Source: Oscillospiraceae bacterium
Lineage (GTDB): Bacteria > Bacillota > Clostridia > Oscillospirales > Ruminococcaceae
Length of the DNA: 64,000 nt
Direction: 5' to 3'
Assembly (NCBI GenBank): GCA_017483465.1
Contig: JAFUWN010000005.1
Location: 103,549-167,548 of the forward strand
This document shows, piece after piece, positions 1 to 64,000 of the stretch (position 1 is the stretch's first letter; the number at the start of each line of letters is the position of its first letter). A program made the position numbers and the translations under genes. The notes below the pieces were generated by a model. The model searched no databases. It was not told where the DNA came from and was given only the letters and a program-made list of their open reading frames with translations.

Positions 1-1269
1 GGAGATATCTGGGTCAGCGGTGCCAAAAATTCAGCAGTTGCTATTCTTCCTGCTGTCCTGCTGCTCGATGTTCCTTGTATTATCGAAAATGTCCCTGACA
101 TCAGCGATGTCAAAATCTGCCTTAAAGTCCTCAAAGGTCTGGGAGCAGAAATCCGTCAGCTGGACAAGCAGGGAAATACTTACTGGATTTCCTGCCAGAA
201 TGTAAAAAGCCATTATGTCCCCTATGAAGAAGCCAAAAAAATGCGTGCTTCTTATTATTTCCTCGGTGCTCTGCTCGGCAGATGCAAGAAAGCAAGGGCT
301 GCTATGCCCGGCGGCTGTCCTCTCGGTGCAAGACCGATTGATCAGCACCTGAAAGCATTTGAAATCCTTGGGGCAAGACAAATTATTTCTGACCCTAAAT
401 CCGATATTGTGAAACTTGAAGCAGATTATCTCCGGGGTGATGTTATCAGCCTGGATGTTGTTTCTGTCGGTGCCACAATGAATGCCATCTTAGCCGCTGT
501 CAAGGCGGAGGGTACGACTATTATTGAAAATGCCGCCAAAGAACCCCATATTGTAGACTTAGCCAATTTCCTCAATTATATGGGTGCTCATATCAAGGGT
601 GCCGGTACGGATACCATCAAAATTCAGGGCGTTCAGAAACTGACGGGCAATGCCGGTGAGGGTTCTGCTGTCAATTATCGCTATGCTGTTGTTCCTGATC
701 AGATCGAAGCAGGTACTTTTATGATTGCTGCGGCTGTTACTCACGGTGATGTCGTCATTCACGGCGTTATTCCCAAACATCTTGAAGCTATCACCAAAAA
801 ACTCCGTGCTGTCGGCATTACTGTCGAAGAGCTGGAAGATGACGATGCTGTGCATGTTTCTGCCGGTACGGATATCGACTTCAAGCCTGTCAACATCAAG
901 ACAGAGCCTTATCCCGGTTTCCCTACGGATATGCAGCCGCAAATGGCCGTTCTTCTTACACTTGCCGGCGGTCAGAGTACAATCACAGAAAATGTCTGGG
1001 AAGACCGTTTCCGTTATGTCAATGAACTCGCAAAAATGGGTGCTCAGATTGATATTACTCAGAACGGTGCTCTTGTCTATGGCAATGCCGTCCTGAACGG
1101 TGCTCTTGTCAATGCCTGTGATCTTCGTGCAGGTGCTGCCATGATCATTGCCGGGCTTGCTGCTCAGGGACAGACTTCTATCATCGAAATCCAGCATATT
1201 GAACGTGGTTATGCCGATATTGCCGGCAAACTCCGGGGCATTGGTGCGGATATTTTCAAAACCGAATAA
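1..1269 (+). CDS. murA: UDP-N-acetylglucosamine 1-carboxyvinyltransferase, 5' end outside the window
   Basis: MurA transfers enolpyruvate from PEP to UDP-GlcNAc, the first committed step of peptidoglycan synthesis in the cytoplasm. The frame is open from base 1, and its first visible residues include the family's N-terminal motif VSGAKNSAVAILPA, so only about 15-25 residues appear to be missing. The active-site loop MPGGCPLGARP, carrying the catalytic Cys, lies near 300-330. The C-terminus RGIGADIF is typical of the family. Firmicutes often carry two paralogues (murA/murAB, formerly murZ), and which one this is cannot be told here. The downstream gene starts about 70 bases later on the same strand. 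Confidence 0.95.
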   Translation, partial: GDIWVSGAKNSAVAILPAVLLLDVPCIIENVPDISDVKICLKVLKGLGAEIRQLDKQGNTYWISCQNVKSHYVPYEEAKKMRASYYFLGALLGRCKKARAAMPGGCPLGARPIDQHLKAFEILGARQIISDPKSDIVKLEADYLRGDVISLDVVSVGATMNAILAAVKAEGTTIIENAAKEPHIVDLANFLNYMGAHIKGAGTDTIKIQGVQKLTGNAGEGSAVNYRYAVVPDQIEAGTFMIAAAVTHGDVVIHGVIPKHLEAITKKLRAVGITVEELEDDDAVHVSAGTDIDFKPVNIKTEPYPGFPTDMQPQMAVLLTLAGGQSTITENVWEDRFRYVNELAKMGAQIDITQNGALVYGNAVLNGALVNACDLRAGAAMIIAGLAAQGQTSIIEIQHIERGYADIAGKLRGIGADIFKTE

Positions 1270-1338
1270 CCTTTCAGGCAGCACGTTTCTCTGTGCTGCC
1301 CTGCTTTTTACTCCTGTGAGGTGAGTATTTCTTCAATT

Positions 1339-2124
1339 ATGGCTAAATTTTATCCCCTGTTCAGTTCCAGCAGCGGCAATGCTTCTTATATCGGCTCCAA
1401 ATCCGAAGGCATTCTGATCGATGCCGGGGCAAGCTGCAAAAAAATCCTCAATGCCCTTTCCTGCAACGAGATTCAGAACTCTGCCGTTAAAGGCATTTTT
1501 ATCACCCATACCCATTCCGATCATATCAAGGGTCTGAAAGTTCTCTCCAAACATCTCAAAGCTCCGGTCTATGCCTCTCAGACTACCCTTGAAGTACTGG
1601 AGCACGGCGGTCATCTTCTGCCGGATGTTCCTGCCATTCCTATAGATATCCGTGCGGCTGACTGCGGCGGATGCGAAATCACCGCATTCCCTACCATGCA
1701 CGATGCTCCCGGCAGTATGGGCTTTCATATCCATACTGCCGATGACAGACACTGTGCTGTCTGTACTGATCTCGGAATTGTCACTCCGGAAGTCAAATCC
1801 GCTCTCAAAGGCTGTGACATGATTCTTCTGGAAGCCAATTATGACCCTTCTCTTCTCTGGAACGGTATCTATCCCATCGAACTCAAACGCCGCATTACTT
1901 CTCAATACGGCCATCTTTCCAATCAGGACTCTGCTCAGTTTGCTGATTTTTTAATCCGAAACGGTACTACCAGATTATTATTAGGCCATCTCAGCCCTCA
2001 CAATAACACACCTAATCTTGCCGCTCAGACTGTTGTGCAGAATCTCCGGGATTTCAAACAGAATATGGATTATCTTCTTGGCATCGCTCCGGCGGAATCC
2101 TCGGGAGGTGCAGTTGTCTTCTGA
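1339..2124 (+). CDS. Metallo-beta-lactamase fold hydrolase, WalJ/YycJ-like
   Basis: This 261-residue cytoplasmic protein starts MAKFYPLFSSSSGN, the N-terminal signature of the YycJ/WalJ group of MBL-fold hydrolases. The metal-binding motif THTHSDHIKG is near residue 60, and further metal-ligand-type motifs follow (TMHDAPGS, CTDLG, GHLSPHN). WalJ of Bacillus is a 5'-3' exonuclease linked to replication and cell-wall control; that role is carried over by family only. The ATG at 1339 was chosen because the conserved N-terminus begins there. A GTG at 1321 is an alternative start, and the GAGGTGAG Shine-Dalgarno lies rather far (about 13 bases) upstream of the ATG. The stop overlaps the rlmH start (TGATG). 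Confidence 0.85.
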   Translation: MAKFYPLFSSSSGNASYIGSKSEGILIDAGASCKKILNALSCNEIQNSAVKGIFITHTHSDHIKGLKVLSKHLKAPVYASQTTLEVLEHGGHLLPDVPAIPIDIRAADCGGCEITAFPTMHDAPGSMGFHIHTADDRHCAVCTDLGIVTPEVKSALKGCDMILLEANYDPSLLWNGIYPIELKRRITSQYGHLSNQDSAQFADFLIRNGTTRLLLGHLSPHNNTPNLAAQTVVQNLRDFKQNMDYLLGIAPAESSGGAVVF

Positions 2125-2597
2125 TGCTTATCCAGTTAATTACTGTCGGAAAACAAAAAGAACCGCATCTGATACAAGCTCAGGATCTTTATCAAAAACG
2201 CCTGACCCCTTTCTGTAAATTTGATTTTATTCAGCTCCCTGCCGTCCGGCTCTCTGATCATCCCTCTGAAAAAGAAATCCAGAAAGCTCTTGCTCAGGAA
2301 GCTCAGTTGATTCAAAAATCTCTCAAAGGCCTTTTGATTCCTCTCTGTATCGAAGGCAAACAGCTCGACAGTCAGAAATTTGCCGAACTCCTTACCCATA
2401 AAATCCCTTTGCAGAACAGTGCTGTTTCTTTTGTCATCGGCAGTTCGTTCGGCCTTGACCAGAATCTTAAAAATTCTGCTTTTCTTAAATTATCCATGTC
2501 TGAAATGACTTTTCCTCATGCTCTCGCTTCCGTCATGCTCATGGAACAGATTTACCGGGCATTTCAGATTGATAAAAATACAGGCTATCATAAATAA
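2124..2597 (+). CDS. rlmH: 23S rRNA (pseudouridine1915-N3)-methyltransferase
   Basis: RlmH methylates pseudouridine 1915 in helix 69 of 23S rRNA using SAM. The 157-residue length matches the family (155-160). The SPOUT-fold SAM-binding loop SFVIGSSFGLD and the conserved segment MTFPHALASVMLMEQIYRA are visible, and the C-terminus NTGYHK corresponds to the usual conserved Tyr-His tail. The ATG overlaps the stop of the preceding MBL-fold gene. This pairing with a WalJ-like gene is common in Firmicutes and suggests translational coupling. Confidence 0.93.
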   Translation: MLIQLITVGKQKEPHLIQAQDLYQKRLTPFCKFDFIQLPAVRLSDHPSEKEIQKALAQEAQLIQKSLKGLLIPLCIEGKQLDSQKFAELLTHKIPLQNSAVSFVIGSSFGLDQNLKNSAFLKLSMSEMTFPHALASVMLMEQIYRAFQIDKNTGYHK

Positions 2598-2635
2598 ATA
2601 TATATTTCTCTTATTATAAAAAGGATGTGTCTTTT

Positions 2636-3262
2636 ATGAAAAAAGCTATGACCCTCTCTTATGAAGTCGGCAATAACCTCTATATCAATATCACAAATCA
2701 ATGCTCCTGCAACTGCTCGTTCTGCATTCGCAAAAATGATGACGGTGCTTATGGCTCTGATCCGCTCTGGCTCGATCATGAACCCTCTATGTCTGAAATG
2801 CAAAATGATCTCAGTCAGCGTGATCTTTCCCAATATCAGGAACTTGTCTTCTGCGGCTACGGTGAACCGACTATGAGACTCGATTTCGCCTGCGATCTCG
2901 CTCACTGGCTCAAGCAAACCAATCCTGCTCTCTGCCTCCGCTTAAATACCAACGGCCTCGCTGATATTTATTCCCCCTCTGAAAAAGGCTCTTCTGCCGA
3001 TCTGGTTTCCCAATGCTTTGATAAAGTCTCTGTCAGCCTCAACGGGGGCGATTCTGATACTTATCTCCGTGTGACCAATCCTAAAAACCGGCCTGATCAT
3101 GCTTATCATACTATGCTCCGGTTCGCTCAGACCTGCAAACAAAACGGCCTTGATACCTGCTTTACCGTTGTCGATGTCATCTCTCCCGATGAAATCCGGC
3201 TCGCTCAGGAAGTGGCCGATACTCTGCAAATCCCGCTCCATGTCCGGAACTATATTTCCTGA
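2636..3262 (+). CDS. Small radical SAM protein (TatD-associated type)
   Basis: This is a short radical SAM enzyme of 208 residues. The cluster motif NQCSCNCSFCIRK (Cys-X3-Cys-X2-Cys) binds a [4Fe-4S] cluster near residue 22-30. GYGEPTMR corresponds to the GGEP-type SAM contact, and LRLNTNGLADI is the next conserved strand. The small size and the DGAYGSDPLWL segment fit the TatD-family-associated radical SAM group, whose substrate is unknown. The tatD gene in this window lies 23 kb away, so direct linkage is not kept here. The start at ATG 2636 follows AAAAGGATG. An intrinsic terminator follows the gene. Confidence 0.8.
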   Translation: MKKAMTLSYEVGNNLYINITNQCSCNCSFCIRKNDDGAYGSDPLWLDHEPSMSEMQNDLSQRDLSQYQELVFCGYGEPTMRLDFACDLAHWLKQTNPALCLRLNTNGLADIYSPSEKGSSADLVSQCFDKVSVSLNGGDSDTYLRVTNPKNRPDHAYHTMLRFAQTCKQNGLDTCFTVVDVISPDEIRLAQEVADTLQIPLHVRNYIS

Positions 3263-3280
3263 CTTATCAGCATATTCTAT

Positions 3281-3321
3281 AAAAATCAGCATTCTGCTTT
3301 GTGCAGTCTGCTGATTTTTTT
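3281..3321 (+). terminator. Intrinsic terminator after the rlmH/radical SAM genes
   Basis: An 8-bp stem AATCAGCA/TGCTGATT (3284-3291 with 3309-3316) is followed by a run of T. It separates the upstream core genes from the phage-derived cassette, so the cassette is unlikely to be mainly read through from murA-rlmH. Confidence 0.75.
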
Positions 3322-3409
3322 GTTTTTTCATCAAAACTTTTCAAAACTTGTACTCTTCCGTACATTTTTTCCCTTTTTCACGCTGTTAGTGAAAGGAGGT
3401 CGCTCTCTT

Positions 3410-3721
3410 ATGAGTAAAAAATCAGATACGCAGCTCGTCATTGACGGCCTTAAAAAATTAGCTTTCGGAAAAGTCAATGATGCTGTTACCCTTGCATTCG
3501 CTGAAGAGATTCCGCCCCCTGAACTCCTCGCTAAAATGCGGCTGTTCAATATCTCCTCCGTCAAACGGGTCAAAGGCGGCGGCGTGGAAGTCCAGTTCTT
3601 CGACAGACAAAAGGCTCTCGAAAAACTCTACGAATATGCCCTCGCCAATCAGAACGGCAAAATTTCTGAAAGCCTTCTGAAAGCACTTTCCGATTCCGGA
3701 GCTGATGACCTTGCTGTTTGA
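3410..3721 (+). CDS. Phage terminase small subunit-like protein
   Basis: A 103-residue protein placed directly before the large terminase subunit, overlapping it by 17 bases. The segment VEVQFFDRQKALEKLYEYA resembles the C-terminal oligomerisation helix of PBSX-type small terminase subunits, which recognise DNA for packaging. The N-terminal DNA-binding helix-turn-helix seen in full-length relatives is short or missing. The start ATG has a strong Shine-Dalgarno (GAAAGGAGGT) that is partly paired in a TTTCAC/GTGAAA hairpin just upstream. The assignment rests on one motif plus position. Confidence 0.65.
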   Translation: MSKKSDTQLVIDGLKKLAFGKVNDAVTLAFAEEIPPPELLAKMRLFNISSVKRVKGGGVEVQFFDRQKALEKLYEYALANQNGKISESLLKALSDSGADDLAV

Positions 3722-4958
3722 TGCTTTCTCCCAAAAACAAAGACTCGCTCTCCAATGGTGGGCTTTGCCGGATTACTGTCATTTTGATGCCATTATCTGT
3801 GACGGGGCTGTCAGAAGCGGCAAAACATTTTCCATGTCCCTCAGTTTCGTCTGCTGGGCAATGACACATTTTCAGAACACTTCTTTTGCAATCTGCGGCA
3901 AAACTATCACATCTGCTGAACGCAACCTCATCCGTCCGCTCGTCTTTCTCCTTCAGGATGCCGGCTTTCATGTCAAAGAATCCCTCAGCAAACATTATCT
4001 TGATATTACAGCTGTCGGAATTACTAACCGCTTTTATCTCTTCGGCGGCAAAGATGAAAGCTCTGCTTCTATGATTCAGGGCATGACGCTCGGCGGTGTC
4101 CTCTTTGATGAAGTCGTTCTTATGCCCCGTTCTTTTGTGGAACAGGCTGTTGCAAGATGCTCTCTCTCCCGTGCGAAGCTCTGGTTTAACTGCAACCCCG
4201 AAAACCCTTACCATTGGTTCTATCAGGAATGGATTCTGAAAAAAGATTCCAAAAATGCTCTCTATCTCCATTTCACTATGGACGACAACCCCTCTCTTTC
4301 CCCGGAAGTCAAAGAACGCTATCAACGCATGTATGCAGGTGTATTCTATGACAGATTCGTTCTCGGAAAATGGACAGTCTCCGAAGGCGTTGTCTATCCG
4401 ATGTTTGATCAGAAACAACATGTCGTTCATGTTCTTCCCGATTCTTTTTCCCGTTATGTCCTTTCCTGTGACTACGGCACGGTTAACCCCACTTCTGTCG
4501 GACTCTGGGGCGAATCTGACGGCATCTGGTACAGAATCAAAGAATATTACTACGATTCCCGCAAAGAAGGCATTCAGAAAACCGATGAAGAACATTATAC
4601 TGCTCTCGAACTCCTGGCCGGTTCCCTCCCTGTTGAATGCATTATTGTTGACCCTTCGGCGGCCAGTTTTATCGCCTGTATCCGTTCCCATCAGAAATTC
4701 AAAGTCATCAAGGCTCAGAATGATGTGCTTTCCGGTATCCAGCATGTCAGCGATATGCTCTCCAAAAACAAACTTCTCTTTCATGACTCCTGTCATGATA
4801 TTCTCAGAGAATTTACGCAGTACTGCTGGGATTCCGGCTCGGTCAAAGATTCTCCTAAAAAAGAATCCGATCATGCAATGGATGATATGCGTTATTTTGT
4901 CAGTACTATCCTTTTCGGCAGATCAGACAGTTTCTTTGCTGTCTCTCTCAAACGCTGA
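3705..4958 (+). CDS. Phage terminase large subunit, PBSX (XtmB) type
   Basis: This is the ATPase/nuclease motor that packages DNA into phage heads. The 417 residues match the family length. Walker A is GAVRSGKT near residue 30, Walker B is GVLFDEV near 130, and the C-terminal RNase H-like nuclease part has SCDYGTVNPTSVG near 250, IIVDPSAASF near 310 and DHAMDDMRY near 390. All acidic motifs expected of the two catalytic centres appear present, so the protein may be active. Its codon use (CTC, TCT, ATT) resembles the neighbouring murA and rlmH genes rather than a recently arrived phage. Confidence 0.92.
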   Translation: MTLLFDAFSQKQRLALQWWALPDYCHFDAIICDGAVRSGKTFSMSLSFVCWAMTHFQNTSFAICGKTITSAERNLIRPLVFLLQDAGFHVKESLSKHYLDITAVGITNRFYLFGGKDESSASMIQGMTLGGVLFDEVVLMPRSFVEQAVARCSLSRAKLWFNCNPENPYHWFYQEWILKKDSKNALYLHFTMDDNPSLSPEVKERYQRMYAGVFYDRFVLGKWTVSEGVVYPMFDQKQHVVHVLPDSFSRYVLSCDYGTVNPTSVGLWGESDGIWYRIKEYYYDSRKEGIQKTDEEHYTALELLAGSLPVECIIVDPSAASFIACIRSHQKFKVIKAQNDVLSGIQHVSDMLSKNKLLFHDSCHDILREFTQYCWDSGSVKDSPKKESDHAMDDMRYFVSTILFGRSDSFFAVSLKR

Positions 4959-4987
4959 TCTTTATCAGAAAGGAGTGATTTCTCTTT

Positions 4988-6100
4988 ATGCACCCGGAAA
5001 AAAATTCCCTTCTCCCTGCTGTGCAAACCGCAGGTTCCCGTTCTGTCTATGACTTTCCTGTCTATCTCTATTCTTATGACCTGTTCGATAAAGTCCGCAG
5101 AACTGTCCCCATTATCGATGCCGCTGTCTCTAAACTCATCCGGCTGATCGGTTCTTTTCAAATCCGGTGTTCTGATCAGAAACAACAGCAGGCTCTTGAC
5201 AATTTCTTCCGCAATGTTCCGGTAGGCCTCACAGGGCAGTCTGTCTACAGCTTTCTTGATTCCTATCTTGACAGCCTGCTGATTTACGGAAACGCTGTCG
5301 GTGAAATCGTGCTCGATCAGAAAAATTCCTATATCGCCGGTCTCTGGAACGGCAATATTGCCGATATTGCTGTTGTTCCCGGTTCTTCTCCTATGGAACG
5401 CCAGTATTTCCTGCATACGCAGGACGGCGACCGGCTTCTCCCTCATCCTGACCGGATTCTCTTTTCCGCTCTCAAACCGCCAAGCGGCGGCATTTACGGC
5501 ATTTCCCTCCTCCAGGGCATTCCGGCTCTTGCCGATATTCTGCTCAGAATCTATGAATCTGTCGGCCAGAATTTCGACAGGGCAGGCAATATCCGCTATG
5601 CTGTCACGTATAAACCCTCAGATTCTTCCGATTTTGCTTATGCAAAAGAACGTGCCGAAACAATTGCTCAGGAATGGTCCGCCGGTATGCAGGCTGCTAA
5701 ATGCGGTGAAATCCGGGATTTTGTCTCTGTCGGTGATATTGATATCAAAGTCATCGGTGCAGATTCTGAAATGCCTTCTACAGAAATTCCCGTCCGGCAG
5801 CTTCTGGAACAAATCCTTTCCAAACTTTCTGTTCCGCCTTTCCTGCTCGGACTCAGCTGGTCTTCTACCGAACGCATGTCTGTGCAGCAGGCTGATATTC
5901 TCACTTCCGAACTGGAATATTACCGCCGTCTCCTTGAACCTGTTATCCGGAAAATTGCCCTTGCTTTTCTTCAGCTCAACGGTTCGTTCTCTGAAGTTTC
6001 CATTCTCTGGGATCATATCAACCTTCAGGACGAAATTGAACTTGCTCAGGCAAGACTTTATTCTGCTCAGGCTCAGGAAATCGAACAAAATCTTAATTAA
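4988..6100 (+). CDS. Phage portal protein
   Basis: Portal proteins form the ring through which DNA enters the capsid. This 370-residue protein shows an early helix with VRRTVPIIDAAVSKLIRLIG, a central LLIYGNAVGEIVL strand, the HPDRILFSALKPPSGGIYG region and a C-terminal stem/crown segment with SKLSVPPFLLGLSWSS, all typical of HK97/PBSX-like portals. It is somewhat shorter than many portals (400-500 residues). The gene sits between terminase and capsid genes, as expected for a head module, with an AGAAAGGAGTG ribosome-binding site. Confidence 0.85.
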   Translation: MHPEKNSLLPAVQTAGSRSVYDFPVYLYSYDLFDKVRRTVPIIDAAVSKLIRLIGSFQIRCSDQKQQQALDNFFRNVPVGLTGQSVYSFLDSYLDSLLIYGNAVGEIVLDQKNSYIAGLWNGNIADIAVVPGSSPMERQYFLHTQDGDRLLPHPDRILFSALKPPSGGIYGISLLQGIPALADILLRIYESVGQNFDRAGNIRYAVTYKPSDSSDFAYAKERAETIAQEWSAGMQAAKCGEIRDFVSVGDIDIKVIGADSEMPSTEIPVRQLLEQILSKLSVPPFLLGLSWSSTERMSVQQADILTSELEYYRRLLEPVIRKIALAFLQLNGSFSEVSILWDHINLQDEIELAQARLYSAQAQEIEQNLN

Positions 6101-6126
6101 TCCCTTTCACATGGAGGTATCTTTTT

Positions 6127-7104
6127 ATGTATCAGTATGAAACAATCAAACTCGAAAAAGGCATGTATCATCTCACCAACAAGAGCTTTTTGCAGGCTCT
6201 GGAAGATGCTGACCCGTCTTCTTTCTATCATAATTCTCCTCTTGCCAAACTCGATGCTTACGAACGTCAGCTCAAACGCTTTGATATTCATGTTTCCGGC
6301 GGAAACTGCGACAGAGTTGAAAAATTCTTCACTACTACCGAAAGTGCCGTATTATTCCCTGAATTTGTCCGCCGTGCCGTCATGCAGGGAATGGAAGAAT
6401 CTGTGCTTCCGCAGATTACTGCCGCTGTTTCCCGATGCGATTCCAATCGTTATCAGGGCTGTGACCTGACCGATACGGCAAGCTATACCACAACCAATGC
6501 CGGCTCTGCTCTGCCTGTTTCTTCCATTCTGGAAAGTTCTTCCGTCATTACTCTGGAAAAATACGGCAGAAATATTCGGGCTTCTTATGAAGCGATCCGT
6601 CAGCAGAGACTTGACGTATTCGCTCTCATGCTCCGCAGAATCGGCCGCCGCCTTGCCGATTCCGTTACTTCCAAGGCTGTCACTGTCCTCAAAACTTCCG
6701 CCAACAATTCTTCCAAAATTACAGTTGCTGCCAATTCTCTGGACTATTCCAATCTGGCTGCCCTGTACGGGAATTTCACTAACTTCAACATGAAAGCAAT
6801 GCTGGCTGCTCCTGCGATTATGGCTAAAATCCTCGTTATGAACCAGATGATTGAAACTTCTTCCCAGGATGTGACAGAAATCCGCCTGCCGTTCGGCACC
6901 AAACTCATCAACTGTCCTCAGCTGGATAATAACACCATCCTCGGCATTGATACGGATTTTGCTCTGGAACAGATTCAGAGCAGTGACATCATCCTGGAAA
7001 CCGACAAGCTCATTGACAATCAGCTTGATTCTATTACGGTTTCTGTCAATATCTCCTTCCGCACGCTCATGACCGATGCTGTCAAAATGATTGCTCTGAC
7101 CTGA
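6127..7104 (+). CDS. HK97-like major capsid protein
   Basis: A 325-residue protein that fits the major capsid protein by size, position and architecture. An N-terminal helical part is followed by the segment FPEFVRRAVMQGMEESVLPQ, an S/T-rich central region (TTTNAGSALPVSS) and ALMLRRIGRRLAD, then alternating strands to the end. LPFGTKLINCPQLDNNTILG resembles the P-domain strand near the end of HK97-type capsids. The normal phage order is portal, protease, capsid, but here the capsid gene precedes the protease-like gene. No separate scaffold gene is seen. The function is inferred from context plus fold-like features. Confidence 0.75.
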   Translation: MYQYETIKLEKGMYHLTNKSFLQALEDADPSSFYHNSPLAKLDAYERQLKRFDIHVSGGNCDRVEKFFTTTESAVLFPEFVRRAVMQGMEESVLPQITAAVSRCDSNRYQGCDLTDTASYTTTNAGSALPVSSILESSSVITLEKYGRNIRASYEAIRQQRLDVFALMLRRIGRRLADSVTSKAVTVLKTSANNSSKITVAANSLDYSNLAALYGNFTNFNMKAMLAAPAIMAKILVMNQMIETSSQDVTEIRLPFGTKLINCPQLDNNTILGIDTDFALEQIQSSDIILETDKLIDNQLDSITVSVNISFRTLMTDAVKMIALT

Positions 7105-7175
7105 TTTTTGCAGAGAGATTCTTTCTCTCTGCTCTCCTGATTTATTTTATCTTACTATGAAAGGACTGTCAGCTT

Positions 7176-7982
7176 ATGACACCTATTGAAAAAATCAATC
7201 AATTTACACGCCGGGAACTTTCCGAAGAGGAAGTCTATCTTTTTGATATTATCCTCTGTGACAATGATATTGACAGAGATCTGGAGTGTTTCTCTGAAAA
7301 TGCCCTTGCTCAGATGCAGAAACTCTTTATCGGCAAAACCGGTATTTTTGATCATAATCTCCAGTCTGCCGGACAAACTGCAAGAATCTATGATACCGAA
7401 CTTGTCAGATCTCCGGATCAGAAAACCAAAGACGGCAGAACTCTGCTTTCTCTCAAAGCACATGCCTATATGATCCGCACAGATTCCAATCTTGATTTTA
7501 TCAAAGAAATCGATGCCGGTATCAAAAAAGAAGTCAGTGTTTCCTGCTCTGCCGGAAAACGGCTTTGTTCTGTCTGCGGTACTGATAAAGCTCAGTCCTG
7601 CTGCAATCATATCGCCGGTAAAAAATACGGTCAGAAATCCTGCTATACAATCCTGGAAGATATTCAGGATGCCTATGAATGGAGCTTTGTTGCCGTTCCT
7701 GCTCAGCCTGCTGCCGGAGTTACCAAATATTTCAAAAACGCTTCTTCTTCCGCTCCTGATACGGAACTCTCCGAACTCCTCAGCGATCTCGAACAGCAGA
7801 CACGCTCCGAAGTGCTTGCTCTGTGCAGAAATCAGTCTCAGGAACCTGTTTCCAAAGCTCTCTGTATCGCTGCCGAAAAAATGGACCTCCGTGAACTCGT
7901 TCAGTTTAAAAAATCCCTGATCGAACAGGAACACTCTCTCAGTCAGGCCGCTGTACAGCTTGCCGATTTCCGTCAGAAATAA
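7176..7982 (+). CDS. Phage prohead protease/capsid maturation-like protein
   Basis: A 268-residue protein that resembles U35/XkdF-type prohead proteases fused to a scaffold-like tail. The candidate catalytic His is in GIFDHNLQS (near residue 55) and the candidate Ser in KKEVSVSCSAG (near 120). The following EWSFVAVPAQPAAGV matches the conserved C-terminal strand of these proteases. Residues 185-268 are helical and charged, as in scaffolding domains. A Cys-rich insert (CSVCGTDKAQSCCNH) lies between the Ser and the last strand and could bind metal; similar inserts occur in Firmicute phage homologues. The gene lies after the capsid gene, the reverse of the usual order. Confidence 0.7.
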   Translation: MTPIEKINQFTRRELSEEEVYLFDIILCDNDIDRDLECFSENALAQMQKLFIGKTGIFDHNLQSAGQTARIYDTELVRSPDQKTKDGRTLLSLKAHAYMIRTDSNLDFIKEIDAGIKKEVSVSCSAGKRLCSVCGTDKAQSCCNHIAGKKYGQKSCYTILEDIQDAYEWSFVAVPAQPAAGVTKYFKNASSSAPDTELSELLSDLEQQTRSEVLALCRNQSQEPVSKALCIAAEKMDLRELVQFKKSLIEQEHSLSQAAVQLADFRQK

Positions 7983-8021
7983 TCTTTTCTTCCCTATTCC
8001 CTGTAAAGGAGGTTCTGCTTT

Positions 8022-8378
8022 ATGGATATGCAGATGATCTATTCTCTTTTCCGGCTCTTCTCCGGTGAACAGGATGCCGAAACGTATATGCCCCTTCTGC
8101 TTACTTCTGTCGAAGAAGTGAAAACCTGCCTGAAAAATTCCGAAGATATTCAGGAAATCCGGCTTTGCTATCTCGCTGCCGCTGTTGCCAATCTCCGTTA
8201 TACACAGCTGTACGGAGCCAGAGAAAAAGCTCTTGCCACGTATGCCGGCAATCTTTCAAGCGAATCTGACCTCTCCCATCAGATTCGCTTTGCCGAACAG
8301 CTTGTCAATTCTTATAAAGCTCTCTGTTCTGACCTGCTCAAAGAACAGAATTTCTTCTTCTTCGGTGTCAGGGGGTGA
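8022..8378 (+). CDS. Small helical protein, head-tail connector-like
   Basis: This 118-residue, mostly helical protein (IRLCYLAAAVANLRYTQLYG, then HQIRFAEQLVNSYKALCSD) follows the capsid and protease genes where phages encode the head-tail connector or adaptor. No diagnostic motif was recognised, and the role is inferred from position and helical character. It has a strong ribosome-binding site (AAAGGAGG). Its stop lies six bases before the next start, within the next gene's Shine-Dalgarno region, which suggests coupling. Confidence 0.5.
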   Translation: MDMQMIYSLFRLFSGEQDAETYMPLLLTSVEEVKTCLKNSEDIQEIRLCYLAAAVANLRYTQLYGAREKALATYAGNLSSESDLSHQIRFAEQLVNSYKALCSDLLKEQNFFFFGVRG

Positions 8379-8383
8379 AGCTC

Positions 8384-8809
8384 ATGAACGAATTACTCAC
8401 CCTCTTTCTTGCTCTTCTCAAAAATCAGCAGAATTCTTCCCGTTTTGAAGTCTGTTCCTCGTTTGATGCTGTTCCGGTCTCTTCCAAATCCCGGAAATTA
8501 TTTGTTGTCGTTTCTCCCGAATCTATGAAACTCAGTCAGCCGTTTTCCGGTTCTTCCGGGCAGATCGCCCCGTTTACGGCTGATTTCCGCTTCTATGTCC
8601 TCGCCCCGATGACAACGCCTTCTGAACAGCTTCTGCAATTTTTCTATTCTGTTCTTGTGCCTGCTCTGCATGACGAAAACTGTTTCCTCTATGAGATGCA
8701 GGCCGATGCCCCCAAAGCAGATTATAAACTTCAGAAACTTGTTTATTCTGCTGTATTCCGTATCAAAGGCCTTTGGATGCCGGACAGTCAGGAGGCTGAA
8801 ACTCTATGA
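8384..8809 (+). CDS. Small phage neck/tail-completion-like protein
   Basis: A 141-residue protein with an alternating alpha/beta pattern. The segments ADFRFYVLAPMTTPSEQLLQ and QKLVYSAVFRIKGLW recall tail-terminator or minor neck proteins, but this is only a resemblance and the gene is not firmly recognised. ATG 8384 was chosen because the GGGGGTG Shine-Dalgarno sits 8 bases upstream; a GTG at 8375 is also in frame. It overlaps the following gene by 4 bases (ATGA), so the two are probably translated together. Confidence 0.45.
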   Translation: MNELLTLFLALLKNQQNSSRFEVCSSFDAVPVSSKSRKLFVVVSPESMKLSQPFSGSSGQIAPFTADFRFYVLAPMTTPSEQLLQFFYSVLVPALHDENCFLYEMQADAPKADYKLQKLVYSAVFRIKGLWMPDSQEAETL

Positions 8810-9195
8810 GCTATCTGATTCAGAAACGCAAGTATTTCCCTGTTACTTTTGATACTCTGACAATCTTTCTTTCCGATTATCAGATTTCCGGAAGCAGTAC
8901 CCTCAAAGAATCCTGTACAGCAGACGGTTCTGCTGTACTGACTGCATACTGGAAACAGGGCAGCCGCCTTAAATTAAAAGGCAAACTCTCTCCCGATCTT
9001 TCTCCTGAACAGGTGCTCCTGCATCTGCTGCAAAATATGCTGACTCCCCAGACTTTTACTCTCGGCAGTCTCTCGTTTTCCAATGCCAGACTCTGCGGCT
9101 ATACACTCGCTGAACAGCAGGACACACCCGAATTATCTTTATTATTCTACTGTCCTGAAGCTCCCTCTCTGATACAGGAGGAACCTTCCGCATGA
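8806..9195 (+). CDS. Beta-rich small protein of the phage-derived cassette
   Basis: This 129-residue protein overlaps both neighbours by 4 bases (ATGA at each end). It is rich in beta-strand-forming segments (TLTIFLSDYQISGSSTL, SRLKLKGKLS, FTLGSLSFSNARLCGYTL), a pattern found in tail-tube, tube-initiator or baseplate proteins. I do not recognise the family. It is the only candidate here for a tube-like component, since no normal tube or sheath gene is present. Confidence 0.4.
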   Translation: MSYLIQKRKYFPVTFDTLTIFLSDYQISGSSTLKESCTADGSAVLTAYWKQGSRLKLKGKLSPDLSPEQVLLHLLQNMLTPQTFTLGSLSFSNARLCGYTLAEQQDTPELSLLFYCPEAPSLIQEEPSA

Positions 9196-10115
9196 ATCAG
9201 AATCTAACTCTTTATCTGTTCGGCAATCAGGCCGCTGTCAGAATTGTTCCCTGTCTTTCGTTTTCTCTGGAACGGGAGGCCTATACGCCTTTTGAATCCG
9301 TAACGGCTGAGTTCCTTTCTGACCGGTCTGATTATTCCAATATAGAACGGCTTGCAATTTACCGTGACCAGGAACAAATCTTTTTTGGTCTTGCCGATTC
9401 TGTTCAGCAATATCATAAAAATCATCTTTCTTTTGTCAGAATTACTTCCCGGAGTTTTCCCTCCCTTCTTACTCAGAACGAACTGGAACCCGGTCTGCAC
9501 AGTAACCTGACAATTGCTTCCCTGATGACAGACTTCTATCAGTTCCCGCAGATCACGTATGAAAATTTTTCCGGAACAGGTTATATTTTCGTCAAATCCG
9601 GCAATACTATGTGGGACGGTGTTGTCAGCTTCGGCTATAAACTCACAGGACATTACCCTTATATCCAGCATAATCATATCTGCCTTTCTGCTCCGCAGGA
9701 CAGTACACCCCTGCAATTTTCAGAATCTCAGGTTCTGGAATACGGCTCCTGTCTGGATACTACCAAACTGATCAGCCATTATCATATGGAAGACATCAAC
9801 GGCACTCCTGACAGCTACAGTCAGGCAAATCCGGCAGCAGCAGCTTTTTCTATTGTCCGCCATAAACAAATCCCTTTTGACCGCTCTTTTCTTCACGACC
9901 CTGATGATGCTCTCACGTTCCGGAACCTCTATTCCCGAAGAGGCAGTCAGGCAGATTATCTTGTCTACTCTGGATTTCAGAACGAACTGATCGGCCAGAA
10001 ATTCTCTTTCGGCAATCTATTCCAGAATCAGACAATCTGCCGTGTCAGAACCACATTCGGACAAAACGGATTCCGTACCAAACTCTGGAGCTATCATGAC
10101 GGATTTTATCCTTAA
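9192..10115 (+). CDS. Baseplate hub-like protein (XkdQ/late control D type)
   Basis: A 307-residue protein that resembles phage hub proteins, which form the ring at the tail tip. The opening strands FSLEREAYTPFESVTAEFL and IERLAIYRDQEQIFFGLADS are typical of the first beta-barrel. The segment FVRITSRSFPSLLTQNE matches the usual hub feature of a ligand-type barrel followed by a helix. The second half has SGNTMWDGVVSFGYK, the short helical insert common to XkdQ-like hubs. Tail tube, tape-measure and spike genes that usually accompany a hub are absent. It is the last intact gene of the cassette and is followed by a strong terminator. Confidence 0.6.
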   Translation: MNQNLTLYLFGNQAAVRIVPCLSFSLEREAYTPFESVTAEFLSDRSDYSNIERLAIYRDQEQIFFGLADSVQQYHKNHLSFVRITSRSFPSLLTQNELEPGLHSNLTIASLMTDFYQFPQITYENFSGTGYIFVKSGNTMWDGVVSFGYKLTGHYPYIQHNHICLSAPQDSTPLQFSESQVLEYGSCLDTTKLISHYHMEDINGTPDSYSQANPAAAAFSIVRHKQIPFDRSFLHDPDDALTFRNLYSRRGSQADYLVYSGFQNELIGQKFSFGNLFQNQTICRVRTTFGQNGFRTKLWSYHDGFYP

Positions 10116-10179
10116 CAATTCCAGCCGCTGCACGGCTGTTTCTATACAGCATATCCATCCAGCCGCAGCTTCCGGATGA
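10096..10179 (+). pseudogene. Truncated start of a further cassette gene (27 codons)
   Basis: An ATG at 10096, preceded by GGAG at a good distance, opens a 27-codon frame that overlaps the stop of the hub-like gene, as phage genes commonly do. It stops at 10177-10179. A second frame past this point (LPDEVQKIPELPAGYAKC) also looks coding-like, so this may be the frameshifted remnant of the next tail gene. It is too short to name. Confidence 0.3.
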
Positions 10180-10216
10180 GGTGCAGAAGATTCCCGAACT
10201 TCCGGCCGGATATGCC

Positions 10217-10259
10217 AAATGTCTCTTTACTGTCAGATACAGTAAAGAGACATTTTTTT
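10217..10259 (+). terminator. Strong terminator ending the phage-derived cassette
   Basis: A perfect 17-bp inverted repeat (10217-10233 with 10239-10255) with a five-base loop is followed by T residues. The perfect stem also forms in the opposite direction, so it may block convergent transcription between the cassette and spoVS. Confidence 0.9.
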
Positions 10260-10263
10260 ATCT

Positions 10264-10303
10264 CAATAAAAAGCAGCCGCTTCTGCAAACAGAATCAGCT
10301 GCT
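10264..10303 (-). terminator. Terminator downstream of spoVS
   Basis: On the minus strand AGCAGC...GCTGCT (10298-10303 with 10272-10277) encloses an inner TTCTG/CAGAA stem and is followed by TTTTTATTG. It lies 17 bases beyond the spoVS stop and ends the leftward spoVS transcript. Confidence 0.75.
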
Positions 10304-10320
10304 GTCATTTTTTACTTTTC

Positions 10321-10581
10321 TTATCTGGGCTCGCAGATCAGCTTAATTGCTGTACGGTCTTCACCATCAATCTGAATGCTGGTAAATGCCGGAATGCAAA
10401 TCAGGTCAATGCCGATGGGAGCAAGATATCCTCTTGCTACTGCAATGGACTTGATTGCCTGATTGGCAGCACCTGCCCCGACTGCCTGAATTTCTACATT
10501 CTTGTTTTCACGGATGACACCTGCAATAGCACCTGCTACAGAATTAGGAACAGAACGGGAAGATACTTTTAAGACTTCCAT
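10321..10581 (-). CDS. spoVS: Stage V sporulation protein S
   Basis: SpoVS is a small nucleic-acid-binding protein of the Alba-like fold needed for correct completion of sporulation in Bacillus; it also affects septation. The 86-residue length and sequence (MEVLKVSSRSVPNSVAGAI, then VEIQAVGAGAANQAIKSIA) match the family along its whole length, so identification is secure. The start at 10581 is fixed by the Shine-Dalgarno AGGAGG just upstream and the conserved N-terminus; a longer in-frame extension upstream is not used. It lies downstream of ymdB, the same pairing as in Bacillus, but has its own SigA-type promoter. Confidence 0.97.
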   Translation of the reverse strand: MEVLKVSSRSVPNSVAGAIAGVIRENKNVEIQAVGAGAANQAIKSIAVARGYLAPIGIDLICIPAFTSIQIDGEDRTAIKLICEPR

Positions 10582-10655
10582 AAAAAAACCTCCTGCATAG
10601 ATTAAATAATAATATAATTTAGTAAACGAAAACATGATGAATTGTCTCCGCTTCT

Positions 10656-10684
10656 ATTATACTACATTCTTTTTCAAATTGCAA
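10656..10684 (-). promoter_or_regulatory. SigA-type promoter of spoVS
   Basis: On the minus strand TTGCAA (10684-10679) and TATAAT (10661-10656) are separated by 17 bp. The leader to spoVS is about 70 bases. Bacillus spoVS is under SigH; no clear SigH motif was seen here. Confidence 0.6.
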
Positions 10685-10706
10685 TAGTTTTTTGAAATTT
10701 TGTGAA

Positions 10707-11471
10707 TTATCGCACAATCAGAGGAGTCATTTTCGTACATTTACCACATTTTTTTTCAAATTCTATCAATACCCCGTTCAGATAACAGGCTCCTGAGGCT
10801 TCTTTATACCGCTTAGGTACATGCAGACACATTCTCTCCAATGCTATTTTTTTCTCTGTTCCGAGTATGGAATCTTCTACACCGGTCATGCCTGCATCTG
10901 TGATATATCCCGTATGATTTTCCAGAATACAGGCATCTGCTGTCTGTACATGCGTATGTGTCCCCAGAACAGCCGTTACTCTTCCTGCCAGATAATACCC
11001 CATTGCTTTTTTTTCCGATGTGGCTTCAGCATGGAAATCTACAAAAATATTCGGCGTGTCCAGTTCTTTCAGCAGCATATCCGCTGTCGTAAACGGATTT
11101 TCTAAATTTTCCATAAACAGCACACCGGACAGATTCAGCACCGCAATCTGACAACTGCCCATATCACAGACAGTCATCCCTTTTCCGACACAGGCTTCGC
11201 CGTAATTGGCAGGCCGGATAATACAGTCATTCTCATAAATCTTCCAGTCTGACCGCCGCTGAAATGCGTGATTCCCTGTTGTAATCACATCTGCTCCGGA
11301 CTCAAATATCCGATCGGCTGAGTATGCTGTAATGCCGTTTCCGTCTGCGGAGTTCTCGCCGTTTACAATCACGAGATCTGTTTCATATTCCCGTTTCAGT
11401 CCCGGCAGCCGCTTTTTTAAAAATTCACAGCCGATATTTCCTACTACATCTCCGATAAATAATACTTTCAT
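10707..11471 (-). CDS. ymdB: YmdB-family metallophosphoesterase
   Basis: YmdB is a dimeric two-metal phosphodiesterase that hydrolyses 2',3'-cyclic nucleotides and directs late adaptive responses in Bacillus. The 254 residues show the family motifs in order: MKVLFIGDVVGNIG (metal-binding Asp), NGENSADGNGIT, TTGNHAFQRR, FVDFHAEATSEKKAMGYYL and VLGTHTHVQTAD, then ITDAGMTGVEDSILG. All predicted metal ligands appear present. The start at 11471 begins with the conserved MKVLFIGD. It lies 5 bases from the preceding acyltransferase-like gene, suggesting co-transcription, and upstream of spoVS. Confidence 0.95.
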   Translation of the reverse strand: MKVLFIGDVVGNIGCEFLKKRLPGLKREYETDLVIVNGENSADGNGITAYSADRIFESGADVITTGNHAFQRRSDWKIYENDCIIRPANYGEACVGKGMTVCDMGSCQIAVLNLSGVLFMENLENPFTTADMLLKELDTPNIFVDFHAEATSEKKAMGYYLAGRVTAVLGTHTHVQTADACILENHTGYITDAGMTGVEDSILGTEKKIALERMCLHVPKRYKEASGACYLNGVLIEFEKKCGKCTKMTPLIVR

Positions 11472-11476
11472 ACTCT

Positions 11477-12904
11477 TTATTTTCCTGTTCCCTCAGTACC
11501 TGTGATTTTTGCAATCAGATCATCCACAGAATCTTCCTGCACCGGAATGCCTTGTTCTTCCAAGATTTCATTCAGCGTTGCCGGTTCATGCTTCTGTACT
11601 TCCACAGGAGCCGGCCTGTGTGTTTCCGGTACCGGTTCCGGCTGGATGACAGGCGGAACTGTCGGTTCTTCTTCTGTTCTTTCCGTCTGTACTTCAAACG
11701 GCAGAGATTCTCTGCTTTCTGTCTCTTCTTCTGGATTTCTCTGCTCCGGTATCGTTTCATATTCCTGAACCGGTTCTTCCGGCAGAGGTTCCAGTTTTCT
11801 TAAAGGCTTGGTTTCAGATATTTCAGATATTTCTTCTTCCTCTTCTTCCTCGTCCTCTTCTTCATATTCATCCGGACTGAACAGCGTTCTGGCCATGAAA
11901 ACCGGAATCTGAATAAACAGCCCTACTGTACAGCAGATGATAAAAATGACCGGTACGGCAATCAGCCCGACAAGCATTAAAATTTCCTGTTCCGGGAAAT
12001 ATTCTTCCAGTGACGGCAGAACAAAATCTATTACCGTATCTCCTAAAATCAGAGCGGCAATTGCTCCGCCGGAGGCATTCGAGAAAAATCTGTGCAGGGG
12101 TGTATCTCCTCTTTTCGTACTATGAAATAAACTCAGCGTCAGCAAAGCTGTCATCAGAGACGGCAGACTTGCCATGCTGTCAAACTGCGGATAACATAAA
12201 ATTCCACGTTCTGTGCAGATATAGACAACTGCTGCTGTCTGTAGTCCGCATAATAATAACAATAATACCAGATAGGCCACACGGCTCAGACTTTTTGCAT
12301 ATCTCCGTACAAAGGCTCCGCCGATAAACCCTGCAAACGGGGCAAGCAGCTTGCACCACGGCGGTATCAGATAATACCCTGAAATGACAATCATCGGCTG
12401 TAACGTACTTACTCCGGCCGTTACTGCCAGAAATGCCAGCCTTGCATTATATGTCCTCAAGTCATGAAATGCTGCACTCAGAAACGGGGCAAATAACAGC
12501 AGCATCACATACATCCCTGCAAATTTTGTCGTATCTGTTGCCGCAAAATCCCGTATCAATCCCCAGATTTCTTCTTTTGTCAGAGATTCTTCAAATATAA
12601 TTCTCCGAATCAGCATGGCTCCCAGACTGCTGATGAGATAAATATACAATAACCGGATCAGCGGTCTGACTGACCGCCAGGAAAGCCGCTTCGTACTCAA
12701 TACATATCCTGTACATGCGGATAACAGCATGGCTCCTGATAAACAAAACCATCTGCCGGCGATCGGCAGGGCACTGTCATAGGTTACGGGCATTTCCATA
12801 AATCCTACTGCTTTGAAATATTCCAGCCCTAACAGCAGCATCACACCTAATACTGCCATTAAATCCGCACAGAGATATTTCCCTTCTTTTCTTGTCTCAG
12901 ACAT
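11477..12904 (-). CDS. Multi-pass membrane protein, acyltransferase-3-like, with acidic C-terminal tail
   Basis: A 475-residue protein with about ten hydrophobic segments over residues 15-340 (for example LMAVLGVMLLLGLEYF and VAYLVLLLLLCGLQTAAVVY). The size and arrangement resemble the OafA/acyltransferase-3 family, which moves acyl groups onto surface sugars. Here the usual catalytic His near the N-terminus is not evident, so the assignment is tentative. Residues 345-475 form a long disordered Glu/Pro-rich cytoplasmic tail (DEYEEEDEEEEEEE) ending in VDDLIAKITGTEGTGK. The start at ATG 12904 was chosen for its AGGAGG ribosome-binding site. It lies in the spoVS-proximal minus-strand gene run. 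Confidence 0.6.
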   Translation of the reverse strand: MSETRKEGKYLCADLMAVLGVMLLLGLEYFKAVGFMEMPVTYDSALPIAGRWFCLSGAMLLSACTGYVLSTKRLSWRSVRPLIRLLYIYLISSLGAMLIRRIIFEESLTKEEIWGLIRDFAATDTTKFAGMYVMLLLFAPFLSAAFHDLRTYNARLAFLAVTAGVSTLQPMIVISGYYLIPPWCKLLAPFAGFIGGAFVRRYAKSLSRVAYLVLLLLLCGLQTAAVVYICTERGILCYPQFDSMASLPSLMTALLTLSLFHSTKRGDTPLHRFFSNASGGAIAALILGDTVIDFVLPSLEEYFPEQEILMLVGLIAVPVIFIICCTVGLFIQIPVFMARTLFSPDEYEEEDEEEEEEEISEISETKPLRKLEPLPEEPVQEYETIPEQRNPEEETESRESLPFEVQTERTEEEPTVPPVIQPEPVPETHRPAPVEVQKHEPATLNEILEEQGIPVQEDSVDDLIAKITGTEGTGK

Positions 12905-12931
12905 CTGATTCCTCCTCATGTCTCTCTTATC

Positions 12932-14044
12932 TTATAATTTCAGCTTATCTGCAATATCCGTATTCCCGAAATGTTCCTGCCGATACTGCATGATCATAAT
13001 CTGTATTTCATATTTCTGAAAAGCATTTGCCGCTTTCAGCATCATCATAACTTCTTCTTCTGTGAACCGGTACTTTTCCAGTATATTTTTTATGATCTCA
13101 AAACTTTTGCACCGGATAAATTCTCTGATCACTTCTTCTTTCCATTCCGGAAAAGCATCCAGACAAAACAGATCATTCATGTGATTGCAGAAAAAATTGT
13201 TCAGTTCCTCGCAGATGTCCTCTTCTGTCAGATGTTCTTTCATGTCAGCAGCTATCATTTCAATCTGCTTCCGGCAGATTTCCGTAATATCTTTCTGATA
13301 TAAATCTGCTGTAATTTCCGCAAGTTCAAACCGGAGTGCAAATAACGGCAATATATATTCCTCACTCCAAAACTCTGTTTCCAATACTGCACGTCCAAAA
13401 TCTTCCGGAAATTCTCCTGTCTGCAAAACCGTCAGTACATCCTGCATTAATTTTTCATGCTCCAGGACATTAAAAAAATAAATTTCTTCTGTTTCTTCTA
13501 TTTCTTCCGAAGACGGAACAAATACAAAATATCTTTTCTGTTCTGTATAAAAATGCAGTTTCAGACTCGTATTGCAATCTATTGCAAGCTCCTGATGCTG
13601 ATAACAACTTAATTCCTGTATCTTCGCAGAAATTTTCGCTTCTCTGACGGTCACCGGCAAAATCAAATGCTTCAGCCCTGACGGGACAAAAATCAATTCT
13701 GTCAGATCTGTATTATATACCGCTCCGTTCCAGACTCTTACTCCGGAGGCTTCGGATAATATCACTTCTTCCAGATGACGGCAGCCGTTCAGCCAGCTTG
13801 TGTCAAATTTCGCTTTCCCATACATCCCGAATCTTTTTAATCCTGTGCATTCCGAACACAAGTTCCGGCCGATTCTCCTGACAGATTCCGGAATTACCAG
13901 TTCTTTCAGAAAATCACAGCCCGAAAATGCTCCGTCTCCGATTTCTTCTACGCTGTCCGGAATTTTTATGCTTTCCAGTGACCGCATATCTTCATAGGCT
14001 CTTGCTTTAATCTGCTTCGTTCCTGCCGGAATTTCAATATGCAT
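12932..14044 (-). CDS. Leucine-rich repeat protein, BspA type, predicted cytoplasmic
   Basis: This 370-residue protein has no signal peptide or membrane segment. Residues 1-125 carry BspA/LRR_5 repeats (SIKIPDSVEEIGDGAFSGC, then ELVIPESVRRIG). The remainder is an acidic helical domain with repeated EEV/EEI stretches and no recognised family. BspA-like repeats mostly bind other proteins or surfaces, but without export signals a cytoplasmic scaffold role is more likely. Its start overlaps the preceding CYTH gene by one base (TAATG), so translation is probably coupled. Confidence 0.6.
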   Translation of the reverse strand: MHIEIPAGTKQIKARAYEDMRSLESIKIPDSVEEIGDGAFSGCDFLKELVIPESVRRIGRNLCSECTGLKRFGMYGKAKFDTSWLNGCRHLEEVILSEASGVRVWNGAVYNTDLTELIFVPSGLKHLILPVTVREAKISAKIQELSCYQHQELAIDCNTSLKLHFYTEQKRYFVFVPSSEEIEETEEIYFFNVLEHEKLMQDVLTVLQTGEFPEDFGRAVLETEFWSEEYILPLFALRFELAEITADLYQKDITEICRKQIEMIAADMKEHLTEEDICEELNNFFCNHMNDLFCLDAFPEWKEEVIREFIRCKSFEIIKNILEKYRFTEEEVMMMLKAANAFQKYEIQIMIMQYRQEHFGNTDIADKLKL

Positions 14045-14559
14045 TATTTCTCCTCCGGAAATTTCAGACTCAGTGACAAAGTAAAATTACTGTAACCCGG
14101 CTTATCTGTCACATCTGCGATGATCTTCAGCCAGTCCGGTAATATCACAGGCTTTTCAATATCCGGAAGTTCTATTTCCAGTGTCGCATATTCCTCACTG
14201 AATGCATATAAATCAATCTCCAATATCTGATTTTCATACGGAATACAGCACCTGATCTTTTGAATGCTCTTGTGTTCGTCATCTGCTTCTGTCAGCAATT
14301 CCCGATATTCTGCTTCTGTGATCTTATCTTCCAGTTCGATCCGTTCTCCGAAGCCGATCTTCTTCTTTCTGGTATACGTATATTCCCAGTTTCCGGCACT
14401 CCCACGCTTCCGGATTCTCCGGCCGAAGCCTGTTCCGTCTTCTTTCAGATACGTCTGTGTAATCTCTGTTGCACGGCATTCCGGCACTGTTTCCAGAAAG
14501 GCAAGCTCCGGCTTCTCAATCAGATATTTTCTTTCTATTTCTTTCGGCAGTTCTTTCAT
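14044..14559 (-). CDS. CYTH-domain protein (triphosphate-binding fold)
   Basis: A 171-residue single CYTH domain. The hallmark EIERKYLIE lies at residues 6-14 after MKELPK. Further basic or acidic strand motifs include FGRRIRKRG, YTRKKKIGFGERIELED, EIDLYAF and LEIELPD. These form the tunnel that binds polyphosphate or nucleoside triphosphates and metal. CYTH proteins include inorganic triphosphatases and thiamine triphosphatases; the exact substrate cannot be told. ATG 14559 begins the conserved N-terminus. This start lies inside the 3' end of the thioesterase gene, an overlap of 44 bases that is odd but consistent with translational coupling. Confidence 0.85.
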   Translation of the reverse strand: MKELPKEIERKYLIEKPELAFLETVPECRATEITQTYLKEDGTGFGRRIRKRGSAGNWEYTYTRKKKIGFGERIELEDKITEAEYRELLTEADDEHKSIQKIRCCIPYENQILEIDLYAFSEEYATLEIELPDIEKPVILPDWLKIIADVTDKPGYSNFTLSLSLKFPEEK

Positions 14560-14956
14560 CTTGCATAATCCCTTTTGTATCAGTCTTGCTCTGGAATTTC
14601 TCGGCATTCACGATAAATCTTTTATGTGTGCCGTGGCCGATTTCTGTCACTTCATCCTGGGCGGTCACTTTGAATGTAATCTCCCGGCCGTTGACTTCGA
14701 TAATCTTAGCATCGGCATAGACTGTCATTCCGACAGGAGTCGGCGTGATATGCTCGATATGCAGAGAAATCCCCACTGATGTTTCATTTTCATCCAGAAA
14801 CGGCTTCACGGCTGCACAGGCTGCTTCTTCCATCAGAGCCGCCATTGACGGCGTTGCAAATACTTTCAGCGAGCCGCTTCCCACTGCAATCGCTAATTTA
14901 TCCGTTGTGACTCTCGTATAAACTTCCGCAGTTTCTCCTACTAAAATTTCTTTCAT
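14516..14956 (-). CDS. Acyl-CoA thioesterase of the FlK (fluoroacetyl-CoA thioesterase-like) family
   Basis: A 146-residue hotdog-fold protein. The motifs KVFATPSMAALMEEAA, VGISLHIEHITPTPVGMTV and ITFKVTAQDEVTEIGHGTHK match the FlK group, with the Glu and His catalytic positions (EEAA, IEHITPTPVG) present. In most bacteria this protein is of unknown physiological substrate. Start ATG 14956 is preceded by AAAAGGAGAAAG. It overlaps the downstream CYTH gene. The C-terminal 25 residues (from NAEKFQSKTD) are charged and may be poorly ordered. Confidence 0.8.
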   Translation of the reverse strand: MKEILVGETAEVYTRVTTDKLAIAVGSGSLKVFATPSMAALMEEAACAAVKPFLDENETSVGISLHIEHITPTPVGMTVYADAKIIEVNGREITFKVTAQDEVTEIGHGTHKRFIVNAEKFQSKTDTKGIMQDERTAERNRKKISD

Positions 14957-14991
14957 GCTTCTCTTTCTCCTTTTCTGAGTGCTTATTTCTC

Positions 14992-15525
14992 TCAATAAGA
15001 ATTAATCAGCTCAAAGTTCCAGACATAATCTTCCGGATTCTTACAGAATAATTCATATTCTTCATCATTTATAAAATTTTCTTCTTTTACTACCATTTTT
15101 GGATAATGCCTGCCGTCTATTTCAAAAAAACGCAGAAAATCCAGAATTTTTTCTGCATTCTTCAGATTAATCGCCTGATAATCCAGCGGATCCCAGATAG
15201 AGTCAGGATAATCATCTTCTTCCAATAAAGAACGACCTATCAGATATTTATAAATTTCCGGAAAAGACTCTTTCGGTACAGAAAACATATAATCCGGTTC
15301 TTCTTCATCCAGGCTCTCTCCGCCGTACTTCTGTACAATCTCTATCAGATCATCCCGGACATCATAGCATTTTCTCCAGTAACAAATCTCGAAACAATCG
15401 TGATCTTCCGTCTCTTTCAGCCAGGATTCTCCGTATTTTTCATAATCTGTCCGGTCTGAGACTGAAACTATCCTGTTATCTGCTTTCTTCCGGATTCTTG
15501 CCTGTATATATAAATCCAGTCCCAT
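14992..15525 (-). CDS. Conserved hypothetical acidic protein
   Basis: A 177-residue cytoplasmic protein beginning MGLDLYIQARI. This N-terminus is common among small uncharacterised proteins in gut Firmicutes. The composition is acidic and aromatic-rich (ESWLKETEDHDCFEICYWRK), with no signal or membrane segment and no recognised catalytic motif. The ATG at 15525 was preferred over an upstream in-frame ATG because of the conserved N-terminus. It ends about 35 bases before the thioesterase start. I do not recognise a function. Confidence 0.6.
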   Translation of the reverse strand: MGLDLYIQARIRKKADNRIVSVSDRTDYEKYGESWLKETEDHDCFEICYWRKCYDVRDDLIEIVQKYGGESLDEEEPDYMFSVPKESFPEIYKYLIGRSLLEEDDYPDSIWDPLDYQAINLKNAEKILDFLRFFEIDGRHYPKMVVKEENFINDEEYELFCKNPEDYVWNFELINSY

Positions 15526-15529
15526 AGGC

Positions 15530-16126
15530 TCAATCCTCCAGTAACATGCCGGCTGATTTTGCTGCTTCAATTATCTCTTTTGCCAATTCGCCAATCCGCT
15601 CGCTTCCGGCTTCGGTTACACCGCAGTTGCGGTTTTCTACCTGCGATGCATGAATCCCGTGCTTCTTCCAGGAAATACCCCCTTTTGTATAATTCAGCAG
15701 CATCGGATGAATCCGGTCAAGTGCATTCGCAAATTTTGCCTCGGCTGTCTCACGGGCTTCAAATTCTTCCCATAATCCCCGGTATTCTCTGCACTGCTCT
15801 TCCGGCAATAACGCAAAAATCCGATCGGCGGCTTTCTGTTCCCGTTCTGCTTTTGACTGATTCCCGACTGTATCATAACAATACGTATCTCCGGCATCAA
15901 TTTCAACTACATCATGAATCAGAACCATTTTCATGACATGCAGAATATCTACTTCTTCCCGGGCATGTTCGGCCAGAACGGCTGCCATAACCGCCAGATG
16001 AAAACTATGCTCGGCATCATTTTCCTGTCTGTCCTCATGCAAAACCAGTGTCTGACGATAGATATTCTTTAATTTATCCAGTTCCAGTATAAATGCTATC
16101 TGCTGTGAAAATCTGTCATTCTGCAT
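15530..16126 (-). CDS. HD-domain phosphohydrolase, YfbR-like
   Basis: A 198-residue HD_3 protein related to YfbR/YGK1 5'-deoxynucleotidases. The metal-binding motifs are HEDRQENDAEHSFHLAVMA (near 30-48) and VLIHDVVEIDAGDTY (near 70), with the final Asp at FANALDRIHPMLLN. These are consistent with hydrolysis of deoxynucleoside 5'-monophosphates. The substrate is inferred only from family. The start could be GTG 16135 overlapping the nagZ stop or ATG 16126, which has AGGGTGAT just upstream; the ATG is preferred. Confidence 0.85.
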   Translation of the reverse strand: MQNDRFSQQIAFILELDKLKNIYRQTLVLHEDRQENDAEHSFHLAVMAAVLAEHAREEVDILHVMKMVLIHDVVEIDAGDTYCYDTVGNQSKAEREQKAADRIFALLPEEQCREYRGLWEEFEARETAEAKFANALDRIHPMLLNYTKGGISWKKHGIHASQVENRNCGVTEAGSERIGELAKEIIEAAKSAGMLLED

Positions 16127-16131
16127 TGTTA

Positions 16132-17700
16132 TCACCCTAAAATTCCCATTTTCTCTTTTTCCTGTAAAATCCGGCGGACACTCTCGTTAATCCGGTCTTC
16201 CGAAATCCGGCCGCTGTTTACGGCCTCTTCCACCGCATTCACAGAAGCTGTTAAATCTGTCGGCATTAAAATTATATCAACTCCGGCTTCTACTGCCATC
16301 ACAGCTGAATCTGCCGGGCTGTAACTCCCTGCAATCGTATTCATATTAAAGGCATCTGTCACTAAAATTCCGTTGAAATGCAGTTCATTCCTCAGCCAGT
16401 CCGTGCACACCACATGCGATAAACAGGACGGTAAATTATCTCCTGCTCCTGTAATAATCTGATGACTGACCATCACAAAGTCCGAACCTGCTTCTATTCC
16501 GGAACGAAACGGAATAAATTCCCCATTTCTTAAATCTTCCAGACTTCTGTCTATGATAATCTTATCATCATAATGTGCATTTCCGTTCTCTGCTCCAAGC
16601 CCCGGAAAATGTTTCAGTGTTGCCGCAACGCCTGTACTCTGCAAGCCCTGTACTACGCCTGATACCATATTCCCGACAACTTCCGGATTGTCACTGAAAA
16701 TTCTTGTTCCCAGTTCATTTCCGGCATTCAGATTCACATCCGCTACAGGGGCAAAATCCAGATTAAACCCGAACTGCCTGATGTCATTTCCCAGTGTCTG
16801 GCCGATTCCATAGGCTTCATTCCAGTCATTCCGCTCGCCGTAAGTTCCCATCGGACTCAAGGCCGTTGTTCCCAGATTCTTTGCACATCTCGCTACTAAA
16901 CCGCCTTCTTCATCAACTGCAAAAAACATTCCGATTCCGGTATCTCTCGCATATGTCTGCGTATTCGACAGCATTTCTGTTGTCTGGCCTCCGGATACCA
17001 GATTCTTCGCAAAATAAATCAATCCGCCTACAGGCTGGTTATATACACATTCCTGTGTCCAGCTTCCGGCTGCTGTGACTGTATCTGCTCCGGTCAGAAC
17101 TTCCGGCGTGACAATAAACATCTGATAAATTTTCTGCTTCAGATTCATAGCATTCAGTATCTCTTCTGCATTTCCTGTCAGATGTATGACTTCCGGTCTG
17201 GTTTCTTCCGGTTCCGGCTCAGGCTCAGGGGAGGGAGCTGTCTCGATTACAGGATCTGTCATCACTGTGGTCTGTGTCGTTTTGGAAGAAGCCGACCGGG
17301 ATGTGACAGTTGTCCGCTTGTTTCCTGCATCTCCGGCAGAGGCATAATAATACACAATTACTGTTTCTTCCGGATTGGCTTCATCCTGTATAACTTCTGT
17401 TGCAATCAGTTCTGTTCCGGACTGGGTTTCTGATACGGCTGTTTCTGCTGTTGTTTCTGTCGTTTCTGTTTCCGAAGCCTTTACAGACGATACTTTCACA
17501 GAACGATTTTCTTTGATATGCAATGCCGCTGTTGTCTGAACGGTAACTGTCGTGGTCTCCCATACCGTCCCTGAAACAGATGTTCCTGAAACGGCTGTTT
17601 CAGGAAATTCCATCTGTTCCTGTTCAATCCGCCTGCCGCATCCTGTACTCAGAAGCAGACAGGCAAATATCCCTATTATTTTTATAGTTTTCTTCATCAT
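16132..17700 (-). CDS. GH3 beta-N-acetylhexosaminidase lipoprotein (NagZ-like)
   Basis: This 522-residue exported lipoprotein starts with a basic, hydrophobic signal ending in LLLSTGC, a lipobox. Residues 40-185 form a Thr/Ser/Val-rich low-complexity stalk, and the GH3 domain occupies 190-522. The active-site region TLKHFPGLGAENGNAHYD corresponds to the NagZ His/Asp loop, and ILVTDAFNM carries the nucleophile Asp. NagZ enzymes remove N-acetylglucosamine from muropeptides; in Firmicutes they act outside the cell. ATG 17700 overlaps the proS stop (TAATG) and is coupled; ATG 17697 is an equal alternative. Confidence 0.9.
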   Translation of the reverse strand: MMKKTIKIIGIFACLLLSTGCGRRIEQEQMEFPETAVSGTSVSGTVWETTTVTVQTTAALHIKENRSVKVSSVKASETETTETTAETAVSETQSGTELIATEVIQDEANPEETVIVYYYASAGDAGNKRTTVTSRSASSKTTQTTVMTDPVIETAPSPEPEPEPEETRPEVIHLTGNAEEILNAMNLKQKIYQMFIVTPEVLTGADTVTAAGSWTQECVYNQPVGGLIYFAKNLVSGGQTTEMLSNTQTYARDTGIGMFFAVDEEGGLVARCAKNLGTTALSPMGTYGERNDWNEAYGIGQTLGNDIRQFGFNLDFAPVADVNLNAGNELGTRIFSDNPEVVGNMVSGVVQGLQSTGVAATLKHFPGLGAENGNAHYDDKIIIDRSLEDLRNGEFIPFRSGIEAGSDFVMVSHQIITGAGDNLPSCLSHVVCTDWLRNELHFNGILVTDAFNMNTIAGSYSPADSAVMAVEAGVDIILMPTDLTASVNAVEEAVNSGRISEDRINESVRRILQEKEKMGILG

Positions 17701-19151
17701 TAATAAGCTTTGCCCCAGAGTACCATGTGCTTTGCAGGCTTTCCGCAGCAGACACATACATCAGAAATCTGCTTCTGCTCTAACGGAATACATCTTGAAC
17801 CTGCTCCGGTCTGTGCCTTGACTTCATCTTCACAGGCTTCTTCTCCGCACCACATGGCTTCGATAAAGCCGTCACCTTTTTCTGTCAGTGCCTGATTGAT
17901 TTCTTCAATCGTTCTGCACTGATATGTTCTTCTGTTTCTGTTTTCCAGTGCGGCCTGATACAGTCCGTCATGCACTTCCTGTAATTTCTCCTGTACGCTC
18001 TCAACAAGGCTATCCAGCGAAACACTTGTTTTTTCACCGTTATGACGTGTCGCAAGCACACACTGATCTGCTTCAATATCCCGAGGCCCGATCTCAACTC
18101 TTACCGGAACACCTTTCATTTCATATTCTGCAAACTTCCAGCCGGGGGAATTTTCTGTATCATCCAGTTTAACTCTGATTCCGGCGTTCTTCAGTTCATG
18201 ATATAATTCTCTTGCCTTGTCCAGTACACCTTCTTTATGCATTGCTGCCGGTACAATTACAACCTGAATCGGTGCAACTGCCGGAGGCAGTACCAGACCA
18301 TTATTATCACCGTGTGTCATGATAATTGCTCCGATTAATCTTGTTGTCACACCCCAGCTTGTCTGATGCGGATACTGTAATTTATTATCCTTTCCGGCAT
18401 ACTGAATAGCAAATGCCTTTGCAAATCCATCCCCGAAATAATGAGAAGTTCCGGCCTGCAATGCCTTGCCGTCATGCATCAGTGCTTCAATCGCATAAGT
18501 CGAGACGGCTCCTGCAAATTTATCACTCTCTGTCTTCTTGCCCTGTACCACAGGCATTGCCAGGGCATCAATGCAGAATCTTGTGTAAACATTCAGCATT
18601 TTTTCAGTCTCTTCAACCGCTTCTTCGGCAGTCGCATGAATTGTGTGACCCTCCTGCCATAAAAATTCTCTCGATCTTAAAAACGGTCTTGTCGTCTTTT
18701 CCCATCTGACAACGCTTACCCACTGATTATATAACTTCGGCAGATCTCTGTAAGAATGTACAATCTGGGCATAATGCTCGCAGAACAGCGTTTCTGATGT
18801 CGGACGGACACACAGCCTTTCTTCCAGCTTGTCATTGCCTCCATGTGTCACCCATGCTACTTCCGGGGCAAATCCCTCGACATGATCTTTCTCTTTCTGT
18901 AACAGAGATTCCGGAATAAACATCGGCATACATACATTTTCATGTCCTGTTTCTTTAAACATGCCGTCCAGAATTTTCTGGATATTCTCCCAGATTGCAT
19001 ACCCATACGGCCGGATGACCATACAGCCTTTTACACTTGTATAAGCAATCAGTTCTGCTTTCTTGACAATGTCCGTGTACCACTGTGCGAAATCTTCATC
19101 CATAGATGTAATTGCTTCTACTGATTTCTTGTTTTTATCCTGCTTTGCCAT
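17700..19151 (-). CDS. proS: Prolyl-tRNA synthetase, archaeal/eukaryotic-like type
   Basis: ProRS charges tRNA-Pro with proline. The 483-residue length and the C-terminal domain with Cys pairs ([10 protein letters not shown] and VCVCCGKPA, which probably hold zinc) identify the shorter archaeal-type enzyme, which lacks the bacterial editing insertion. Class II motifs are readable: [27 protein letters not shown] and [16 protein letters not shown]. This form is common in Clostridia and allies. ATG 19151 was chosen over an upstream TTG. The 3' end overlaps the nagZ start by one base. Confidence 0.95.
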
Positions 19152-19181
19152 ACTCTTCAAAACCTTTCTTGATTATTATAA

Positions 19182-19454
19182 TTATTTTTTATCTTTCTTC
19201 CGGACAACTGCTTTTTTCTTCACAATCTCCGGTTTCTCTTCCGGTTCGGGAGGCAGTTCGTAAATCGAACGCACGGTATATTTCTCACCCGTCTTCTTTT
19301 TCTTAAAAGTTTCCGGTCTGTGCCTGGATTTCCATTTATCAATATATTCTGCCATTTTCGGCGTGAATACTGCCGCAATGAATATCAATGCGAACACTCC
19401 GAAACATTTCAGCCCGAAACGAAGAATCAGACTGCCGTCAACTGCATGTTCCAT
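19182..19454 (-). CDS. Small single-pass membrane protein
   Basis: A 90-residue protein with one hydrophobic segment near residues 14-30 (KCFGVFALIFIAAVF), followed by a basic, Lys/Glu/Pro-rich cytoplasmic or external tail (KKKTGEKYTV, ELPPEPEEKPEIVKKK). It starts at ATG 19454 with its own promoter (TTTACA-17-TATAAT). It is followed by proS, 30 bases on, on the same strand. I do not recognise a family. Confidence 0.5.
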   Translation of the reverse strand: MEHAVDGSLILRFGLKCFGVFALIFIAAVFTPKMAEYIDKWKSRHRPETFKKKKTGEKYTVRSIYELPPEPEEKPEIVKKKAVVRKKDKK

Positions 19455-19472
19455 TCTGACCAGTCCTTTGCT

Positions 19473-19501
19473 ATTATACCATATTCCGGCATATTTGTAA
19501 A
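19473..19501 (-). promoter_or_regulatory. SigA-type promoter for the small membrane protein and proS
   Basis: On the minus strand TTTACA (19501-19496) and TATAAT (19478-19473) are spaced by exactly 17 bp. It lies between the activase C-terminal gene and the 90-residue gene, and probably drives the proS-nagZ-HD run. Confidence 0.75.
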
Positions 19502-19510
19502 TACTTTTGC

Positions 19511-20761
19511 TTACAGATTCCCTGATGCCCTCGCATTCGCAAGCATCAGCTTGATTCTGTTTTCCTGATTGACCCTTGTTGCTCCCGGATCGTAATCAAT
19601 TGCGATGATATTCGCATTCGGATAGCGTTCCTTTACGGCCCGGCTCATGCCTTTGGCTATAATATGATTCGGCAGACAGCCAAACGGCTGTGTACAGATA
19701 ATATTTTCCGTTCCGCTTTCGGCAAGTGCTCCCATTTCTGCGGGAATCAGCCAGCCTTCACCCATGTTGACTCCTAATCCGATATACTGCTCGACCGAAT
19801 GCAGCAAATGCTCGAAATCATGCGGCGGCCGGAATACACCGTGTTCTGTCATCTGTCGGACAACTCTTTTCTGCTCGGCAAGAAACATCTTGTAAAACAT
19901 CTGATATACAGGCAGAGCGGCACTCTTCCGGCCGTAAAGCTTCAACTCATTGCCTTTTGTAAATAAATAATACAATACAAATTCCAGCAATGACGGCACT
20001 ACCGGTTCACAGCCCTCCGAAATCAGAAAATCTTCCAGATGATTATTCCCTAACGGAGAATATTTTACATAAATCTCTCCGACGATTCCTACTCTGATCT
20101 TAGGCACGGTTGAACGTTCGATCTTCGCAAAATCTCTTAACATCATCTCATAATATTTCTTCGTGTGGACATACTCGTTTGAACTCAGTAATTTCTTGAC
20201 TCTCTTAATCCAGACATTCAGAACTTTCTTCGATGTCCCTTTTACAAGCTCATAAGACCGGCACTGATTATACAATGTCTGAAGCATATCTCCATAACCA
20301 ATCCCGTACAGAATCCGGACAATCTCCGACGTGCTGATTTTCCAGCCGTTTTCCGGATCTTTCTCCATGCCGACAAAGTTCAGCGATATGACAGGCACCT
20401 GCGGAAACGTGTCTTTCAGTGCTTTTCTTAACAAATAAATATAATTCGAGGCACGGCAGCCGCCGCCTGTCTGCGGCAGCATCAATGCGACTTTATTCAC
20501 ATCATAACGGCCGCTTTTCAATGCCTCCATGAACTGCCCGATGCATAACAGTGCCGGATAACAGGTATCGTTATGCACATTCTTCAGGCCTTCGTTGATG
20601 ACGGCTCTCGATTCGCTGTGCAGAACTTCGCATTTATATCCATAAATACTGAAAATATGCACCATCAATTCAAAGTGTATCTCCAGCATGGTCGGAATCA
20701 GAATCGTATGCGTTTCTTTCATTGCCTTGGTAAAAATCGGATAATCTCTCTCTTTTTCCAA
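19511..20761 (-). CDS. 2-hydroxyacyl-CoA dehydratase activase, C-terminal (DUF2229-type) part
   Basis: A 416-residue protein related to the C-terminal third of the large (about 1400-residue) CoA dehydratase activases. It carries conserved pieces such as NDTCYPALLCIGQFMEAL, TGGGCRASNYIYLLRKAL, CTQPFGCLPNHIIAKGM and DYDPGATRVNQENRIKLML. Cys residues in TCYP, GGGC and FGCLPNH are the likely iron-sulfur ligands. Start TTG 20761 is 17 bases from the upstream gene's stop and is preceded by AAAGGAG. In many relatives this region is fused to the activase, so it probably assembles with the product of the preceding gene. The function is inferred. Confidence 0.75.
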   Translation of the reverse strand: MEKERDYPIFTKAMKETHTILIPTMLEIHFELMVHIFSIYGYKCEVLHSESRAVINEGLKNVHNDTCYPALLCIGQFMEALKSGRYDVNKVALMLPQTGGGCRASNYIYLLRKALKDTFPQVPVISLNFVGMEKDPENGWKISTSEIVRILYGIGYGDMLQTLYNQCRSYELVKGTSKKVLNVWIKRVKKLLSSNEYVHTKKYYEMMLRDFAKIERSTVPKIRVGIVGEIYVKYSPLGNNHLEDFLISEGCEPVVPSLLEFVLYYLFTKGNELKLYGRKSAALPVYQMFYKMFLAEQKRVVRQMTEHGVFRPPHDFEHLLHSVEQYIGLGVNMGEGWLIPAEMGALAESGTENIICTQPFGCLPNHIIAKGMSRAVKERYPNANIIAIDYDPGATRVNQENRIKLMLANARASGNL

Positions 20762-20778
20762 ACTCTCATTCTCCTTTC

Positions 20779-23712
20779 TTATTTTTGCTGGTTCATTGCC
20801 GCAAGCAGACTCCGAAGTCTGATCTTTGCGGCTCCTAAATTCGTAATCTCATCAATCTTTAACTGCGTGTACAGCTTCCCTGATGATTCCAGTATGCTCC
20901 GGACTTCATCTGTTGTAATCGCATCAATGCCGCATCCAAATGATACCAGCTGCACTAACTGCATATCCGGCTGTGTTGTCACATACTGTGCTGCCCTGTA
21001 TAATCTGCTGTGATACGTCCATTGATTATATACATGCAAGTGCGGCATTTTTCCCATTGGTGCAACACTTTCTTCTGAAATTACAGCTAATCCCAGACTT
21101 GTAATCAGTTTGTGAATGCCGTGATTAATCTCTTTATCCAGATGATACGGCCTTCCGGCAAGTACAATAATCTTTCTGCCCTCGGCTCTGGCCTGTGAAA
21201 TAATCTCTTTCGCTTTTGAAGTCAATTCTTTCCGGAAATCTTCCAGTGCTGCATAGGCCGCATCTACTGCTGCCGGTATCTGCTTCTGTACACCGTATTT
21301 TTCCAGTACTTTCCTCATAACCTGAATCACATTCTTACGGCTGTTGATATCCAGATACGGATAACAGAAATTCTCATTATTCAGGCCGCTGTGATTGGCT
21401 TTCATCAGTTCCGGATAATAGGCTACTACCGGACAGTTAAACCTGTTATCCGTGTCCGGCTCGCCTAAATTATAGGTCATGCACGGCCAGAAAATAAAAT
21501 CTGCTTTCTTCTGCAATAATGCTTCTATATGCCCGTGGGCAATCTTGGCCGGATAACATACCGTATCAGACGGAATAGTATGCTGTCCGCTGAAATACAT
21601 CTTCCGGTCACTCTCGCCTGAAATCACAACTTCAAATCCCAGGTTCGTGAACAGCGTGTGCCAGAACGGCAGCAATTCATAAAAATTCAGTACCATCGGC
21701 AGACCAATTACAGCTTTCTTTCTGACCGGCTTTCTCTGAATGATCTCCATCAGCCTGTCATATTTATAATTATATAAATCCGGAACTTCTGTTTCTCTCC
21801 GGATGCCTGCACCCTTTTCACACCGGTTTCCTGATACAAACCGGCCGCCGTCAGAGAATCTGATCACATTCAGCAGACAGTTTGCCGTACATCCTCCGCA
21901 GCGAATATTTTTAGAAGTGTAAGAAAAATTCTCCAGTGCTTCCGGCGAAATTAAACTCGTTTCGCCGTTTTCTTCCTGCTGTTCCTTGGCATACAAGGCC
22001 GCCCCGAATGCTCCCATCAGTCCGGAAATCGCCGGACGAATCACATTCCGGCCGATTTCACGCTCGAAACATCTTAATACTGCATCATTCAGGAACGTTC
22101 CGCCCTGTACGACAATATTCTTTCCCAGTTCCTCCACACTTTTGGCTCTGATGACCTTATAAATTGCATTCTTGATAATAGAAGCTGACAACCCTGCCGA
22201 AATATCTTCGACTGTTGCTCCGTCTTTCTGTGCCTGCTTGACACTGCTGTTCATAAATACCGTACATCTGGAACCCAGCTCCACAGGCTTTTCCGCAAAT
22301 AAGCCCATCTGCGAAAATTCACCGATATCATAGCCCAGTGCCATCGCAAATGTCTGGATAAACGATCCGCACCCAGAAGAGCACGCTTCGTTCAGCATGA
22401 TACTGTCAATCGCTCCGTTCTTGATCTTGAAACACTTGATGTCCTGTCCGCCGATATCTATAATAAAATCCACATCCGGACAGAAGAAAGAAGCCGCCTT
22501 GAAATGTGCGACTGTTTCTACAATCCCGTAATCTACAGACAATCCCGCTTTGATCAGGTCTTCTCCGTAGCCTGTGACCGCACTCGCTTTGATTATCAGA
22601 TTTTCATTCTTATCATGATAAATCTGCTTTAATCTGTCTGCAATCCTGTCAAGCGGCTGGCCTTCGTTCGAGGCATAATGACTATATAACAATCTGCCGT
22701 CTTCTGTAATCAATACCAGTTTTGTCGTTGTCGAGCCGGAATCAATTCCCAGATAGGCATCACCCTCATACGTTCTTAAATCCGCATAAGTCAGATCACA
22801 CTGCTTATGACGCTCTACAAATGCGGCATATTCCTCATGAGAAGCAAATAATTTATCTCCGGTCATCACATCTGAAGTTGCTTTCGCATTCTGTACTTTC
22901 TCAAGCAGAGCTTTGGCCATTCTTGGTGAATCCTTGCTTTCTTCTGCATATAAAGCACTTCCCAGTGCCACAAATACAGGAGCCTGCTCCGGAAATACTG
23001 CATTTTCTTCTGACAGCTTCAGACCCTCGACAAATGCCTTTCTCAATCCTTTCTGAAATGATAACGGCCCGCCTAAAAACAGCACAGTTCCCTTGATTTC
23101 TCTGCCCTGTGCCAGACCTGCTACGGTCTGATCAACAACGGCTTTGAAAATACTTGCTGCTACATCTTCTCTGGCCGCTCCCTGGTTCAGCAGAGGCTGA
23201 ATATCCGATTTCGCAAATACGCCGCATCTTGAGGCAATCGGATATGTCCGCTTTGCTTTCAGAGCCGCTTCATCCAGTTCCTGTACCGATATTCCCAACA
23301 GCGTTGCCATCTGGTCTATAAAAGCTCCTGTACCGCCGGCACAGGAACCGTTCATTCTCTGCTCGACACCGCCGGTTAAAAATATAATCTTTGCATCTTC
23401 GCCGCCTAATTCAATTACTGCATCTGCTTTCGGATAACATGTCCGTACTGCCAGAAATGCCGCATGTACTTCCTGTACAAATGAAATCCCTGCTGCATTT
23501 GCAAGGCCTAACCCTGCCGAACCTGTCATTGCACTCCGGAACTGTGCTTCCGGAAATTTTTTAGCAATGCTTTCCAGCTGCTCCGATACTGTTTCCTTTA
23601 CTTTCGAGAAATGCCTCTGATACGCAGAATGAAGAATCTCTCCGGCTTCATTGCATACAACTGTCTTTACTGTGGTTGAGCCGACATCAATTCCTAAAGC
23701 ATATAATTCCAT
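20779..23712 (-). CDS. 2-hydroxyacyl-CoA dehydratase activase (BadF/BadG/HgdC family, duplicated)
   Basis: A 977-residue protein with two ASKHA-fold ATPase domains in tandem. Domain 1 begins ALGIDVGSTTVKTVVCNE and has GGEDAKIIFLTGG and GSCAGGTGAFIDQMA. Domain 2 begins YLGIDSGSTTTKLVLITE (near 320) and has GGQDIKCFKIKNG and ACSSGCGSFIQTFAM, whose Cys bind the bridging [4Fe-4S] cluster. The C-terminal part (from about 640) has DUF2229 features (CGGCTANCLLNVIRFS, then FWPCMTYNLGE). Family members use ATP to inject an electron into 2-hydroxyacyl-CoA dehydratases; long orphan versions have no known partner. No dehydratase subunits are in this window. It is paired with the following gene. Confidence 0.9.
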   Translation of the reverse strand: MELYALGIDVGSTTVKTVVCNEAGEILHSAYQRHFSKVKETVSEQLESIAKKFPEAQFRSAMTGSAGLGLANAAGISFVQEVHAAFLAVRTCYPKADAVIELGGEDAKIIFLTGGVEQRMNGSCAGGTGAFIDQMATLLGISVQELDEAALKAKRTYPIASRCGVFAKSDIQPLLNQGAAREDVAASIFKAVVDQTVAGLAQGREIKGTVLFLGGPLSFQKGLRKAFVEGLKLSEENAVFPEQAPVFVALGSALYAEESKDSPRMAKALLEKVQNAKATSDVMTGDKLFASHEEYAAFVERHKQCDLTYADLRTYEGDAYLGIDSGSTTTKLVLITEDGRLLYSHYASNEGQPLDRIADRLKQIYHDKNENLIIKASAVTGYGEDLIKAGLSVDYGIVETVAHFKAASFFCPDVDFIIDIGGQDIKCFKIKNGAIDSIMLNEACSSGCGSFIQTFAMALGYDIGEFSQMGLFAEKPVELGSRCTVFMNSSVKQAQKDGATVEDISAGLSASIIKNAIYKVIRAKSVEELGKNIVVQGGTFLNDAVLRCFEREIGRNVIRPAISGLMGAFGAALYAKEQQEENGETSLISPEALENFSYTSKNIRCGGCTANCLLNVIRFSDGGRFVSGNRCEKGAGIRRETEVPDLYNYKYDRLMEIIQRKPVRKKAVIGLPMVLNFYELLPFWHTLFTNLGFEVVISGESDRKMYFSGQHTIPSDTVCYPAKIAHGHIEALLQKKADFIFWPCMTYNLGEPDTDNRFNCPVVAYYPELMKANHSGLNNENFCYPYLDINSRKNVIQVMRKVLEKYGVQKQIPAAVDAAYAALEDFRKELTSKAKEIISQARAEGRKIIVLAGRPYHLDKEINHGIHKLITSLGLAVISEESVAPMGKMPHLHVYNQWTYHSRLYRAAQYVTTQPDMQLVQLVSFGCGIDAITTDEVRSILESSGKLYTQLKIDEITNLGAAKIRLRSLLAAMNQQK

Positions 23713-23799
23713 TCCGTTTCCTCCAGTTGATGAGATACTGTTTTCTCTTGACTTTCATCTATTTAGTACCGCTTTTCTTTATTTTTGTTACAAAACCAT

Positions 23800-24972
23800 T
23801 CAGATCAGGCTGTCTTCGTGAATCACTTTTCCGTCCTGCATGAAAATTCTCGGAATCCTCTTGGAAATTCCGCAGACTACTTCATAGCCGATTGTTCCGT
23901 AAATGCCTGCAAGATCATCTGCTGTAATACAGTCATTTCCGTCTTTTCCGATCAATGTCACGACGGAGCCGATTGCCGCATCGGGAACATCAGTAATATC
24001 AATCATAGTCTGATCCATGCAGACACGGCCTGTAATCCGGCATCTGATGCCATTTACAAGCACTTCTCCCTGATTTGACAATAATCTGGAGTAGCCGTCT
24101 GCATAGCCGATGGTTACCGTAGCAATCCGGCGTGTTTCTCCGGCACGGTATGTCCGGCCGTAGCTGATGCAGTCGCCGGCGTGTACTTCCTTGATATGAC
24201 TGATTCTTGTCCGGAAAGACAATACCGGCTCCAGTTCCAGAGGCACCGCAAGAGCGGCATTCGGTTTCAGACCGTACATAATAATTCCGGCTCTGGCAAG
24301 CGTACTCTTCGGCTGGTTATGATAGCATACTGCCGCACTGTTCATACAGTGTACATGTTTCAGAGATATGCCCGATTCTTTCAGTTTTTCTGCTGTCCGG
24401 AAAATTGCTTCTTCCTGTTTCTGTGTATATTCCAGATGTTCCGGACTGTCTTCATCTGCGACTGCAAAATGTGTGAACAGCCCTTCCACCTGTAACCCCG
24501 GCAGAGAAACAATCTCATGCAGTTCGTGCAGACAGACGGCTTCGTCCTGTGTCCGGATGCCGATTCTGCCCATGCCGGTGTCTAATTTGATATGGCATCT
24601 GACCGTGCTTGCCGGAAGAGCACAGCTGGCCAGAGCTGCTGCATATTCTGCCGATACAATTGCCTGAATAATATTATACTCCGCAAGCATGGGGGCACAT
24701 TCCGGCGAGGTATAGCCCAATATTAAAATCTCACCTTCCGGACACCATTTCCGCACCCGGACTGCTTCTTCAAAACTTGACACGGCATAAAACCGGATGC
24801 CCATTTCATAAAGCTTTTTGCAGACATACTCCTCTCCATGACCGTAAGCATCTGCTTTTACAACAGCACAATATTCTGTTGTATCTGCAAGTTTTTCCTG
24901 AATCACTCTTACATTATGTGCAAGGGCATCCAGTGAAATTTCTGCCCATGCTCTCTGACGATACTGCATCAT
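23800..24972 (-). CDS. alr: Alanine racemase
   Basis: Alr converts L- to D-alanine for peptidoglycan. This 390-residue PLP enzyme has the PLP-lysine motif VVKADAYGHG near residue 40. IKLDTGMGRIGIR, CMNSAAVCYH and RAGIIMYGLKPN follow, and the catalytic Tyr segment SYGRTYRAGETR and TGRVCMDQTMIDITDV belong to the C-terminal beta domain. All active-site residues seem intact. Two start codons in a row (MM) leave 24972 or 24969 possible; AAGGAG lies about 12 bases upstream. A long AT-rich divergent region separates it from the next gene. Confidence 0.96.
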   Translation of the reverse strand: MMQYRQRAWAEISLDALAHNVRVIQEKLADTTEYCAVVKADAYGHGEEYVCKKLYEMGIRFYAVSSFEEAVRVRKWCPEGEILILGYTSPECAPMLAEYNIIQAIVSAEYAAALASCALPASTVRCHIKLDTGMGRIGIRTQDEAVCLHELHEIVSLPGLQVEGLFTHFAVADEDSPEHLEYTQKQEEAIFRTAEKLKESGISLKHVHCMNSAAVCYHNQPKSTLARAGIIMYGLKPNAALAVPLELEPVLSFRTRISHIKEVHAGDCISYGRTYRAGETRRIATVTIGYADGYSRLLSNQGEVLVNGIRCRITGRVCMDQTMIDITDVPDAAIGSVVTLIGKDGNDCITADDLAGIYGTIGYEVVCGISKRIPRIFMQDGKVIHEDSLI

Positions 24973-25080
24973 CCTGTCATTCGTCTCCTTATCTATTTTA
25001 TAAAATATATATTAAAATTATAAAAAACTATATCAAACTCTTCCACAAAGGAATTTTTTCAAAAAAATTCAAATTTTCAC

Positions 25081-25109
25081 TTGTAGTTTATGTCCGGATA
25101 TGCTATAAT
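25081..25109 (+). promoter_or_regulatory. SigA-type promoter of the SLOG gene
   Basis: TTGTAG (25081-25086) and TATAAT (25104-25109) are separated by 17 bp, with TGC just before the -10 (extended -10). The ribosome-binding site GGAGGTGAG follows before ATG 25149. Confidence 0.7.
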
Positions 25110-25148
25110 AGAAATGATTGTAATCCACCACGGAGGTGAGTTCAACTT

Positions 25149-25751
25149 ATGAAACTGACTGCCCCTTCTTCTGCATCCGGCATTCCCCAGCAGCAGACCC
25201 TTTGCTTTACCGGACACAGACCCGAAAAACTTCCGCAGGGAAAACAGCTCGATGCTCTGCTGGCTGCCTTATATTACCATATTGATTCGGCAATTGATCA
25301 GGGCTATTCCTATTTTCTTGACGGGATGGCTGACGGCATTGATTTCTATGCCGCCGAATATCTGCTCCGGAAACGGACTTCCCTTCCGCAGATCTGCATT
25401 ATCGGCGTACAGCCCTGCCGGAATTATTCCGATTTCTTCCGGCACAGACATTATGATCTCAGTCATCTTCTGAAAATGCAGGAAATGTTTGACGAAGTAA
25501 TCTGTCTGGAAGGCAGCTATCACAGACATGCCGGTTTTCAGAACAATATCCTGTTCTGGAACAGAAACCGTTTTTTAGTCGACCATGCTTCCCGGCTGAT
25601 TGCCGTCTGTTCACTTGAGCGTTCCGGATCCAAACAAACTTATGATTATGCCAGACAGCAAAAACTTTCTGTCTGCCGGATTGAAGCCAATCCCAATCTG
25701 TTCTATCTGCCGAAACCGGAGCAGTGGCCTGTGGAAAAAATCAATTTCTGA
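25149..25751 (+). CDS. SLOG-fold protein, DUF1273/YpsA family
   Basis: This 200-residue cytoplasmic protein has the family-opening motif LCFTGHRPEKLPQG near residue 20, then FLDGMADGIDFYAAEYLL and IGVQPCRNY, and the last-strand segment RSGSKQTYDYARQQ. These identify the YpsA/DUF1273 group of the SLOG (Rossmann-like) superfamily, which binds nucleotide ligands; YpsA of Firmicutes affects cell division. The N-terminal ten residues (TAPSSASGIPQQ) are likely disordered. It has its own promoter and is monocistronic. Confidence 0.85.
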   Translation: MKLTAPSSASGIPQQQTLCFTGHRPEKLPQGKQLDALLAALYYHIDSAIDQGYSYFLDGMADGIDFYAAEYLLRKRTSLPQICIIGVQPCRNYSDFFRHRHYDLSHLLKMQEMFDEVICLEGSYHRHAGFQNNILFWNRNRFLVDHASRLIAVCSLERSGSKQTYDYARQQKLSVCRIEANPNLFYLPKPEQWPVEKINF

Positions 25752-25917
25752 CCATGTGTCAATCCGTATCTATTCTATTATAACACGGTTTCTGCAAAAA
25801 AGCAAGCGGCATGAAAAAGTTTCAGATTTTTAGCAGCTTATCCAGAAAAAACAAAAAATCAGTTCCTGCATTATGCAATTATGCAGAAACAAGCATCATC
25901 AAGGAGGAATTTTTATT

Positions 25918-26805
25918 ATGGCAAAATCAAAAAAAGGACATGTAGCGATTCCGTTTTTACTGGCATTTCTGCTCGGCATTGTCTGCATCGGCGGTATTGC
26001 AATGTATCTGTTCAATAAACTGAGTACAAAAGAAGATACACGGGCCTCTGTCAGCAGCGTGGTCAAGCCGACGGAATCCGACAACATGACTTTATTATTT
26101 GTTCTGGACGAACCCAGCGATGCAAGTCCGCTTACTTTTCTGGCGGCAAGGGTTCTCCCCGAAGAAAAGAAAATTATTCTGATTTCTCTTCCGTCCAATA
26201 TGCTCGCCATTGTTGACGGCAGACAGGACACACTGACAACTTTCTATAAAACCAACGGCATTCAGGGGGCAATGTCTGCCATCCAGAACGAAGCCGGCAT
26301 TTATGCGGACAGATATATCATCCTCAATTCCGAATCTTTCCAGAAAATCTGCAATATCTTTGCAGGGGTCAATTATCAGATTCCCCTCGGCACACAGGGC
26401 TTTGCCGATAATCCCGAAGAACAGTATCTCGGCCCGGCTCAGATCGAAAAACTCATCACAAACCCCTTCTTCAAAGACGGAGAAAGCGAACGCAGCGCCC
26501 TTGTTTCCGATGTTGTTTCTGAAATGATCAACCAGACCGACTATGACAGAATTGTGGCTTCTATGGACTCTAATTTCCGTACTCTCATCAACATGATGAA
26601 TACCGATATTTCTTCTATCGACTACAGCAACGAAAAATCTGCTCTCAAATACATGTACACTTACGGCAGCCGTTTATGCACCTACCGTCTGGCAACCGGC
26701 AGCACTTCCGATGACGGCATGTTCGTCCTTGACAGAGACTTCCAGGAAAGTATTGCCGATTATTTCTCGCATACAGAATCCGCAGACCAGTCAGCAGGGG
26801 AGTAA
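25918..26805 (+). CDS. Degenerate LytR-CpsA-Psr (LCP)-like membrane protein
   Basis: A 295-residue protein with an N-terminal TM segment (IPFLLAFLLGIVCIGGIAMYL, near 12-32) and an extracellular LCP-like domain. Strand pattern, helix and GIQGAMSAIQNEAGIYADRY match the LCP order (compare the KlNaAYA and gG.. segments). The Arg of the SIPRDT-like motif is replaced (SLPSNM), and other Arg and Asp contacts to the pyrophosphate are also lost, so phosphotransferase activity is doubtful. Start MAKSKKG at 25918 has an AAGGAGGAATTTTTATT ribosome-binding site. Another reading is a pseudo-LCP regulator. The gene downstream, tatD, starts about 5 bases after it. Confidence 0.6.
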   Translation: MAKSKKGHVAIPFLLAFLLGIVCIGGIAMYLFNKLSTKEDTRASVSSVVKPTESDNMTLLFVLDEPSDASPLTFLAARVLPEEKKIILISLPSNMLAIVDGRQDTLTTFYKTNGIQGAMSAIQNEAGIYADRYIILNSESFQKICNIFAGVNYQIPLGTQGFADNPEEQYLGPAQIEKLITNPFFKDGESERSALVSDVVSEMINQTDYDRIVASMDSNFRTLINMMNTDISSIDYSNEKSALKYMYTYGSRLCTYRLATGSTSDDGMFVLDRDFQESIADYFSHTESADQSAGE

Positions 26806-26810
26806 GCATC

Positions 26811-27584
26811 TTGAATTATACTAATATCTTCGATACACATGCTCATTATGCCGATGCAAAATTCGATCAGGACAGAGATTTGTTATTAAGCAAAACTTTG
26901 CCCGAAGCAGGCATCAAATATATCATGCTTGCCGGTGTCGAAATTCCTGACTGTTTCGCAAGTGCCGAACTCGCAGAACAATATGCTTATCTCTATTGCA
27001 GTGCCGGCCTCCATCCCGGTTATCTCCATTCCCGCCCCGATGACTGGCAAATACAGATCAGAACCCTCGCAAAATTCCCTAAATGCAAAGCAATCGGTGA
27101 AATCGGACTCGATTATCATAACGGCAGGGAAAATGCCGATCTTCAGAAAAAAATTTTAATTCAACAGATTCTGCTTGCCAAAGAACTCGATCTCCCTTGT
27201 ATCTTCCACTTCCGTGATGCTACCGGCGATGCTGTCGAAATCCTCAAATCCTATCAGCCTAGAGGCATTCTCCACTGTTTCAACAGCTCGGCAGAAACCG
27301 CAAAAGAACTGCTTAAAATTCCCGATCTGTATTTCAGCTTCTCCGGTGTCATTACTTATAAAAATGCAAGAAAGCCTGTCGAAGCGATTCAAATTATCCC
27401 GGCACACCGGCTTCTGATCGAAACAGACTCCCCTTATCTCGCTCCGGAACCCTTCCGGCATCAACGCTGTGACAGCTCTATGATTCAGCATACTGCCGAA
27501 AAAGCTGCTGCACTTAAAAACATTCCCGTTCAGGATTTTATTACAATCTGCTGTGAAAATGCCCGCAGAATCTTTCATATTTGA
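26811..27584 (+). CDS. tatD: TatD-family metal-dependent hydrolase/DNase
   Basis: This 257-residue TIM-barrel enzyme is a metal-dependent 3'-5' exonuclease family member. Motifs include IFDTHAHYADAKF (HxH), SAGLHPGY, IGEIGLDYHNG, CIFHFRD, ILHCFNSSAE and LIETDSPYLAPEPFRHQRC. All metal ligands are visible. It starts with TTG at 26811 (GGGGAG upstream) because the conserved N-terminus NYTNIFDTHAH follows, and it is likely co-transcribed with the preceding LCP-like gene. Confidence 0.93.
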   Translation: MNYTNIFDTHAHYADAKFDQDRDLLLSKTLPEAGIKYIMLAGVEIPDCFASAELAEQYAYLYCSAGLHPGYLHSRPDDWQIQIRTLAKFPKCKAIGEIGLDYHNGRENADLQKKILIQQILLAKELDLPCIFHFRDATGDAVEILKSYQPRGILHCFNSSAETAKELLKIPDLYFSFSGVITYKNARKPVEAIQIIPAHRLLIETDSPYLAPEPFRHQRCDSSMIQHTAEKAAALKNIPVQDFITICCENARRIFHI

Positions 27585-27612
27585 TAATTTGCTGAAAATC
27601 TGTCACAAACTA

Positions 27613-27641
27613 TTGACTTTATCCGCATTTTGTACTATAAT
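27613..27641 (+). promoter_or_regulatory. SigA-type promoter of secDF
   Basis: TTGACT (27613-27618) and TATAAT (27636-27641) are spaced by exactly 17 bp. A leader of about 70 bases precedes the secDF GTG start. Confidence 0.75.
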
Positions 27642-27718
27642 ATTTATGATTGTCGTGAAAACCGGCTCATTTTTATTTCTTTCCCCAAAAATAAGAGAAA
27701 ACAGGAGGTAACTCAAAC

Positions 27719-30037
27719 GTGAACAAACGAATCGGAAAACCCGTCTTCTTTGTCGTTTTTGTACTCATTCTTGCCTTTGCCTATACTACCATGTTCGGCG
27801 TGGCAACCTACAACGGCGACATTAAGCATACCTGGGTTCACAGTCTTGAAGACATCCGTCTCGGTATTGATATCCAGGGCGGTGTTGACGTAACTTTTGA
27901 ACCTGATGACGGTGTAAACGCTACTGACGAACAAATGGATGCTGCTTTGCAGGTCATCAAACTCCGACTGACCAACCTCAGCATCAACGACAGTGAAACT
28001 TATGTAGACTATAATAACAGCCGTATTATTGTCCGGTTTCCCTGGCAGTCCGGTGAAGAAAATTTCGATCCTACTGCCGCTGTCAATGAACTCGGTCAGA
28101 TGTCAGAATTAACTTTCCGCTATGGCTCTGATATTTCCGGTGAAGTCATCCTGACCGGTTCCAGTGTCGATACCGCTACACCTGGCTATGATCAGCAGAA
28201 TGATCAGTGGGTCGTTCAGCTGAAACTTAACGACTCCGGCAAAGAAGCCTTTGCTACTGCTACCGCTGCTCAGGCTGCCAATAATGGCTATATCTCCATC
28301 TGGATGGATGAAACCTGTATTTCCAACGCTACTGTCAATGAAGCAATCTCCAGCGGTGAAGCTGTCATCTCCGGCAGTTTTACTTCTGAAACTGCCAAAC
28401 AGCTCGCTGATCAGATTACTTCCGGTGCTCTGCCGTTCTCTCTGCATTCCACCAGTACGAAAACACTTTCTCCGACTTTGGGTTCCGGTGCTCTTCGTGC
28501 GATGGTGCTCAGCGGTCTGATCGCTCTTGCCTTTATCTGCATTTATATGCTCGTTCTCTACAGACTGCCCGGCTTTGTCGCTGTCATCGGCCTGATCGGT
28601 CAGGTGGCAGGTATGCTCGCCGCTGTTTCCGGATGGTTCGGCTTCATGCCCAGCTCGACTCTTACAATTCCCGGTATTGCCGGTATTATCCTTTCTGTCG
28701 GCATGGGTGTTGACTGTAATATCATCACGGCTGAACGTATCCGTGAAGAACTTGCAAGAGGCAGATCTCTCGAATCTTCCCTGAAAGCCGGCTATGAAAA
28801 TGCATTCTCTGCTATTCTTGACGGTAACTTAACTCTTGCCATTGTCGCTCTTATCCTGATGGGTGCTTTCGGTACAGACAATGCTATTACAAGATTCTTA
28901 AATGCTACCATCTTCTATTTCTTCGGGGCTACTACAGAAGGCTTTATCTATTCTTTCGGCTTTACTCTTATCATGGGTGTTATTCTTAACTTCGTCATGG
29001 GTGTGTTCGCTGCAAGACTGATGACTTTCTCCCTCGCAAAATTCAAAGCATTCCAGAAACCTTCTCTGTTCAATTATACAGAAGGCAAATATAAAGAAGC
29101 AAAACTGCTCCGTTTCAGCGAAAATAAGAAAAAATTCTTTATCATCTCTGCTGTGCTGGTTGTCCTCTCGATCTGTACTACTTTCATTGGTGTGGAAGTT
29201 TCTATTGACTTCAAGGGCGGTACTATCGTTTCTTATTCCTATACAGGAGATCTCAATGAAACTGCCTGCCAGTCTGAAATTGAAAGTATTCTCAATACAC
29301 CTGTTACCATCCAGAAAGGTGAAAGCTTCGATGCGGATACCAATATCCTGACCGTTTCTTTCAGCTATAACGACAGCTTAACCCTCGAACAGCAGGAAAA
29401 TATGCTCAATGCTATGACAGAAGCTTATCCGGATAACAATATCCAGGAACTCGAAAGCAATGATGTCAGCCCGTCTTCCGGTCGTGAATTCTTCGCTAAG
29501 TGCATTGTCGCTGTTATCTTTGCCGCTGTCCTCCTGATTATCTATATCGCTCTGCGATTCAAGAAAATCAGCGGCTGGTCTGCCGGTATCTTTACTATCA
29601 TCACACTTCTGCATGATATTATCATCACTTACGGCAGCTTCGTACTTTGCAGATTTGAAATCGACTCTAACTTTATGGCAGTTGTTCTGACAATATTCGG
29701 CTATTCTATCAATAATACAATCATCGTTTATGACAGAATCCGTGAAAATCAGAGACTTCTGAAAAAAGATGCTACTATTGCTGACCTTGTTAATACCAGT
29801 GCAAGCCAGACAATGCGGCGTTCCCTCAGAACTTCCATTACTACTGTATCTACTATGATTATCATCAGTGTTGTTGCTTCTGTCTTCAATGTCAACAGCA
29901 TTCTCAGCTTCTCCGTTCCGATGACCTTCGGTCTGATCGCCGGTACTTACTCTTCTCAGTGTATCGCTCCGACTCTCTGGGTTTGGTGGAATGAACATCT
30001 TGGCAATAAAACCATTCAGGATGTTGCTGTTAAATAA
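27719..30037 (+). CDS. secDF: SecD-SecF fusion, protein-export membrane protein
   Basis: SecDF uses the proton gradient to assist Sec-dependent export. The 772 residues contain both halves in one chain: SecD (residues 1-430) with DIRLGIDIQGGVDVTFE and GVDCNIITAERIREELARG, and SecF (from about 450) with VSIDFKGGTIVSY and GYSINNTIIVYDRIRENQR. Each half has about six membrane segments. GTG start 27719 is preceded by AGGAGGTAACT. The D/R pairs characteristic of the two transmembrane signatures seem present. Fused SecDF is the usual form in Firmicutes. Confidence 0.96.
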   Translation: MNKRIGKPVFFVVFVLILAFAYTTMFGVATYNGDIKHTWVHSLEDIRLGIDIQGGVDVTFEPDDGVNATDEQMDAALQVIKLRLTNLSINDSETYVDYNNSRIIVRFPWQSGEENFDPTAAVNELGQMSELTFRYGSDISGEVILTGSSVDTATPGYDQQNDQWVVQLKLNDSGKEAFATATAAQAANNGYISIWMDETCISNATVNEAISSGEAVISGSFTSETAKQLADQITSGALPFSLHSTSTKTLSPTLGSGALRAMVLSGLIALAFICIYMLVLYRLPGFVAVIGLIGQVAGMLAAVSGWFGFMPSSTLTIPGIAGIILSVGMGVDCNIITAERIREELARGRSLESSLKAGYENAFSAILDGNLTLAIVALILMGAFGTDNAITRFLNATIFYFFGATTEGFIYSFGFTLIMGVILNFVMGVFAARLMTFSLAKFKAFQKPSLFNYTEGKYKEAKLLRFSENKKKFFIISAVLVVLSICTTFIGVEVSIDFKGGTIVSYSYTGDLNETACQSEIESILNTPVTIQKGESFDADTNILTVSFSYNDSLTLEQQENMLNAMTEAYPDNNIQELESNDVSPSSGREFFAKCIVAVIFAAVLLIIYIALRFKKISGWSAGIFTIITLLHDIIITYGSFVLCRFEIDSNFMAVVLTIFGYSINNTIIVYDRIRENQRLLKKDATIADLVNTSASQTMRRSLRTSITTVSTMIIISVVASVFNVNSILSFSVPMTFGLIAGTYSSQCIAPTLWVWWNEHLGNKTIQDVAVK

Positions 30038-30054
30038 TCTCTGGCACGCATACT

Positions 30055-30086
30055 TCCGGCAGATATTTCATCTGCCGGATTTTTTT
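30055..30086 (+). terminator. Terminator of secDF
   Basis: A stem TCCGGCAGA/TCTGCCGGA (30055-30063 with 30071-30079) is followed by a run of T. Confidence 0.85.
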
Positions 30087-30094
30087 GTCCGGCA

Positions 30095-30123
30095 TTGACA
30101 AATTTCCTGAAATATGCTATCAT
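30095..30123 (+). promoter_or_regulatory. SigA-type promoter of deoD
   Basis: TTGACA (30095-30100) and TATCAT (30118-30123) are separated by 17 bp, with an extended TGC before the -10. AAAAGGAGG lies before ATG 30160. Confidence 0.75.
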
Positions 30124-30159
30124 AAAATTATAAATTTTTTTAAAAGGAGGTTCTTCTCT

Positions 30160-30867
30160 ATGTCTACTCCGCATCTGCAAGGCAATAAAGGCGATTATGC
30201 TCCTGTTGTCCTTATGCCCGGTGATCCCCTCAGAGCGAAATTTATTGCCGAAACTTACCTCGAAAATCCAAAATGTGTCAATGAAATCCGTGGTATGCTC
30301 GGCTATACAGGCACGTATCAGGGCGTTCCCGTTTCTGTTCAGGGCAGCGGTATGGGTATCCCTTCTATTGGCATCTATTCTTATGAACTCTATCATTTCT
30401 TTGATGTCAAAAGTATTATCCGAATCGGTACGGCCGGCGGTATCGCTCCTGAAGTCAAGCTCCGTGATGTGATTCTCGCTCAGGCTTCCTGTACCAATTC
30501 CAATTTTGCCGCACAATATCACCTCCCCGGTACGTATGCTCCGATTGCTTCTTTCCGGCTGCTGAAAACGGCTGCCGATATTGCCCAAAATTTAAATATC
30601 CCTGTCAAGACCGGAAACTTCTTTTGCAGCGATATGTTCTATGATGATGCCGATTCCCTCGAACAATGGGCAAAAATGCATGTGCTTGGAATTGAAATGG
30701 AGTCTGCTGCCCTCTATATGAACGCCGCAAGAGCAGGCAAAGAAGCTCTGTGTATCTGTACGGTTTCTGACTGCCCTCTCCGGCATGAATTCACAACCGC
30801 TGAAGAACGTCAGACGGGTTTTACTGATATGATGAAACTCGCTCTCGAAACGGCCATTGTATTATAA
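30160..30867 (+). CDS. deoD: Purine-nucleoside phosphorylase, DeoD type
   Basis: DeoD cleaves purine (deoxy)nucleosides with phosphate to give the base and (deoxy)ribose-1-phosphate. The 235 residues match the hexameric family (about 235). Motifs: LMPGDPLRAKFIAE, VNEIRGMLGYTG, SGMGIPSIGIYSYEL, IRIGTAGGIAPEVKLRD, VLGIEMESAALYMNA and CTVSDCPLRHE, with catalytic Asp in SDCPL. It is transcribed alone. A strong AAAAGGAGG site fixes the start. Confidence 0.96.
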   Translation: MSTPHLQGNKGDYAPVVLMPGDPLRAKFIAETYLENPKCVNEIRGMLGYTGTYQGVPVSVQGSGMGIPSIGIYSYELYHFFDVKSIIRIGTAGGIAPEVKLRDVILAQASCTNSNFAAQYHLPGTYAPIASFRLLKTAADIAQNLNIPVKTGNFFCSDMFYDDADSLEQWAKMHVLGIEMESAALYMNAARAGKEALCICTVSDCPLRHEFTTAEERQTGFTDMMKLALETAIVL

Positions 30868-31027
30868 AAAATTTTTTTAAAATTTAATTTCCTTTAAGAT
30901 TTTTTTAAGCTTTCTGGGGTATCATATAAGTGGATTAAGAAATTCCCCCTTAAGTTTCATCTGTCATGTGAGTTGAAAAGTATTTTTTAATCCCCCAATT
31001 CCCCCCATTATTTGATTTACTCTCAAT

Positions 31028-31062
31028 GAAAGCGATGGTCTTTTTCCCATCGCTGTTTTTTT
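31028..31062 (+). terminator. Hairpin with long T-run upstream of the DUF896 gene
   Basis: AGCGATGG/CCATCGCT (31031-31038 with 31047-31054) is followed by eight T. It lies about 160 bases after deoD, so it may end an unseen short transcript from 30900-31030 or deoD itself. A possible small RNA between the two genes could not be supported further. Confidence 0.7.
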
Positions 31063-31088
31063 TATTACTATCCAGGAGTGTGATTTTT

Positions 31089-31286
31089 TTGGAACAGAAC
31101 TTAATTCAGCGAATCAATGAACTCGCCCGCAAATCCAAGGCCGAAGGCCTTACCGATCAGGAAAAACTTGAACAACAGAAACTCCGTGATCAGTACCGTG
31201 CTGCATTCAGAAGAAACCTTGCCGATCAGCTCGAACATACTTATATTATGGATGAAAACGGCAATAAACGAAAACTCAAAAAATAA
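31089..31286 (+). CDS. DUF896 (YnzC family) protein
   Basis: A 65-residue cytoplasmic protein. LIQRINELARKSKAEGLTDQ followed by EKLEQQKLRDQYRAAFRRN is the standard YnzC/DUF896 two-helix hairpin, of unknown function. The start is TTG at 31089, with an AGGAGTGTG ribosome-binding site, and the conserved N-terminus follows. It has its own terminator. Confidence 0.85.
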   Translation: MEQNLIQRINELARKSKAEGLTDQEKLEQQKLRDQYRAAFRRNLADQLEHTYIMDENGNKRKLKK

Positions 31287-31323
31287 TCAATTTTCTATAT
31301 AAAATCATTTCAAAAATCACAGA

Positions 31324-31362
31324 AAACAGGCTGGATTCCGGAACAGGTACAGCCTGTTTTTT
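31324..31362 (+). terminator. Terminator of the DUF896 gene
   Basis: AACAGGCTG/CAGCCTGTT (31325-31333 with 31350-31358) is followed by TTTT. Confidence 0.8.
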
Positions 31363-31472
31363 GAATACTGGCTGAAATTAAACTGAAAATTCTGTGAAAT
31401 TCTCCCTCTTTTAAACTTATTTTAAACTTTCTCCGATATAGTTATGCTATAGAGTATCGGAGGTGTTTCCCC

Positions 31473-32510
31473 ATGAATGAGAATATACAAAAAATTGCAC
31501 TGATTCCTGCCTATAAGCCGCAGCAGGAATTAACTGACCTTACAGCACAGCTCTCTCAGAACGGCTTCTCTGTAGTGATTGTCAATGACGGAAGCGGTGT
31601 GGAGTTCCGTCAGATTTTTGACAGCTTGTCATCATCGGCTCATGTCATTGCACATGCTGAAAATAAAGGCAAGGGCGAAGCTCTCAAAACAGGCATGAAC
31701 TATATCAGAAATCATTTTAAACCGCCTTATTTTACAGTAACTGCCGATGCAGACGGTCAGCATAAAATCTATGATATTATCCATGTGATTCAGGAAGCAG
31801 AACAGCATCCGGAAAGCCTGATCCTCGGAAGCAGAAAATTTGATAAAAATGTTCCGTTCCGGAGTCAGTTCGGCAATACTATGACAAGACTCGTTTATCA
31901 GCTTTCTACAGGCATAAAAATTCATGATACCCAGACTGGCCTGAGAGCATTCAGCCATAAACTCATTGACAGTCTGATTGCAATTCCCGGAAGCCGTTAT
32001 GAATATGAAATGAATGTCCTTATGGAACTTGCCCGAAATCATACAGAAATCCGTGAAATCTGGATTGAAACGGTTTATCTGCATGAAAATGCTTCTTCTC
32101 ATTTCGATGCTGTCAGGGATTCGTATCGGATTTATAAGGAAATTCTGAAATTCTCTGCCTCTTCATTTGTCAGTTTCCTGCTGGATTACGCATTATTCTG
32201 TCTGCTGTCGGCTTTCACAGGCAGACTGGTATTCTCCAATATTACAGCAAGAATATGCAGTTCTGTGCTGAATTTTATACTGAATCAGAAATTTGTATTC
32301 GGCATGAAAGATAATACTGCACAATCCGCAGTGAAATATTTTTCCCTTGCTATTATGATTCTGTTCTGCAATACACTGATTCTCAAAATGCTGACACTGA
32401 CAGGAATCAGCACTTTTCTTGCTAAAATCATTACAGAGATTCTGTTGTTTATTTTCAGTTATATCATTCAGCATCATTTTGTATTCAGAAAGGAGCATAA
32501 AACAATATGA
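31473..32510 (+). CDS. Family 2 glycosyltransferase fused to a GtrA-like membrane domain
   Basis: A 345-residue protein. Residues 1-225 form a DPM1/DolP-type GT-A domain with IPAYKPQQ, VVIVNDGSGVE and TADADGQHK (the metal-binding DxD region). Residues 230-340 hold four membrane segments of the GtrA family (SFLLDYALFCLLS, NFILNQKFVF, FIFSYIIQHHFVF), which move lipid-linked sugars. The likely role is to make and flip a polyprenyl-phosphate sugar for cell-envelope glycosylation. It overlaps the next gene by 4 bases, and the ATG at 31473 has a GGAGGTG ribosome-binding site. Confidence 0.88.
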   Translation: MNENIQKIALIPAYKPQQELTDLTAQLSQNGFSVVIVNDGSGVEFRQIFDSLSSSAHVIAHAENKGKGEALKTGMNYIRNHFKPPYFTVTADADGQHKIYDIIHVIQEAEQHPESLILGSRKFDKNVPFRSQFGNTMTRLVYQLSTGIKIHDTQTGLRAFSHKLIDSLIAIPGSRYEYEMNVLMELARNHTEIREIWIETVYLHENASSHFDAVRDSYRIYKEILKFSASSFVSFLLDYALFCLLSAFTGRLVFSNITARICSSVLNFILNQKFVFGMKDNTAQSAVKYFSLAIMILFCNTLILKMLTLTGISTFLAKIITEILLFIFSYIIQHHFVFRKEHKTI

Positions 32511-33520
32511 AAAAATATTCTCTTTTTCCAATATGCTATGGCATTGCACTGACCGCTTTCACTGTATATCTTTCTTTAGATACGTTTGTTCTCCGTGATG
32601 CCTATCAGACCGATATTGCCGAAATGAATACTTCTATGTTTGAAAATATTTCCGTCAGTGCAGAGACAAATCAATCCGTTTCAGAATCTGAAACAAATAC
32701 AGAAGCAGCCTCAGAAAGTCAGAAACACGGTAAAAAACATCATCAGAATGATTCTGTATCTGATACAACAGAGGCTGTTTCAGAACAAACTGCACAGAAT
32801 CTTTCTGATCTGCCTTATCAGGACGAAAATATACAAATCAATCTGACAGAATATTATGAAAATAATACCAAAATCTATGTCGCTGATATTCAGCTCACAT
32901 CAGCCGAATATCTCAAAACTGCTTTTGCAGAAGATACTTACGGAAAAAATATTACTGCCAAAACTTCCGCTATTGCATCCGCACATCATGCAATTCTGGC
33001 TATTAACGGCGATTATTACGGTGCACAGGAAAAAGGCTGTGTCATCCGGAACGGTATTGTTTACAGAAATACTCAAGGCTCAAATGATGTGCTTTGTATC
33101 TACGCTGACGGCACTCTGAAAATCATCAGTCCTGATGAGTATACTGCCGAAGAACTCGCTGCTCAGGGTGTGTGGCAGGCTTTCAGCTTTGGCCCCGGTC
33201 TGATCGAAGACAGTCAGATTACTGTCACACAAAATCAGGAGGTCGGAAAGGCAATGGCAAGTAATCCCCGGACTGCTGTCGGTATCATAGAACCTAATCA
33301 TTATGTATTTGTCGTATCAGACGGACGTACCACCGAAAGCGAAGGCTTGTCCCTCTATCAGCTGGCACAGTTTATGCAGAAACTCGGCGTGACAACAGCT
33401 TATAATCTGGACGGAGGCGGTTCGTCTACTATGTGTTTCAACGGTGAAGTCATCAACCATCCTACAACTACAGGAAATATTAAAGAAAGAGGAGTGAGCG
33501 ACATTGTCTACATCGGATAA
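32507..33520 (+). CDS. Exported phosphodiester glycosidase (NAGPA-like) domain protein
   Basis: A 337-residue protein with an N-terminal TM/signal anchor (ICYGIALTAFTVYLSL), a Ser/Glu/Asn-rich linker (residues 45-105) and a C-terminal NAGPA domain. The signature NLDGGGSSTMCFNGE is near residue 305, with NGDYYGAQ, AFSFGPGLI and NPRTAVGIIE before it. The family removes GlcNAc from phosphodiester-linked sugar chains. Acting next to a lipid-linked glycosyltransferase, it may trim a cell-wall glycopolymer outside the cell. The gene overlaps both neighbours. Confidence 0.85.
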   Translation: MKKYSLFPICYGIALTAFTVYLSLDTFVLRDAYQTDIAEMNTSMFENISVSAETNQSVSESETNTEAASESQKHGKKHHQNDSVSDTTEAVSEQTAQNLSDLPYQDENIQINLTEYYENNTKIYVADIQLTSAEYLKTAFAEDTYGKNITAKTSAIASAHHAILAINGDYYGAQEKGCVIRNGIVYRNTQGSNDVLCIYADGTLKIISPDEYTAEELAAQGVWQAFSFGPGLIEDSQITVTQNQEVGKAMASNPRTAVGIIEPNHYVFVVSDGRTTESEGLSLYQLAQFMQKLGVTTAYNLDGGGSSTMCFNGEVINHPTTTGNIKERGVSDIVYIG

Positions 33521-33893
33521 AACTATGCTGAAACAAATTCTTATGCAGCTGCTTTCAGCTGTCTGGTTTGCCTTTTTTGGTGCCGTCTATGAACGTTTCA
33601 GTCATGAAGTTTACTCATATTATATGATATATGCATTTGCTGTTCCGCTTGTTATGGGGGCACTGCCTTACAGTATCATGGCTCTGAAACACTGCCGTCC
33701 TGACAGAAAATTTCTGCATCTGTGGAATTCAGCTGTTATAACATTCACAATCGGCAGTATTTTTAAAGGCGTTCTGGATATTTACGGAACAACCAATTCA
33801 CTTCTGACAGTGTATCCCATTGCCGGCCTGATACTGACGGGACTGGCATTGATCACCCTGAAATTCAGAAAAACTGCTCCGGTCTCAGAATAA
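33504..33893 (+). CDS. Small four-TM membrane protein of the glycosyltransferase operon
   Basis: A 129-residue protein with about four hydrophobic segments (LSAVWFAFFGAVYERF, YMIYAFAVPLVMGALPYSIM, ITFTIGSIFKGVLDI, VYPIAGLILTGLALITL). The start overlaps the previous gene by 17 bases. It is a co-transcribed, unrecognised membrane protein, perhaps a partner for glycan transport. It ends just before a convergent terminator. Confidence 0.55.
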   Translation: MSTSDKTMLKQILMQLLSAVWFAFFGAVYERFSHEVYSYYMIYAFAVPLVMGALPYSIMALKHCRPDRKFLHLWNSAVITFTIGSIFKGVLDIYGTTNSLLTVYPIAGLILTGLALITLKFRKTAPVSE

Positions 33894-33896
33894 TAG

Positions 33897-34022
33897 TATC
33901 TTGGAAAACCGGAAACGGCTGCCCGAATATTTCATGTCAATCCGGAAGTGCTTCTTTCCGGTGAAATCATCGAAAATGAAAAGAAGATCGGAAATATATA
34001 TAAATCCCTGTTCTCATTCTAA
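33897..34022 (+). pseudogene. Possible C-terminal remnant of an HTH (XRE-type) regulator
   Basis: Immediately after the preceding gene's stop, the frame from 33897 reads GKPETAARIFHVNPEVLLSG, followed by EIIENEKKIGN, which resembles the last helices and C-terminus of Cro/C1 HTH proteins (compare AAKIFGVSPEYLL). No start is present, so this is a decayed fragment or coincidence. It is only about 40 codons. Confidence 0.25.
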
Positions 34023-34034
34023 GAACAGGGATTT
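34002..34034. terminator. Bidirectional terminator between convergent genes
   Basis: A perfect 13-bp stem (34002-34014 with 34022-34034) with a 7-base loop, T-rich on both sides, serves both the 33504 operon and the leftward G3E GTPase gene. Confidence 0.88.
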
Positions 34035-34037
34035 TTT

Positions 34038-35012
34038 TTAAAGCGAAACATAATCCGGATTGGTATTGTAACTCCGGAGACAACTGTCTATTTTCGCATA
34101 ATTTATTTTTTCACCTATGATAATCAATACAGCCTGAGCATTCGGCACAGGGGTCAGCTCAATCTTTCCATGCACAGTGTTGATTTTCCATGCTTTTCCA
34201 TCGGCTTTCGGTAATGCTCCCTTGATCCTGAAAATCGTTCCGTTTTCTGTATCATTCAGAATCGTTTCCAGTACTTCCGATATTTTCTCTTCCGGTATCG
34301 CTATATGCATGAAATAATGCACTTCGCTTTCTGTCCGGTCTGCATCAAACTGCTTGACATAGCGTTCGCTCCGGTAACCGGCACAGGATAAGCTTTTTAA
34401 ATCCTCTTCTGTCAGGGCAGACCATGCTTTCATTAACAGGTCATTTTCTTTAAACTGCCTCGGACACTGGATTCCCGTCAAGGCTCTGTTGATATGCGTT
34501 AAAATTCTCTCTGCAATTGCATTCTCTGATTCTTCCGGATTCCGCTTGCTGAGTATCAGCTTTCCGGCACAGGCCGACTCTGAAGCTAATAAATATTCCA
34601 TCTGTGAAGATAATAATTCTTTCATTTCAGAATCTATGATTGTCAGGACACTCCCGATCTCAAACCATCTGTCAAGAGGAGATTCATACAGCGTATCGAA
34701 AAATTCATCCATATCGAAAATTCCCGAAGGCTCGACAATTACCCTGTCAAAATGCTGCATCCCCAGAGAAATCAGCTGTGTCTTGAACCGCCTCTTATGA
34801 CAATCTTTATCTCCGCCGCCTGCAATCATTTCTATCTGACAGTGATCGCTTTTCAAATCCTGTAACATCATCATGTCTATATTAACAGCTCCGAAATCAT
34901 TTTCCAGAATTGCTATCCTCTGTCCCTGACTGAGAAAATATTTCGCATAACTGTGCAGAAATGTCGTCTTTCCTGCACCTAAGATTCCGGTAATCAGATC
35001 TATTTTGGTCAT
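34038..35012 (-). CDS. CobW/G3E-family GTPase without the CxCC motif
   Basis: A 324-residue P-loop GTPase of the COG0523 group (metallochaperone-like). Walker A is GILGAGKTTFLHSY; IEPSG-like motif VIVEPSGIFD and SKRNPEE follow. The canonical metal-binding GCxCC motif that most CobW/YeiR/ZigA proteins have after the P-loop is replaced by GGGDKDCHK, leaving one Cys. The C-terminal CobW_C-like part has HYFMHIAIPEEK. Metal specificity, if any, is unknown. ATG 35012 is chosen by the conserved MTKIDLITGILG start. The gene lies downstream of sigG on the same strand with an 81-base gap. Confidence 0.82.
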   Translation of the reverse strand: MTKIDLITGILGAGKTTFLHSYAKYFLSQGQRIAILENDFGAVNIDMMMLQDLKSDHCQIEMIAGGGDKDCHKRRFKTQLISLGMQHFDRVIVEPSGIFDMDEFFDTLYESPLDRWFEIGSVLTIIDSEMKELLSSQMEYLLASESACAGKLILSKRNPEESENAIAERILTHINRALTGIQCPRQFKENDLLMKAWSALTEEDLKSLSCAGYRSERYVKQFDADRTESEVHYFMHIAIPEEKISEVLETILNDTENGTIFRIKGALPKADGKAWKINTVHGKIELTPVPNAQAVLIIIGEKINYAKIDSCLRSYNTNPDYVSL

Positions 35013-35093
35013 ATTATCCCGTTCTTTCTGTGATTTGTTTTTTTCTATTCTATCACAGATTTGCAGAATTGTCAATTCCTGTTAGATTGCTAA

Positions 35094-35867
35094 TCAGATT
35101 GCTTCTTTGATTTTCGAGATTGCATTTTTTTCCAGTCTCGATACCTGTGCCTGTGAAATGCCGATTTCTTTTGCAACTTCTACCTGTGTCTTTCCGCACA
35201 GAAATCGGAGATATAATATATTTTTTTCCCGGGATTCGAGATTATTCATGGCATCACGCATCGAAAACTGGGCTATCCAGCTTTCATCGCTGCTCTGATC
35301 GCTCAGCTGATCGGCAACATAGAGTGTATCACCGGAATCAGAATACACAGGCTCATAAATCGAAATGGGATCGCTGATACTCTCCAGGGCAATCACAATA
35401 TCCGATCGTTTTTCGTGAATTTCTTCGGCGATTTCTTCAATTGTCGGTTCCCGAAGCAGCTGATTTGTCAGCTTTTCCCTTGCCTGTATCGTCTTATATG
35501 CTAAATCTCTCAGAGAACGGCTGACTTTGATCTGGTTATAATCTCTTAAATATCTTCTTAATTCTCCTGAAATCATCGGCACACAATACGTCGAAAATCT
35601 GACTTCTTTCGATAAGTCAAAATTATTGATTGCCTTGATTAATCCTACCACACCGATCTGAAATAAATCATCCACATCCTCGCCACGGCCGGCAAATCTC
35701 TGTATCACACTCAGTACAAGACGCAGATTCCCTTTGATCAGCTTGTCTCTGATTTTTTTATCTCCGGTTTCTTTGAACTCTCTTAATAACCTCATTTTCT
35801 CTTCTTCACTCATTACTTTCAGTTCCGAAGTATTAATCCCCGAAATTACTACTTTATGATAGGCCAT
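35094..35867 (-). CDS. sigG: RNA polymerase sporulation forespore-specific sigma factor
   Basis: Sigma-G drives late forespore transcription. The 257 residues carry the SigG/SigF-type arrangement: an N-terminal KVVISGINTSELKVMSEEE, region 2 (VDDLFQIGVVGLIKAINNF and VRFSTYCVPMISGELRRYLRD), region 3 and region 4 (EVAKEIGISQAQVSRLEKNA). It is transcribed toward the G3E GTPase gene and divergently from spoIIGA-sigE, whereas in Bacillus sigG lies directly downstream of sigE on the same strand. Confidence 0.94.
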   Translation of the reverse strand: MAYHKVVISGINTSELKVMSEEEKMRLLREFKETGDKKIRDKLIKGNLRLVLSVIQRFAGRGEDVDDLFQIGVVGLIKAINNFDLSKEVRFSTYCVPMISGELRRYLRDYNQIKVSRSLRDLAYKTIQAREKLTNQLLREPTIEEIAEEIHEKRSDIVIALESISDPISIYEPVYSDSGDTLYVADQLSDQSSDESWIAQFSMRDAMNNLESREKNILYLRFLCGKTQVEVAKEIGISQAQVSRLEKNAISKIKEAI

Positions 35868-35951
35868 TGCATAACTTCCTTTCTGCTTTTGGTTTTCACT
35901 GGAATTATGTATCGGCGTTTCCTGATTTATACATGAAAAATTTTTTTTGCC

Positions 35952-35994
35952 TGTCCGGTTCTGACAAAATCCGACATCACAGATATGCTATAAT
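35952..35994 (+). promoter_or_regulatory. Probable Spo0A-controlled promoter of spoIIGA-sigE
   Basis: A -35-like CTGACA (35961-35966) and -10 TATAAT (35989-35994) are separated by 22 bp, the unusual spacing of the Bacillus spoIIG promoter. Reading the minus strand, two boxes TGTCGGA (35976-35970) and TGTCAGA (35966-35960) lie exactly 10 bp apart and near the -35, resembling 0A boxes (TGNCGAA). Other promoters in this window have 17-18 bp. Confidence 0.65.
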
Positions 35995-36020
35995 AATACC
36001 AGCAAAGGACGGGACTGCCT

Positions 36021-36803
36021 ATGCAGATTATCTATCTTGACGTTTTATTGATCTTTAATCTATACATGAATTATTTGCTTCTGTCATTAACAGCTAGAAT
36101 TACACATATCAGACTTGTTTTCTGGAGAGGATTATTCGGGGCAGGCATCGGCAGTCTCGCTTCTTTATGCTTATTCCTGCCGGAACTGCCTTTTCTGCTC
36201 TCCGGTATGATGAAAACAATCCTTGCTGTGCTGATCTGCCTTTCTGCTTTCGGCAGAAAACGGCTTTTCCGCAACTGTCTTGCTTTTTTTGGCATCAGCT
36301 TTCTTGTCTCCGGGGCTTTGTATGCCTTGTCTGTCTGCACGCAGATTCCTGCTGTGCAGCACAACGGCTGCTTTTATTTTGATATTTCTCTTTCTTATCT
36401 GATCGGCTTTACTGTAACTGCATATTTTCTCCTGTCTGTGATACAGTTTCTCTATGACAGAAATCAGATTTCTGATCAGGCTTATCAGATTACTGTCCGG
36501 TATCGGAAGCATTCTGTTTCTCTGGAAGGCCTCGCCGATACCGGAAATTCTCTTACGGATTTCTATACCGGAAAACCTGTTATTATCTGTGACGGCTCTC
36601 TGCTCAGCGAAATGCAGCCGGAACACAGTCATATCCTGCCATATCTTACTATTGCAGGAAGCGGAACACTCGAAGTGTTTCAGCCGGATGAGATTATGAT
36701 CTCTCATGCATACGGAACAGTAAAAACTGTCGATGCTCTGATCGGAATCGGCTCTCAGGAAAACGGAAAAGCAATTTTCAATCCGAAGCTTATCAGATTC
36801 TAA
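36021..36803 (+). CDS. spoIIGA: Sporulation sigma-E factor-processing peptidase
   Basis: SpoIIGA is the membrane aspartic protease that cleaves pro-sigma-E. The 260 residues have five hydrophobic segments in the first 140 (for example [18 protein letters not shown] and [16 protein letters not shown]). The C-terminal protease domain carries the active-site motif [17 protein letters not shown] (catalytic Asp). It lies 16 bases before sigE in the same order as in Bacillus. It is preceded by a promoter with Spo0A features. Confidence 0.92.
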
Positions 36804-36819
36804 GGAGGTTTTTTTCATC

Positions 36820-37521
36820 ATGAATATTCTGAACCGGATTCGCCTGTTTCTTAAAAAATTATTATACGGCTCTACTGTGGATTATATCAGCAGTACCGAT
36901 ACGCTTCCGCCGCCGCTCTCCAGAGAAGAGGAAATTTCTGTATTCGCCAAACTTGCCGCCGGCGATCCGCAGGCCAGAGAAACTCTGATTGTCCATAATC
37001 TCCGGTTAGTTGTCTATATCGCTAAAAAATTTGAAAGCTCCGGTGTTTGTCTGGAAGATCTGATCTCTATCGGCACGATCGGACTGATCAAAGCCGTCGG
37101 CACTTTCCAGACGGATAAAAATATCAAATTTGCTACTTATGCTTCCCGCTGTATTGAAAATGAAATTCTCATGTTCCTCAGAAAAGCAGTGCAGTATAAA
37201 GGCGAAATCTCCATTGATGAGCCTCTGAATACCGACTGGGACGGCAATGAACTGCTGTTATCCGATGTTCTCGGAACAGATGACGATATTGTCAGCAGGG
37301 GAATCGAATGGGAAGCAGAACGGGATATGCTCCATCAGGCTGTGGATGCTCTCCCCGCAAGAGAAAAAGAAATTATGGAACTCCGCTTCGGACTTAACGG
37401 CAGACGGGAATGCACACAGAAAGAAGTTGCCGAAATGATCGGCATTTCTCAGTCTTATATCTCCAGACTGGAGAAGAAAATTATTAAAAAACTCCGTGTT
37501 GTTCTGGAAGGACAGATCTGA
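36820..37521 (+). CDS. sigE: RNA polymerase sporulation mother-cell sigma factor E (pro-form)
   Basis: Sigma-E governs early mother-cell transcription. The 233-residue protein has the N-terminal pro-sequence ([20 protein letters not shown]) and the mature start near [11 protein letters not shown]. Region 2 ([39 protein letters not shown]) and region 4 ([20 protein letters not shown]) match SigE throughout. Its ribosome-binding site AAGGAGG lies just past the spoIIGA stop. A hairpin terminator follows. Confidence 0.96.
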
Positions 37522-37525
37522 CCAC

Positions 37526-37554
37526 TTGACAAATCAGTTTTTTTATATTAAAAT
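37526..37554 (+). promoter_or_regulatory. Candidate promoter overlapping the sigE terminator
   Basis: TTGACA (37526-37531) and TAAAAT (37549-37554) are spaced by 17 bp, just past the sigE stop. Transcription would begin inside the following terminator hairpin, so the two signals must be balanced. Confidence 0.5.
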
Positions 37555-37556
37555 AA

Positions 37557-37591
37557 AATCAGCAGGGCTTGTCTGCCCTGTTGATTTTTTT
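37557..37591 (+). terminator. Terminator of spoIIGA-sigE
   Basis: CAGGGC/GCCCTG (37563-37568 with 37575-37580), extended by AATC/GATT, is followed by a T-run. Confidence 0.8.
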
Positions 37592-37608
37592 CAGGAGTAT
37601 GATTTTTT

Positions 37609-38211
37609 ATGATAAAAAAATTGGCTTGTGTTTTGCTGTCCTGTCTGATGCTTACAGGCTGTGCCACACAAAAACAGAAAACAAATTACGCAGAAAACGA
37701 CCTCCCCTACGGTGCAACTATGAAATCCGATAAAAATTCTTATGCTGTGCCTGTTACCTGGGACAGACGCTTTTTCTCAGAAGAACAGATTTCTGCTGTC
37801 GCTGATTATATCGCAGCTATCCAGAATAATGACCCGGAATTATATGCTTCTGTCGCTCTGCCGCTGTATACCAATTATCAGATTCAGGAAGTCTATGATT
37901 ATCAAAATACGGAAGAACTTGTCAGTGCTCTGCATGAAGGCCTGACCGGTCAGCTGGCAGATGATTTCAAATTCCAGATGATTATGATCAATGATTTTTC
38001 CCTCGACAGATCAACAGGCAGTTTGCAGGCTATGCTGACTCTGCTGGATAATATTTCCCAAGACAAGAAATTTTCTGATACGATTCAGAATGCCTGGGCT
38101 TTGGAACTGGAATGGGAATTCTCTTATAATAACGGCGAGGGAAACGGCAGAGCAGAAAATCAATATCTCTATTTATTCCAGATTGATGACCAGTATTACT
38201 GCTGTATGTAA
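37609..38211 (+). CDS. Predicted lipoprotein, unknown function
   Basis: A 200-residue exported lipoprotein with a signal and lipobox (LSCLMLTGCAT). The rest is a globular domain with FSEEQISAVADYIAAIQNND and an acidic stretch, and a C-terminus IDDQYYCCM. No recognised family. It follows the sigE terminator with its own candidate promoter and a small gap to rsmE. Confidence 0.6.
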   Translation: MIKKLACVLLSCLMLTGCATQKQKTNYAENDLPYGATMKSDKNSYAVPVTWDRRFFSEEQISAVADYIAAIQNNDPELYASVALPLYTNYQIQEVYDYQNTEELVSALHEGLTGQLADDFKFQMIMINDFSLDRSTGSLQAMLTLLDNISQDKKFSDTIQNAWALELEWEFSYNNGEGNGRAENQYLYLFQIDDQYYCCM

Positions 38212-38235
38212 TCTATAACTATGCGAGGTGAAATT

Positions 38236-38958
38236 ATGCCCAGATTCTTTACTGAACATGCCGATGAAAATCAAATTATCATCACCGGAGAAGATGCCCG
38301 TCATATCGGCCGTTCCCTCAGAATGCGTACCGGAGAAATGCTTACGGTCTGCTCCTGCGGTGTTGATTATCAGTGCGAAATTGTGAAAATTACAGATTCT
38401 GAAGTCTTTCTGCATCCTGTCGAAATTCATCCCTGTGCTGCAGAACCTGATATTCATCTGACACTCTATCAGGCTGTTCCCAAACAGGACAAACTTGCCG
38501 AAATTGTCCAGAAATCTACAGAATTAGGCGTTTCTGAAATCGTTCCTGTCCTGACTTCACGTTGTGTTGCCAGACCGGATAAAAACGAATTCCGCAAAAA
38601 ACAGGACAGACTTCAAAAAATTGCCGTCTCTGCCGCCAAACAGTCCGGCCGGGGCATGATTCCTAAAGTCCATGCTCTGCATACCTGGAAAGAGGCTCTT
38701 GCTTCCATGCAGAAACAGGATCTCAGTATTATGCTCTACGAAGAAAAAGGCGGTGTCCGCTTTGAAGAAATTCCGTTTGCCGGTCAAACAACTATCGGCC
38801 TGTTCATCGGCAGTGAAGGCGGGATCTCCGAAGAAGAAGCTCAGCAGGCAATTACGGCCGGTCTGCACCGTGTCTGGCTCGGAAACAGGATTCTTCGCTG
38901 TGAAACTGCCCCCACTGCCGCAATCGCTATTTTGATGTATCTGACTAAAAATATGTGA
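38236..38958 (+). CDS. rsmE: 16S rRNA (uracil1498-N3)-methyltransferase
   Basis: RsmE methylates U1498 of 16S rRNA with SAM. The 240-residue SPOUT protein has an N-terminal PUA-like part (FFTEHADENQIIITGEDARH), YQAVPKQDKLAEIVQKSTEL, and the trefoil-knot motif LFIGSEGGISEEE followed by LGNRILRCETAPTAAIA. ATG 38236 (GCGAGGTGAAATT upstream) is preferred over an upstream in-frame ATG at 38221. It lies about 10-25 bases after the lipoprotein gene. Confidence 0.94.
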   Translation: MPRFFTEHADENQIIITGEDARHIGRSLRMRTGEMLTVCSCGVDYQCEIVKITDSEVFLHPVEIHPCAAEPDIHLTLYQAVPKQDKLAEIVQKSTELGVSEIVPVLTSRCVARPDKNEFRKKQDRLQKIAVSAAKQSGRGMIPKVHALHTWKEALASMQKQDLSIMLYEEKGGVRFEEIPFAGQTTIGLFIGSEGGISEEEAQQAITAGLHRVWLGNRILRCETAPTAAIAILMYLTKNM

Positions 38959-38985
38959 AATTTTTTTGAAAAAATAGAAAAACTA

Positions 38986-39014
38986 TTGAAATTTTAAAAA
39001 AGATGTGGTATAAT
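38986..39014 (+). promoter_or_regulatory. SigA-type promoter of the 39102 gene
   Basis: TTGAAA (38986-38991) and TATAAT (39009-39014) are 17 bp apart, and an extended -10 (GATGTGG) precedes the -10. Confidence 0.7.
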
Positions 39015-39101
39015 AATACCTGTAAAACTTTAATCAGAACTGTCCGCAGCAGTTCGGCTTGTGAAATAATTTTTTCCTGCGGAGAAAAGAGGATAATTTT
39101 T

Positions 39102-39470
39102 ATGAAAACCTGGAAGATTATTGCTATCATTGCAGCAACTGCTCTGGCTACTGCTGCTGCTGTTGTTCTCGTGCTCCAGAAGAGCCGTCAGAAAAATAAA
39201 ATGCGTTTTGACAGTTCGGAGTTCGATGATGATGACTTTATGAACGATATTTACAACTGCAATGCTGAAGACGAGGATTCCGAAGACTTTCCCCCTGAAA
39301 CAGCAGATACCCTTGCAGATGCTGCCGAAGCCGCAGAAAAAGTGGCAGAACAAGTAAAAGAATCTGTTTCTGAAACCGTGGAAGAAGTAACCGATTCTAT
39401 CGGTGAAGCTCTTGAAAAAGCTACAGATGCTCTCGAAGAAGATCTCCCGGATGAAGAAGAGATTGCATAA
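39102..39470 (+). CDS. Small membrane-anchored acidic protein
   Basis: A 122-residue protein with a single N-terminal TM segment (IIAIIAATALATAAAVVLVL) followed by basic then strongly acidic Asp/Glu- and Ala-rich helix (ADAAEAAEKVAEQVKESV, EALEKATDALEED). The tail has amphipathic heptad-like repeats. The family is unknown; proteins of this type are often membrane-tethered spacers or anti-adhesion factors. It has its own promoter and terminator. Confidence 0.55.
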   Translation: MKTWKIIAIIAATALATAAAVVLVLQKSRQKNKMRFDSSEFDDDDFMNDIYNCNAEDEDSEDFPPETADTLADAAEAAEKVAEQVKESVSETVEEVTDSIGEALEKATDALEEDLPDEEEIA

Positions 39471-39489
39471 ATATCGCTGAACGTAAACA

Positions 39490-39520
39490 AAAAGCTGCTG
39501 ATTCTGTCAGCGGCTTTTTT
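39490..39520 (+). terminator. Terminator of the acidic membrane protein gene
   Basis: AGCTGCTGA/TCAGCGGCT (39493-39501 with 39507-39515) has one wobble pair and is followed by TTTTTT. A nearly identical hairpin follows the kinase gene at 40906-40929. Confidence 0.8.
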
Positions 39521-39563
39521 CAGATAACAGGATTCGGATTTTTGCCTGAAAGGAGAATATTTC

Positions 39564-40889
39564 ATGCTGGCGATGCATATGACAATAGATCATAAATATA
39601 AAATTATTTCTGAAATCGGTCGGGGCGGCATGAATAACGTCTATTGTGCAGTTGTTGAAAAAACCGGGAAATTATGGGCCGTCAAGGAAGCACGGCTTGA
39701 TGATGATGCCGATGGTGTCAAAAGACTCTGCATGATGAGAGAAATCGAAGTTTTAAAAATATTCAATTATGAAAATGTTCCCCAAAATGTACGCTCTAAA
39801 ATTCCTCAGATTGCAGATGTCATTGATGACGAAAATCAACTGATTGTCATTATGGACTATATAAACGGCATTTCTCTGGATAAACTCATGGAACAGAAAG
39901 GTGCTCTGCCGGAAGAAGATGTCATTGACTGGATGCGGCAGCTCTGTGAAGTGCTCGCATATCTGCATACACATCATATTATTTACTGCGATATTAAGCC
40001 TTCTAATATCATGCTCAGGGAAGACGGGAATATTGCTATTGTCGATTTCGGAGCCGCTAAAAAATATGACAGCACCACAGACCCCCGTGTGATGGGCACA
40101 GATGGCTTTGCTGCTCCCGAACAGTACAGCAAAGCCGGCATTGTAGACCCCAGGACAGATGTCTTTTGTATGGGAATGACAATGTATTCCCTTCTTACAG
40201 GCATTGACCCCCGTCAGAAAAAAGTAACAGATACTTCTGTCCGGAAAATCAACCGAAACTGCTCGCCTGCTGTTGATCGAATTATCCGCAAATGTACCAA
40301 CCCTGATATTATGCAAAGATACCAGTCCTGTCAGGAACTGGCCGAAGATCTCCTGAATTATAAAAACCTCCCTGAACCAAAACCGGTTTCTAAAATCCTT
40401 CCTCCTGTGATTCTGCTTGCCGCTGTCGCCGTTGGTGCGGGGATCGCTGCATTTAAAATTCATGATCAGGCTTCCTATCCCGAAGAAACTGTGCCTGTTG
40501 CAGAAACTCTCTCTTCCGGTGAGCATGAATATCAGGTGTTTCATATCTCTATGACCTGGGATGAGGCAAAAGCTTACTGTGAATTGCTCGGCGGTCATCT
40601 CGCTACTATTACAAGCCCGGAAGAACAACAGCAGATAGAAGATCTTATCAGTCAGCTGGACGAGAAAAAATATTTTTCTTCGACTGTCAAAGATCATATG
40701 ATCATGATCGGCGGCTATAAAGATCAGGAACAATGGTACTGGGTAACAGGTGAAACCTGGGAGTATTCCAACTGGGCTGCCGGTCAGCCTGATTCTCACA
40801 GCGAAATTACTGCTCTGACTTTTTCTCCGGACTGGGTTGCTGTCAATCCCGCTCATACTTATACTAATTTTATCTGTGAATGGGACTGA
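39564..40889 (+). CDS. Ser/Thr protein kinase with extracellular C-type lectin domain
   Basis: A 441-residue protein. Residues 1-265 are a eukaryotic-like kinase: IGRGGMNNVY (Gly loop), AVKEARL (Lys), YCDIKPSNIM (catalytic loop; the HRD His/Arg are replaced by Tyr-Cys but the Asp and Lys-Pro remain), IVDFGAAK (DFG) and GTDGFAAPEQY (activation loop). A TM segment (ILPPVILLAAVAVGAGIAAF) spans about 274-294. Residues 310-441 form a C-type lectin-like fold (TWDEAKAYCELLGGHLATI, then WYWVTGETW, NFICEWD). An extracellular carbohydrate- or ligand-sensing input controlling a cytoplasmic kinase is the inference; PASTA domains are absent. Confidence 0.85.
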   Translation: MLAMHMTIDHKYKIISEIGRGGMNNVYCAVVEKTGKLWAVKEARLDDDADGVKRLCMMREIEVLKIFNYENVPQNVRSKIPQIADVIDDENQLIVIMDYINGISLDKLMEQKGALPEEDVIDWMRQLCEVLAYLHTHHIIYCDIKPSNIMLREDGNIAIVDFGAAKKYDSTTDPRVMGTDGFAAPEQYSKAGIVDPRTDVFCMGMTMYSLLTGIDPRQKKVTDTSVRKINRNCSPAVDRIIRKCTNPDIMQRYQSCQELAEDLLNYKNLPEPKPVSKILPPVILLAAVAVGAGIAAFKIHDQASYPEETVPVAETLSSGEHEYQVFHISMTWDEAKAYCELLGGHLATITSPEEQQQIEDLISQLDEKKYFSSTVKDHMIMIGGYKDQEQWYWVTGETWEYSNWAAGQPDSHSEITALTFSPDWVAVNPAHTYTNFICEWD

Positions 40890-40902
40890 TTCTCCCGTCC
40901 TG

Positions 40903-40934
40903 AAAAGCTGCTGATTTTTATCAGCGGCTTTTTT
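40903..40934 (+). terminator. Terminator of the kinase-lectin gene
   Basis: AGCTGCTGA/TCAGCGGCT (40906-40914 with 40921-40929) is followed by a T-run. The stem is the same as at 39490-39520, so it may be a local repeat. Confidence 0.8.
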
Positions 40935-40943
40935 CAATTCTCC

Positions 40944-40973
40944 TTGACAAGTCTGCTTTCAGTGTGGTATACT
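40944..40973 (+). promoter_or_regulatory. SigA-type promoter of ispDF
   Basis: TTGACA (40944-40949) and TATACT (40968-40973) are separated by 18 bp, about 45 bases before ispD. Confidence 0.7.
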
Positions 40974-41019
40974 TATTAATATAAATACACTCTTTTTTAC
41001 AGAAAGCTGGTGAACTTTT

Positions 41020-41694
41020 ATGCCGGATACTTCCGTTATCCTCGTCTGTGCCGGAAATGCTTCCCGGATGGGCGGTGTCAATAAAATTCTTATGCCGCTG
41101 AAACATTCTACTGTGATCGGCGTCTGCATGAGTGCATTCCAAAATTGTTCCGATATTGCCGAAATTATTATCGTCACAAAACCGGAGAATTTTGAACCTA
41201 TCCGGAAAATCGCTGATGAACTGCATATCTCGAAATTAACCCATCTCACCGAAGGCGGTGAAACCCGTCAGAAAAGTGTCATGCAGGGCCTGAAATTAGT
41301 CTCCAAAGATTCTGAATATATCGCCGTTCATGACGGGGCAAGACCGCTCGTCAAAACCGAACATATCTCAAGTGTCATTCATGATGCCAGAGTCTTCGGC
41401 GGTGCTGCTCTCGGCGTTCCTGTTAAAGATACGATCAAAGTCGTGGACGGCGGTCTGATTACTGATACTCCGCCACGGGCTTCACTTTATATTACTCAGA
41501 CTCCTCAGGTGTTCCGGAAACGTCTCTATTTTGAAGCCGTCGATTTCGCTCTTGAACATAACCTCGATTTTACTGATGACTGTCAGCTTGTCGAAGCTGT
41601 CGGCGGTAAAATCTATATGACACAGGGCGATTATACTAATATTAAAATTACAACTCCTGAAGATATTCAGATTGCGGAGGTGCTCTTATCATGA
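41020..41694 (+). CDS. ispD: 2-C-methyl-D-erythritol 4-phosphate cytidylyltransferase
   Basis: IspD makes CDP-ME in the MEP isoprenoid pathway. The 224-residue nucleotidyltransferase has [15 protein letters not shown] (CTP-binding), [23 protein letters not shown] and [20 protein letters not shown]. Its stop overlaps the ispF start by 4 bases (ATGA), giving the usual ispD-ispF unit. Confidence 0.96.
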
Positions 41695-42173
41695 GTTCTG
41701 TCAGAATCGGACACGGCTATGATGTCCATAAATTAGCCGAAAATCGTGACTGTATTATCGGCGGTGTCAAAATTCCCCATACGCTCGGCCTGTTAGGCCA
41801 TTCCGATGCCGATGTCCTCTTACATGCCGTTTCAGATGCTCTGCTCGGTGCTCTTGCTCTCGGTGATATCGGAAAACATTTTCCCGATACTGACCCGAAT
41901 TATAAAAATGCCGACAGTCTCAAATTATTGGCTCATGTCGTGAATCTTATCGAAGAACAGGGCTATACGCTCGGCAATTTGGATGCGATCGTCATCGCTC
42001 AGAAACCGAAATTGGCTCCTTATATCAATCAGATGCGGAAAAATATCGCTGATACCTGTCATGCTGATCTTTCTCAGGTCAGTGTGAAAGCTACTACCGA
42101 AGAACGCCTCGGCTTTACAGGCAGGGAAGAAGGCATTTCTGCTCACTGTGTTGCTTTGTTAGTCAAAAAATAA
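41691..42173 (+). CDS. ispF: 2-C-methyl-D-erythritol 2,4-cyclodiphosphate synthase
   Basis: IspF closes the cyclodiphosphate ring in the MEP pathway. The 160 residues match the family length. Zinc-ligand motif [35 protein letters not shown] and [20 protein letters not shown] are all visible. It is coupled to ispD. Confidence 0.97.
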
Positions 42174-42187
42174 TCGGAGGGATTTGT

Positions 42188-43684
42188 ATGAAAAAATTAA
42201 TTGCTTGTTTACTGGCATTCAGTCTGCTGACTGTTCCGGCTATGCTTCAGCCTGTACAGAATCTTTCCGCTTTTGCTGAGGAAACATCAGAGGAAAATCC
42301 GGAATATGTTTATGAGAATTTTAAATATCATCAGCATGAGGATTATGTTTCCATTACGGGCTATGTGGAAAAACCTGTCGGAGAACTCGTGATTCCGGCA
42401 GAAATCAACGGCCTGCCCGTGAAATTTATTGAACAGGGTGCGTTTGAATATTGTGAAAATATTACTTCGCTTACGATTCCGGATACGCTGACCAGCTTTT
42501 CAAAACCGTATACATTTTTCTGTTCAGGAACACAACGGGTTTCCAGTGTTCGATCAAATTCGGACAGCAATTCAATTAAGTTAGCTGCTTTTTTTAATTG
42601 TAATGGGATAAAAGAAATCCATGTTTCTGCAACACATCCTACTTTTTCAAGTGAAGATGGTGTTTTGTTCAATAAAGATAAAACAGAATTAATCCGTTAT
42701 CCAACTGCTAAAACAGAGGAATCTTATGCGATTCCGGACGGTGTGACAAAAATAGCAGCAGCAGCTTTTTCCGGCTGTCAAAATCTGACGTCTATTGTGT
42801 TTCCGGACAGTATAACGGATGTAGAACAATTGGCTTTCAGTGATACTTCATGGCTGAAAGAAAAGAAAGAAGAAAATCCGCTTGTAATTGTAAAGCATAT
42901 CTTAATCACCGGAAATGAATGTACAGGAGATATTGTTATTCCGGATAGTGTGACAACAATTGCAGAAAATGCGTTTTTTTCCAGTATTAGTTTAACCTCT
43001 GTTACCATTCCGGAAAATGTGACAAGAATTGGAAAACAGGCATTCTATGACTGTCCCAAGCTGGCTGCTGTCAGTGTTTCTGAAAGGAATTCTGTATACA
43101 CAAGTGAAAATGGTGTTTTATTTAATAAAGAAAATACAAGTCTGGTACTGTATCCTGCTGCCGATACCAAAACAGAATATAAAATCCCCTCTGGTATTAC
43201 AACTGTTGAAAATAATGCTTTTCTGAAATGTAAAAATTTAGTATCTGTTACAGTTCCGAACAGCGTGACAAGCATTGGATATGGTGCATTTTTAGGATGT
43301 TCCGCTTTGAACTCTGTGATAATTGAAAATCCTGACTGTGAAATCTATGATTCTAAGATAACACTTTCTAATGAGAGTACAATTTATGGCTATGAAAATT
43401 CGACCGCACAAGCTTATGCTGAAAAATATGGTTACCGGTTTGAACTGCTTGCTACTGTGCCGGAAACGACAGAAATTCAGAGTTTTATTTCGGGTGATTC
43501 TGACGGAAACGGAAAAATTGATATCCTGGATGTTATTACAATAAATAAAGCCGTTCTCGGCAAGGAATCCCTTACAGAAAATCAGCTGAAAGCTGTCGAT
43601 TTCAACGGCAATGGCAAGCCGGATTCTGAAGAAGCCCTTACAATTCTGAAATATATTGTCGGACTTATAGAGGTTCTGGGCTGA
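42188..43684 (+). CDS. Secreted BspA-type LRR protein with C-terminal type I dockerin
   Basis: A 498-residue protein with a signal peptide (MKKLIACLLAFSLLTVPAM), LRR_5 repeats from about 65 to 415 (SLTIPDTLTSF, VFPDSITDVEQLAF, VTIPENVTRIGKQAF, VTVPNSVTSIGYGAF) and a C-terminal dockerin: SGDSDGNGKIDILDVITIN and VDFNGNGKPDSEEALTILK, two Ca-binding loop-helix repeats. The dockerin implies docking to a cohesin scaffold, as in cellulosome- or amylosome-forming ruminococci, though no scaffold gene is here. The middle of the gene (about 42530-43440) has lower GC and different codon choice from the ends, which hints at recombination. Confidence 0.88.
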   Translation: MKKLIACLLAFSLLTVPAMLQPVQNLSAFAEETSEENPEYVYENFKYHQHEDYVSITGYVEKPVGELVIPAEINGLPVKFIEQGAFEYCENITSLTIPDTLTSFSKPYTFFCSGTQRVSSVRSNSDSNSIKLAAFFNCNGIKEIHVSATHPTFSSEDGVLFNKDKTELIRYPTAKTEESYAIPDGVTKIAAAAFSGCQNLTSIVFPDSITDVEQLAFSDTSWLKEKKEENPLVIVKHILITGNECTGDIVIPDSVTTIAENAFFSSISLTSVTIPENVTRIGKQAFYDCPKLAAVSVSERNSVYTSENGVLFNKENTSLVLYPAADTKTEYKIPSGITTVENNAFLKCKNLVSVTVPNSVTSIGYGAFLGCSALNSVIIENPDCEIYDSKITLSNESTIYGYENSTAQAYAEKYGYRFELLATVPETTEIQSFISGDSDGNGKIDILDVITINKAVLGKESLTENQLKAVDFNGNGKPDSEEALTILKYIVGLIEVLG

Positions 43685-43699
43685 AAGGAGGACTTTTGA

Positions 43700-44098
43700 A
43701 TGACCAGACAAGAAGCAGAACACCTTGCTAAACCTGTCGTGAAAGCTGTCGTCAACTGCATGGCGGACGGCAGTTATCAGAATCTTCCCGATTATGCCGA
43801 ATTCACAGAGGGCGACTCTCCTGAACTGTTTCAGAAATTCGCTGATGAATATCTGAAACTTAATGACTTATCTCATTTTGATCACTATGATGTTCCCTGC
43901 AATTTTAATCCGCATTATCAGAACGGAAGCGAATATCATAAGTTTGAAGTCTTTCTCTGGAAAAATAATAAAGGCTTTTCTATTGATTATGATCTCACAA
44001 CTGACGGCGATATTAATGACCTGACGCTCCAGATGGATTTCTTCTTTCAGGAAAATCATACGCTCAGAGCCGTTATCACAGATATTCATGTTCTCTGA
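43700..44098 (+). CDS. Hypothetical acidic protein
   Basis: A 132-residue cytoplasmic protein with no signal peptide: MTRQEAEHLAKPVVKAVVNC, then aromatic and acidic segments (FEVFLWKNNKGFSIDYDL, TTDGDINDLTLQMDFFF). The fold pattern (helix then four or five strands) is reminiscent of small immunity or SUKH-like proteins, but I do not recognise it. It follows the LRR-dockerin gene by 15 bases with AAAGGAGG upstream. Confidence 0.5.
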   Translation: MTRQEAEHLAKPVVKAVVNCMADGSYQNLPDYAEFTEGDSPELFQKFADEYLKLNDLSHFDHYDVPCNFNPHYQNGSEYHKFEVFLWKNNKGFSIDYDLTTDGDINDLTLQMDFFFQENHTLRAVITDIHVL

Positions 44099-44165
44099 TT
44101 CTGACCGAAACATTTTCTTACTGCTTATCATATAATATAGTATTATCTTTTCAAGGGGTGATACT

Positions 44166-44387
44166 ATGATCAATACAGCCATTCTGCAATCAGAAACCCT
44201 CGCCCGCAAAGCTCAGAGAATTCTGACTGCAAACGGCTATCCCAGTGAACTCGTCCGCTTTACCAGCCCGAAAGAAGGCTGCCGCTTCGGACTGAAAATC
44301 ATCGGAAAATCAGAAGAAATACAGGATATCCTCCGGAAAGCCGATATTCCTGTCAGATATTTCGGAAATGAGCGTGATCGCTTATGA
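44166..44387 (+). CDS. DUF3343 protein
   Basis: A 73-residue protein matching the DUF3343 family: an opening helix (LQSETLARKAQRILTANGYP), ELVRFTSPKEGCRFGLKII and a closing strand VRYFG. DUF3343 proteins usually contain a conserved Cys (here GCRFG) and are linked by genomic context to sulfur or selenium handling. It overlaps the following aminotransferase gene by 4 bases (ATGA). Confidence 0.8.
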   Translation: MINTAILQSETLARKAQRILTANGYPSELVRFTSPKEGCRFGLKIIGKSEEIQDILRKADIPVRYFGNERDRL

Positions 44388-45517
44388 CTGTCAATTTCGA
44401 TAACGCTGCTACTACTTTTCCGAAACCTCCGGAAGTCAGACTCGCTGTCGAAAAAGCCCTCGTCCGCTATGGCAGCTCCGGCAGAGGCAGTCACCCGATC
44501 GCCGCAAGAGGTTCCGAATTAATCTATTCTGCCAGAGAAACTATCGCTCAGTTTTTTGAAGCTCAGCCCGAAAATGTCATCTTTACCGCAAACTGTACCC
44601 ATGCTCTGAATCTTGCCATTCAAGGCATTACCAAACAGGGCGGTCATGTCATCATCAGTAATCTGGAGCATAATTCTGTTGCCCGGCCTGTCTATGCCCT
44701 CGCTAAAGCCGGGAAAATCCGCTACAGTATCGCAGATGCCGCAGAATCCGATTCTGCTACGCTGGAACATTTTGCAAGGCTCATCCGGCCGGATACAAAA
44801 GCAATTATCTGCACAATCGCAAGCAATGTCACCGGACAGATTCTTCCTTATCGGCAGATCGGCAGACTCTGTCAGGAGAAAAATATCTGCTTTATCGCTG
44901 ACGGTGCACAGGCCTGCGGAATTCTGCCGATCAGCCTGAAATCAGATTTTATTAACATCCTCTGTACTGCCGGGCATAAAGGCTTGTACGGCATCACCGG
45001 AACAGGTCTTTTTATTTCAGACGGAAAATTCAGCATTCCCCCTCTCTTGCAGGGCGGATCGGGAAGTCTCTCTGCTCTGCCGGAAATGCCGGATTTTCTG
45101 CCTGATGCTCTCGAAGCCGGAACGCTGAATGTCATCGGTGCGGCCTCTCTGAAAGCCGGTGTCAATTTCGTCCGGAAAAAAGGTGTTGAGAATCTCTACA
45201 GAACAGAATCTGCTCTCTGTGAACAGCTCTGCCGGAGATTTTCCCGTATGCCGGATGTAATTGTCTATCGCAAACCGGATGTGAATTATGTTCCGATTGT
45301 TTCTTTTAACCTGAAACATCAAAAAGCCGATCAGACTGCCGAAGCCCTCGCTCAGAAAGGCTTCTGTCTCCGTGCCGGACTGCATTGTGCTCCGCTGGCT
45401 CATTATGCAATGCATACGGCAGAAACTCATGAAGGGACTGTCCGTTTTGCACCTTCGGTATTCTCTGATATGACCAATACCAATCGCCTTGCAGATGCAG
45501 TATCTGCATTGCTCTGA
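44384..45517 (+). CDS. Class V aminotransferase, cysteine desulfurase-like
   Basis: A 377-residue PLP enzyme of the NifS/CsdA-like family: NFDNAATTFPKPPEV, TANCTHALNLAIQGI, IISNLEHNSVARPVYALA, SNVTGQILPYRQIGRL, FIADGAQACGILPI, CTAGHKGLYGITGTGLFI (PLP lysine) and RAGLHCAPLAH (candidate catalytic Cys). It may release sulfur or selenium from (seleno)cysteine; the pairing with DUF3343 suggests a sulfur/selenium carrier role. Overlapping translation with the preceding gene. Confidence 0.88.
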   Translation: MTVNFDNAATTFPKPPEVRLAVEKALVRYGSSGRGSHPIAARGSELIYSARETIAQFFEAQPENVIFTANCTHALNLAIQGITKQGGHVIISNLEHNSVARPVYALAKAGKIRYSIADAAESDSATLEHFARLIRPDTKAIICTIASNVTGQILPYRQIGRLCQEKNICFIADGAQACGILPISLKSDFINILCTAGHKGLYGITGTGLFISDGKFSIPPLLQGGSGSLSALPEMPDFLPDALEAGTLNVIGAASLKAGVNFVRKKGVENLYRTESALCEQLCRRFSRMPDVIVYRKPDVNYVPIVSFNLKHQKADQTAEALAQKGFCLRAGLHCAPLAHYAMHTAETHEGTVRFAPSVFSDMTNTNRLADAVSALL

Positions 45518-45531
45518 AAATTTTCATCATG

Positions 45532-45555
45532 CCGGAGAGTTTCTCCGCTCTCCGG
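45532..45555 (+). other. Hairpin between the aminotransferase gene and cdaA
   Basis: A perfect 8-bp stem CCGGAGAG/CTCTCCGG (45532-45539 with 45548-45555) without a clear T-run. It could be a weak terminator or an RNA processing element. Confidence 0.4.
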
Positions 45556-45586
45556 TCTGATTCCATAAGAAAGGAAGTGAATCCCT

Positions 45587-46468
45587 GTGACGGGTCTGAC
45601 AGAAATTCTAGAATCTATTTACAGCGTTGTCAAAACCATGAATCCGGTTGACTTCGTAGATATTGCCTTATTGTCTTATATTATCTATTTTTTCCTGAAT
45701 CTGATCAAAGAAACCAGAGCAGGACAGTTATTCAAGGGTATTGCCTTCCTGCTTGTGGTATATATCATCGGCAAATTCATCGAACTGAAAGCAATTACTT
45801 ATATTCTTGAAAAAGTATTCAATATCGGCATCCTGGCTATTTTAATCATGTTTCAGCCGGAAGTCCGGCGGGCTGTCGAAAAAATCGGCCATTCCAAACT
45901 CGGTCTGAGTGCTGTCCTGACCGGCTCCAACCGGGAAGCCGCTGCCGTCAAATGGGAAAAGGCAATTGAAGCAATCTGCAATGCCTGTGAAGAATTCAGT
46001 CATGACTGTACGGGGGCAATTATTGCCATCGAACGACAGACACGACTCGGCGAACATATTGAAGGCGGTGTGGAAGTCAATGCTGAACCCAGCAAAGAAC
46101 TGCTCGGAGCAATCTTCTTTCATAATGCCCCTTTGCATGACGGGGCTGTGATTATGCGTGACGGTATGGTGCTCGCAGCAGAATGCTTCTTCCCTATGCC
46201 CCAGAAAGAAGCCTTTATCAATAAAAAACTCGGTTCACGGCACAGAGCTGCTATCGGTATGAGCGAAAATTCTGATGCCATTATTATTGTCGTTTCTGAA
46301 GAAACCGGTCAGATTTCTGTTGCCGAAGACGGCTCGCTCCAGAGAGATTTTGATAAAGAAATGCTGAAAGAATTCCTCACGGACAAGCTCATCCCGAAAC
46401 AACAGGATTCCGGTAAATTTTTCCCTTTACGCCGTCAGCCGTCAGAAAGGAATGAACAAGATGAATAA
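45587..46468 (+). CDS. cdaA: Diadenylate cyclase, c-di-AMP synthase CdaA
   Basis: CdaA makes c-di-AMP from two ATP. The 293 residues have three N-terminal TM segments (DIALLSYIIYFFLNLI, GIAFLLVVYIIGKFIEL, FNIGILAILIMFQPEV) and a DAC domain with HDGAVIMRDGMVLAAECFF and KKLGSRHRAAIGMSE (DGA and RHR motifs). GTG 45587 is the start, preceded by AAAGGAAGTG. It lies just upstream of cdaR, whose product regulates it. Confidence 0.96.
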   Translation: MTGLTEILESIYSVVKTMNPVDFVDIALLSYIIYFFLNLIKETRAGQLFKGIAFLLVVYIIGKFIELKAITYILEKVFNIGILAILIMFQPEVRRAVEKIGHSKLGLSAVLTGSNREAAAVKWEKAIEAICNACEEFSHDCTGAIIAIERQTRLGEHIEGGVEVNAEPSKELLGAIFFHNAPLHDGAVIMRDGMVLAAECFFPMPQKEAFINKKLGSRHRAAIGMSENSDAIIIVVSEETGQISVAEDGSLQRDFDKEMLKEFLTDKLIPKQQDSGKFFPLRRQPSERNEQDE

Positions 46469-47912
46469 AATTCATGAAATCCCTGATTTTTTTGAAAAAT
46501 TATTCAATACCAAACCTTTTTCTATTGTCTTCTCAATTATCTGTGCAATGCTGATCTGGTTCTCTGTCTCTGTTACGACTTATAATACCACACATGTCAA
46601 ATACTATAATGTTCCCGTTTCTGTCGATCTGTCCGGCACACCTGCCGATGCCAACGGATTAAGCACAGTTTCCTGTGATGTCGAGAAAGTTACTGTCCAG
46701 CTGGAAGGCAACCGTTCACAGATCGGCCGTCTCAAACAGGAGGATCTCACTGCTTATCTGCAAGCAGGCAATATCAGTACAAGCGGAGAATACAGCTTTG
46801 AAATTTCTGTCCGTTCCAGTACGGATATTTCTTTCAGCATCGACAATGTTGTCCCCTCTCATGCAACTGTAAAACTGGACAAAATCGAAAGCAAAAGCTT
46901 TGATGTTACCGCTTCTTTTCCAAATATCCGTGTTACTTCCGGACATGCTTTCAATAAAACCGATGTTACCTGTGAACCTTCTGTAATCGAAATTACAGGC
47001 CCCTCTGCTCAACTGGCGGAAATCAGCAAAGTCGAAGTCTATTCTGATAAATTTGTAGAAATCAGCAGCCTCTATTCTCTCTATACAAGCGAAGTCAGAT
47101 TATATACCGAAGAAGGTGCTCTCATGGATTCCGATCAGCTGAAAATTCCAAGTACTAATTTTCAAATCATGATTCCTGTCCTTACACAGAAAGAACTGGC
47201 TCTGACTTATGACATCCGGAATGCATTCAGCGGTTTTGATCTTAACTGGCTCAGGGAACGTCTGCATTTATCACAGGAAAGTATTACCCTCGCTTCACAG
47301 ACAAATACAGAGTTCGTCAAGCGTGACAGCTGGAATATCGGCTATGTGACACTGGATGATATTAATCTGGATTTCAGCGAAGAAATGCAGATTACTCTTT
47401 CTGATGAATATATCAATCAAAGCGGTTTCCAGCAAGTAACACTTGCTCTCGACAATGACGGCCTTGCTTCAAAAGAATTCTGGATTGACAGTGATAATAT
47501 TTATATCATCAATGCTCCCAAAGACTATAAATGTCATATTATTACCCGAAGTATGCCCATTACTATCATCGGAGACGAAACCGAACTTGATCAGCTCAGC
47601 AAACAGGATATTATTGTTACTGTAGATCTCATGAATTACAATGTTCAGCAAAGTACAACCGGCAGTCCGGATGCAATTATTTCTATTTCTGCTTCTGCAA
47701 AGCTGAATACCGAAGAAGATGCCGGTAACGAAGAACAGACAACTGAGCCTTCTGATGAGAATTTTATCAGACTCTGGGCAGTCGGCAATTATCATGTTGC
47801 TGTCTATTTTGAAGAAGTTACTGTCCCCGAAACAGAACCCTCTGAAACTGCTCCGGAAACAGAGGATTTTATCACTTTTTATTCAGATTATAATACAGAT
47901 TCAATCAATTAA
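46461..47912 (+). CDS. cdaR: CdaA regulator, YbbR-domain protein
   Basis: CdaR is a membrane-anchored protein with extracellular YbbR domains that interacts with CdaA. A TM segment occupies residues 18-42 (IVFSIICAMLIWFSVSVTTY), then about four YbbR repeats (NVPVSVDLSGTPADANGL, KSFDVTASFPNIRVTSG, KELALTYDIRNAF, GFQQVTLALDNDGL). The final 70 residues form a Glu/Thr-rich tail. The second ATG (46461) was chosen for the AAAGGA spacing. The 3' end of cdaA overlaps its 5' end. Confidence 0.9.
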   Translation: MNKIHEIPDFFEKLFNTKPFSIVFSIICAMLIWFSVSVTTYNTTHVKYYNVPVSVDLSGTPADANGLSTVSCDVEKVTVQLEGNRSQIGRLKQEDLTAYLQAGNISTSGEYSFEISVRSSTDISFSIDNVVPSHATVKLDKIESKSFDVTASFPNIRVTSGHAFNKTDVTCEPSVIEITGPSAQLAEISKVEVYSDKFVEISSLYSLYTSEVRLYTEEGALMDSDQLKIPSTNFQIMIPVLTQKELALTYDIRNAFSGFDLNWLRERLHLSQESITLASQTNTEFVKRDSWNIGYVTLDDINLDFSEEMQITLSDEYINQSGFQQVTLALDNDGLASKEFWIDSDNIYIINAPKDYKCHIITRSMPITIIGDETELDQLSKQDIIVTVDLMNYNVQQSTTGSPDAIISISASAKLNTEEDAGNEEQTTEPSDENFIRLWAVGNYHVAVYFEEVTVPETEPSETAPETEDFITFYSDYNTDSIN

Positions 47913-47925
47913 TTCAAGTATTAAA

Positions 47926-47958
47926 AAATGTGCTGATCAATCATCAGCACACTTTTTT
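47926..47958 (+). terminator. Terminator of cdaA-cdaR
   Basis: GTGCTGAT/ATCAGCAC (47930-47937 with 47943-47950) is followed by TTTTTTT. Confidence 0.88.
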
Positions 47959-47982
47959 TGATCTGCTTCCGGATTTCCTCCC

Positions 47983-48192
47983 GTGAAAGTGACATCCTCC
48001 CCCGCCTGTAGAGGCGGGGGCTTCCCCTCGCCGGCAGGTTTGGTTCTCGTTCGATAGTACCAGCGTACTAAGCATAAGCGAGCTACCCCCGTGTGTCCCA
48101 CGGTTCTTTTATCTTGATATATTATATCATATTTTGGGTAATCTGTCAAGAGGGTGGACGCAATTCATCCCCCGCCTAAGAGGCGAGGGTTT
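47983..48192. mobile_element. Small IS200/IS605-like non-autonomous element with end hairpins
   Basis: About 210 bases flanked by two hairpins of related sequence: CCCCCGCCT-loop-AGGCGGGGG at 47999-48020 and CCCCCGCCT...AGGCGAGGG at 48169-48189 (one mismatch). Inside are a minus-strand SigA promoter and a GC-rich segment with CCGTG/CACGG. No transposase or TnpB frame is present. The hairpins and the GTGACAT/GCAATTCATC flanks resemble IS200/IS605 (tnpB) termini, so this may be a MITE-like relic or a free-standing omega-RNA-like locus. An ORF across it is not coding. Confidence 0.5.
48121..48149 (-). promoter_or_regulatory. Minus-strand SigA-type promoter inside the IS200/IS605-like element
   Basis: TTGACA (48149-48144) and TATAAT (48126-48121) are separated by exactly 17 bp. 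The transcript would run left through the structured part of the element, about 120-130 bases to the left-hand hairpin. Confidence 0.6.
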
Positions 48193-48269
48193 TCTTGCTA
48201 ATCTTTGATAAAATACTCCATCCTGCATTCATATACTGCTTTTTACGCAATTTTAATGCCTTTCAATAA

Positions 48270-48292
48270 ATTGAACACTGAATTTGTTCAAT
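48270..48292. other. Perfect small inverted repeat in the AT-rich intergenic region
   Basis: ATTGAACA and TGTTCAAT (48270-48277 with 48285-48292) with a 7-base gap. It lies just downstream of a minus-strand tiny ORF, so it could be a weak terminator for it or an operator. Confidence 0.4.
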
Positions 48293-48316
48293 CTGACGAA
48301 TATAAATAAAATTTTA

Positions 48317-48385
48317 TCAAATAACTTGACAAAATTCCCAAATCTGATATTCTTTCCACCTGAGTATATAACCGTAAAACAGCAT
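48317..48385 (-). CDS. Candidate tiny ORF (22 residues) with strong ribosome-binding site
   Basis: On the minus strand a SigA-like promoter (-10 TATAAT at 48419-48414, weak -35 GTTACA at 48442-48437) precedes AAAGGAGG and an ATG at 48385. The encoded peptide, beginning MLFYGYILRWKEYQ, is 22 residues, aromatic and hydrophobic, and ends at 48317. The inverted repeat at 48270-48292 follows. It may be a small membrane peptide, a leader peptide or the start of a lost gene. Confidence 0.3.
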   Translation of the reverse strand: MLFYGYILRWKEYQIWEFCQVI

Positions 48386-48570
48386 AAAAAATTTCCTCCT
48401 TTCGGTAATCATAATTATAGCACAACTTGTTTTTATTGTAACCAGATTTTTTTGATTTTTCCGAAATTTTGTAGCAATGCACAGATTTCAGTATTATAAT
48501 TTATAAAAAATCAATAAAAGCAGACTTCTGTTATCCTTACAATTCTGTATCATAAAAATTATTGCCGGAC

Positions 48571-48597
48571 ATATCTTTTTTCTGTCCGGCATATACT
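48571..48597 (+). promoter_or_regulatory. Candidate sporulation-type (SigE-like) promoter of the 48631 unit
   Basis: ATA at 48571-48573 and CATATACT at 48590-48597 are separated by 16 bp, the layout of SigE promoters (ATA-16/18-CATACAAT, 6/8 match in -10). It is embedded in a perfect inverted repeat GCCGGACA/TGTCCGGC (48564-48571 with 48583-48590). Confidence 0.35.
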
Positions 48598-48630
48598 TTT
48601 ACAGAATCTACCCGAAAGCGAGGTTATTGC

Positions 48631-49455
48631 ATGTCAGATTTCTCTGAACTTGCACGGAAATATCGTGAAGAAATGCTCCGTATGTACAGCAGTCGAAAGC
48701 CCCCTGTTCCGCCGCCGCCCAAGCCTCCGGCACCTCCGAGGCCTCCGAAACCGCCGGAGTGTCCGCCTTGTCCGTGTCCGCCGCCGCCGGAACCTCCACG
48801 GCCGCCCAGACCTCAGCCGAGAAATTTTATCCCTGTTTCTGCCGAAGTTTCCGAACCTGAACTCCCTGAACCGATCAGCGAGGAAATTCCGATTCCGGAA
48901 CTTCCCGAACCGATCAGCGAAGAAATTCCGATTCCGGAACTTCCCGAACCTGTCAGCGAAGAAATTCCGGAAGAAGATTTCAGTGATCCGGTGCTTCCGG
49001 AATACATCCAGCCGGAAACACCTGCACTCCCCAGCGAATGGCAGGCTCAGGAAGAGTATGAAAAACGCAATACTGCCGAGGGCAGACTCTATGTCGTTGC
49101 TTCTGCGGCAGATAATGCCTATCCTGTACCGGATGCCAGAGTGACTGTCTATACCAGAATCGGTGATAAAATTCAGCTGAATTATCTGCTTGTCACTGAT
49201 GAAAGCGGTATGACTCCGGTTGTGACACTTCCTGCACCGCCGGCATCACTGTCACAGGATCCTGATAATCCGACTCCCTATGCAGTCTGTGATATCAAGA
49301 TCTATGCTTCCGGCTATTTCCGTGAGGAAGCAAAAGATGTTCCCATTTTCGCCGGAGTGACTTCAAGACAGGAATTCCAGATGATTCCTCTGCCCCTTGC
49401 TGTCGATGAAGATACAGAAACTATTATACTCCCCTCTGAAGCAGGAGGTGTCTGA
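48631..49455 (+). CDS. Proline-rich repeat protein with C-terminal beta-sandwich domain
   Basis: A 274-residue protein with no signal peptide. After a charged start (SDFSELARKYREEMLRMY) it has a Pro-rich tract (residues 25-65, with PPPPEPPRPPRP-like runs), then three near-identical 13-residue EEIPIPELPEPIS-type repeats (about 48880-48970). The C-terminal domain (about 150-260) looks like a carboxypeptidase regulatory-like beta-sandwich (VPDARVTVYTRIG, VTDESGMTPVVTLP, IYASGYFRE). The role is unknown; it is the first gene of a unit with SpoIID-like and PG-binding proteins, suggesting spore or cell-wall structure. Confidence 0.55.
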   Translation: MSDFSELARKYREEMLRMYSSRKPPVPPPPKPPAPPRPPKPPECPPCPCPPPPEPPRPPRPQPRNFIPVSAEVSEPELPEPISEEIPIPELPEPISEEIPIPELPEPVSEEIPEEDFSDPVLPEYIQPETPALPSEWQAQEEYEKRNTAEGRLYVVASAADNAYPVPDARVTVYTRIGDKIQLNYLLVTDESGMTPVVTLPAPPASLSQDPDNPTPYAVCDIKIYASGYFREEAKDVPIFAGVTSRQEFQMIPLPLAVDEDTETIILPSEAGGV

Positions 49456-49457
49456 AT

Positions 49458-50864
49458 ATGCTCACCGGAGAACCGTTTATCCCTTTGAATATCACTGTTC
49501 ATCTCGGAGCACCGGATGAAGATGCCCCCAATATTACGATTCCGTTTCCGGATTATATCAAGAATGTCGCATCCAGTGAAATTTATCCTACCTGGCCGGA
49601 AACATCTCTCAGGGCAAATATCTATGCCATCACTTCTTTTGCTCTGAACAGAATCTATACAGAATGGTACAGATCAAGAGGCTATCCGTTTGATATTACT
49701 TCTCTGACACAGTATGATCAGAAATTTATTGAAGGCCGTGAAATCTATGATAATATTTCTCAGCTTGTCGATGAATTATTTGATGATTATATCCGGCGTG
49801 AAAACAGAATCGAGCCTCTGTTTGCCGCATTCTGCAACGGTACGACAGTGACATGCAGCGGCCTTTCTCAATGGGGAACTGTCGAACTGGCAAAACAGGG
49901 GCTTCTGCCTTATGAAATTCTGCAATATTACTATGGAGATGATATCAACATCGTGAAAAATGCACCTGTCCGGACAAATACACCGTCTTTTCCCGGAATG
50001 ACACTTGTGCCCGGCATGTCCTCTCCGGCGGTTCAGACGGCACAGATTCAGCTCAACCGGATTTCGGGAAATTATCCGGCCATTCCGAAAATTCCGGATG
50101 CCAACGGCGTTTTTGATTCTGCCACAGAAAACACTGTCAGAGCCTTTCAGAAAGTTTTCAATCTGCCTCAGACCGGAACAATTGATAAAGCAACATGGTA
50201 TAAAATAGAATATATCTATACCAGTGTAAAACGTCTTGCCGAACTCGATTCCGAAGGCATCTCCCCCGGAGAATTCCCGACACAGTTTCAGGAAACACTT
50301 ACAGAAAATATGCAGAACGAACAAGTCAGGGGATTACAGTATTTTCTTGCTGTCATCGGAGCTTATTATGAATCCGTCCAGCCGCTTCAGATTACCGGAA
50401 TTTATGACGAACAGACGGAAATCTCTGTCCGGTCATTTCAGAAATTATTCGGCCTTCCGCAGACAGGTGTTGTAAACGAACAAACCTGGGATGATATTTA
50501 CCGTGCTTATGCCGGCATTGTCGAATCTATTCCCGTTGAGGCAGCAGGCTATGTTCCTATTCCTTATCCCGGTACGGTCTTGCAGGAAGGCGTTACCAGC
50601 GAATATGTCAGAATTTTACAGGAATATCTGACGTTTATTCATGATACGATTCCGGAGATTCCTCCCGTCCGGAATACCGGTTATTTCGGCCCCCTGACAA
50701 GAGCTTCCGTAACTGCATTCCAGAGATATGCCGGACTTCCTCAAAACGGTGCTGTCGGGGTTGTAACATGGGATGCAATCAGCGGTCTGTATTCTGATCT
50801 CAGATTCGGCTATGAAAAACGGCCTTATCAGGCTCCGGGCTATATCATCAGAAGCGAGGCGTAA
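49458..50864 (+). CDS. SpoIID-like protein with three peptidoglycan-binding domains
   Basis: A 468-residue protein. Residues 10-165 resemble the SpoIID/LytB domain (TWPETSLRANIYAITSFALN, CSGLSQWGTVELAKQG and EILQYYYGDD). Three PG_binding_1 repeats follow, recognised by VRAFQKVFNLPQTGTIDKAT, SVRSFQKLFGLPQTGVVNEQ and SVTAFQRYAGLPQNGAVG. SpoIID is a lytic transglycosylase involved in forespore engulfment; the domain's catalytic Glu could not be confirmed. No signal peptide is evident, so it may be released in the mother cell or exported by another route. It begins 2 bases after the preceding stop. Confidence 0.75.
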   Translation: MLTGEPFIPLNITVHLGAPDEDAPNITIPFPDYIKNVASSEIYPTWPETSLRANIYAITSFALNRIYTEWYRSRGYPFDITSLTQYDQKFIEGREIYDNISQLVDELFDDYIRRENRIEPLFAAFCNGTTVTCSGLSQWGTVELAKQGLLPYEILQYYYGDDINIVKNAPVRTNTPSFPGMTLVPGMSSPAVQTAQIQLNRISGNYPAIPKIPDANGVFDSATENTVRAFQKVFNLPQTGTIDKATWYKIEYIYTSVKRLAELDSEGISPGEFPTQFQETLTENMQNEQVRGLQYFLAVIGAYYESVQPLQITGIYDEQTEISVRSFQKLFGLPQTGVVNEQTWDDIYRAYAGIVESIPVEAAGYVPIPYPGTVLQEGVTSEYVRILQEYLTFIHDTIPEIPPVRNTGYFGPLTRASVTAFQRYAGLPQNGAVGVVTWDAISGLYSDLRFGYEKRPYQAPGYIIRSEA

Positions 50865-50868
50865 TTTT

Positions 50869-51378
50869 ATGGCATATACACAAGAACAGAAAAAAGCTCA
50901 TATTCTGGAATTACAGAAATATCTGAATGCTGTTTCTTATTATCATCCGGAAATTCCCTGTGTACTTCCGACCGGAATCTATGACGAAAAAACAGAAACT
51001 GCCGTCAGAGTATTTCAGAAACGCTACCGTCTGACAGAAACCGGAGAAACTAATCAGGCTACCTGGGATAAAATCGTTTCTGTTTATCTCTCTGATCAAA
51101 AAAGCAAGCCTCAGCCGCTGGAAGCCTTTCCGGTCAGAAAAAATACAATTCTGCGGATGGGCGATGCCTGTTTCACAGTAGCTGTAATACAGACTGTTCT
51201 CATGGAACTTTCCAAAAAATACAGTAATCTTCCCTGTATATCCGTTACGGGAAATTATGATGCCGATACTGTCCGGGCAGTTCAGCTTTTTCAGAATATG
51301 TGTGCTCTGCCTGTGACCGGAGAAACAGACTGCCATACCTGGAACATGCTCGCACAGGCCGGCTGTGATCTGCGGTAA
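50869..51378 (+). CDS. Protein with two peptidoglycan-binding domains
   Basis: A 169-residue protein made of two PG_binding_1 repeats (TAVRVFQKRYRLTETGETNQ and TVRAVQLFQNMCALPVTGET), joined by a linker with RMGDACFTVAVIQTVLMEL. No signal peptide or catalytic domain is present. It is closely similar in repeat style to the preceding gene and follows it after only 4 bases, so both probably come from a shared unit. ATG 50869 is chosen (GCGAGG upstream). Confidence 0.75.
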   Translation: MAYTQEQKKAHILELQKYLNAVSYYHPEIPCVLPTGIYDEKTETAVRVFQKRYRLTETGETNQATWDKIVSVYLSDQKSKPQPLEAFPVRKNTILRMGDACFTVAVIQTVLMELSKKYSNLPCISVTGNYDADTVRAVQLFQNMCALPVTGETDCHTWNMLAQAGCDLR

Positions 51379-51402
51379 TTCAAATCTAGGATTCAGAATT
51401 GC

Positions 51403-51431
51403 TTGACATTTCTGAAAAAATATGCTATACT
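51403..51431 (+). promoter_or_regulatory. SigA-type promoter of the 51476 gene
   Basis: TTGACA (51403-51408) and TATACT (51426-51431) are separated by 17 bp. Confidence 0.8.
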
Positions 51432-51475
51432 AACTTATAAATCAGAGAAATATCCGGAAAAGAGGAGGAAAATTG

Positions 51476-52036
51476 ATGAAAATATATGAAGAAGAATTAG
51501 CTAAATGCAGTCAGAATATGATCCATATCCAATTGGATAATGATACAATGAAAAAAATAAATAATTTTGTAAACGAGGTAGTGCTTGCTAAGAAAAATGA
51601 AGCACATCATAAAAAAGATTCTTCTAAGGAACATAAACGCTTCACCACCGGGATGATGGGAGAATGTGCAATCGTAAAATATTATGGCTATGATATAGAT
51701 AAAACGATAGACTGGACTGTCGGAGAATCTACTTTGTACGATCATGCAGATCTGAGAGCTCTTGGACTGAATGTCGGTGTCAAGGCAAGTGCTATGGGAA
51801 ATTTTCCGCTTGTACACAAAAAAGCAAAGCATCCTGAAATTATCTGCGTCAGAAAAGAGCCTGATATTGTTATCATTTGCGGACTGGCTACAGAGGACAT
51901 TCTGAATTTCTATCAGGATGATACATTGGTCCTGACACCTCAGGCACTGGGAAGAAAAACAGCATTTTACGGATATGAAGCCCTTCTTCCTCTGCCTGCA
52001 CTGGAAGAATTAAAAAAACGCTATCCAATCAGATAA
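51476..52036 (+). CDS. Possible PD-(D/E)XK-fold protein, unknown
   Basis: A 186-residue cytoplasmic protein. TTGMMGECAIVKYYGYD has a Glu on a helix, and DHADLRALGLNVGVKAS has an Asp and a strand ending Val-Lys, in the order expected for a PD-(D/E)XK nuclease core. The remaining strands (IICVRKEPDIVIICGLA) and the C-terminal helix fit. The gene has its own promoter and terminator, and is flanked by unrelated genes, which fits an accessory or phage/defence-type gene. No family was recognised with confidence. Confidence 0.5.
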   Translation: MKIYEEELAKCSQNMIHIQLDNDTMKKINNFVNEVVLAKKNEAHHKKDSSKEHKRFTTGMMGECAIVKYYGYDIDKTIDWTVGESTLYDHADLRALGLNVGVKASAMGNFPLVHKKAKHPEIICVRKEPDIVIICGLATEDILNFYQDDTLVLTPQALGRKTAFYGYEALLPLPALEELKKRYPIR

Positions 52037-52054
52037 CATATCAGCCGAAAAAAT

Positions 52055-52086
52055 AAATTCCCTCTTTCTGCAAGAGGGAATTTTTA
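52055..52086 (+). terminator. Terminator of the 51476 gene
   Basis: AAATTCCCTCT/AGAGGGAATTT (52055-52065 with 52073-52083), followed by T-rich sequence. Confidence 0.85.
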
Positions 52087-52090
52087 TTTC

Positions 52091-52119
52091 TTGACATCAT
52101 GCCAAAAATATGATATAAT
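52091..52119 (+). promoter_or_regulatory. SigA-type promoter of the paaK-ior operon
   Basis: TTGACA (52091-52096) and TATAAT (52114-52119) are 17 bp apart. A leader of about 105 bases precedes the paaK start at 52233; nothing like a known riboswitch was recognised in it. Confidence 0.8.
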
Positions 52120-52232
52120 AAAAATAGTCATGCAAAATGCTAAGTTTATTCGATTCTGTCTATCGAAAAACTATGTTTTATGCACAAAAGTATTAAAGCA
52201 TTAAAATCAAAGAAAGTGAAGTGAAGTGTTCC

Positions 52233-53540
52233 ATGTTTTTTCAGAAAGACATTGAAACCATGTCCCGTCAGGAAATCGAAGCTTTACAGCTCGAACGCCT
52301 GAAACATCAGGTACAGTACTGTATGGATAATGTGCCTTTTTATCATAAAAGGCTGACCGAAGCCGGCGTGACTGCCGATAAAATCAAGACATTATCTGAT
52401 ATTCAGTATATCCCCTATACAACAAAAACAGATATTCGTGATAATTATCCGTATGGCCTGTTTGCAAAACCTATGAAAGAAATTGTCAGAATCCATGCTT
52501 CCAGCGGTACAACCGGAAAACCTACTGTTGTCGGCTATACCAGAAATGATCTGAATAACTGGAGTGACTGTGTGGCTCGTCTGTGTGCGGCTGTCGGAGT
52601 CAATGATAGCGATATTGCACAGATTTCATTCGGCTATGGATTATTTACAGGTGCTCTCGGTCTGCATTACGGACTGGAAAAACTCGGCTGTGCGGTAATT
52701 CCGATTTCTTCCGGCAATACTCAGAAACAAGCTATGATTCTGAAAGATTTTCAAACAAGCGTTCTGATCAGTACGCCGTCCTATGCTATGTATATGAGTG
52801 AAGTCGCTCATGAAATGGGAATCTCTAATGATGAATTAAAATTAAGAATCGGCCTGTTCGGTTCGGAAGGCTGTACCGATGCTTTAAGAGACAAGATTGA
52901 AAAAGGCTTCGGCTTGTTCTCTACAGATAACTACGGTATGAGCGAATTAATGGGGCCGGGAGTCTCCGGCGAATGCGAATACAGATGCGGTCTGCATTTT
53001 GCAGAAGATCATTTCTTACCGGAAGTTATCAACAGTGAAACCGGAGAAGTTCTCCCCAGAGGCGAAAAAGGCGAACTCGTTGTAACAACTCTCACAAAAG
53101 AGGGAATTCCGCTGCTCCGCTACAGAACAAAAGATATTACCAGAATTCATTATGAAAAATGCAAATGCGGCCGTACTCATGCCCGTATGGAAAAAGTACA
53201 GGGTCGGAGTGATGATATGCTCAAAATCCGTGGCGTGAATGTCTTCCCGTCTCAGATTGAAAGCGTTATGGCAAATATCGAGGGTATCTCTCCTCATTAT
53301 GAATTAATCCTGACAAGAAAAAATTATACAGATTATCTCGAAGTCAGAATTGAAATCATTGATGAATCTCTGCTTGAAAAACTGGAAAATCTTGAGGCTC
53401 TCCGGAAAGAAGCCGCTGACAAGCTCAAGACCGTTCTGGGAATTCAGGCCAAAGTGACTCTTGTTGCTCCCAAGTCCATTCAGCGTTATGAAGGCAAGGC
53501 AAGACGTATTATCGACAAGAGAAACGAAAGTGAAAATTAA
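52233..53540 (+). CDS. paaK: Phenylacetate-CoA ligase
   Basis: PaaK activates phenylacetate (or related aryl acids) to the CoA thioester with ATP. The 435 residues have the adenylate-forming motifs: HASSGTTGKPTVVGYT (P-loop type), FGYGLFTGALGLHYG, DNYGMSELMGPGVSGEC and the hinge/C-terminal GRSDDMLKIRGVNVFPSQIE. Paired with iorAB, it probably uses arylacetates or arylacetyl-CoA made from aromatic amino acids. ATG 52233 begins the conserved FFQKDIETMSRQE. Confidence 0.93.
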   Translation: MFFQKDIETMSRQEIEALQLERLKHQVQYCMDNVPFYHKRLTEAGVTADKIKTLSDIQYIPYTTKTDIRDNYPYGLFAKPMKEIVRIHASSGTTGKPTVVGYTRNDLNNWSDCVARLCAAVGVNDSDIAQISFGYGLFTGALGLHYGLEKLGCAVIPISSGNTQKQAMILKDFQTSVLISTPSYAMYMSEVAHEMGISNDELKLRIGLFGSEGCTDALRDKIEKGFGLFSTDNYGMSELMGPGVSGECEYRCGLHFAEDHFLPEVINSETGEVLPRGEKGELVVTTLTKEGIPLLRYRTKDITRIHYEKCKCGRTHARMEKVQGRSDDMLKIRGVNVFPSQIESVMANIEGISPHYELILTRKNYTDYLEVRIEIIDESLLEKLENLEALRKEAADKLKTVLGIQAKVTLVAPKSIQRYEGKARRIIDKRNESEN

Positions 53541-53564
53541 TTGTTTTTGGAGGATTTTTATTAT

Positions 53565-55301
53565 ATGAAAGAATTACTGATCGGCAATGCTGCTGTTGCC
53601 CGTGGATTATATGAAGCCGGTGTACAGGTAGTTTCCAGCTATCCGGGTACGCCAAGTACAGAAATTACAGAATTCGCTGCTACTTATGATGACATCTACT
53701 GCGAATGGGCACCTAATGAAAAAGTCGCTATGGAAGCCGCATTCGGTGCATCTCTGCGAGGTGTCCGGACTGCCTGTGCCATGAAGCATGTAGGCCTGAA
53801 TGTTGCCGCTGATCCGTTGTTTACATTGTCTTATACCGGTGTGACCGGAGGTCTTGTTGTCTGTGTCGCTGATGACCCCGGAATGCATTCTTCTCAGAAT
53901 GAACAAGACTCCCGTCATTATGCCATCGGTGCAAAAGTGCCTATGCTAGAACCGGCGGATTCTTCTGAATGTAAAGAATTTGCAAAGCTTGCTTTTGAAA
54001 TCTCTGAAAAATTTGATACCCCTTGTCTGCTCCGGATGTGTACCAGAATTGCTCATGCTCAGAGCGTTGTAGAGCTTGAAGATCGTGTCGTTCCGGAATG
54101 TCCTGCTTATGAGAAAAATCCGGCAAAATATATTATGGCTCCTGCCAATGCGATCAAGCGTCATCCGGTTGTCGAGGAACGTACCAGAAAATTAACGGAA
54201 TATGCTGAAACGGCAAGTGTCAACAGAATCGAAATCGGCGGAACTCAGATTGGTATTATTACTTCCGGTGCATGTTATCAGTATGTCAAGGAAGTTTTCG
54301 GTGATGCTGTCAGCATTCTGAAATTAGGTATGGTCAATCCGCTTCCGGTACAGAAGATCAAAGCATTCGCTCAGAAAGTCGATAAACTCTATGTTGTCGA
54401 AGAATTAGACGGCATTATCGAAAGCCATTGCAAAAATATTGGTGTCAATGTAATCGGCAAGGAATTATTCACGCCTCTCGGTGAATACTCTCAGAAGAGC
54501 ATTGCCGCTGCATTCGGACTGCCTGCAAAAGAAACAGTTACTCCGGATACTGCTGTTCCGATGCGTCCGCCTGTGATGTGTTCCGGGTGTCCGCATCGTG
54601 GAATGTTCTATGTATTATCTAAAAATAAAATTACAGTTCTTGGCGATATCGGATGCTATACTCTGGGTTCTGCCGCTCCGCTGTGTGCTCTGGATTCTAC
54701 GCTTTGCATGGGTGCTTCCATCTCCGGACTGCATGGCTATAACAAGGCTTCCAAAGGCGAGACGGAAAATAAATCCGTTGCAGTCATTGGTGATTCGACT
54801 TTTATGCATTCCGGTATGACAGGCCTTGCGAATATCGCTTATAACGGCTCTAACTCAACTGTGATTATTTTAGATAACTCTATCACTGGTATGACAGGTC
54901 ATCAGCAGAATCCGACAACCGGTTATAATATCAAGGGCGATCCGGCGACTAAGATTGATTTAGAGGCTCTCTGTCATGCACTCGGTATCAACAGAGTCAG
55001 AGTTGTTGACCCTTACAATCTTGATGAATGCGAAAAGGCTGTCAAGGAAGAATTAGCAGTTGCTGAACCCTCTGTGATTATTTCCCGCCGTCCGTGCGTA
55101 TTACTAAAATACGTCAAGCCGAAAAAGCCTGTTGTTGTCAATAAAGACAAATGCAGAAGCTGTAAACGCTGTATGAAACTCGGCTGTCCGTCCGTTCATA
55201 TCGATGCTGACGGCAAGGCCGGTATTGATAATACTCTCTGCGTTGGATGCGGAGTTTGTGAACAGCTCTGTCCGTTCGATGCGATTCATGACGGAGAATA
55301 A
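53565..55301 (+). CDS. iorA: Indolepyruvate ferredoxin oxidoreductase, alpha subunit
   Basis: IorA carries the thiamine pyrophosphate and ferredoxin domains of indolepyruvate:ferredoxin oxidoreductase, which converts aryl-pyruvates to aryl-acetyl-CoA. The 578 residues contain GNAAVARGLYEAGVQVVSSYPG, VCADDPGMHSSQNEQDSR-like segment VADDPGMHSSQNEQDSR, the TPP-binding GDIGCYTLGSAAPLCALDS and two [4Fe-4S] motifs near the C-terminus: CRSCKRCMKLGCPSV and CVGCGVCEQLCPFDA. ATG 53565 is preceded by GGAGG. It follows paaK by 24 bases. Confidence 0.95.
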   Translation: MKELLIGNAAVARGLYEAGVQVVSSYPGTPSTEITEFAATYDDIYCEWAPNEKVAMEAAFGASLRGVRTACAMKHVGLNVAADPLFTLSYTGVTGGLVVCVADDPGMHSSQNEQDSRHYAIGAKVPMLEPADSSECKEFAKLAFEISEKFDTPCLLRMCTRIAHAQSVVELEDRVVPECPAYEKNPAKYIMAPANAIKRHPVVEERTRKLTEYAETASVNRIEIGGTQIGIITSGACYQYVKEVFGDAVSILKLGMVNPLPVQKIKAFAQKVDKLYVVEELDGIIESHCKNIGVNVIGKELFTPLGEYSQKSIAAAFGLPAKETVTPDTAVPMRPPVMCSGCPHRGMFYVLSKNKITVLGDIGCYTLGSAAPLCALDSTLCMGASISGLHGYNKASKGETENKSVAVIGDSTFMHSGMTGLANIAYNGSNSTVIILDNSITGMTGHQQNPTTGYNIKGDPATKIDLEALCHALGINRVRVVDPYNLDECEKAVKEELAVAEPSVIISRRPCVLLKYVKPKKPVVVNKDKCRSCKRCMKLGCPSVHIDADGKAGIDNTLCVGCGVCEQLCPFDAIHDGE

Positions 55302-55330
55302 CTGAAATCTGTCCGGAAGGGGGCGGTTTT

Positions 55331-55810
55331 ATGACATTGGATAGTATCCGTTTGATTCTGCCATTTCTGATAGGGATTGTATTCTTGATCAATATGCTTA
55401 TCAATATCGTTCCGGTTTACAGAAAGGCGAAACAATCCGGCATTCTGAAATTTCATCTCCGGCACGGCAGATTTTATTATATTCTCTGTGCGGTCGGCAT
55501 TTTCTGTGAAATGATAGCGATAGTCAGCTATCTGAAAACAAACGACTTATGGCATGTAATCTCTTGTATCGGCTATATTCTGATGATAACTGCTTGTGCG
55601 GTCTCTGCAATGGGCTATATCACAAATGACGGCTGGTACGGTATTTTAGATAAACATCCTCAAAAAATCGTCAGCAAAACCGGAAATCATGAACTCTGGT
55701 TCTATTTTGCAGGAAGCAAAAATAATGATTTGTTTCTGCATATCCCCGATACTCCGCAAAACAGACAGAAATTCAGAAATTTATTAACCAGGAAAGAAGA
55801 AGTTTTATGA
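55331..55810 (+). CDS. Small membrane protein in the iorAB operon
   Basis: A 159-residue protein with about three TM segments (IRLILPFLIGIVFLINMLIN, YYILCAVGIFCEMIAIV, ISCIGYILMITACAVSAMGY) and a basic cytoplasmic tail. No family recognised. It lies between iorA and iorB and overlaps the next gene by 4 bases (ATGA), which suggests the operon has been extended rather than split by a recent insertion. Confidence 0.55.
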   Translation: MTLDSIRLILPFLIGIVFLINMLINIVPVYRKAKQSGILKFHLRHGRFYYILCAVGIFCEMIAIVSYLKTNDLWHVISCIGYILMITACAVSAMGYITNDGWYGILDKHPQKIVSKTGNHELWFYFAGSKNNDLFLHIPDTPQNRQKFRNLLTRKEEVL

Positions 55811-56190
55811 CAGATAAAAAAGAACTCGCTGTAAATTACAAGCATAACGGCAATAACTGCTGTCAGGCGGTTCTGCTCGCATTTGCTGATGAACTTGATT
55901 TATCAGAAGAACAACTCCGGCAGATGGGGGCGGCATTCGGTGCAGGTATGGGCTGTATGGAAGCTACCTGCGGTGCTCTCTGCGGAGCAGAAATGCTCCT
56001 TGGTCTGAAACAGTTTCAGGGCAGACCTGTGTTAAGTACTGCAAAACAGATTCATCAGGATTTTACTCAGAAATGCGGTGCATCAATCTGTAAAGATCTG
56101 AAAGGCATCGAAACAGGTACTATGCTCTGTTCCTGTGATGACTGTGTGAGAAATGCAGTCGAATCGGCTGAAAAATATATTTTTAATTAA
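55807..56190 (+). CDS. C_GCAxxG_C_C family protein
   Basis: A 127-residue protein with the family signature, NCCQAVLLAFADELD, and GAGMGCMEATCGALCGAEMLL near residue 55, then CGASICKDLKG and CSCDDCVRNAV. The conserved Cys may bind metal or an Fe-S cluster. The function is unknown; many relatives sit near redox or keto-acid genes. It starts in an overlap with the preceding membrane protein. Confidence 0.85.
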   Translation: MTDKKELAVNYKHNGNNCCQAVLLAFADELDLSEEQLRQMGAAFGAGMGCMEATCGALCGAEMLLGLKQFQGRPVLSTAKQIHQDFTQKCGASICKDLKGIETGTMLCSCDDCVRNAVESAEKYIFN

Positions 56191-56207
56191 TCAGGAGGAA
56201 ATTTTTC

Positions 56208-56780
56208 ATGAATACAAAAGGCATTGTCATTGCCGGCGTCGGCGGACAGGGTTCTCTGCTCGCCAGCAAACTGCTCGGCAGAGTGCTCGTCAATGAAGGC
56301 TATGATATTAAAGTTTCAGAAGTTCACGGCATGAGTCAGAGAGGCGGCTCTGTCATCACCTATGTCAGATACGGCGATAAAGTCTATTCTCCGGTAGTAC
56401 AGTCCGGCGAAGCAGATTATATTATTTCGTTCGAGAGAATCGAAGCCGCAAGATATGCCCATCTGCTGAAAAAGGGCGGTGTGATTATCACTAACACACA
56501 GAGAATCGACCCGATGCCCGTCATCACAGGAGCGGCGGAATATCCGGAAAATATTCTTGATGAGCTGACTGCAAAAGGCGTGCAGATCGAAGCAATGGAT
56601 GCTCTGACTCTGGCAGAAGAAGCAGGTTCTTCCAAAGCTGTAAATATTGTTCTTATGGGTCAGCTGGCAAAGCATTTCCATATCGAGTATGATAAATGGA
56701 TTGAAGCTCTGGAACAGACCGTCAAGCCGAAATTTGTGGAATTAAATAAAAAGGCATTCAAGCTCGGTTATGAATTTTAA
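56208..56780 (+). CDS. iorB: Indolepyruvate ferredoxin oxidoreductase, beta subunit
   Basis: IorB is the gamma-like subunit that completes the IOR enzyme. The 190 residues have the Rossmann-like GVGGQGSLLASKLLGRVLV, SEVHGMSQRGGSVITYVRYG and VQSGEADYIISFERIEAARY typical of the family. It is separated from iorA by two small genes. Start ATG 56208 has TCAGGAGG upstream. Confidence 0.95.
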   Translation: MNTKGIVIAGVGGQGSLLASKLLGRVLVNEGYDIKVSEVHGMSQRGGSVITYVRYGDKVYSPVVQSGEADYIISFERIEAARYAHLLKKGGVIITNTQRIDPMPVITGAAEYPENILDELTAKGVQIEAMDALTLAEEAGSSKAVNIVLMGQLAKHFHIEYDKWIEALEQTVKPKFVELNKKAFKLGYEF

Positions 56781-56820
56781 TAATTAAATTATTATATATT
56801 TTATTAAAGGAGGAATTTTT

Positions 56821-57249
56821 ATGACAGCAAATCAGCTCTCTATCTTCATGGAGAACAAACCCGGTCAGCTTGTCAAAGTGACCGAAGAACTCAAGGAAAC
56901 CGGCATTGACATCCGTGCGATGTCTCTGGCAGATACGAAAGATTTTGGTATCGTCCGGATGATTGTCAGCGACTGCGATAAAGCTCAGGCCGCTCTCAGA
57001 GCTAAGGGCTTTATGTCGACAATCACAAAAGTACTGTGTGTGGCTATGAACGATACCCCCGGCGGACTCAGTGCCGTAACAAAGCTGCTGGCCGAAGCAC
57101 AGGTCAATATTGATTATCTCTATGCCTGCATTACTGTAGTCGGCAAAGATGCCTATATTGTCATGCATGTGGATGATGAGAAAAAAGCCGCTGAAATCCT
57201 GACCAAAGCCGGTGTCAAGTTAGTATCTGACTTACAGACGGTAGTCTGA
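56821..57249 (+). CDS. Double ACT-domain protein
   Basis: A 142-residue protein consisting of two ACT domains: NQLSIFMENKPGQLVKVTEE and VAMNDTPGGLSAVTKLLAEA. ACT repeats bind amino acids and regulate the enzymes they sit next to. In this operon it probably senses an aromatic amino acid or keto acid for PaaK/IorAB. A strong AAAGGAGG precedes ATG 56821, and the terminator follows. Confidence 0.88.
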   Translation: MTANQLSIFMENKPGQLVKVTEELKETGIDIRAMSLADTKDFGIVRMIVSDCDKAQAALRAKGFMSTITKVLCVAMNDTPGGLSAVTKLLAEAQVNIDYLYACITVVGKDAYIVMHVDDEKKAAEILTKAGVKLVSDLQTVV

Positions 57250-57262
57250 ATACCGGGTCTCT

Positions 57263-57294
57263 GCCTCTGTGTGATCTGCACAGAGGCTTTTTTT
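57263..57294 (+). terminator. Terminator of the paaK-iorAB-ACT operon
   Basis: GCCTCTGTG/CACAGAGGC (57263-57271 with 57279-57287) followed by TTTTTTT. Confidence 0.9.
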
Positions 57295-57360
57295 ATCATA
57301 AAATTTAAAAATTTCAGTAAAAACTATGTAAAAACTATTCCATTTTTAAAAATTTTGTGC

Positions 57361-57366
57361 TATAAT
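57361..57366 (+). promoter_or_regulatory. Candidate -10 of ppk1
   Basis: TATAAT at 57361-57366 with an extended TGTGC just upstream. The -35 is weak (TATTCC near 57338), typical of an extended -10 promoter. ATG 57410 follows. Confidence 0.45.
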
Positions 57367-57409
57367 AAAACTAATATTAATCTGAAACTCAGAATGGAGG
57401 CAGTTACTT

Positions 57410-59461
57410 ATGATTCAGCCTTATTATATGAATCGTGAACTCTCATGGATCAAATTCAATGAACGTGTACTCGAAGAAGCAGAAAATCCTAATGTACCTT
57501 TGCTGGAACAGCTCAGTTTTTCGGCAATTTATCAGAGTAATCTGGATGAATTCATGCAGGTGCGTATCGGTACGATGCTTGACCGGTCTGAAGCCGAATC
57601 CGGCAAAAAGAAAAAGGATTCCCGTTCCGGCATGAAACCCAGAGAACAGCTGAAAGCTATGCTGAATGAAATCAATATGCTTCTGCCACGCAAAGACAGA
57701 GCTTATTTTACTACCATGGACAAACTCAGAACATATGGTATTGTACATGTGGCTTTCTCGGATGCCTCACCGGAGGAGAAAATCTATCTGGAACAGTATT
57801 TCAAGCGTGAAGTCAAAATGCTGTTATCGCCGATTGTACTGGATAAACGTCAGCCGTTTCCGTTTCTGAAAAATAAAGCAATCTATGTTGCTGTGCATCT
57901 TGCTTCCAAATCCGGTGTCAGAATGGGAATTGTTCCGGCAGGCAGTTCGGACAGAATTATCAGATTAGGCAAAACGGGAAGATTCATTCTGCTCGAAGAT
58001 CTGATTCTGCATTTTGCTCCTCAGATTTTCAAGAATGATAAAGTTCTGGATGCCGCTGTCATCCGTGTGACCAGAAACGGAGCGTTCAGCTTTGAAAGTT
58101 CCGCACCGGACGGAGAAAATGATTTCCGTGATATTATGAAAGAACTCATCCGCCGGAGAAACAAGCGTGAGGCTGTCCGCCTCCAGATGAACAGTATGCT
58201 TGATGAAGAAGCAATGGAATATCTGCTCAAAAAATTAAAGCTTTCTAAAAAGCAGTTATTCCTGGAACAAACACCGCTGGACTTGTCTTTTGTTTATCAG
58301 CTGGGCGAATTCAATATGGCTCCGGAACTGAAATTTCCTCCGCAGAAGCCGCAGCACAGAACAGATATTGTGCATAATAAAGATATGATGTCACAGATTG
58401 CCGAACATGATATTTTATTGTCTTATCCGTATGAATCCATTTCGCCGTTTTTAAGACTGCTCGACGAAGCCGCTATTGATCCGGATGTTGCTTCCATCAA
58501 GATCACTCTCTACAGGCTCGCTTCCAACAGCCGTGTGATTGATTCGCTCTGTCAGGCTGCCGAAAACGGCAAGGATGTGCTTGTTCTTGTCGAATTAAGA
58601 GCAAGATTTGACGAGGAAAATAATATTCTCTGGGCAGAACGTCTGCTCGATGCCGGATGTACTGTCATCTATGGCCCTCATAATATGAAAGTCCACTCGA
58701 AATTATTATTAATCACAAGAAAAACCGAAAACGGCTTTGAAAATTTCGTTCAGGTCGGAACAGGCAATTATAACGAAAAAACTTCCAGAATCTATACGGA
58801 TTTGTCTCTGATGACAGCAAATCCCGAAATTGCCGAAGATGCCCGTCATGTATTCGATGCACTCTCCACAGATACACTTGTGAAACAGACAAAACGTCTG
58901 CTTGTCGCTCCGTTATGCCTGAAATCCAAAATCATAGAAATGATCGATGAAGAAATTCAGCACGCCAATAACGGCGAAGAAGCTTATTTTGCTGCAAAAG
59001 TCAATTCTGTCAGTGATAAACAGATTATGGATAAGCTCGCTGAAGCTTCTCAGGCCGGTGTTAAAATTGAACTTGTCGTCAGAGGTATCTGCTGTCTGAA
59101 ACCGCATGTCGAGGGCTATACAGATAATATTCGTATTGTCAGCATTGTCGGTCGCTATCTCGAACACAGCAGAATCTATATTGCCGGTACAGAACACAGA
59201 AGAAAAGTCTATATCAGTTCTGCGGATTTCATGACCAGAAATACTGTACACCGTGTCGAAGTTGCCGCTCCGCTGCTGGATAAGACACTTCGGGAACAGG
59301 CTGTCAGAATCGTGAAATTATGCCTTTCCGATAACGTCAAGGCTCGTATCGGTCAGCCGGACGGTACATTCAGACTGTGCCATCCTCTTGAGGATGAAGA
59401 TGCTGTCAATGCACAGGAAATTCAATATCAGAATGCCTCTGCCAATGCCGCACAGTCCTGA
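57410..59461 (+). CDS. ppk1: Polyphosphate kinase
   Basis: PPK1 reversibly makes polyphosphate from ATP. The 683 residues start with YYMNRELSWIKFNERVLEEA, then the catalytic-domain motifs MKVHSKLLLITRK (phosphorylated His) and TGNYNEKTSRIYTDLSLM, and the second HKD-like segment EHRRKVYISSADFMTRN. The length agrees with the family. It lies in front of an AI-2E transporter gene, with which it may be co-transcribed. Confidence 0.96.
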   Translation: MIQPYYMNRELSWIKFNERVLEEAENPNVPLLEQLSFSAIYQSNLDEFMQVRIGTMLDRSEAESGKKKKDSRSGMKPREQLKAMLNEINMLLPRKDRAYFTTMDKLRTYGIVHVAFSDASPEEKIYLEQYFKREVKMLLSPIVLDKRQPFPFLKNKAIYVAVHLASKSGVRMGIVPAGSSDRIIRLGKTGRFILLEDLILHFAPQIFKNDKVLDAAVIRVTRNGAFSFESSAPDGENDFRDIMKELIRRRNKREAVRLQMNSMLDEEAMEYLLKKLKLSKKQLFLEQTPLDLSFVYQLGEFNMAPELKFPPQKPQHRTDIVHNKDMMSQIAEHDILLSYPYESISPFLRLLDEAAIDPDVASIKITLYRLASNSRVIDSLCQAAENGKDVLVLVELRARFDEENNILWAERLLDAGCTVIYGPHNMKVHSKLLLITRKTENGFENFVQVGTGNYNEKTSRIYTDLSLMTANPEIAEDARHVFDALSTDTLVKQTKRLLVAPLCLKSKIIEMIDEEIQHANNGEEAYFAAKVNSVSDKQIMDKLAEASQAGVKIELVVRGICCLKPHVEGYTDNIRIVSIVGRYLEHSRIYIAGTEHRRKVYISSADFMTRNTVHRVEVAAPLLDKTLREQAVRIVKLCLSDNVKARIGQPDGTFRLCHPLEDEDAVNAQEIQYQNASANAAQS

Positions 59462-59489
59462 TTTTTCTCTTTAAGAAAGGAGAGATGTT

Positions 59490-60884
59490 ATGCCCGATCA
59501 TGAACAGGAAACAGAAGAAGCGTCCGGAAATTCCCTGAAAGATCAGTTTGCCAGATTCGGATGGACATTTCTGGTTGTCGCTGCGGCGATTCTGTTCTAT
59601 TATCTGATTCAGTATCTAGGAAATATTTCCGAATTTTTTGTCTCTGTCCTGAAAGGAATCAGTCCGGTGATCTGGGGCTTGATTCTGGCCTATCTGCTCG
59701 AACCGATTGCAAGTTTCTGGGAACGAAATCTCAGAATCTGGAGACTGCCTAAAAGCAAAGACAAGGACAAAACTGCAAAAAAACTGCATGTTGCCTCGGC
59801 AATTCTGATGGTCATTTCTGCAATCGTGATCATTGCCCTGTTATTGCTTCTGATTGTTCCGGAAATCAAGAACAGTATCACAGGAATTATTCAGACTCTG
59901 CCTTATCAGATGGAAAATTTATCAAACAGCCTGAGAAATAAAACTTTTTTTGATAATAATACGGCTCTGGGACAGTATGCAAATACGGCTCTTCTGAAAG
60001 TATTTCAGTCTGCTGAAAAGTGGCTTATGACAGATCTGCCTTCACAGGCAAATAATATTATTAATTATTTTTATACAATCGGCAAAAGCGTATTCTCTGT
60101 CGTGTATAATTTAGTTGTCGGCTTGATTCTCTCGATGTATATTACTATTGATAAAGAAAGACTCCAGAGACAAGTCAGAAAATTGACTTACAGCATTTTC
60201 TCCAAAAAAACAGCCTTCAAGCTCCGGAGAGCTGTCGGCAGAGGCAACCGGAAATTCAGTGCCGCTATCCGGGGAAAATTAGTCGATTCTATGATTATCG
60301 GCATCATCTGTTTTATTCTGCTGACAATCCTGAATTTCCTGCCGTGGTTCAATTTTCCATATCCGGTGTTACTGGCCGTGATTACGGGTGTGACCAATGT
60401 CGTTCCGTTCTTCGGGCCTATTGTCGGCGGTGTCATCAATGCCGTGCTGGTGCTGTTTGAAGACCCGAAAATGGTCATCCCCTGGGGAATTCTGATTGTC
60501 GTCTTACAGCAGTTCGATGCGAATTATCTTGACCCCCGCATGGTGGGCGGTTCGATCGGCTTACGGCCGTTCTGGTCAATTACCGCTGTCCTGCTCGGAA
60601 GCAGTATTTTTGGAGTTCCGGGCTTTATTCTGGGGCCTCCGGTGTTAGCATTTATCTATGAAATCATCAGCGAATGGACGGATGATAAAATCCGTTCCCG
60701 TGGCATGGCGGAAGATTTCGGCATTCCTGAAATTGATCCGAACAGTTCGCTTGATGATCTGGAGAAAAATGATCCCTATGACATTGAACGGCAGAATCAG
60801 ATTGAAAAAGATTTCAAGAATGCTATGAAATCTGTCGGAAGTGCCATTTCCGGCATTGCTCAGAAATTCAGTCAGAAAAAATAA
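59490..60884 (+). CDS. AI-2E family transporter (permease)
   Basis: A 464-residue membrane protein of the AI-2E exporter (UPF0118) family with about eight TM segments. The family signatures are FGPIVGGVINAVLVLFEDP and DANYLDPRMVGGSIGLRPF, plus VYNLVVGLILSMYITIDKE, ILLTILNFLPWF and GVPGFILGPPVLAFIYE. Despite the name, members include ion antiporters, so the substrate is unknown. The C-terminal tail is acidic and cytoplasmic. It follows ppk1 by 28 bases with AAGAAAGGAGAG. Confidence 0.9.
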   Translation: MPDHEQETEEASGNSLKDQFARFGWTFLVVAAAILFYYLIQYLGNISEFFVSVLKGISPVIWGLILAYLLEPIASFWERNLRIWRLPKSKDKDKTAKKLHVASAILMVISAIVIIALLLLLIVPEIKNSITGIIQTLPYQMENLSNSLRNKTFFDNNTALGQYANTALLKVFQSAEKWLMTDLPSQANNIINYFYTIGKSVFSVVYNLVVGLILSMYITIDKERLQRQVRKLTYSIFSKKTAFKLRRAVGRGNRKFSAAIRGKLVDSMIIGIICFILLTILNFLPWFNFPYPVLLAVITGVTNVVPFFGPIVGGVINAVLVLFEDPKMVIPWGILIVVLQQFDANYLDPRMVGGSIGLRPFWSITAVLLGSSIFGVPGFILGPPVLAFIYEIISEWTDDKIRSRGMAEDFGIPEIDPNSSLDDLEKNDPYDIERQNQIEKDFKNAMKSVGSAISGIAQKFSQKK

Positions 60885-60928
60885 AATCATCCCTCGGTTT
60901 TTGAATAGCTGAGGGATTTGCTTTATTC
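60885..60928 (+). terminator. Weak hairpin after the AI-2E gene
   Basis: ATCCCTC/GAGGGAT (60889-60895 with 60911-60917) with a 15-base loop and a broken T-run (TTTGCTTTATT). Confidence 0.5.
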
Positions 60929-60991
60929 AATAGAAATATTTCCTAATCCATAGGCAGCAATATATAATATTCATTACTAAAATGTAAATAT

Positions 60992-61126
60992 ATATTTGAA
61001 ATATTACTGACATTTGCAAGAAACCGCTATTCTGTGCGTTCTTACTTTCAGAAGCCTGTGGAAGATGAGAAAATACAGAAAATATTTATTGCAGGAACAG
61101 GCAGAGTTGCAAAATGTGTTATGCTG
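60992..61126 (+). pseudogene. Remnant of a nitroreductase N-terminus
   Basis: In one frame the sequence reads ARNRYSVRSYFQKPVEDEK, followed by IQKIFIAGTGRVAKC, which matches the start of nitroreductase-family proteins (R-SVR-(F/Y)--KPV-ee-i-KIL-AG). No start codon precedes it. It decays beyond about 61120 into unrelated sequence. Not functional. Confidence 0.5.
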
Positions 61127-61141
61127 CCCTCTAATGTAAAA

Positions 61142-61562
61142 TTAACCAGAAAGAGGGGAAGCAAGGCACTCAAATTGATGCAGTTCATCAATAAACTTGC
61201 TGACGGCCTGATAAAACTCTGAAAAAGTGCAGTAATATTTGTTTGCCATAATTTTTTTGTGCAGAAATTTCCATAACCGTTCAATCAAATTTAAATTTGG
61301 AGAATACGGTGGGAGAAAAATCAGATTGATATTGTTCAGGAAATACAGCTGTGCCTTCACCTTTGCTTTCCCCGGTATGCTTTTTGACTTCCGCACCGCA
61401 TACTGTATATTTTTCCAGAAGGCTGCTCACTGCTGCTTTTCCTGCAGCCGCACGTCTGCAAAGCTCTGTCAGGCTTTCTGCTCCCTGACCTGCTTCATAC
61501 AATATCCGGGCATGTTTTTTCACAGATGCATTCTTTCCAAAGAAGCTTTCATAATGCAGCAA
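61142..61562 (-). mobile_element. Degenerate IS630-family transposase
   Basis: Two frames on the minus strand carry pieces of an IS630 transposase. The N-terminal frame (61562 to about 61380) has an HTH-like KHARILYEAGQG and LLEKYTVCG. The C-terminal frame (61396-61142) has IFLPPYSPNLNLIERLWKFL, the DDE-family hallmark, and FSEFYQAVSKFI. The central DDE segment is deleted and the two frames do not join, so it is inactive. Terminal repeats were not identified. Confidence 0.75.
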
Positions 61563-61634
61563 TACTTCTTCTTTTTCTTTGGCATAATATCCCCCTTTTT
61601 ATTATATCACTTTTTATCTTTTTTGCAATAGAGG

Positions 61635-61830
61635 AAGGTATATATCAACAACATTGAAAACAAGAAGGCTGTTCCTCTATATCTGCGAATTTTTTGGTAT
61701 CCAGCCTAAAGACTTCTTTGAGAAAGATGTTACAAGCTCCTGCACATTGAATGAAGCTGTTGCAGCATTCAGGTCACTTTCTCCCAAACAGCTTGAAATA
61801 CTGATAGCTCTTGCAAAAGAAATGAAATAA
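61635..61830 (+). pseudogene. Remnant of an XRE-family HTH regulator
   Basis: The 3' end reads ICEFFGIQPKDFFEKDV and SLSPKQLEILIALAKEMK to a stop at 61828-61830, typical of XRE regulator C-termini. Just upstream, in another frame, YINNIENKKAVP matches the end of the HTH (recognition helix and following turn). The 5' half is missing and a small deletion/frameshift lies between, so it is a pseudogene. Confidence 0.6.
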
Positions 61831-61856
61831 GGCGGTTCTTCGAAGCCGCCTTTTCT
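61829..61856 (+). terminator. Terminator after the XRE remnant
   Basis: AAGGCGG/CCGCCTT (61829-61835 with 61846-61852), loop including TTCG, followed by TTTTC. Confidence 0.7.
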
Positions 61857-61947
61857 GTTTGCCCATAAAATCCCCAGTGAAAAATATAGATTTTTTGTTC
61901 ATGCAAATCAATTTTAAAAACTTGACAGGGTGTGGTATAATAGAATT

Positions 61948-62353
61948 ATGAAAAATAACGGAACTATGGAGTACTTTGAAGAAGTCGAAACAGAAAATGA
62001 TAAAAACAGAATCGCTCAATCAGTGTTTCAAGGATTGGGTGTATTCGTTTATGCTCCCAAATGCACAGATGACAATTGCTCTGGACGGAAAAAAATCCGT
62101 TCTATGAACAGGCTTGAAAAATGTGAAAGTCCTCTGCACATCATCAGTGCACAAATCTCTGAACTTGGACTTTGAAGAAGATTTCTGCCTGATAGAAAGC
62201 AAGGCAGTTCAGCAGCATCTGAATATGTTCCGCAAAGCAGCAATCAACCTGATAAAACTTTTCAAATCCAGAACAGAAACAAAAAGACCTGTTTCCAACA
62301 TTATGCTTGATTGTCTTATCAATCCTTCTGACCTTCTAAGGGTTATTGGTTAA
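61948..62353 (+). mobile_element. Degenerate ISAs1-family transposase
   Basis: Several frames carry pieces of an ISAs1-like transposase in order: MEYFEEVE near the start, IALDGKKIRSMNR and SPLHIISA in the middle (compare the family DGK-LRGS and LHIVSA motifs), and LDFEEDFCLIES and NLIKLFKSRTE with a C-terminal NPSDLLRVIG. The frames do not join and large internal segments are missing. It is an inactive relic. Confidence 0.65.
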
Positions 62354-62386
62354 AAATTGATTTGCGTGATGATTTTTAAATTCTTA

Positions 62387-62415
62387 TTGATTTGTGATAC
62401 AAAATATGCTATAAT
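62387..62415 (+). promoter_or_regulatory. SigA-type promoter of the YitT gene
   Basis: TTGATT (62387-62392) and TATAAT (62410-62415) separated by exactly 17 bp. Confidence 0.75.
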
Positions 62416-62448
62416 GATAAGTATAAACTATATTTCAGGAGGATTTCT

Positions 62449-63366
62449 ATGAAGAAACCACAGAACAAACAATCCCCCTCATTCTGGACAAAAATCAAAG
62501 CAGAGACAAAAGACCTGAATCCGATGAATTTCATTATACTGACGATTGCAGGCATTATTAACGCATTCGGCGTGACGCTTTTCCTTTTTCCCGTCAAGCT
62601 CTATGACAGCGGTATTTCTGGCTTATCCATGCTGTTAGACCAGATCACGCCGCCAGCTCTGACACTTTCCCTGTTTCTGATACTTCTGAATATTCCGATT
62701 TTTGGCTTTGGTATGAAAAAGCAGGGATTCGCTTTTACAGCATATTCTGTTTTTACGGTAGCAGTGTATTCGCTGATGTCTTTTCTGATTATGGATGTTC
62801 TGCCGATTGATGTTTCCTTTGTGTCGCCTTTAGCTGGTTCAGATTTACTGCTCTGTGCGATTTTCGGCGGCGTGATTTCAGGTGTCGGAAGCGGTCTGAC
62901 AATCCGTTTCGGCGGTGCGATTGACGGAATTGATGTGCTTTCAGTCATTTTTGCAAAGAAAATCGGCATTTCTATCGGGACATTCGTCATGATTTTCAAT
63001 ACGGTTCTGTATACTGTCTGCGGAATCACAATTCAAAGCTGGATTCTGCCGTTATATTCCATTGTCACATATTATATCGGCTCACGGACGGTCGATTTCG
63101 TTGTAGAAGGCATTGACAAATCCAAATGTGTTATGATTGTGACCACAAAGGCAAATGAAATCTCTGATGCACTTTCAGAAAGCTTTGAATCCAGCGGAAC
63201 AATTGTGAATGCTATCGGGGGTTATTCCAAAGAAAACAAAGAAATCATCTATTTCATTATCAATCATTTTCAGATAAACAAGCTGAAAAAACTGGTTCAT
63301 GATATTGATTCCTCTGCATTCATTTCCTTGCAGGACGTTTCCGATATTATCAAAAAGAAAGAATAA
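62449..63366 (+). CDS. YitT family membrane protein (DUF161/DUF2179)
   Basis: A 305-residue protein with about five TM segments (NFIILTIAGIINAFGVTLF, LTLSLFLILLNIPIFGFGM, AYSVFTVAVYSLMSFLIMD, ILPLYSIVTYYIGSRTVDFV) and a C-terminal cytoplasmic DUF2179 domain (KCVMIVTTKANEISDAL, GGYSKENKEIIYFIINHFQI). The FPVKLYDSGISGLSMLL segment is typical. YitT proteins are putative permeases of unknown substrate. The promoter and AGGAGG are clear. Confidence 0.92.
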   Translation: MKKPQNKQSPSFWTKIKAETKDLNPMNFIILTIAGIINAFGVTLFLFPVKLYDSGISGLSMLLDQITPPALTLSLFLILLNIPIFGFGMKKQGFAFTAYSVFTVAVYSLMSFLIMDVLPIDVSFVSPLAGSDLLLCAIFGGVISGVGSGLTIRFGGAIDGIDVLSVIFAKKIGISIGTFVMIFNTVLYTVCGITIQSWILPLYSIVTYYIGSRTVDFVVEGIDKSKCVMIVTTKANEISDALSESFESSGTIVNAIGGYSKENKEIIYFIINHFQINKLKKLVHDIDSSAFISLQDVSDIIKKKE

Positions 63367-63410
63367 CAGAGAAATACTTAATTTAACGAAATGAAAGGGC
63401 TATCAAAACT

Positions 63411-63851
63411 ATGAAAATTAGGGTAATGAACATATCAGATTATGAACAGGTATATCAGTTATGGATATCTTGTGCGGGAATGGGACTAAACAATTTAGAC
63501 GATTCAAAAGAGGGAATAGAAAGATTTTTAAATAGAAACCCCGAAACTTGTTTTGTTGCAGAGAAAGAACAAAAAATAGTTGGCGTAATTATTGCTGGCA
63601 ATGACGGAAGAAGAGGTTATATCTACCATACAGCAGTAAATCCCGATGATAGAAATCAAGGAATTGCCACAAAACTTGTGAATAAAGCTATGGAAGCATT
63701 AAAAGCATCAGGTATCAATAAGACTGCTTTGGTCGTGTTTTCAAAAAATATAGGCGGAAATGCTTTTTGGGAAAAAATCGGTTTTACTTCACGAGAAGAT
63801 TTGATTTATAGAAATAAGACAATTACTGAAATGGTTAGAATAGACACTTAA
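63411..63851 (+). CDS. GNAT family N-acetyltransferase
   Basis: A 146-residue GNAT protein with MNISDYEQVYQLWISC, IVGVIIAGNDGRRGYIYHTA, VNPDDRNQGIATKLVNKAME (acetyl-CoA loop; Arg-X-X-Gly-X-Gly/Ala layout NQGIA) and VVFSKNIGGNAFWEKIGF. The segment around residues 40-60 suggests a small-molecule or protein-amine substrate. Its AT-rich codon use (ATA, AGA, TTA) differs from the flanking genes and may mark recent acquisition. It begins 44 bases after YitT. Confidence 0.85.
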   Translation: MKIRVMNISDYEQVYQLWISCAGMGLNNLDDSKEGIERFLNRNPETCFVAEKEQKIVGVIIAGNDGRRGYIYHTAVNPDDRNQGIATKLVNKAMEALKASGINKTALVVFSKNIGGNAFWEKIGFTSREDLIYRNKTITEMVRIDT

Positions 63852-63871
63852 ATTCTGATTTTCATCAATAG

Positions 63872-63914
63872 GCGGCAGGATACCCCGACCTCTTAGGTCG
63901 GGGAGGAATGCCGC
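63872..63914. mobile_element. IS200/IS605-type terminal hairpin (solo end)
   Basis: Nested stems: outer GCGGCA/TGCCGC (63872-63877 with 63909-63914) and inner CCCCGACC/GGTCGGGG (63883-63890 with 63896-63903). The layout resembles the ends of IS200/IS605 tnpB elements. No transposase frame is present in the window; a full element could lie to the right only if its other end is beyond 64000. Confidence 0.5.
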
Positions 63915-63929
63915 TCCCTCCTTTCGTTC

Positions 63930-63958
63930 TTTACAAATAAAAATAAATATGCTATACT
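63930..63958 (+). promoter_or_regulatory. SigA-type promoter for a gene to the right of the window
   Basis: TTTACA (63930-63935) and TATACT (63953-63958) separated by 17 bp, with TGC before the -10. The start codon lies beyond the right edge. Confidence 0.6.
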
Positions 63959-64000
63959 ATTATCAGACAGATTTGTGAGAAAACCGTTACTGACAGAAAA

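Follow-up and report, generated by a model that had tools for sequence, protein, structure and literature searches.

Organization of the Cassette and Its Borders

The window, i.e., the whole stretch of 64,000 nucleotides that was analysed, contains at positions 3410-10115 nine plus-strand open reading frames in series, with zero in-frame stops. The genes, border hairpins and promoter-like elements are the following:

3281-3319, plus strand: left border, rho-independent terminator-like hairpin followed by a T run, 3' of the radical-SAM gene
3349-3364, no strand: 16-nt dyad TGTAC-N6-GTACA, first half of a putative composite promoter/operator (motif search)
3381-3398, plus strand: downstream element CGCTNTTWRTGAAAGGAG, 16 nt after the dyad, containing a likely ribosome-binding site
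3410-3721, plus strand: terS, small terminase TerS, without N-terminal helix-turn-helix (HTH) domain
3705-4958, plus strand: terL, large terminase TerL (packaging ATPase/nuclease)
4988-6100, plus strand: portal protein (Phage_portal, phrog_30703)
6127-7104, plus strand: major capsid protein, MCP (Phage_capsid_4, phrog_3922)
7176-7982, plus strand: g5, probable head maturation protease/scaffold (from phrog_16951 and family relatives)
8022-8378, plus strand: g6, probable head-tail adaptor (from position and the weak match of one relative)
8384-8809, plus strand: g7, putative tail-completion protein by gene order (profile comparison with the long form)
8806-9195, plus strand: g8, tube- or pre-hub-like small protein (weak profile matches)
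9192-10115, plus strand: g9, baseplate-hub-like protein (HMM link to a long-form gene)
10217-10255, plus strand: right border, perfect 17-bp terminator hairpin followed by T's (inverted-repeat search)

The earlier note had described nine consecutive plus-strand genes with open frames and 4-bp overlaps, and the coordinates agree, the overlaps being of 4 bp at g7/g8 and g8/g9 and of 17 bp at terS/terL. The terminators that it had named as borders were likewise recovered: the left hairpin is a 17-nt inverted repeat with 88% complementarity, retained across the aligned loci of the genus (n = 10), and the right one is perfect over 17 bp. On the right, spoVS and ymdB (names from the earlier note and from inspection by eye) are convergent to the cassette. 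As had been stated, inspection of the DNA between both borders revealed no integrase, repressor, lysis or replication gene. Genes for a sheath, a tape measure, a baseplate or a lysis function were not found alongside the cassette either. The further statement that tape-measure and fibre genes are missing holds within the cassette, whereas a phage-tail gene on another contig appears to belong to the system. Comparison of the flanks (3263-3409 with 10116-10340) gave a longest exact direct repeat of 9 nt, and an att-like pair is therefore absent. The codon style shared with host genes, which had been offered as an argument, proved uninformative, as the correlation of RSCU was alike for cassette and host (r = 0.879), cassette and prophage (0.871) and host and prophage (0.879); codon usage was dropped as a discriminator between host and prophage, since values of 0.871-0.879 separate nothing.

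Functional Assignment of the Cassette Genes

Three of the products exceed curated cut-offs and identify the particle proteins as derived from caudoviricetes. These are TerL (Terminase_6N; TIGR01547, E 1.5e-58; phrog_2; PDB 5oe8 'Large subunit terminase', E 2.4e-149), the portal protein (Phage_portal, 5.8e-14; phrog_30703, E 3e-132), and the MCP (Phage_capsid_4, 1.2e-16; phrog_3922, 3e-64), for which a PDB sequence search gave no match. Close phage relatives exist for TerL, including one at 58% in a prophage of the same genome, unlike for portal and MCP. TerS has a Pfam match to Terminase_2 under the cut-off that covers only profile positions 62-130 of 141. The head-gene identities proposed earlier stand for TerL, portal and MCP. 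The product of g5 matches phrog_16951 (7e-87; function unknown in PHROG), its relatives give weak matches to head-protease families (best E 0.0057), and in many relatives of the family it sits between portal and MCP; it is probably a head maturation protease/scaffold. No family match at E <= 0.1 was obtained for g6, g7 or g8 in the Pfam, PHROG and TIGR-type HMM libraries searched. The position of g6, with the weak match of one relative to the head-tail adaptor phrog_541 (E 0.042), points to a probable head-tail adaptor.

The remaining genes were assigned through relatives in which the head genes lie within a contractile-tail operon, the long form, or within a sheath-less operon, the window carrying the minimal form. 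By profile comparison, g7 corresponds to the long-form gene that stands second downstream of g6 (probability 94.3, E 1e-7), while g8 matches weakly a pre-hub (28.2%, E 6e-4) and a tube protein (8.6%, E 4e-3). For g9, Pfam gave one meaningless match under the cut-off and the PDB sequence search no match, but its HMM picks up a long-form gene that matches the baseplate hub phrog_177 (E 2.8e-8), which is also matched directly by 3 of 63 short-form g9 members. Alignments A2 and A3 comprised 63 and 62 sequences, picked from 74 and 70 named-locus matches plus the window.

One homologous family spans the full contractile-tail, sheath-less and nearly tail-less forms, of which the long form is presumably the oldest. 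The order of its genes in those relatives that carry it (sheath, tube, hub, gp25, J, I) resembles the PBSX/Xkd order, and the cassette TerL falls in the NCBI 'PBSX family' model (TIGR01547). In PBSX of Bacillus subtilis, the genes for the contractile tail and for lysis remain together in a single prophage-like block, whereas a contractile tail of this type is absent from the form in the window. In the window's genus neither a contractile tail nor a baseplate was detected; for baseplate protein J, a search that had no positive control gave matches in 0 of 38 genomes.

Distribution, Inheritance and Selection

The portal gene is single-copy in 35 of 38 searched genomes of the genus and present in 170/396 genomes of the family and 57/345 order-level genomes; its family profile matched 24/41 relatives vs. 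0/14 control genomes. It is missing from G037, a genome 91% complete, and the system can therefore be absent. Among the 35 loci of the genus, 29 hold the complete nine-gene set and the remaining six run off contig ends. The gene order around the cassette, which the earlier note had proposed to look for in close relatives, was found there: rlmH and the radical-SAM gene lie upstream in 14/35 loci (about 5 kb separating the two in L039) and spoVS-ymdB downstream in 9/35, the other loci having different neighbours or a contig end. For the 29 complete loci, alignment of the 261 gene frames to their models gave a single block with at least 80% coverage in 257 cases; a contig end truncates one of the remaining four, and the other three reach full-length scores that are divided between blocks. 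TerS and TerL are retained in five genomes of 0.7-0.9 Mb, at a separate place from the portal wherever both could be located. Searches did not detect TerL in 2/8 small genomes carrying portal, nor MCP in L152.

The phylogeny of the cassette follows that of the host. Across 39 genomes, the cassette and rpoB trees have 25 of 36 splits in common (label permutation mean 0.2, maximum 2); 17 of 19 well-supported cassette splits occur in the rpoB tree and all 19 are compatible with its well-supported splits, while the Mantel r between cassette and rpoB reaches 0.92 vs. a permutation maximum of 0.45. This congruence shows that the cassette is inherited vertically and co-diversifies with its hosts across the family. 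Purifying selection acts on the packaging genes, as had been supposed from their long-kept frames: the median dN/dS is 0.15 for terS, terL and portal, far below 1 and next to 0.08-0.13 for four neighbours, while g7, g8 and g9 evolve faster (0.35-0.52). These medians are for pairs with dS 0.1-1.5, and the input to dN/dS and trees was the first aligned block per gene, so that small pieces were used for g9 of L039, g5 of L050 and g8 of L067, which are split. Since terS, terL and portal rank among the most constrained genes and TerS and TerL are kept in the five small genomes, it is DNA packaging that selection maintains.

These results bear on two explanations in which the cassette is not a resident of the host. 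A recently truncated or defective prophage, held to be the plainer alternative in the earlier note, could account for phage-derived genes in a small unit, and ordinary prophages do occur in the same genome. It is contradicted by the presence throughout genus and family, tree congruence, purifying selection and the lack of any flank repeat longer than 9 nt, where patchy, host-incongruent distribution and att repeats would be expected; in addition, the portal/MCP pair was found among phage records only in five faecal scaffolds without annotation, of which the largest is bacterial chromosome. This origin is extremely improbable. A capsid-forming phage satellite or still-mobile element would fit a compact packaging module whose neighbours differ in several members of the genus, and recombinase-like frames were seen by eye near the cassette in G123 (L334, ~1.7 kb before terS), in G041 (L079) and in the IMG/VR contig L234. 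Against it, integrase and replication genes are absent inside the cassette, the trees track the host, and G209, of the same genus code as G123, has the same neighbour genes with no recombinase-like frame seen by eye, all of which makes such an element very unlikely.

A phage origin of the INPHARED record MT835508 was rejected, its flanks being by eye rnf and ribosomal-protein operons. Matches of 67-79% to phage FP_Mushu were observed in 4/396 genomes of the family.

A Small Terminase without DNA-Binding Domain

An N-terminal HTH was found in 0/29 TerS of the genus vs. 16/19 TerS of the family (the HTH model was seeded with six of these 16), and no separate HTH piece occurs among frames of at least 60 aa at the same loci of the genus. 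The small terminase is thus of the GTA type, with no detectable N-terminal DNA-binding domain; known gene-transfer agents (GTAs) are said in PMC11841831 all to have a TerS of this kind. As the HTH persists in most TerS outside the genus, support for unselective packaging is confined to the window's genus and to the reduced genomes. The occurrence of TerS with and without HTH in one family makes it directly testable whether a phage packager becomes a gene-transfer agent by losing DNA recognition.

A Putative Common Promoter and Dispersed Candidate Partner Genes

The exact dyad TGTAC-N6-GTACA has one match in the window, a result reached in 0/100 shuffles, and precedes terS in 5/5 genomes searched, its own included. 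It is kept in relatives, some of which show changes on both arms. The downstream element, with 0 mismatches at the terS site of the window, was found (<=3 mismatches, 16-17 nt past the dyad) at 14 of 24 exact-dyad sites in the five genomes; 24 of 25 sites were examined, G010:C161:147242 being left out. The other ten were taken as chance, and one of them recurs in two genomes. A scan of 1.09 Mb of the own genome gave three composites at 0-2 mismatches, zero at 3-5, and noise at 6 as in the control. The common sequence suggests that the composite element works as a promoter.

The same composite precedes a stand-alone phage-tail gene in 5/5 genomes, which in the own genome lies on another contig than the cassette (G000:C59); PF24243 is over its cut-off in both copies tested. 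A DUF6291 gene stands behind the exact-dyad composite in 2/5 genomes (own copy G000:C50) and a phage-type activator in 1/5, the survey of tail-gene and DUF6291 promoters covering five genomes. The system is thus endogenised and multi-locus, its cassette, tail gene and DUF6291 gene being distributed over three contigs of one genome and preceded by one promoter type, and this signature points to where its remaining parts may lie. No holin/endolysin operon was seen behind the exact-dyad composite in the five genomes; the relaxed motif covered 37% of the own genome.

The tail gene of G012 has only 133 aa, without the C-terminal tail-tip end, and the gene is therefore under unequal constraint. Together with the lost tail, the lysis genes not found and the faster evolution of g7-g9, this would suit an ancestral GTA now inactive in the window's genus, with packaging genes under residual selection. 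Such an outcome is highly improbable given the 257/261 frames aligned in a single block in 29 loci, the low interspecies dN/dS and a dyad kept with changes on both arms.

Relation to Known Gene-Transfer Agents

GTAs are defined in PMC9662315 by proteins derived from caudoviricetes, mostly random packaging of host DNA, full endogenisation often at several loci, an own genome that is not fully packageable, vertical co-diversification with the host, and delivery of DNA to other cells. On the packaging of random host DNA, the HTH-less TerS and the capsid-protected host DNA published for the family bear only indirectly. The Ruminococcus cassette is a strong candidate for encoding a bacterial gene-transfer particle, because it is inherited with its hosts, has lost the tail and the DNA-recognition domain, and has its promoter in common with a stand-alone tail gene. 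It likely makes up the packaging half of a GTA-like system that Ruminococcaceae have domesticated and inherit vertically; the domesticated reading preferred in the earlier note gains support from gene order, low dN/dS, the host-congruent tree and the HTH-less TerS. The dedicated promoter (16-bp dyad plus fixed downstream element) would switch on jointly three dispersed units, namely the head cassette, the tail-tip/fibre-like gene and the DUF6291 phage replication-type gene. The HTH-less TerS would let TerL load host DNA via the portal into the capsid with no pac/cos preference, and the g9 hub, g6-g8 and the separately encoded tail protein could close the head and form a minimal tail-like end. 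Release of particles would need a lysis function, none of which was found in the sequence searched. Particle formation, packaging of host DNA, delivery and the regulator are steps that we infer.

A domesticated capsid or tailocin-like particle (cf. PBSX) would instead serve no gene transfer, its DNA-filled heads being used for killing, as decoy, as nutrient or otherwise. An injection device is not evident, the searches in the window's genus having recovered neither contractile tail nor baseplate, and PMC12946183 leaves a non-transfer use open for the Faecalibacterium agent FpGTA. However, in a tailocin it is the tail that is retained and the head that is lost, the opposite of what the cassette conserves; constraint is among the strongest on terS, terL and portal, TerS and TerL survive in reduced genomes, and the promoter is common to a tail-tip gene. 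A particle of this sort is rather unlikely.

The GTA-like system is probably allied to FpGTA. GTA-type, capsid-protected host DNA from human-gut members of the family has been described, the genes being assigned for Faecalibacterium alone (Borodovich et al. 2026, PMC12946183), and the host DNA packaged by Ruminococcaceae is short, for example 4.6 kb in R. callidus and 8.4-8.9 kb in Faecalibacterium (PMC12946183). As compared by description, FpGTA I is likewise a single operon of Ruminococcaceae with a TerS said to be without DNA-binding domain, TerL, portal, head scaffolding protein and MCP, and FpGTA has a separate second locus with tail/receptor genes, the operons being described as without replication genes. 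FpGTA I, however, spans 10.5 kb with ten ORFs, whereas the cassette has 6.7 kb and nine, and FpGTA II has baseplate, fibre, receptor-binding, holin and endolysin genes, whereas one tail gene (plus DUF6291) was found here. RcGTA and its relatives (Rhodogtaviriformidae) are similarly vertical and multi-locus, with a TerS lacking a detectable DNA-binding domain and with an HK97-like head (PMC9662315, PMC11841831); RcGTA particles, however, bear a 49-nm tail. In BaGTA of Bartonella, genes near an active virus-derived replication origin offer a precedent for GTA-tied replication functions (PMC9662315), whereas the link between DUF6291 and packaging is here a common promoter only.

More tentatively, and with considerable doubt, an order-wide GTA lineage of Oscillospirales might have arisen from a contractile-tail element, lost the sheath and then the baseplate, and ended as head plus hub, its dispersed parts forming one regulon with a common promoter under a domesticated phage sigma-like activator, and DUF6291, a gene of replication-initiator type, feeding DNA to packaging. 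No other papers on the cassette were found in the open-access literature, preprints excluded. The cassette provides a gene candidate for GTA-type packaging across much of the family, the cultured R. flavefaciens included.

Gene content and borders of the cassette

The cassette and two associated features are located in the window as follows.

3349-3364: dyad TGTAC-N6-GTACA, upstream of terS
3410-10115, plus strand: nine-gene cassette, comprising terS, terL, portal, MCP and g5-g9
3570-4874, minus strand: open frame of 434 aa, antisense to terL

The cassette is flanked by a radical-SAM gene (rSAM) and the convergent spoVS-ymdB genes, with terminators on both sides. In HMM family searches, TerL, portal and MCP each scored above curated cut-offs, the TerS match to Terminase_2 stayed below cut-off and was confined to the C-terminal half, and g5 was assigned to phrog_16951, a family of unknown function, while g6-g9 gave no useful direct match. 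The description in the earlier note was accurate. Simple ORF picking was misled by long antisense frames across these cassettes.

All nine genes are present in 29 of the 35 genus loci, counting L038, whose terS is partly cut by a contig end; the six incomplete loci (L046, L060, L061, L064, L065 and L068) stop at contig ends. Across the 29 loci, 257 of 261 gene frames covered 80% or more of the model in a single aligned block, the remainder being the L038 terS (contig end) and three frames with full scores of normal size split into blocks (L039 g9, L050 g5 and L067 g8).

Distribution and neighbourhood

The portal gene is single-copy in 35 of the 38 genus genomes searched, and was absent from G018 and G031 (77-79% complete) and G037 (91% complete). 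In the family, 170 of 396 genomes, from 60 of 126 genera, gave a match (E <= 1e-40), with one copy per genome except in G044 and G332, and an order-wide draw gave single copies in 57 of 345 genomes (E <= 1e-30), falling in families f1, f2, f7, f14, f15 and f24. A family-profile search matched 24 of 41 relatives versus none of 14 control genomes. The best 80 of at least 557 named relatives are mostly Ruminococcus records, many of rumen or gut origin, including cultured R. flavefaciens Y1, YAD2003, ATCC 19208 and FD-1. In these 80 named loci, many of them cut by contig ends, we found terS in 75, terL in 78, portal in 80, MCP in 77, g5 in 78, g6 in 76, g7 in 65, g8 in 70 and g9 in 74. Two cassette-bearing MAG records titled Alistipes (L136 and L157) are probably misnamed or misbinned.

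With the window counted, 14 of the 35 genus loci have rlmH-rSAM upstream of the cassette and 9 have spoVS-ymdB downstream, the others showing different neighbours or contig ends. In G037, a polyphosphate-kinase-like gene (identified by eye) follows rSAM, with no cassette there. As spoVS is found near the cassette in 10 of the best 80 of at least 557 named loci, the association recurs. In L055 (G030), L133, L147, L161, L162 and L172, spoVS lies upstream of terS and is codirectional, not convergent downstream.

Phylogeny and selection

Of 55 genomes considered, the tree comparison used 39 that carry terL, portal, MCP, g5 and rpoB, 20 from the genus and 19 from the family. The tree of the concatenated cassette genes has 25 of 36 splits in common with the rpoB tree (label permutations: mean 0.2, maximum 2). 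Of the 19 cassette splits supported at 95 or more, the rpoB tree contains 17, and none of the 19 conflicts with a strong rpoB split; conversely, 15 of 17 strong rpoB splits were found in the cassette tree and all 17 are compatible. Cassette and rpoB distances are correlated (Mantel r 0.92; permutation maximum 0.45). Recombinase-like frames near three cassette copies slightly raise the alternative that the cassette is a mobile element, which we regard as very improbable.

Median dN/dS (NG86) over pairs with dS < 1.5 (n, pairs); larger distances are rough because of saturation
terS 0.15 (n 95); terL 0.15 (n 93); portal 0.15 (n 168)
MCP 0.17 (n 194); g5 0.17 (n 105); g6 0.27 (n 105)
g9 0.35 (n 82); g7 0.47 (n 102); g8 0.52 (n 128)
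Neighbours: ymdB 0.08 (n 29); rlmH 0.09 (n 24); rSAM 0.12 (n 22); mbl 0.13 (n 15)

In the 12 closest pairs, dN/dS was 0.03-0.24 for terL and portal and 0.04-0.68 for g8. Codon usage did not discriminate between cassette, host and prophage.

TerS and probable relation to gene-transfer agents

An HMM of the TerS N-terminal helix-turn-helix (HTH) region, seeded with six family TerS, detected this domain in 16 of 19 family loci, the six seeds included, as well as in 54 of 75 named loci and three of four faecal scaffolds. The same model found it in none of 29 genus loci and none of five reduced-genome loci, and it is missing from all 13 members of the window's genus among the named loci. Frames of at least 60 aa in the genus loci yielded no separate HTH piece either. 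Known gene-transfer agents (GTAs) are all reported to lack this domain, an absence thought to allow unselective packaging (PMC11841831). Three of the six points in the GTA definition of PMC9662315 apply to the cassette. The closest published system found is FpGTA of Faecalibacterium (PMC12946183), of which we think the window cassette is a Ruminococcus counterpart, plausibly homologous to FpGTA I. That paper describes genes for Faecalibacterium and reports that R. callidus (4.6 kb), among others, shows packaging of the GTA type.

A candidate shared promoter

Upstream of terS, the dyad is followed after 16 nt by CGCTNTTWRTGAAAGGAG, the two forming a composite candidate promoter. The dyad is altered on both arms together in L043, L044 and L035, and on one arm only in L040. 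Exact dyads occur 6, 7, 4, 3 and 5 times in five genomes, where the reversed pattern occurs 3, 1, 0, 1 and 3 times. Of the 25 exact-dyad sites, 24 were examined: the downstream element (<= 3 mismatches) occurs at 14, with a spacing of 16-17 nt every time; the other ten sites show 6-9 mismatches. Behind the 14 composites lie five cassettes, a stand-alone phage-tail gene in five copies, three DUF6291 genes (one in G000, the window's own genome, and two in G010) and one sigma-region-4 gene (G010). Scanning 1.09 Mb of the own genome returned just the three known composites, two of them in stretches chosen through the dyad search; the next best site had 6 mismatches, the same as the control. Two genomes have an exact dyad lacking the downstream element at an equivalent position close to an HTH gene (L360, G000:C105; L339, G003:C15).

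The stand-alone tail gene, with neighbours read by eye as purA, HAD hydrolase and ackA, encodes 183-194 aa in four genomes; two copies were tested, and in each the C-terminus scores above the cut-off of Pfam Phage_tail_C (E 4e-11 and 8e-6). In G012 (L342, G012:C78, near 1054-1455) it encodes 133 aa, without the C-terminal end; this shortening slightly lowers our confidence in a GTA-like cassette, a reading that we consider likely. The two DUF6291 proteins tested each scored above the PF19808 cut-off and also matched phage replication families (E 1.7e-11 and 0.0012). Among phage transcriptional regulators, phrog_36 is matched by the G010 sigma-region-4 gene (1.9e-13), of which own-genome prophages carry a 33% homologue upstream of terL.

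Longer and shorter forms of the operon

In relatives such as G196 (L082), cassette-type head genes run on into genes for sheath (phrog_279, 2e-13), tube, chaperone, hub (the g9 homologue; phrog_177, 2.8e-8), gp25-like wedge (phrog_120, 9e-9), J-like (phrog_6, 5e-58) and gpI-like proteins, after which host genes resume. The sheath was identified by HMM in L082 only and by eye in L079, L091, L093 and others; labels such as tube, chaperone and completion, where no match is quoted, are assigned by gene order and general background. L177, L178, L241 and L252 have a tube-like gene between g6 and g9 and no sheath there, their tube profile matching that of the long form (97.4%, E 9e-12). The window form retains only g6-g9 after the head genes: g7 corresponds to the second gene after g6 in the long form (profile comparison, 94.3%, E 1e-7), g8 gave no clear long-form counterpart, and J had no match in any of 38 genus genomes. 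Since G040, G050 and G370, in which no sheath was seen, nest among long-form genomes in the trees, derivation of the shorter forms by loss is favoured. In G370, L077 (G370:C1:712500-732400) is a head-only cassette of terS, terL, portal, g5, a 111-aa decoration-like gene and MCP, with none of g6-g9 detected.

TerS-TerL is kept in five genomes of 0.7-0.9 Mb, and TerL was not found in two of the eight small genomes searched (G138 and G375). Highly reduced genomes of 0.7-0.8 Mb with terS-terL and portal are G195, where these lie on different contigs (L080, G195:C7; L332, G195:C1), G313 (L330, G313:C2), where they are 2 kb apart on opposite strands, and G104 (L333, G104:C4).

Relatives among phage records

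Against 50,697 phage records, MCP matched five unannotated human-faecal scaffolds only, and portal the same five plus a Microcystis phage at 28%. The largest scaffold, MT835508 (L175), reads as bacterial chromosome from its flanks, taken as rnf and ribosomal-protein operons; it and L176-L178 are cassette-bearing records filed as 'Bacteriophage sp.' The best 80 of 362 IMG/VR matches are mostly fragments < 10 kb, and the 23 among them of at least 8 kb, all annotated, carry cassette genes in order. TerL alone among the cassette proteins has close phage relatives. A prophage-like region of the own genome (L069, G000:C76) encodes a TerL about 58% identical to that of the cassette, with no other cassette gene detected. 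Two contigs, L071 (G000:C23) and L072 (G000:C100), score equally for TerL and share one late-regulator homologue, and are perhaps two copies of one prophage.
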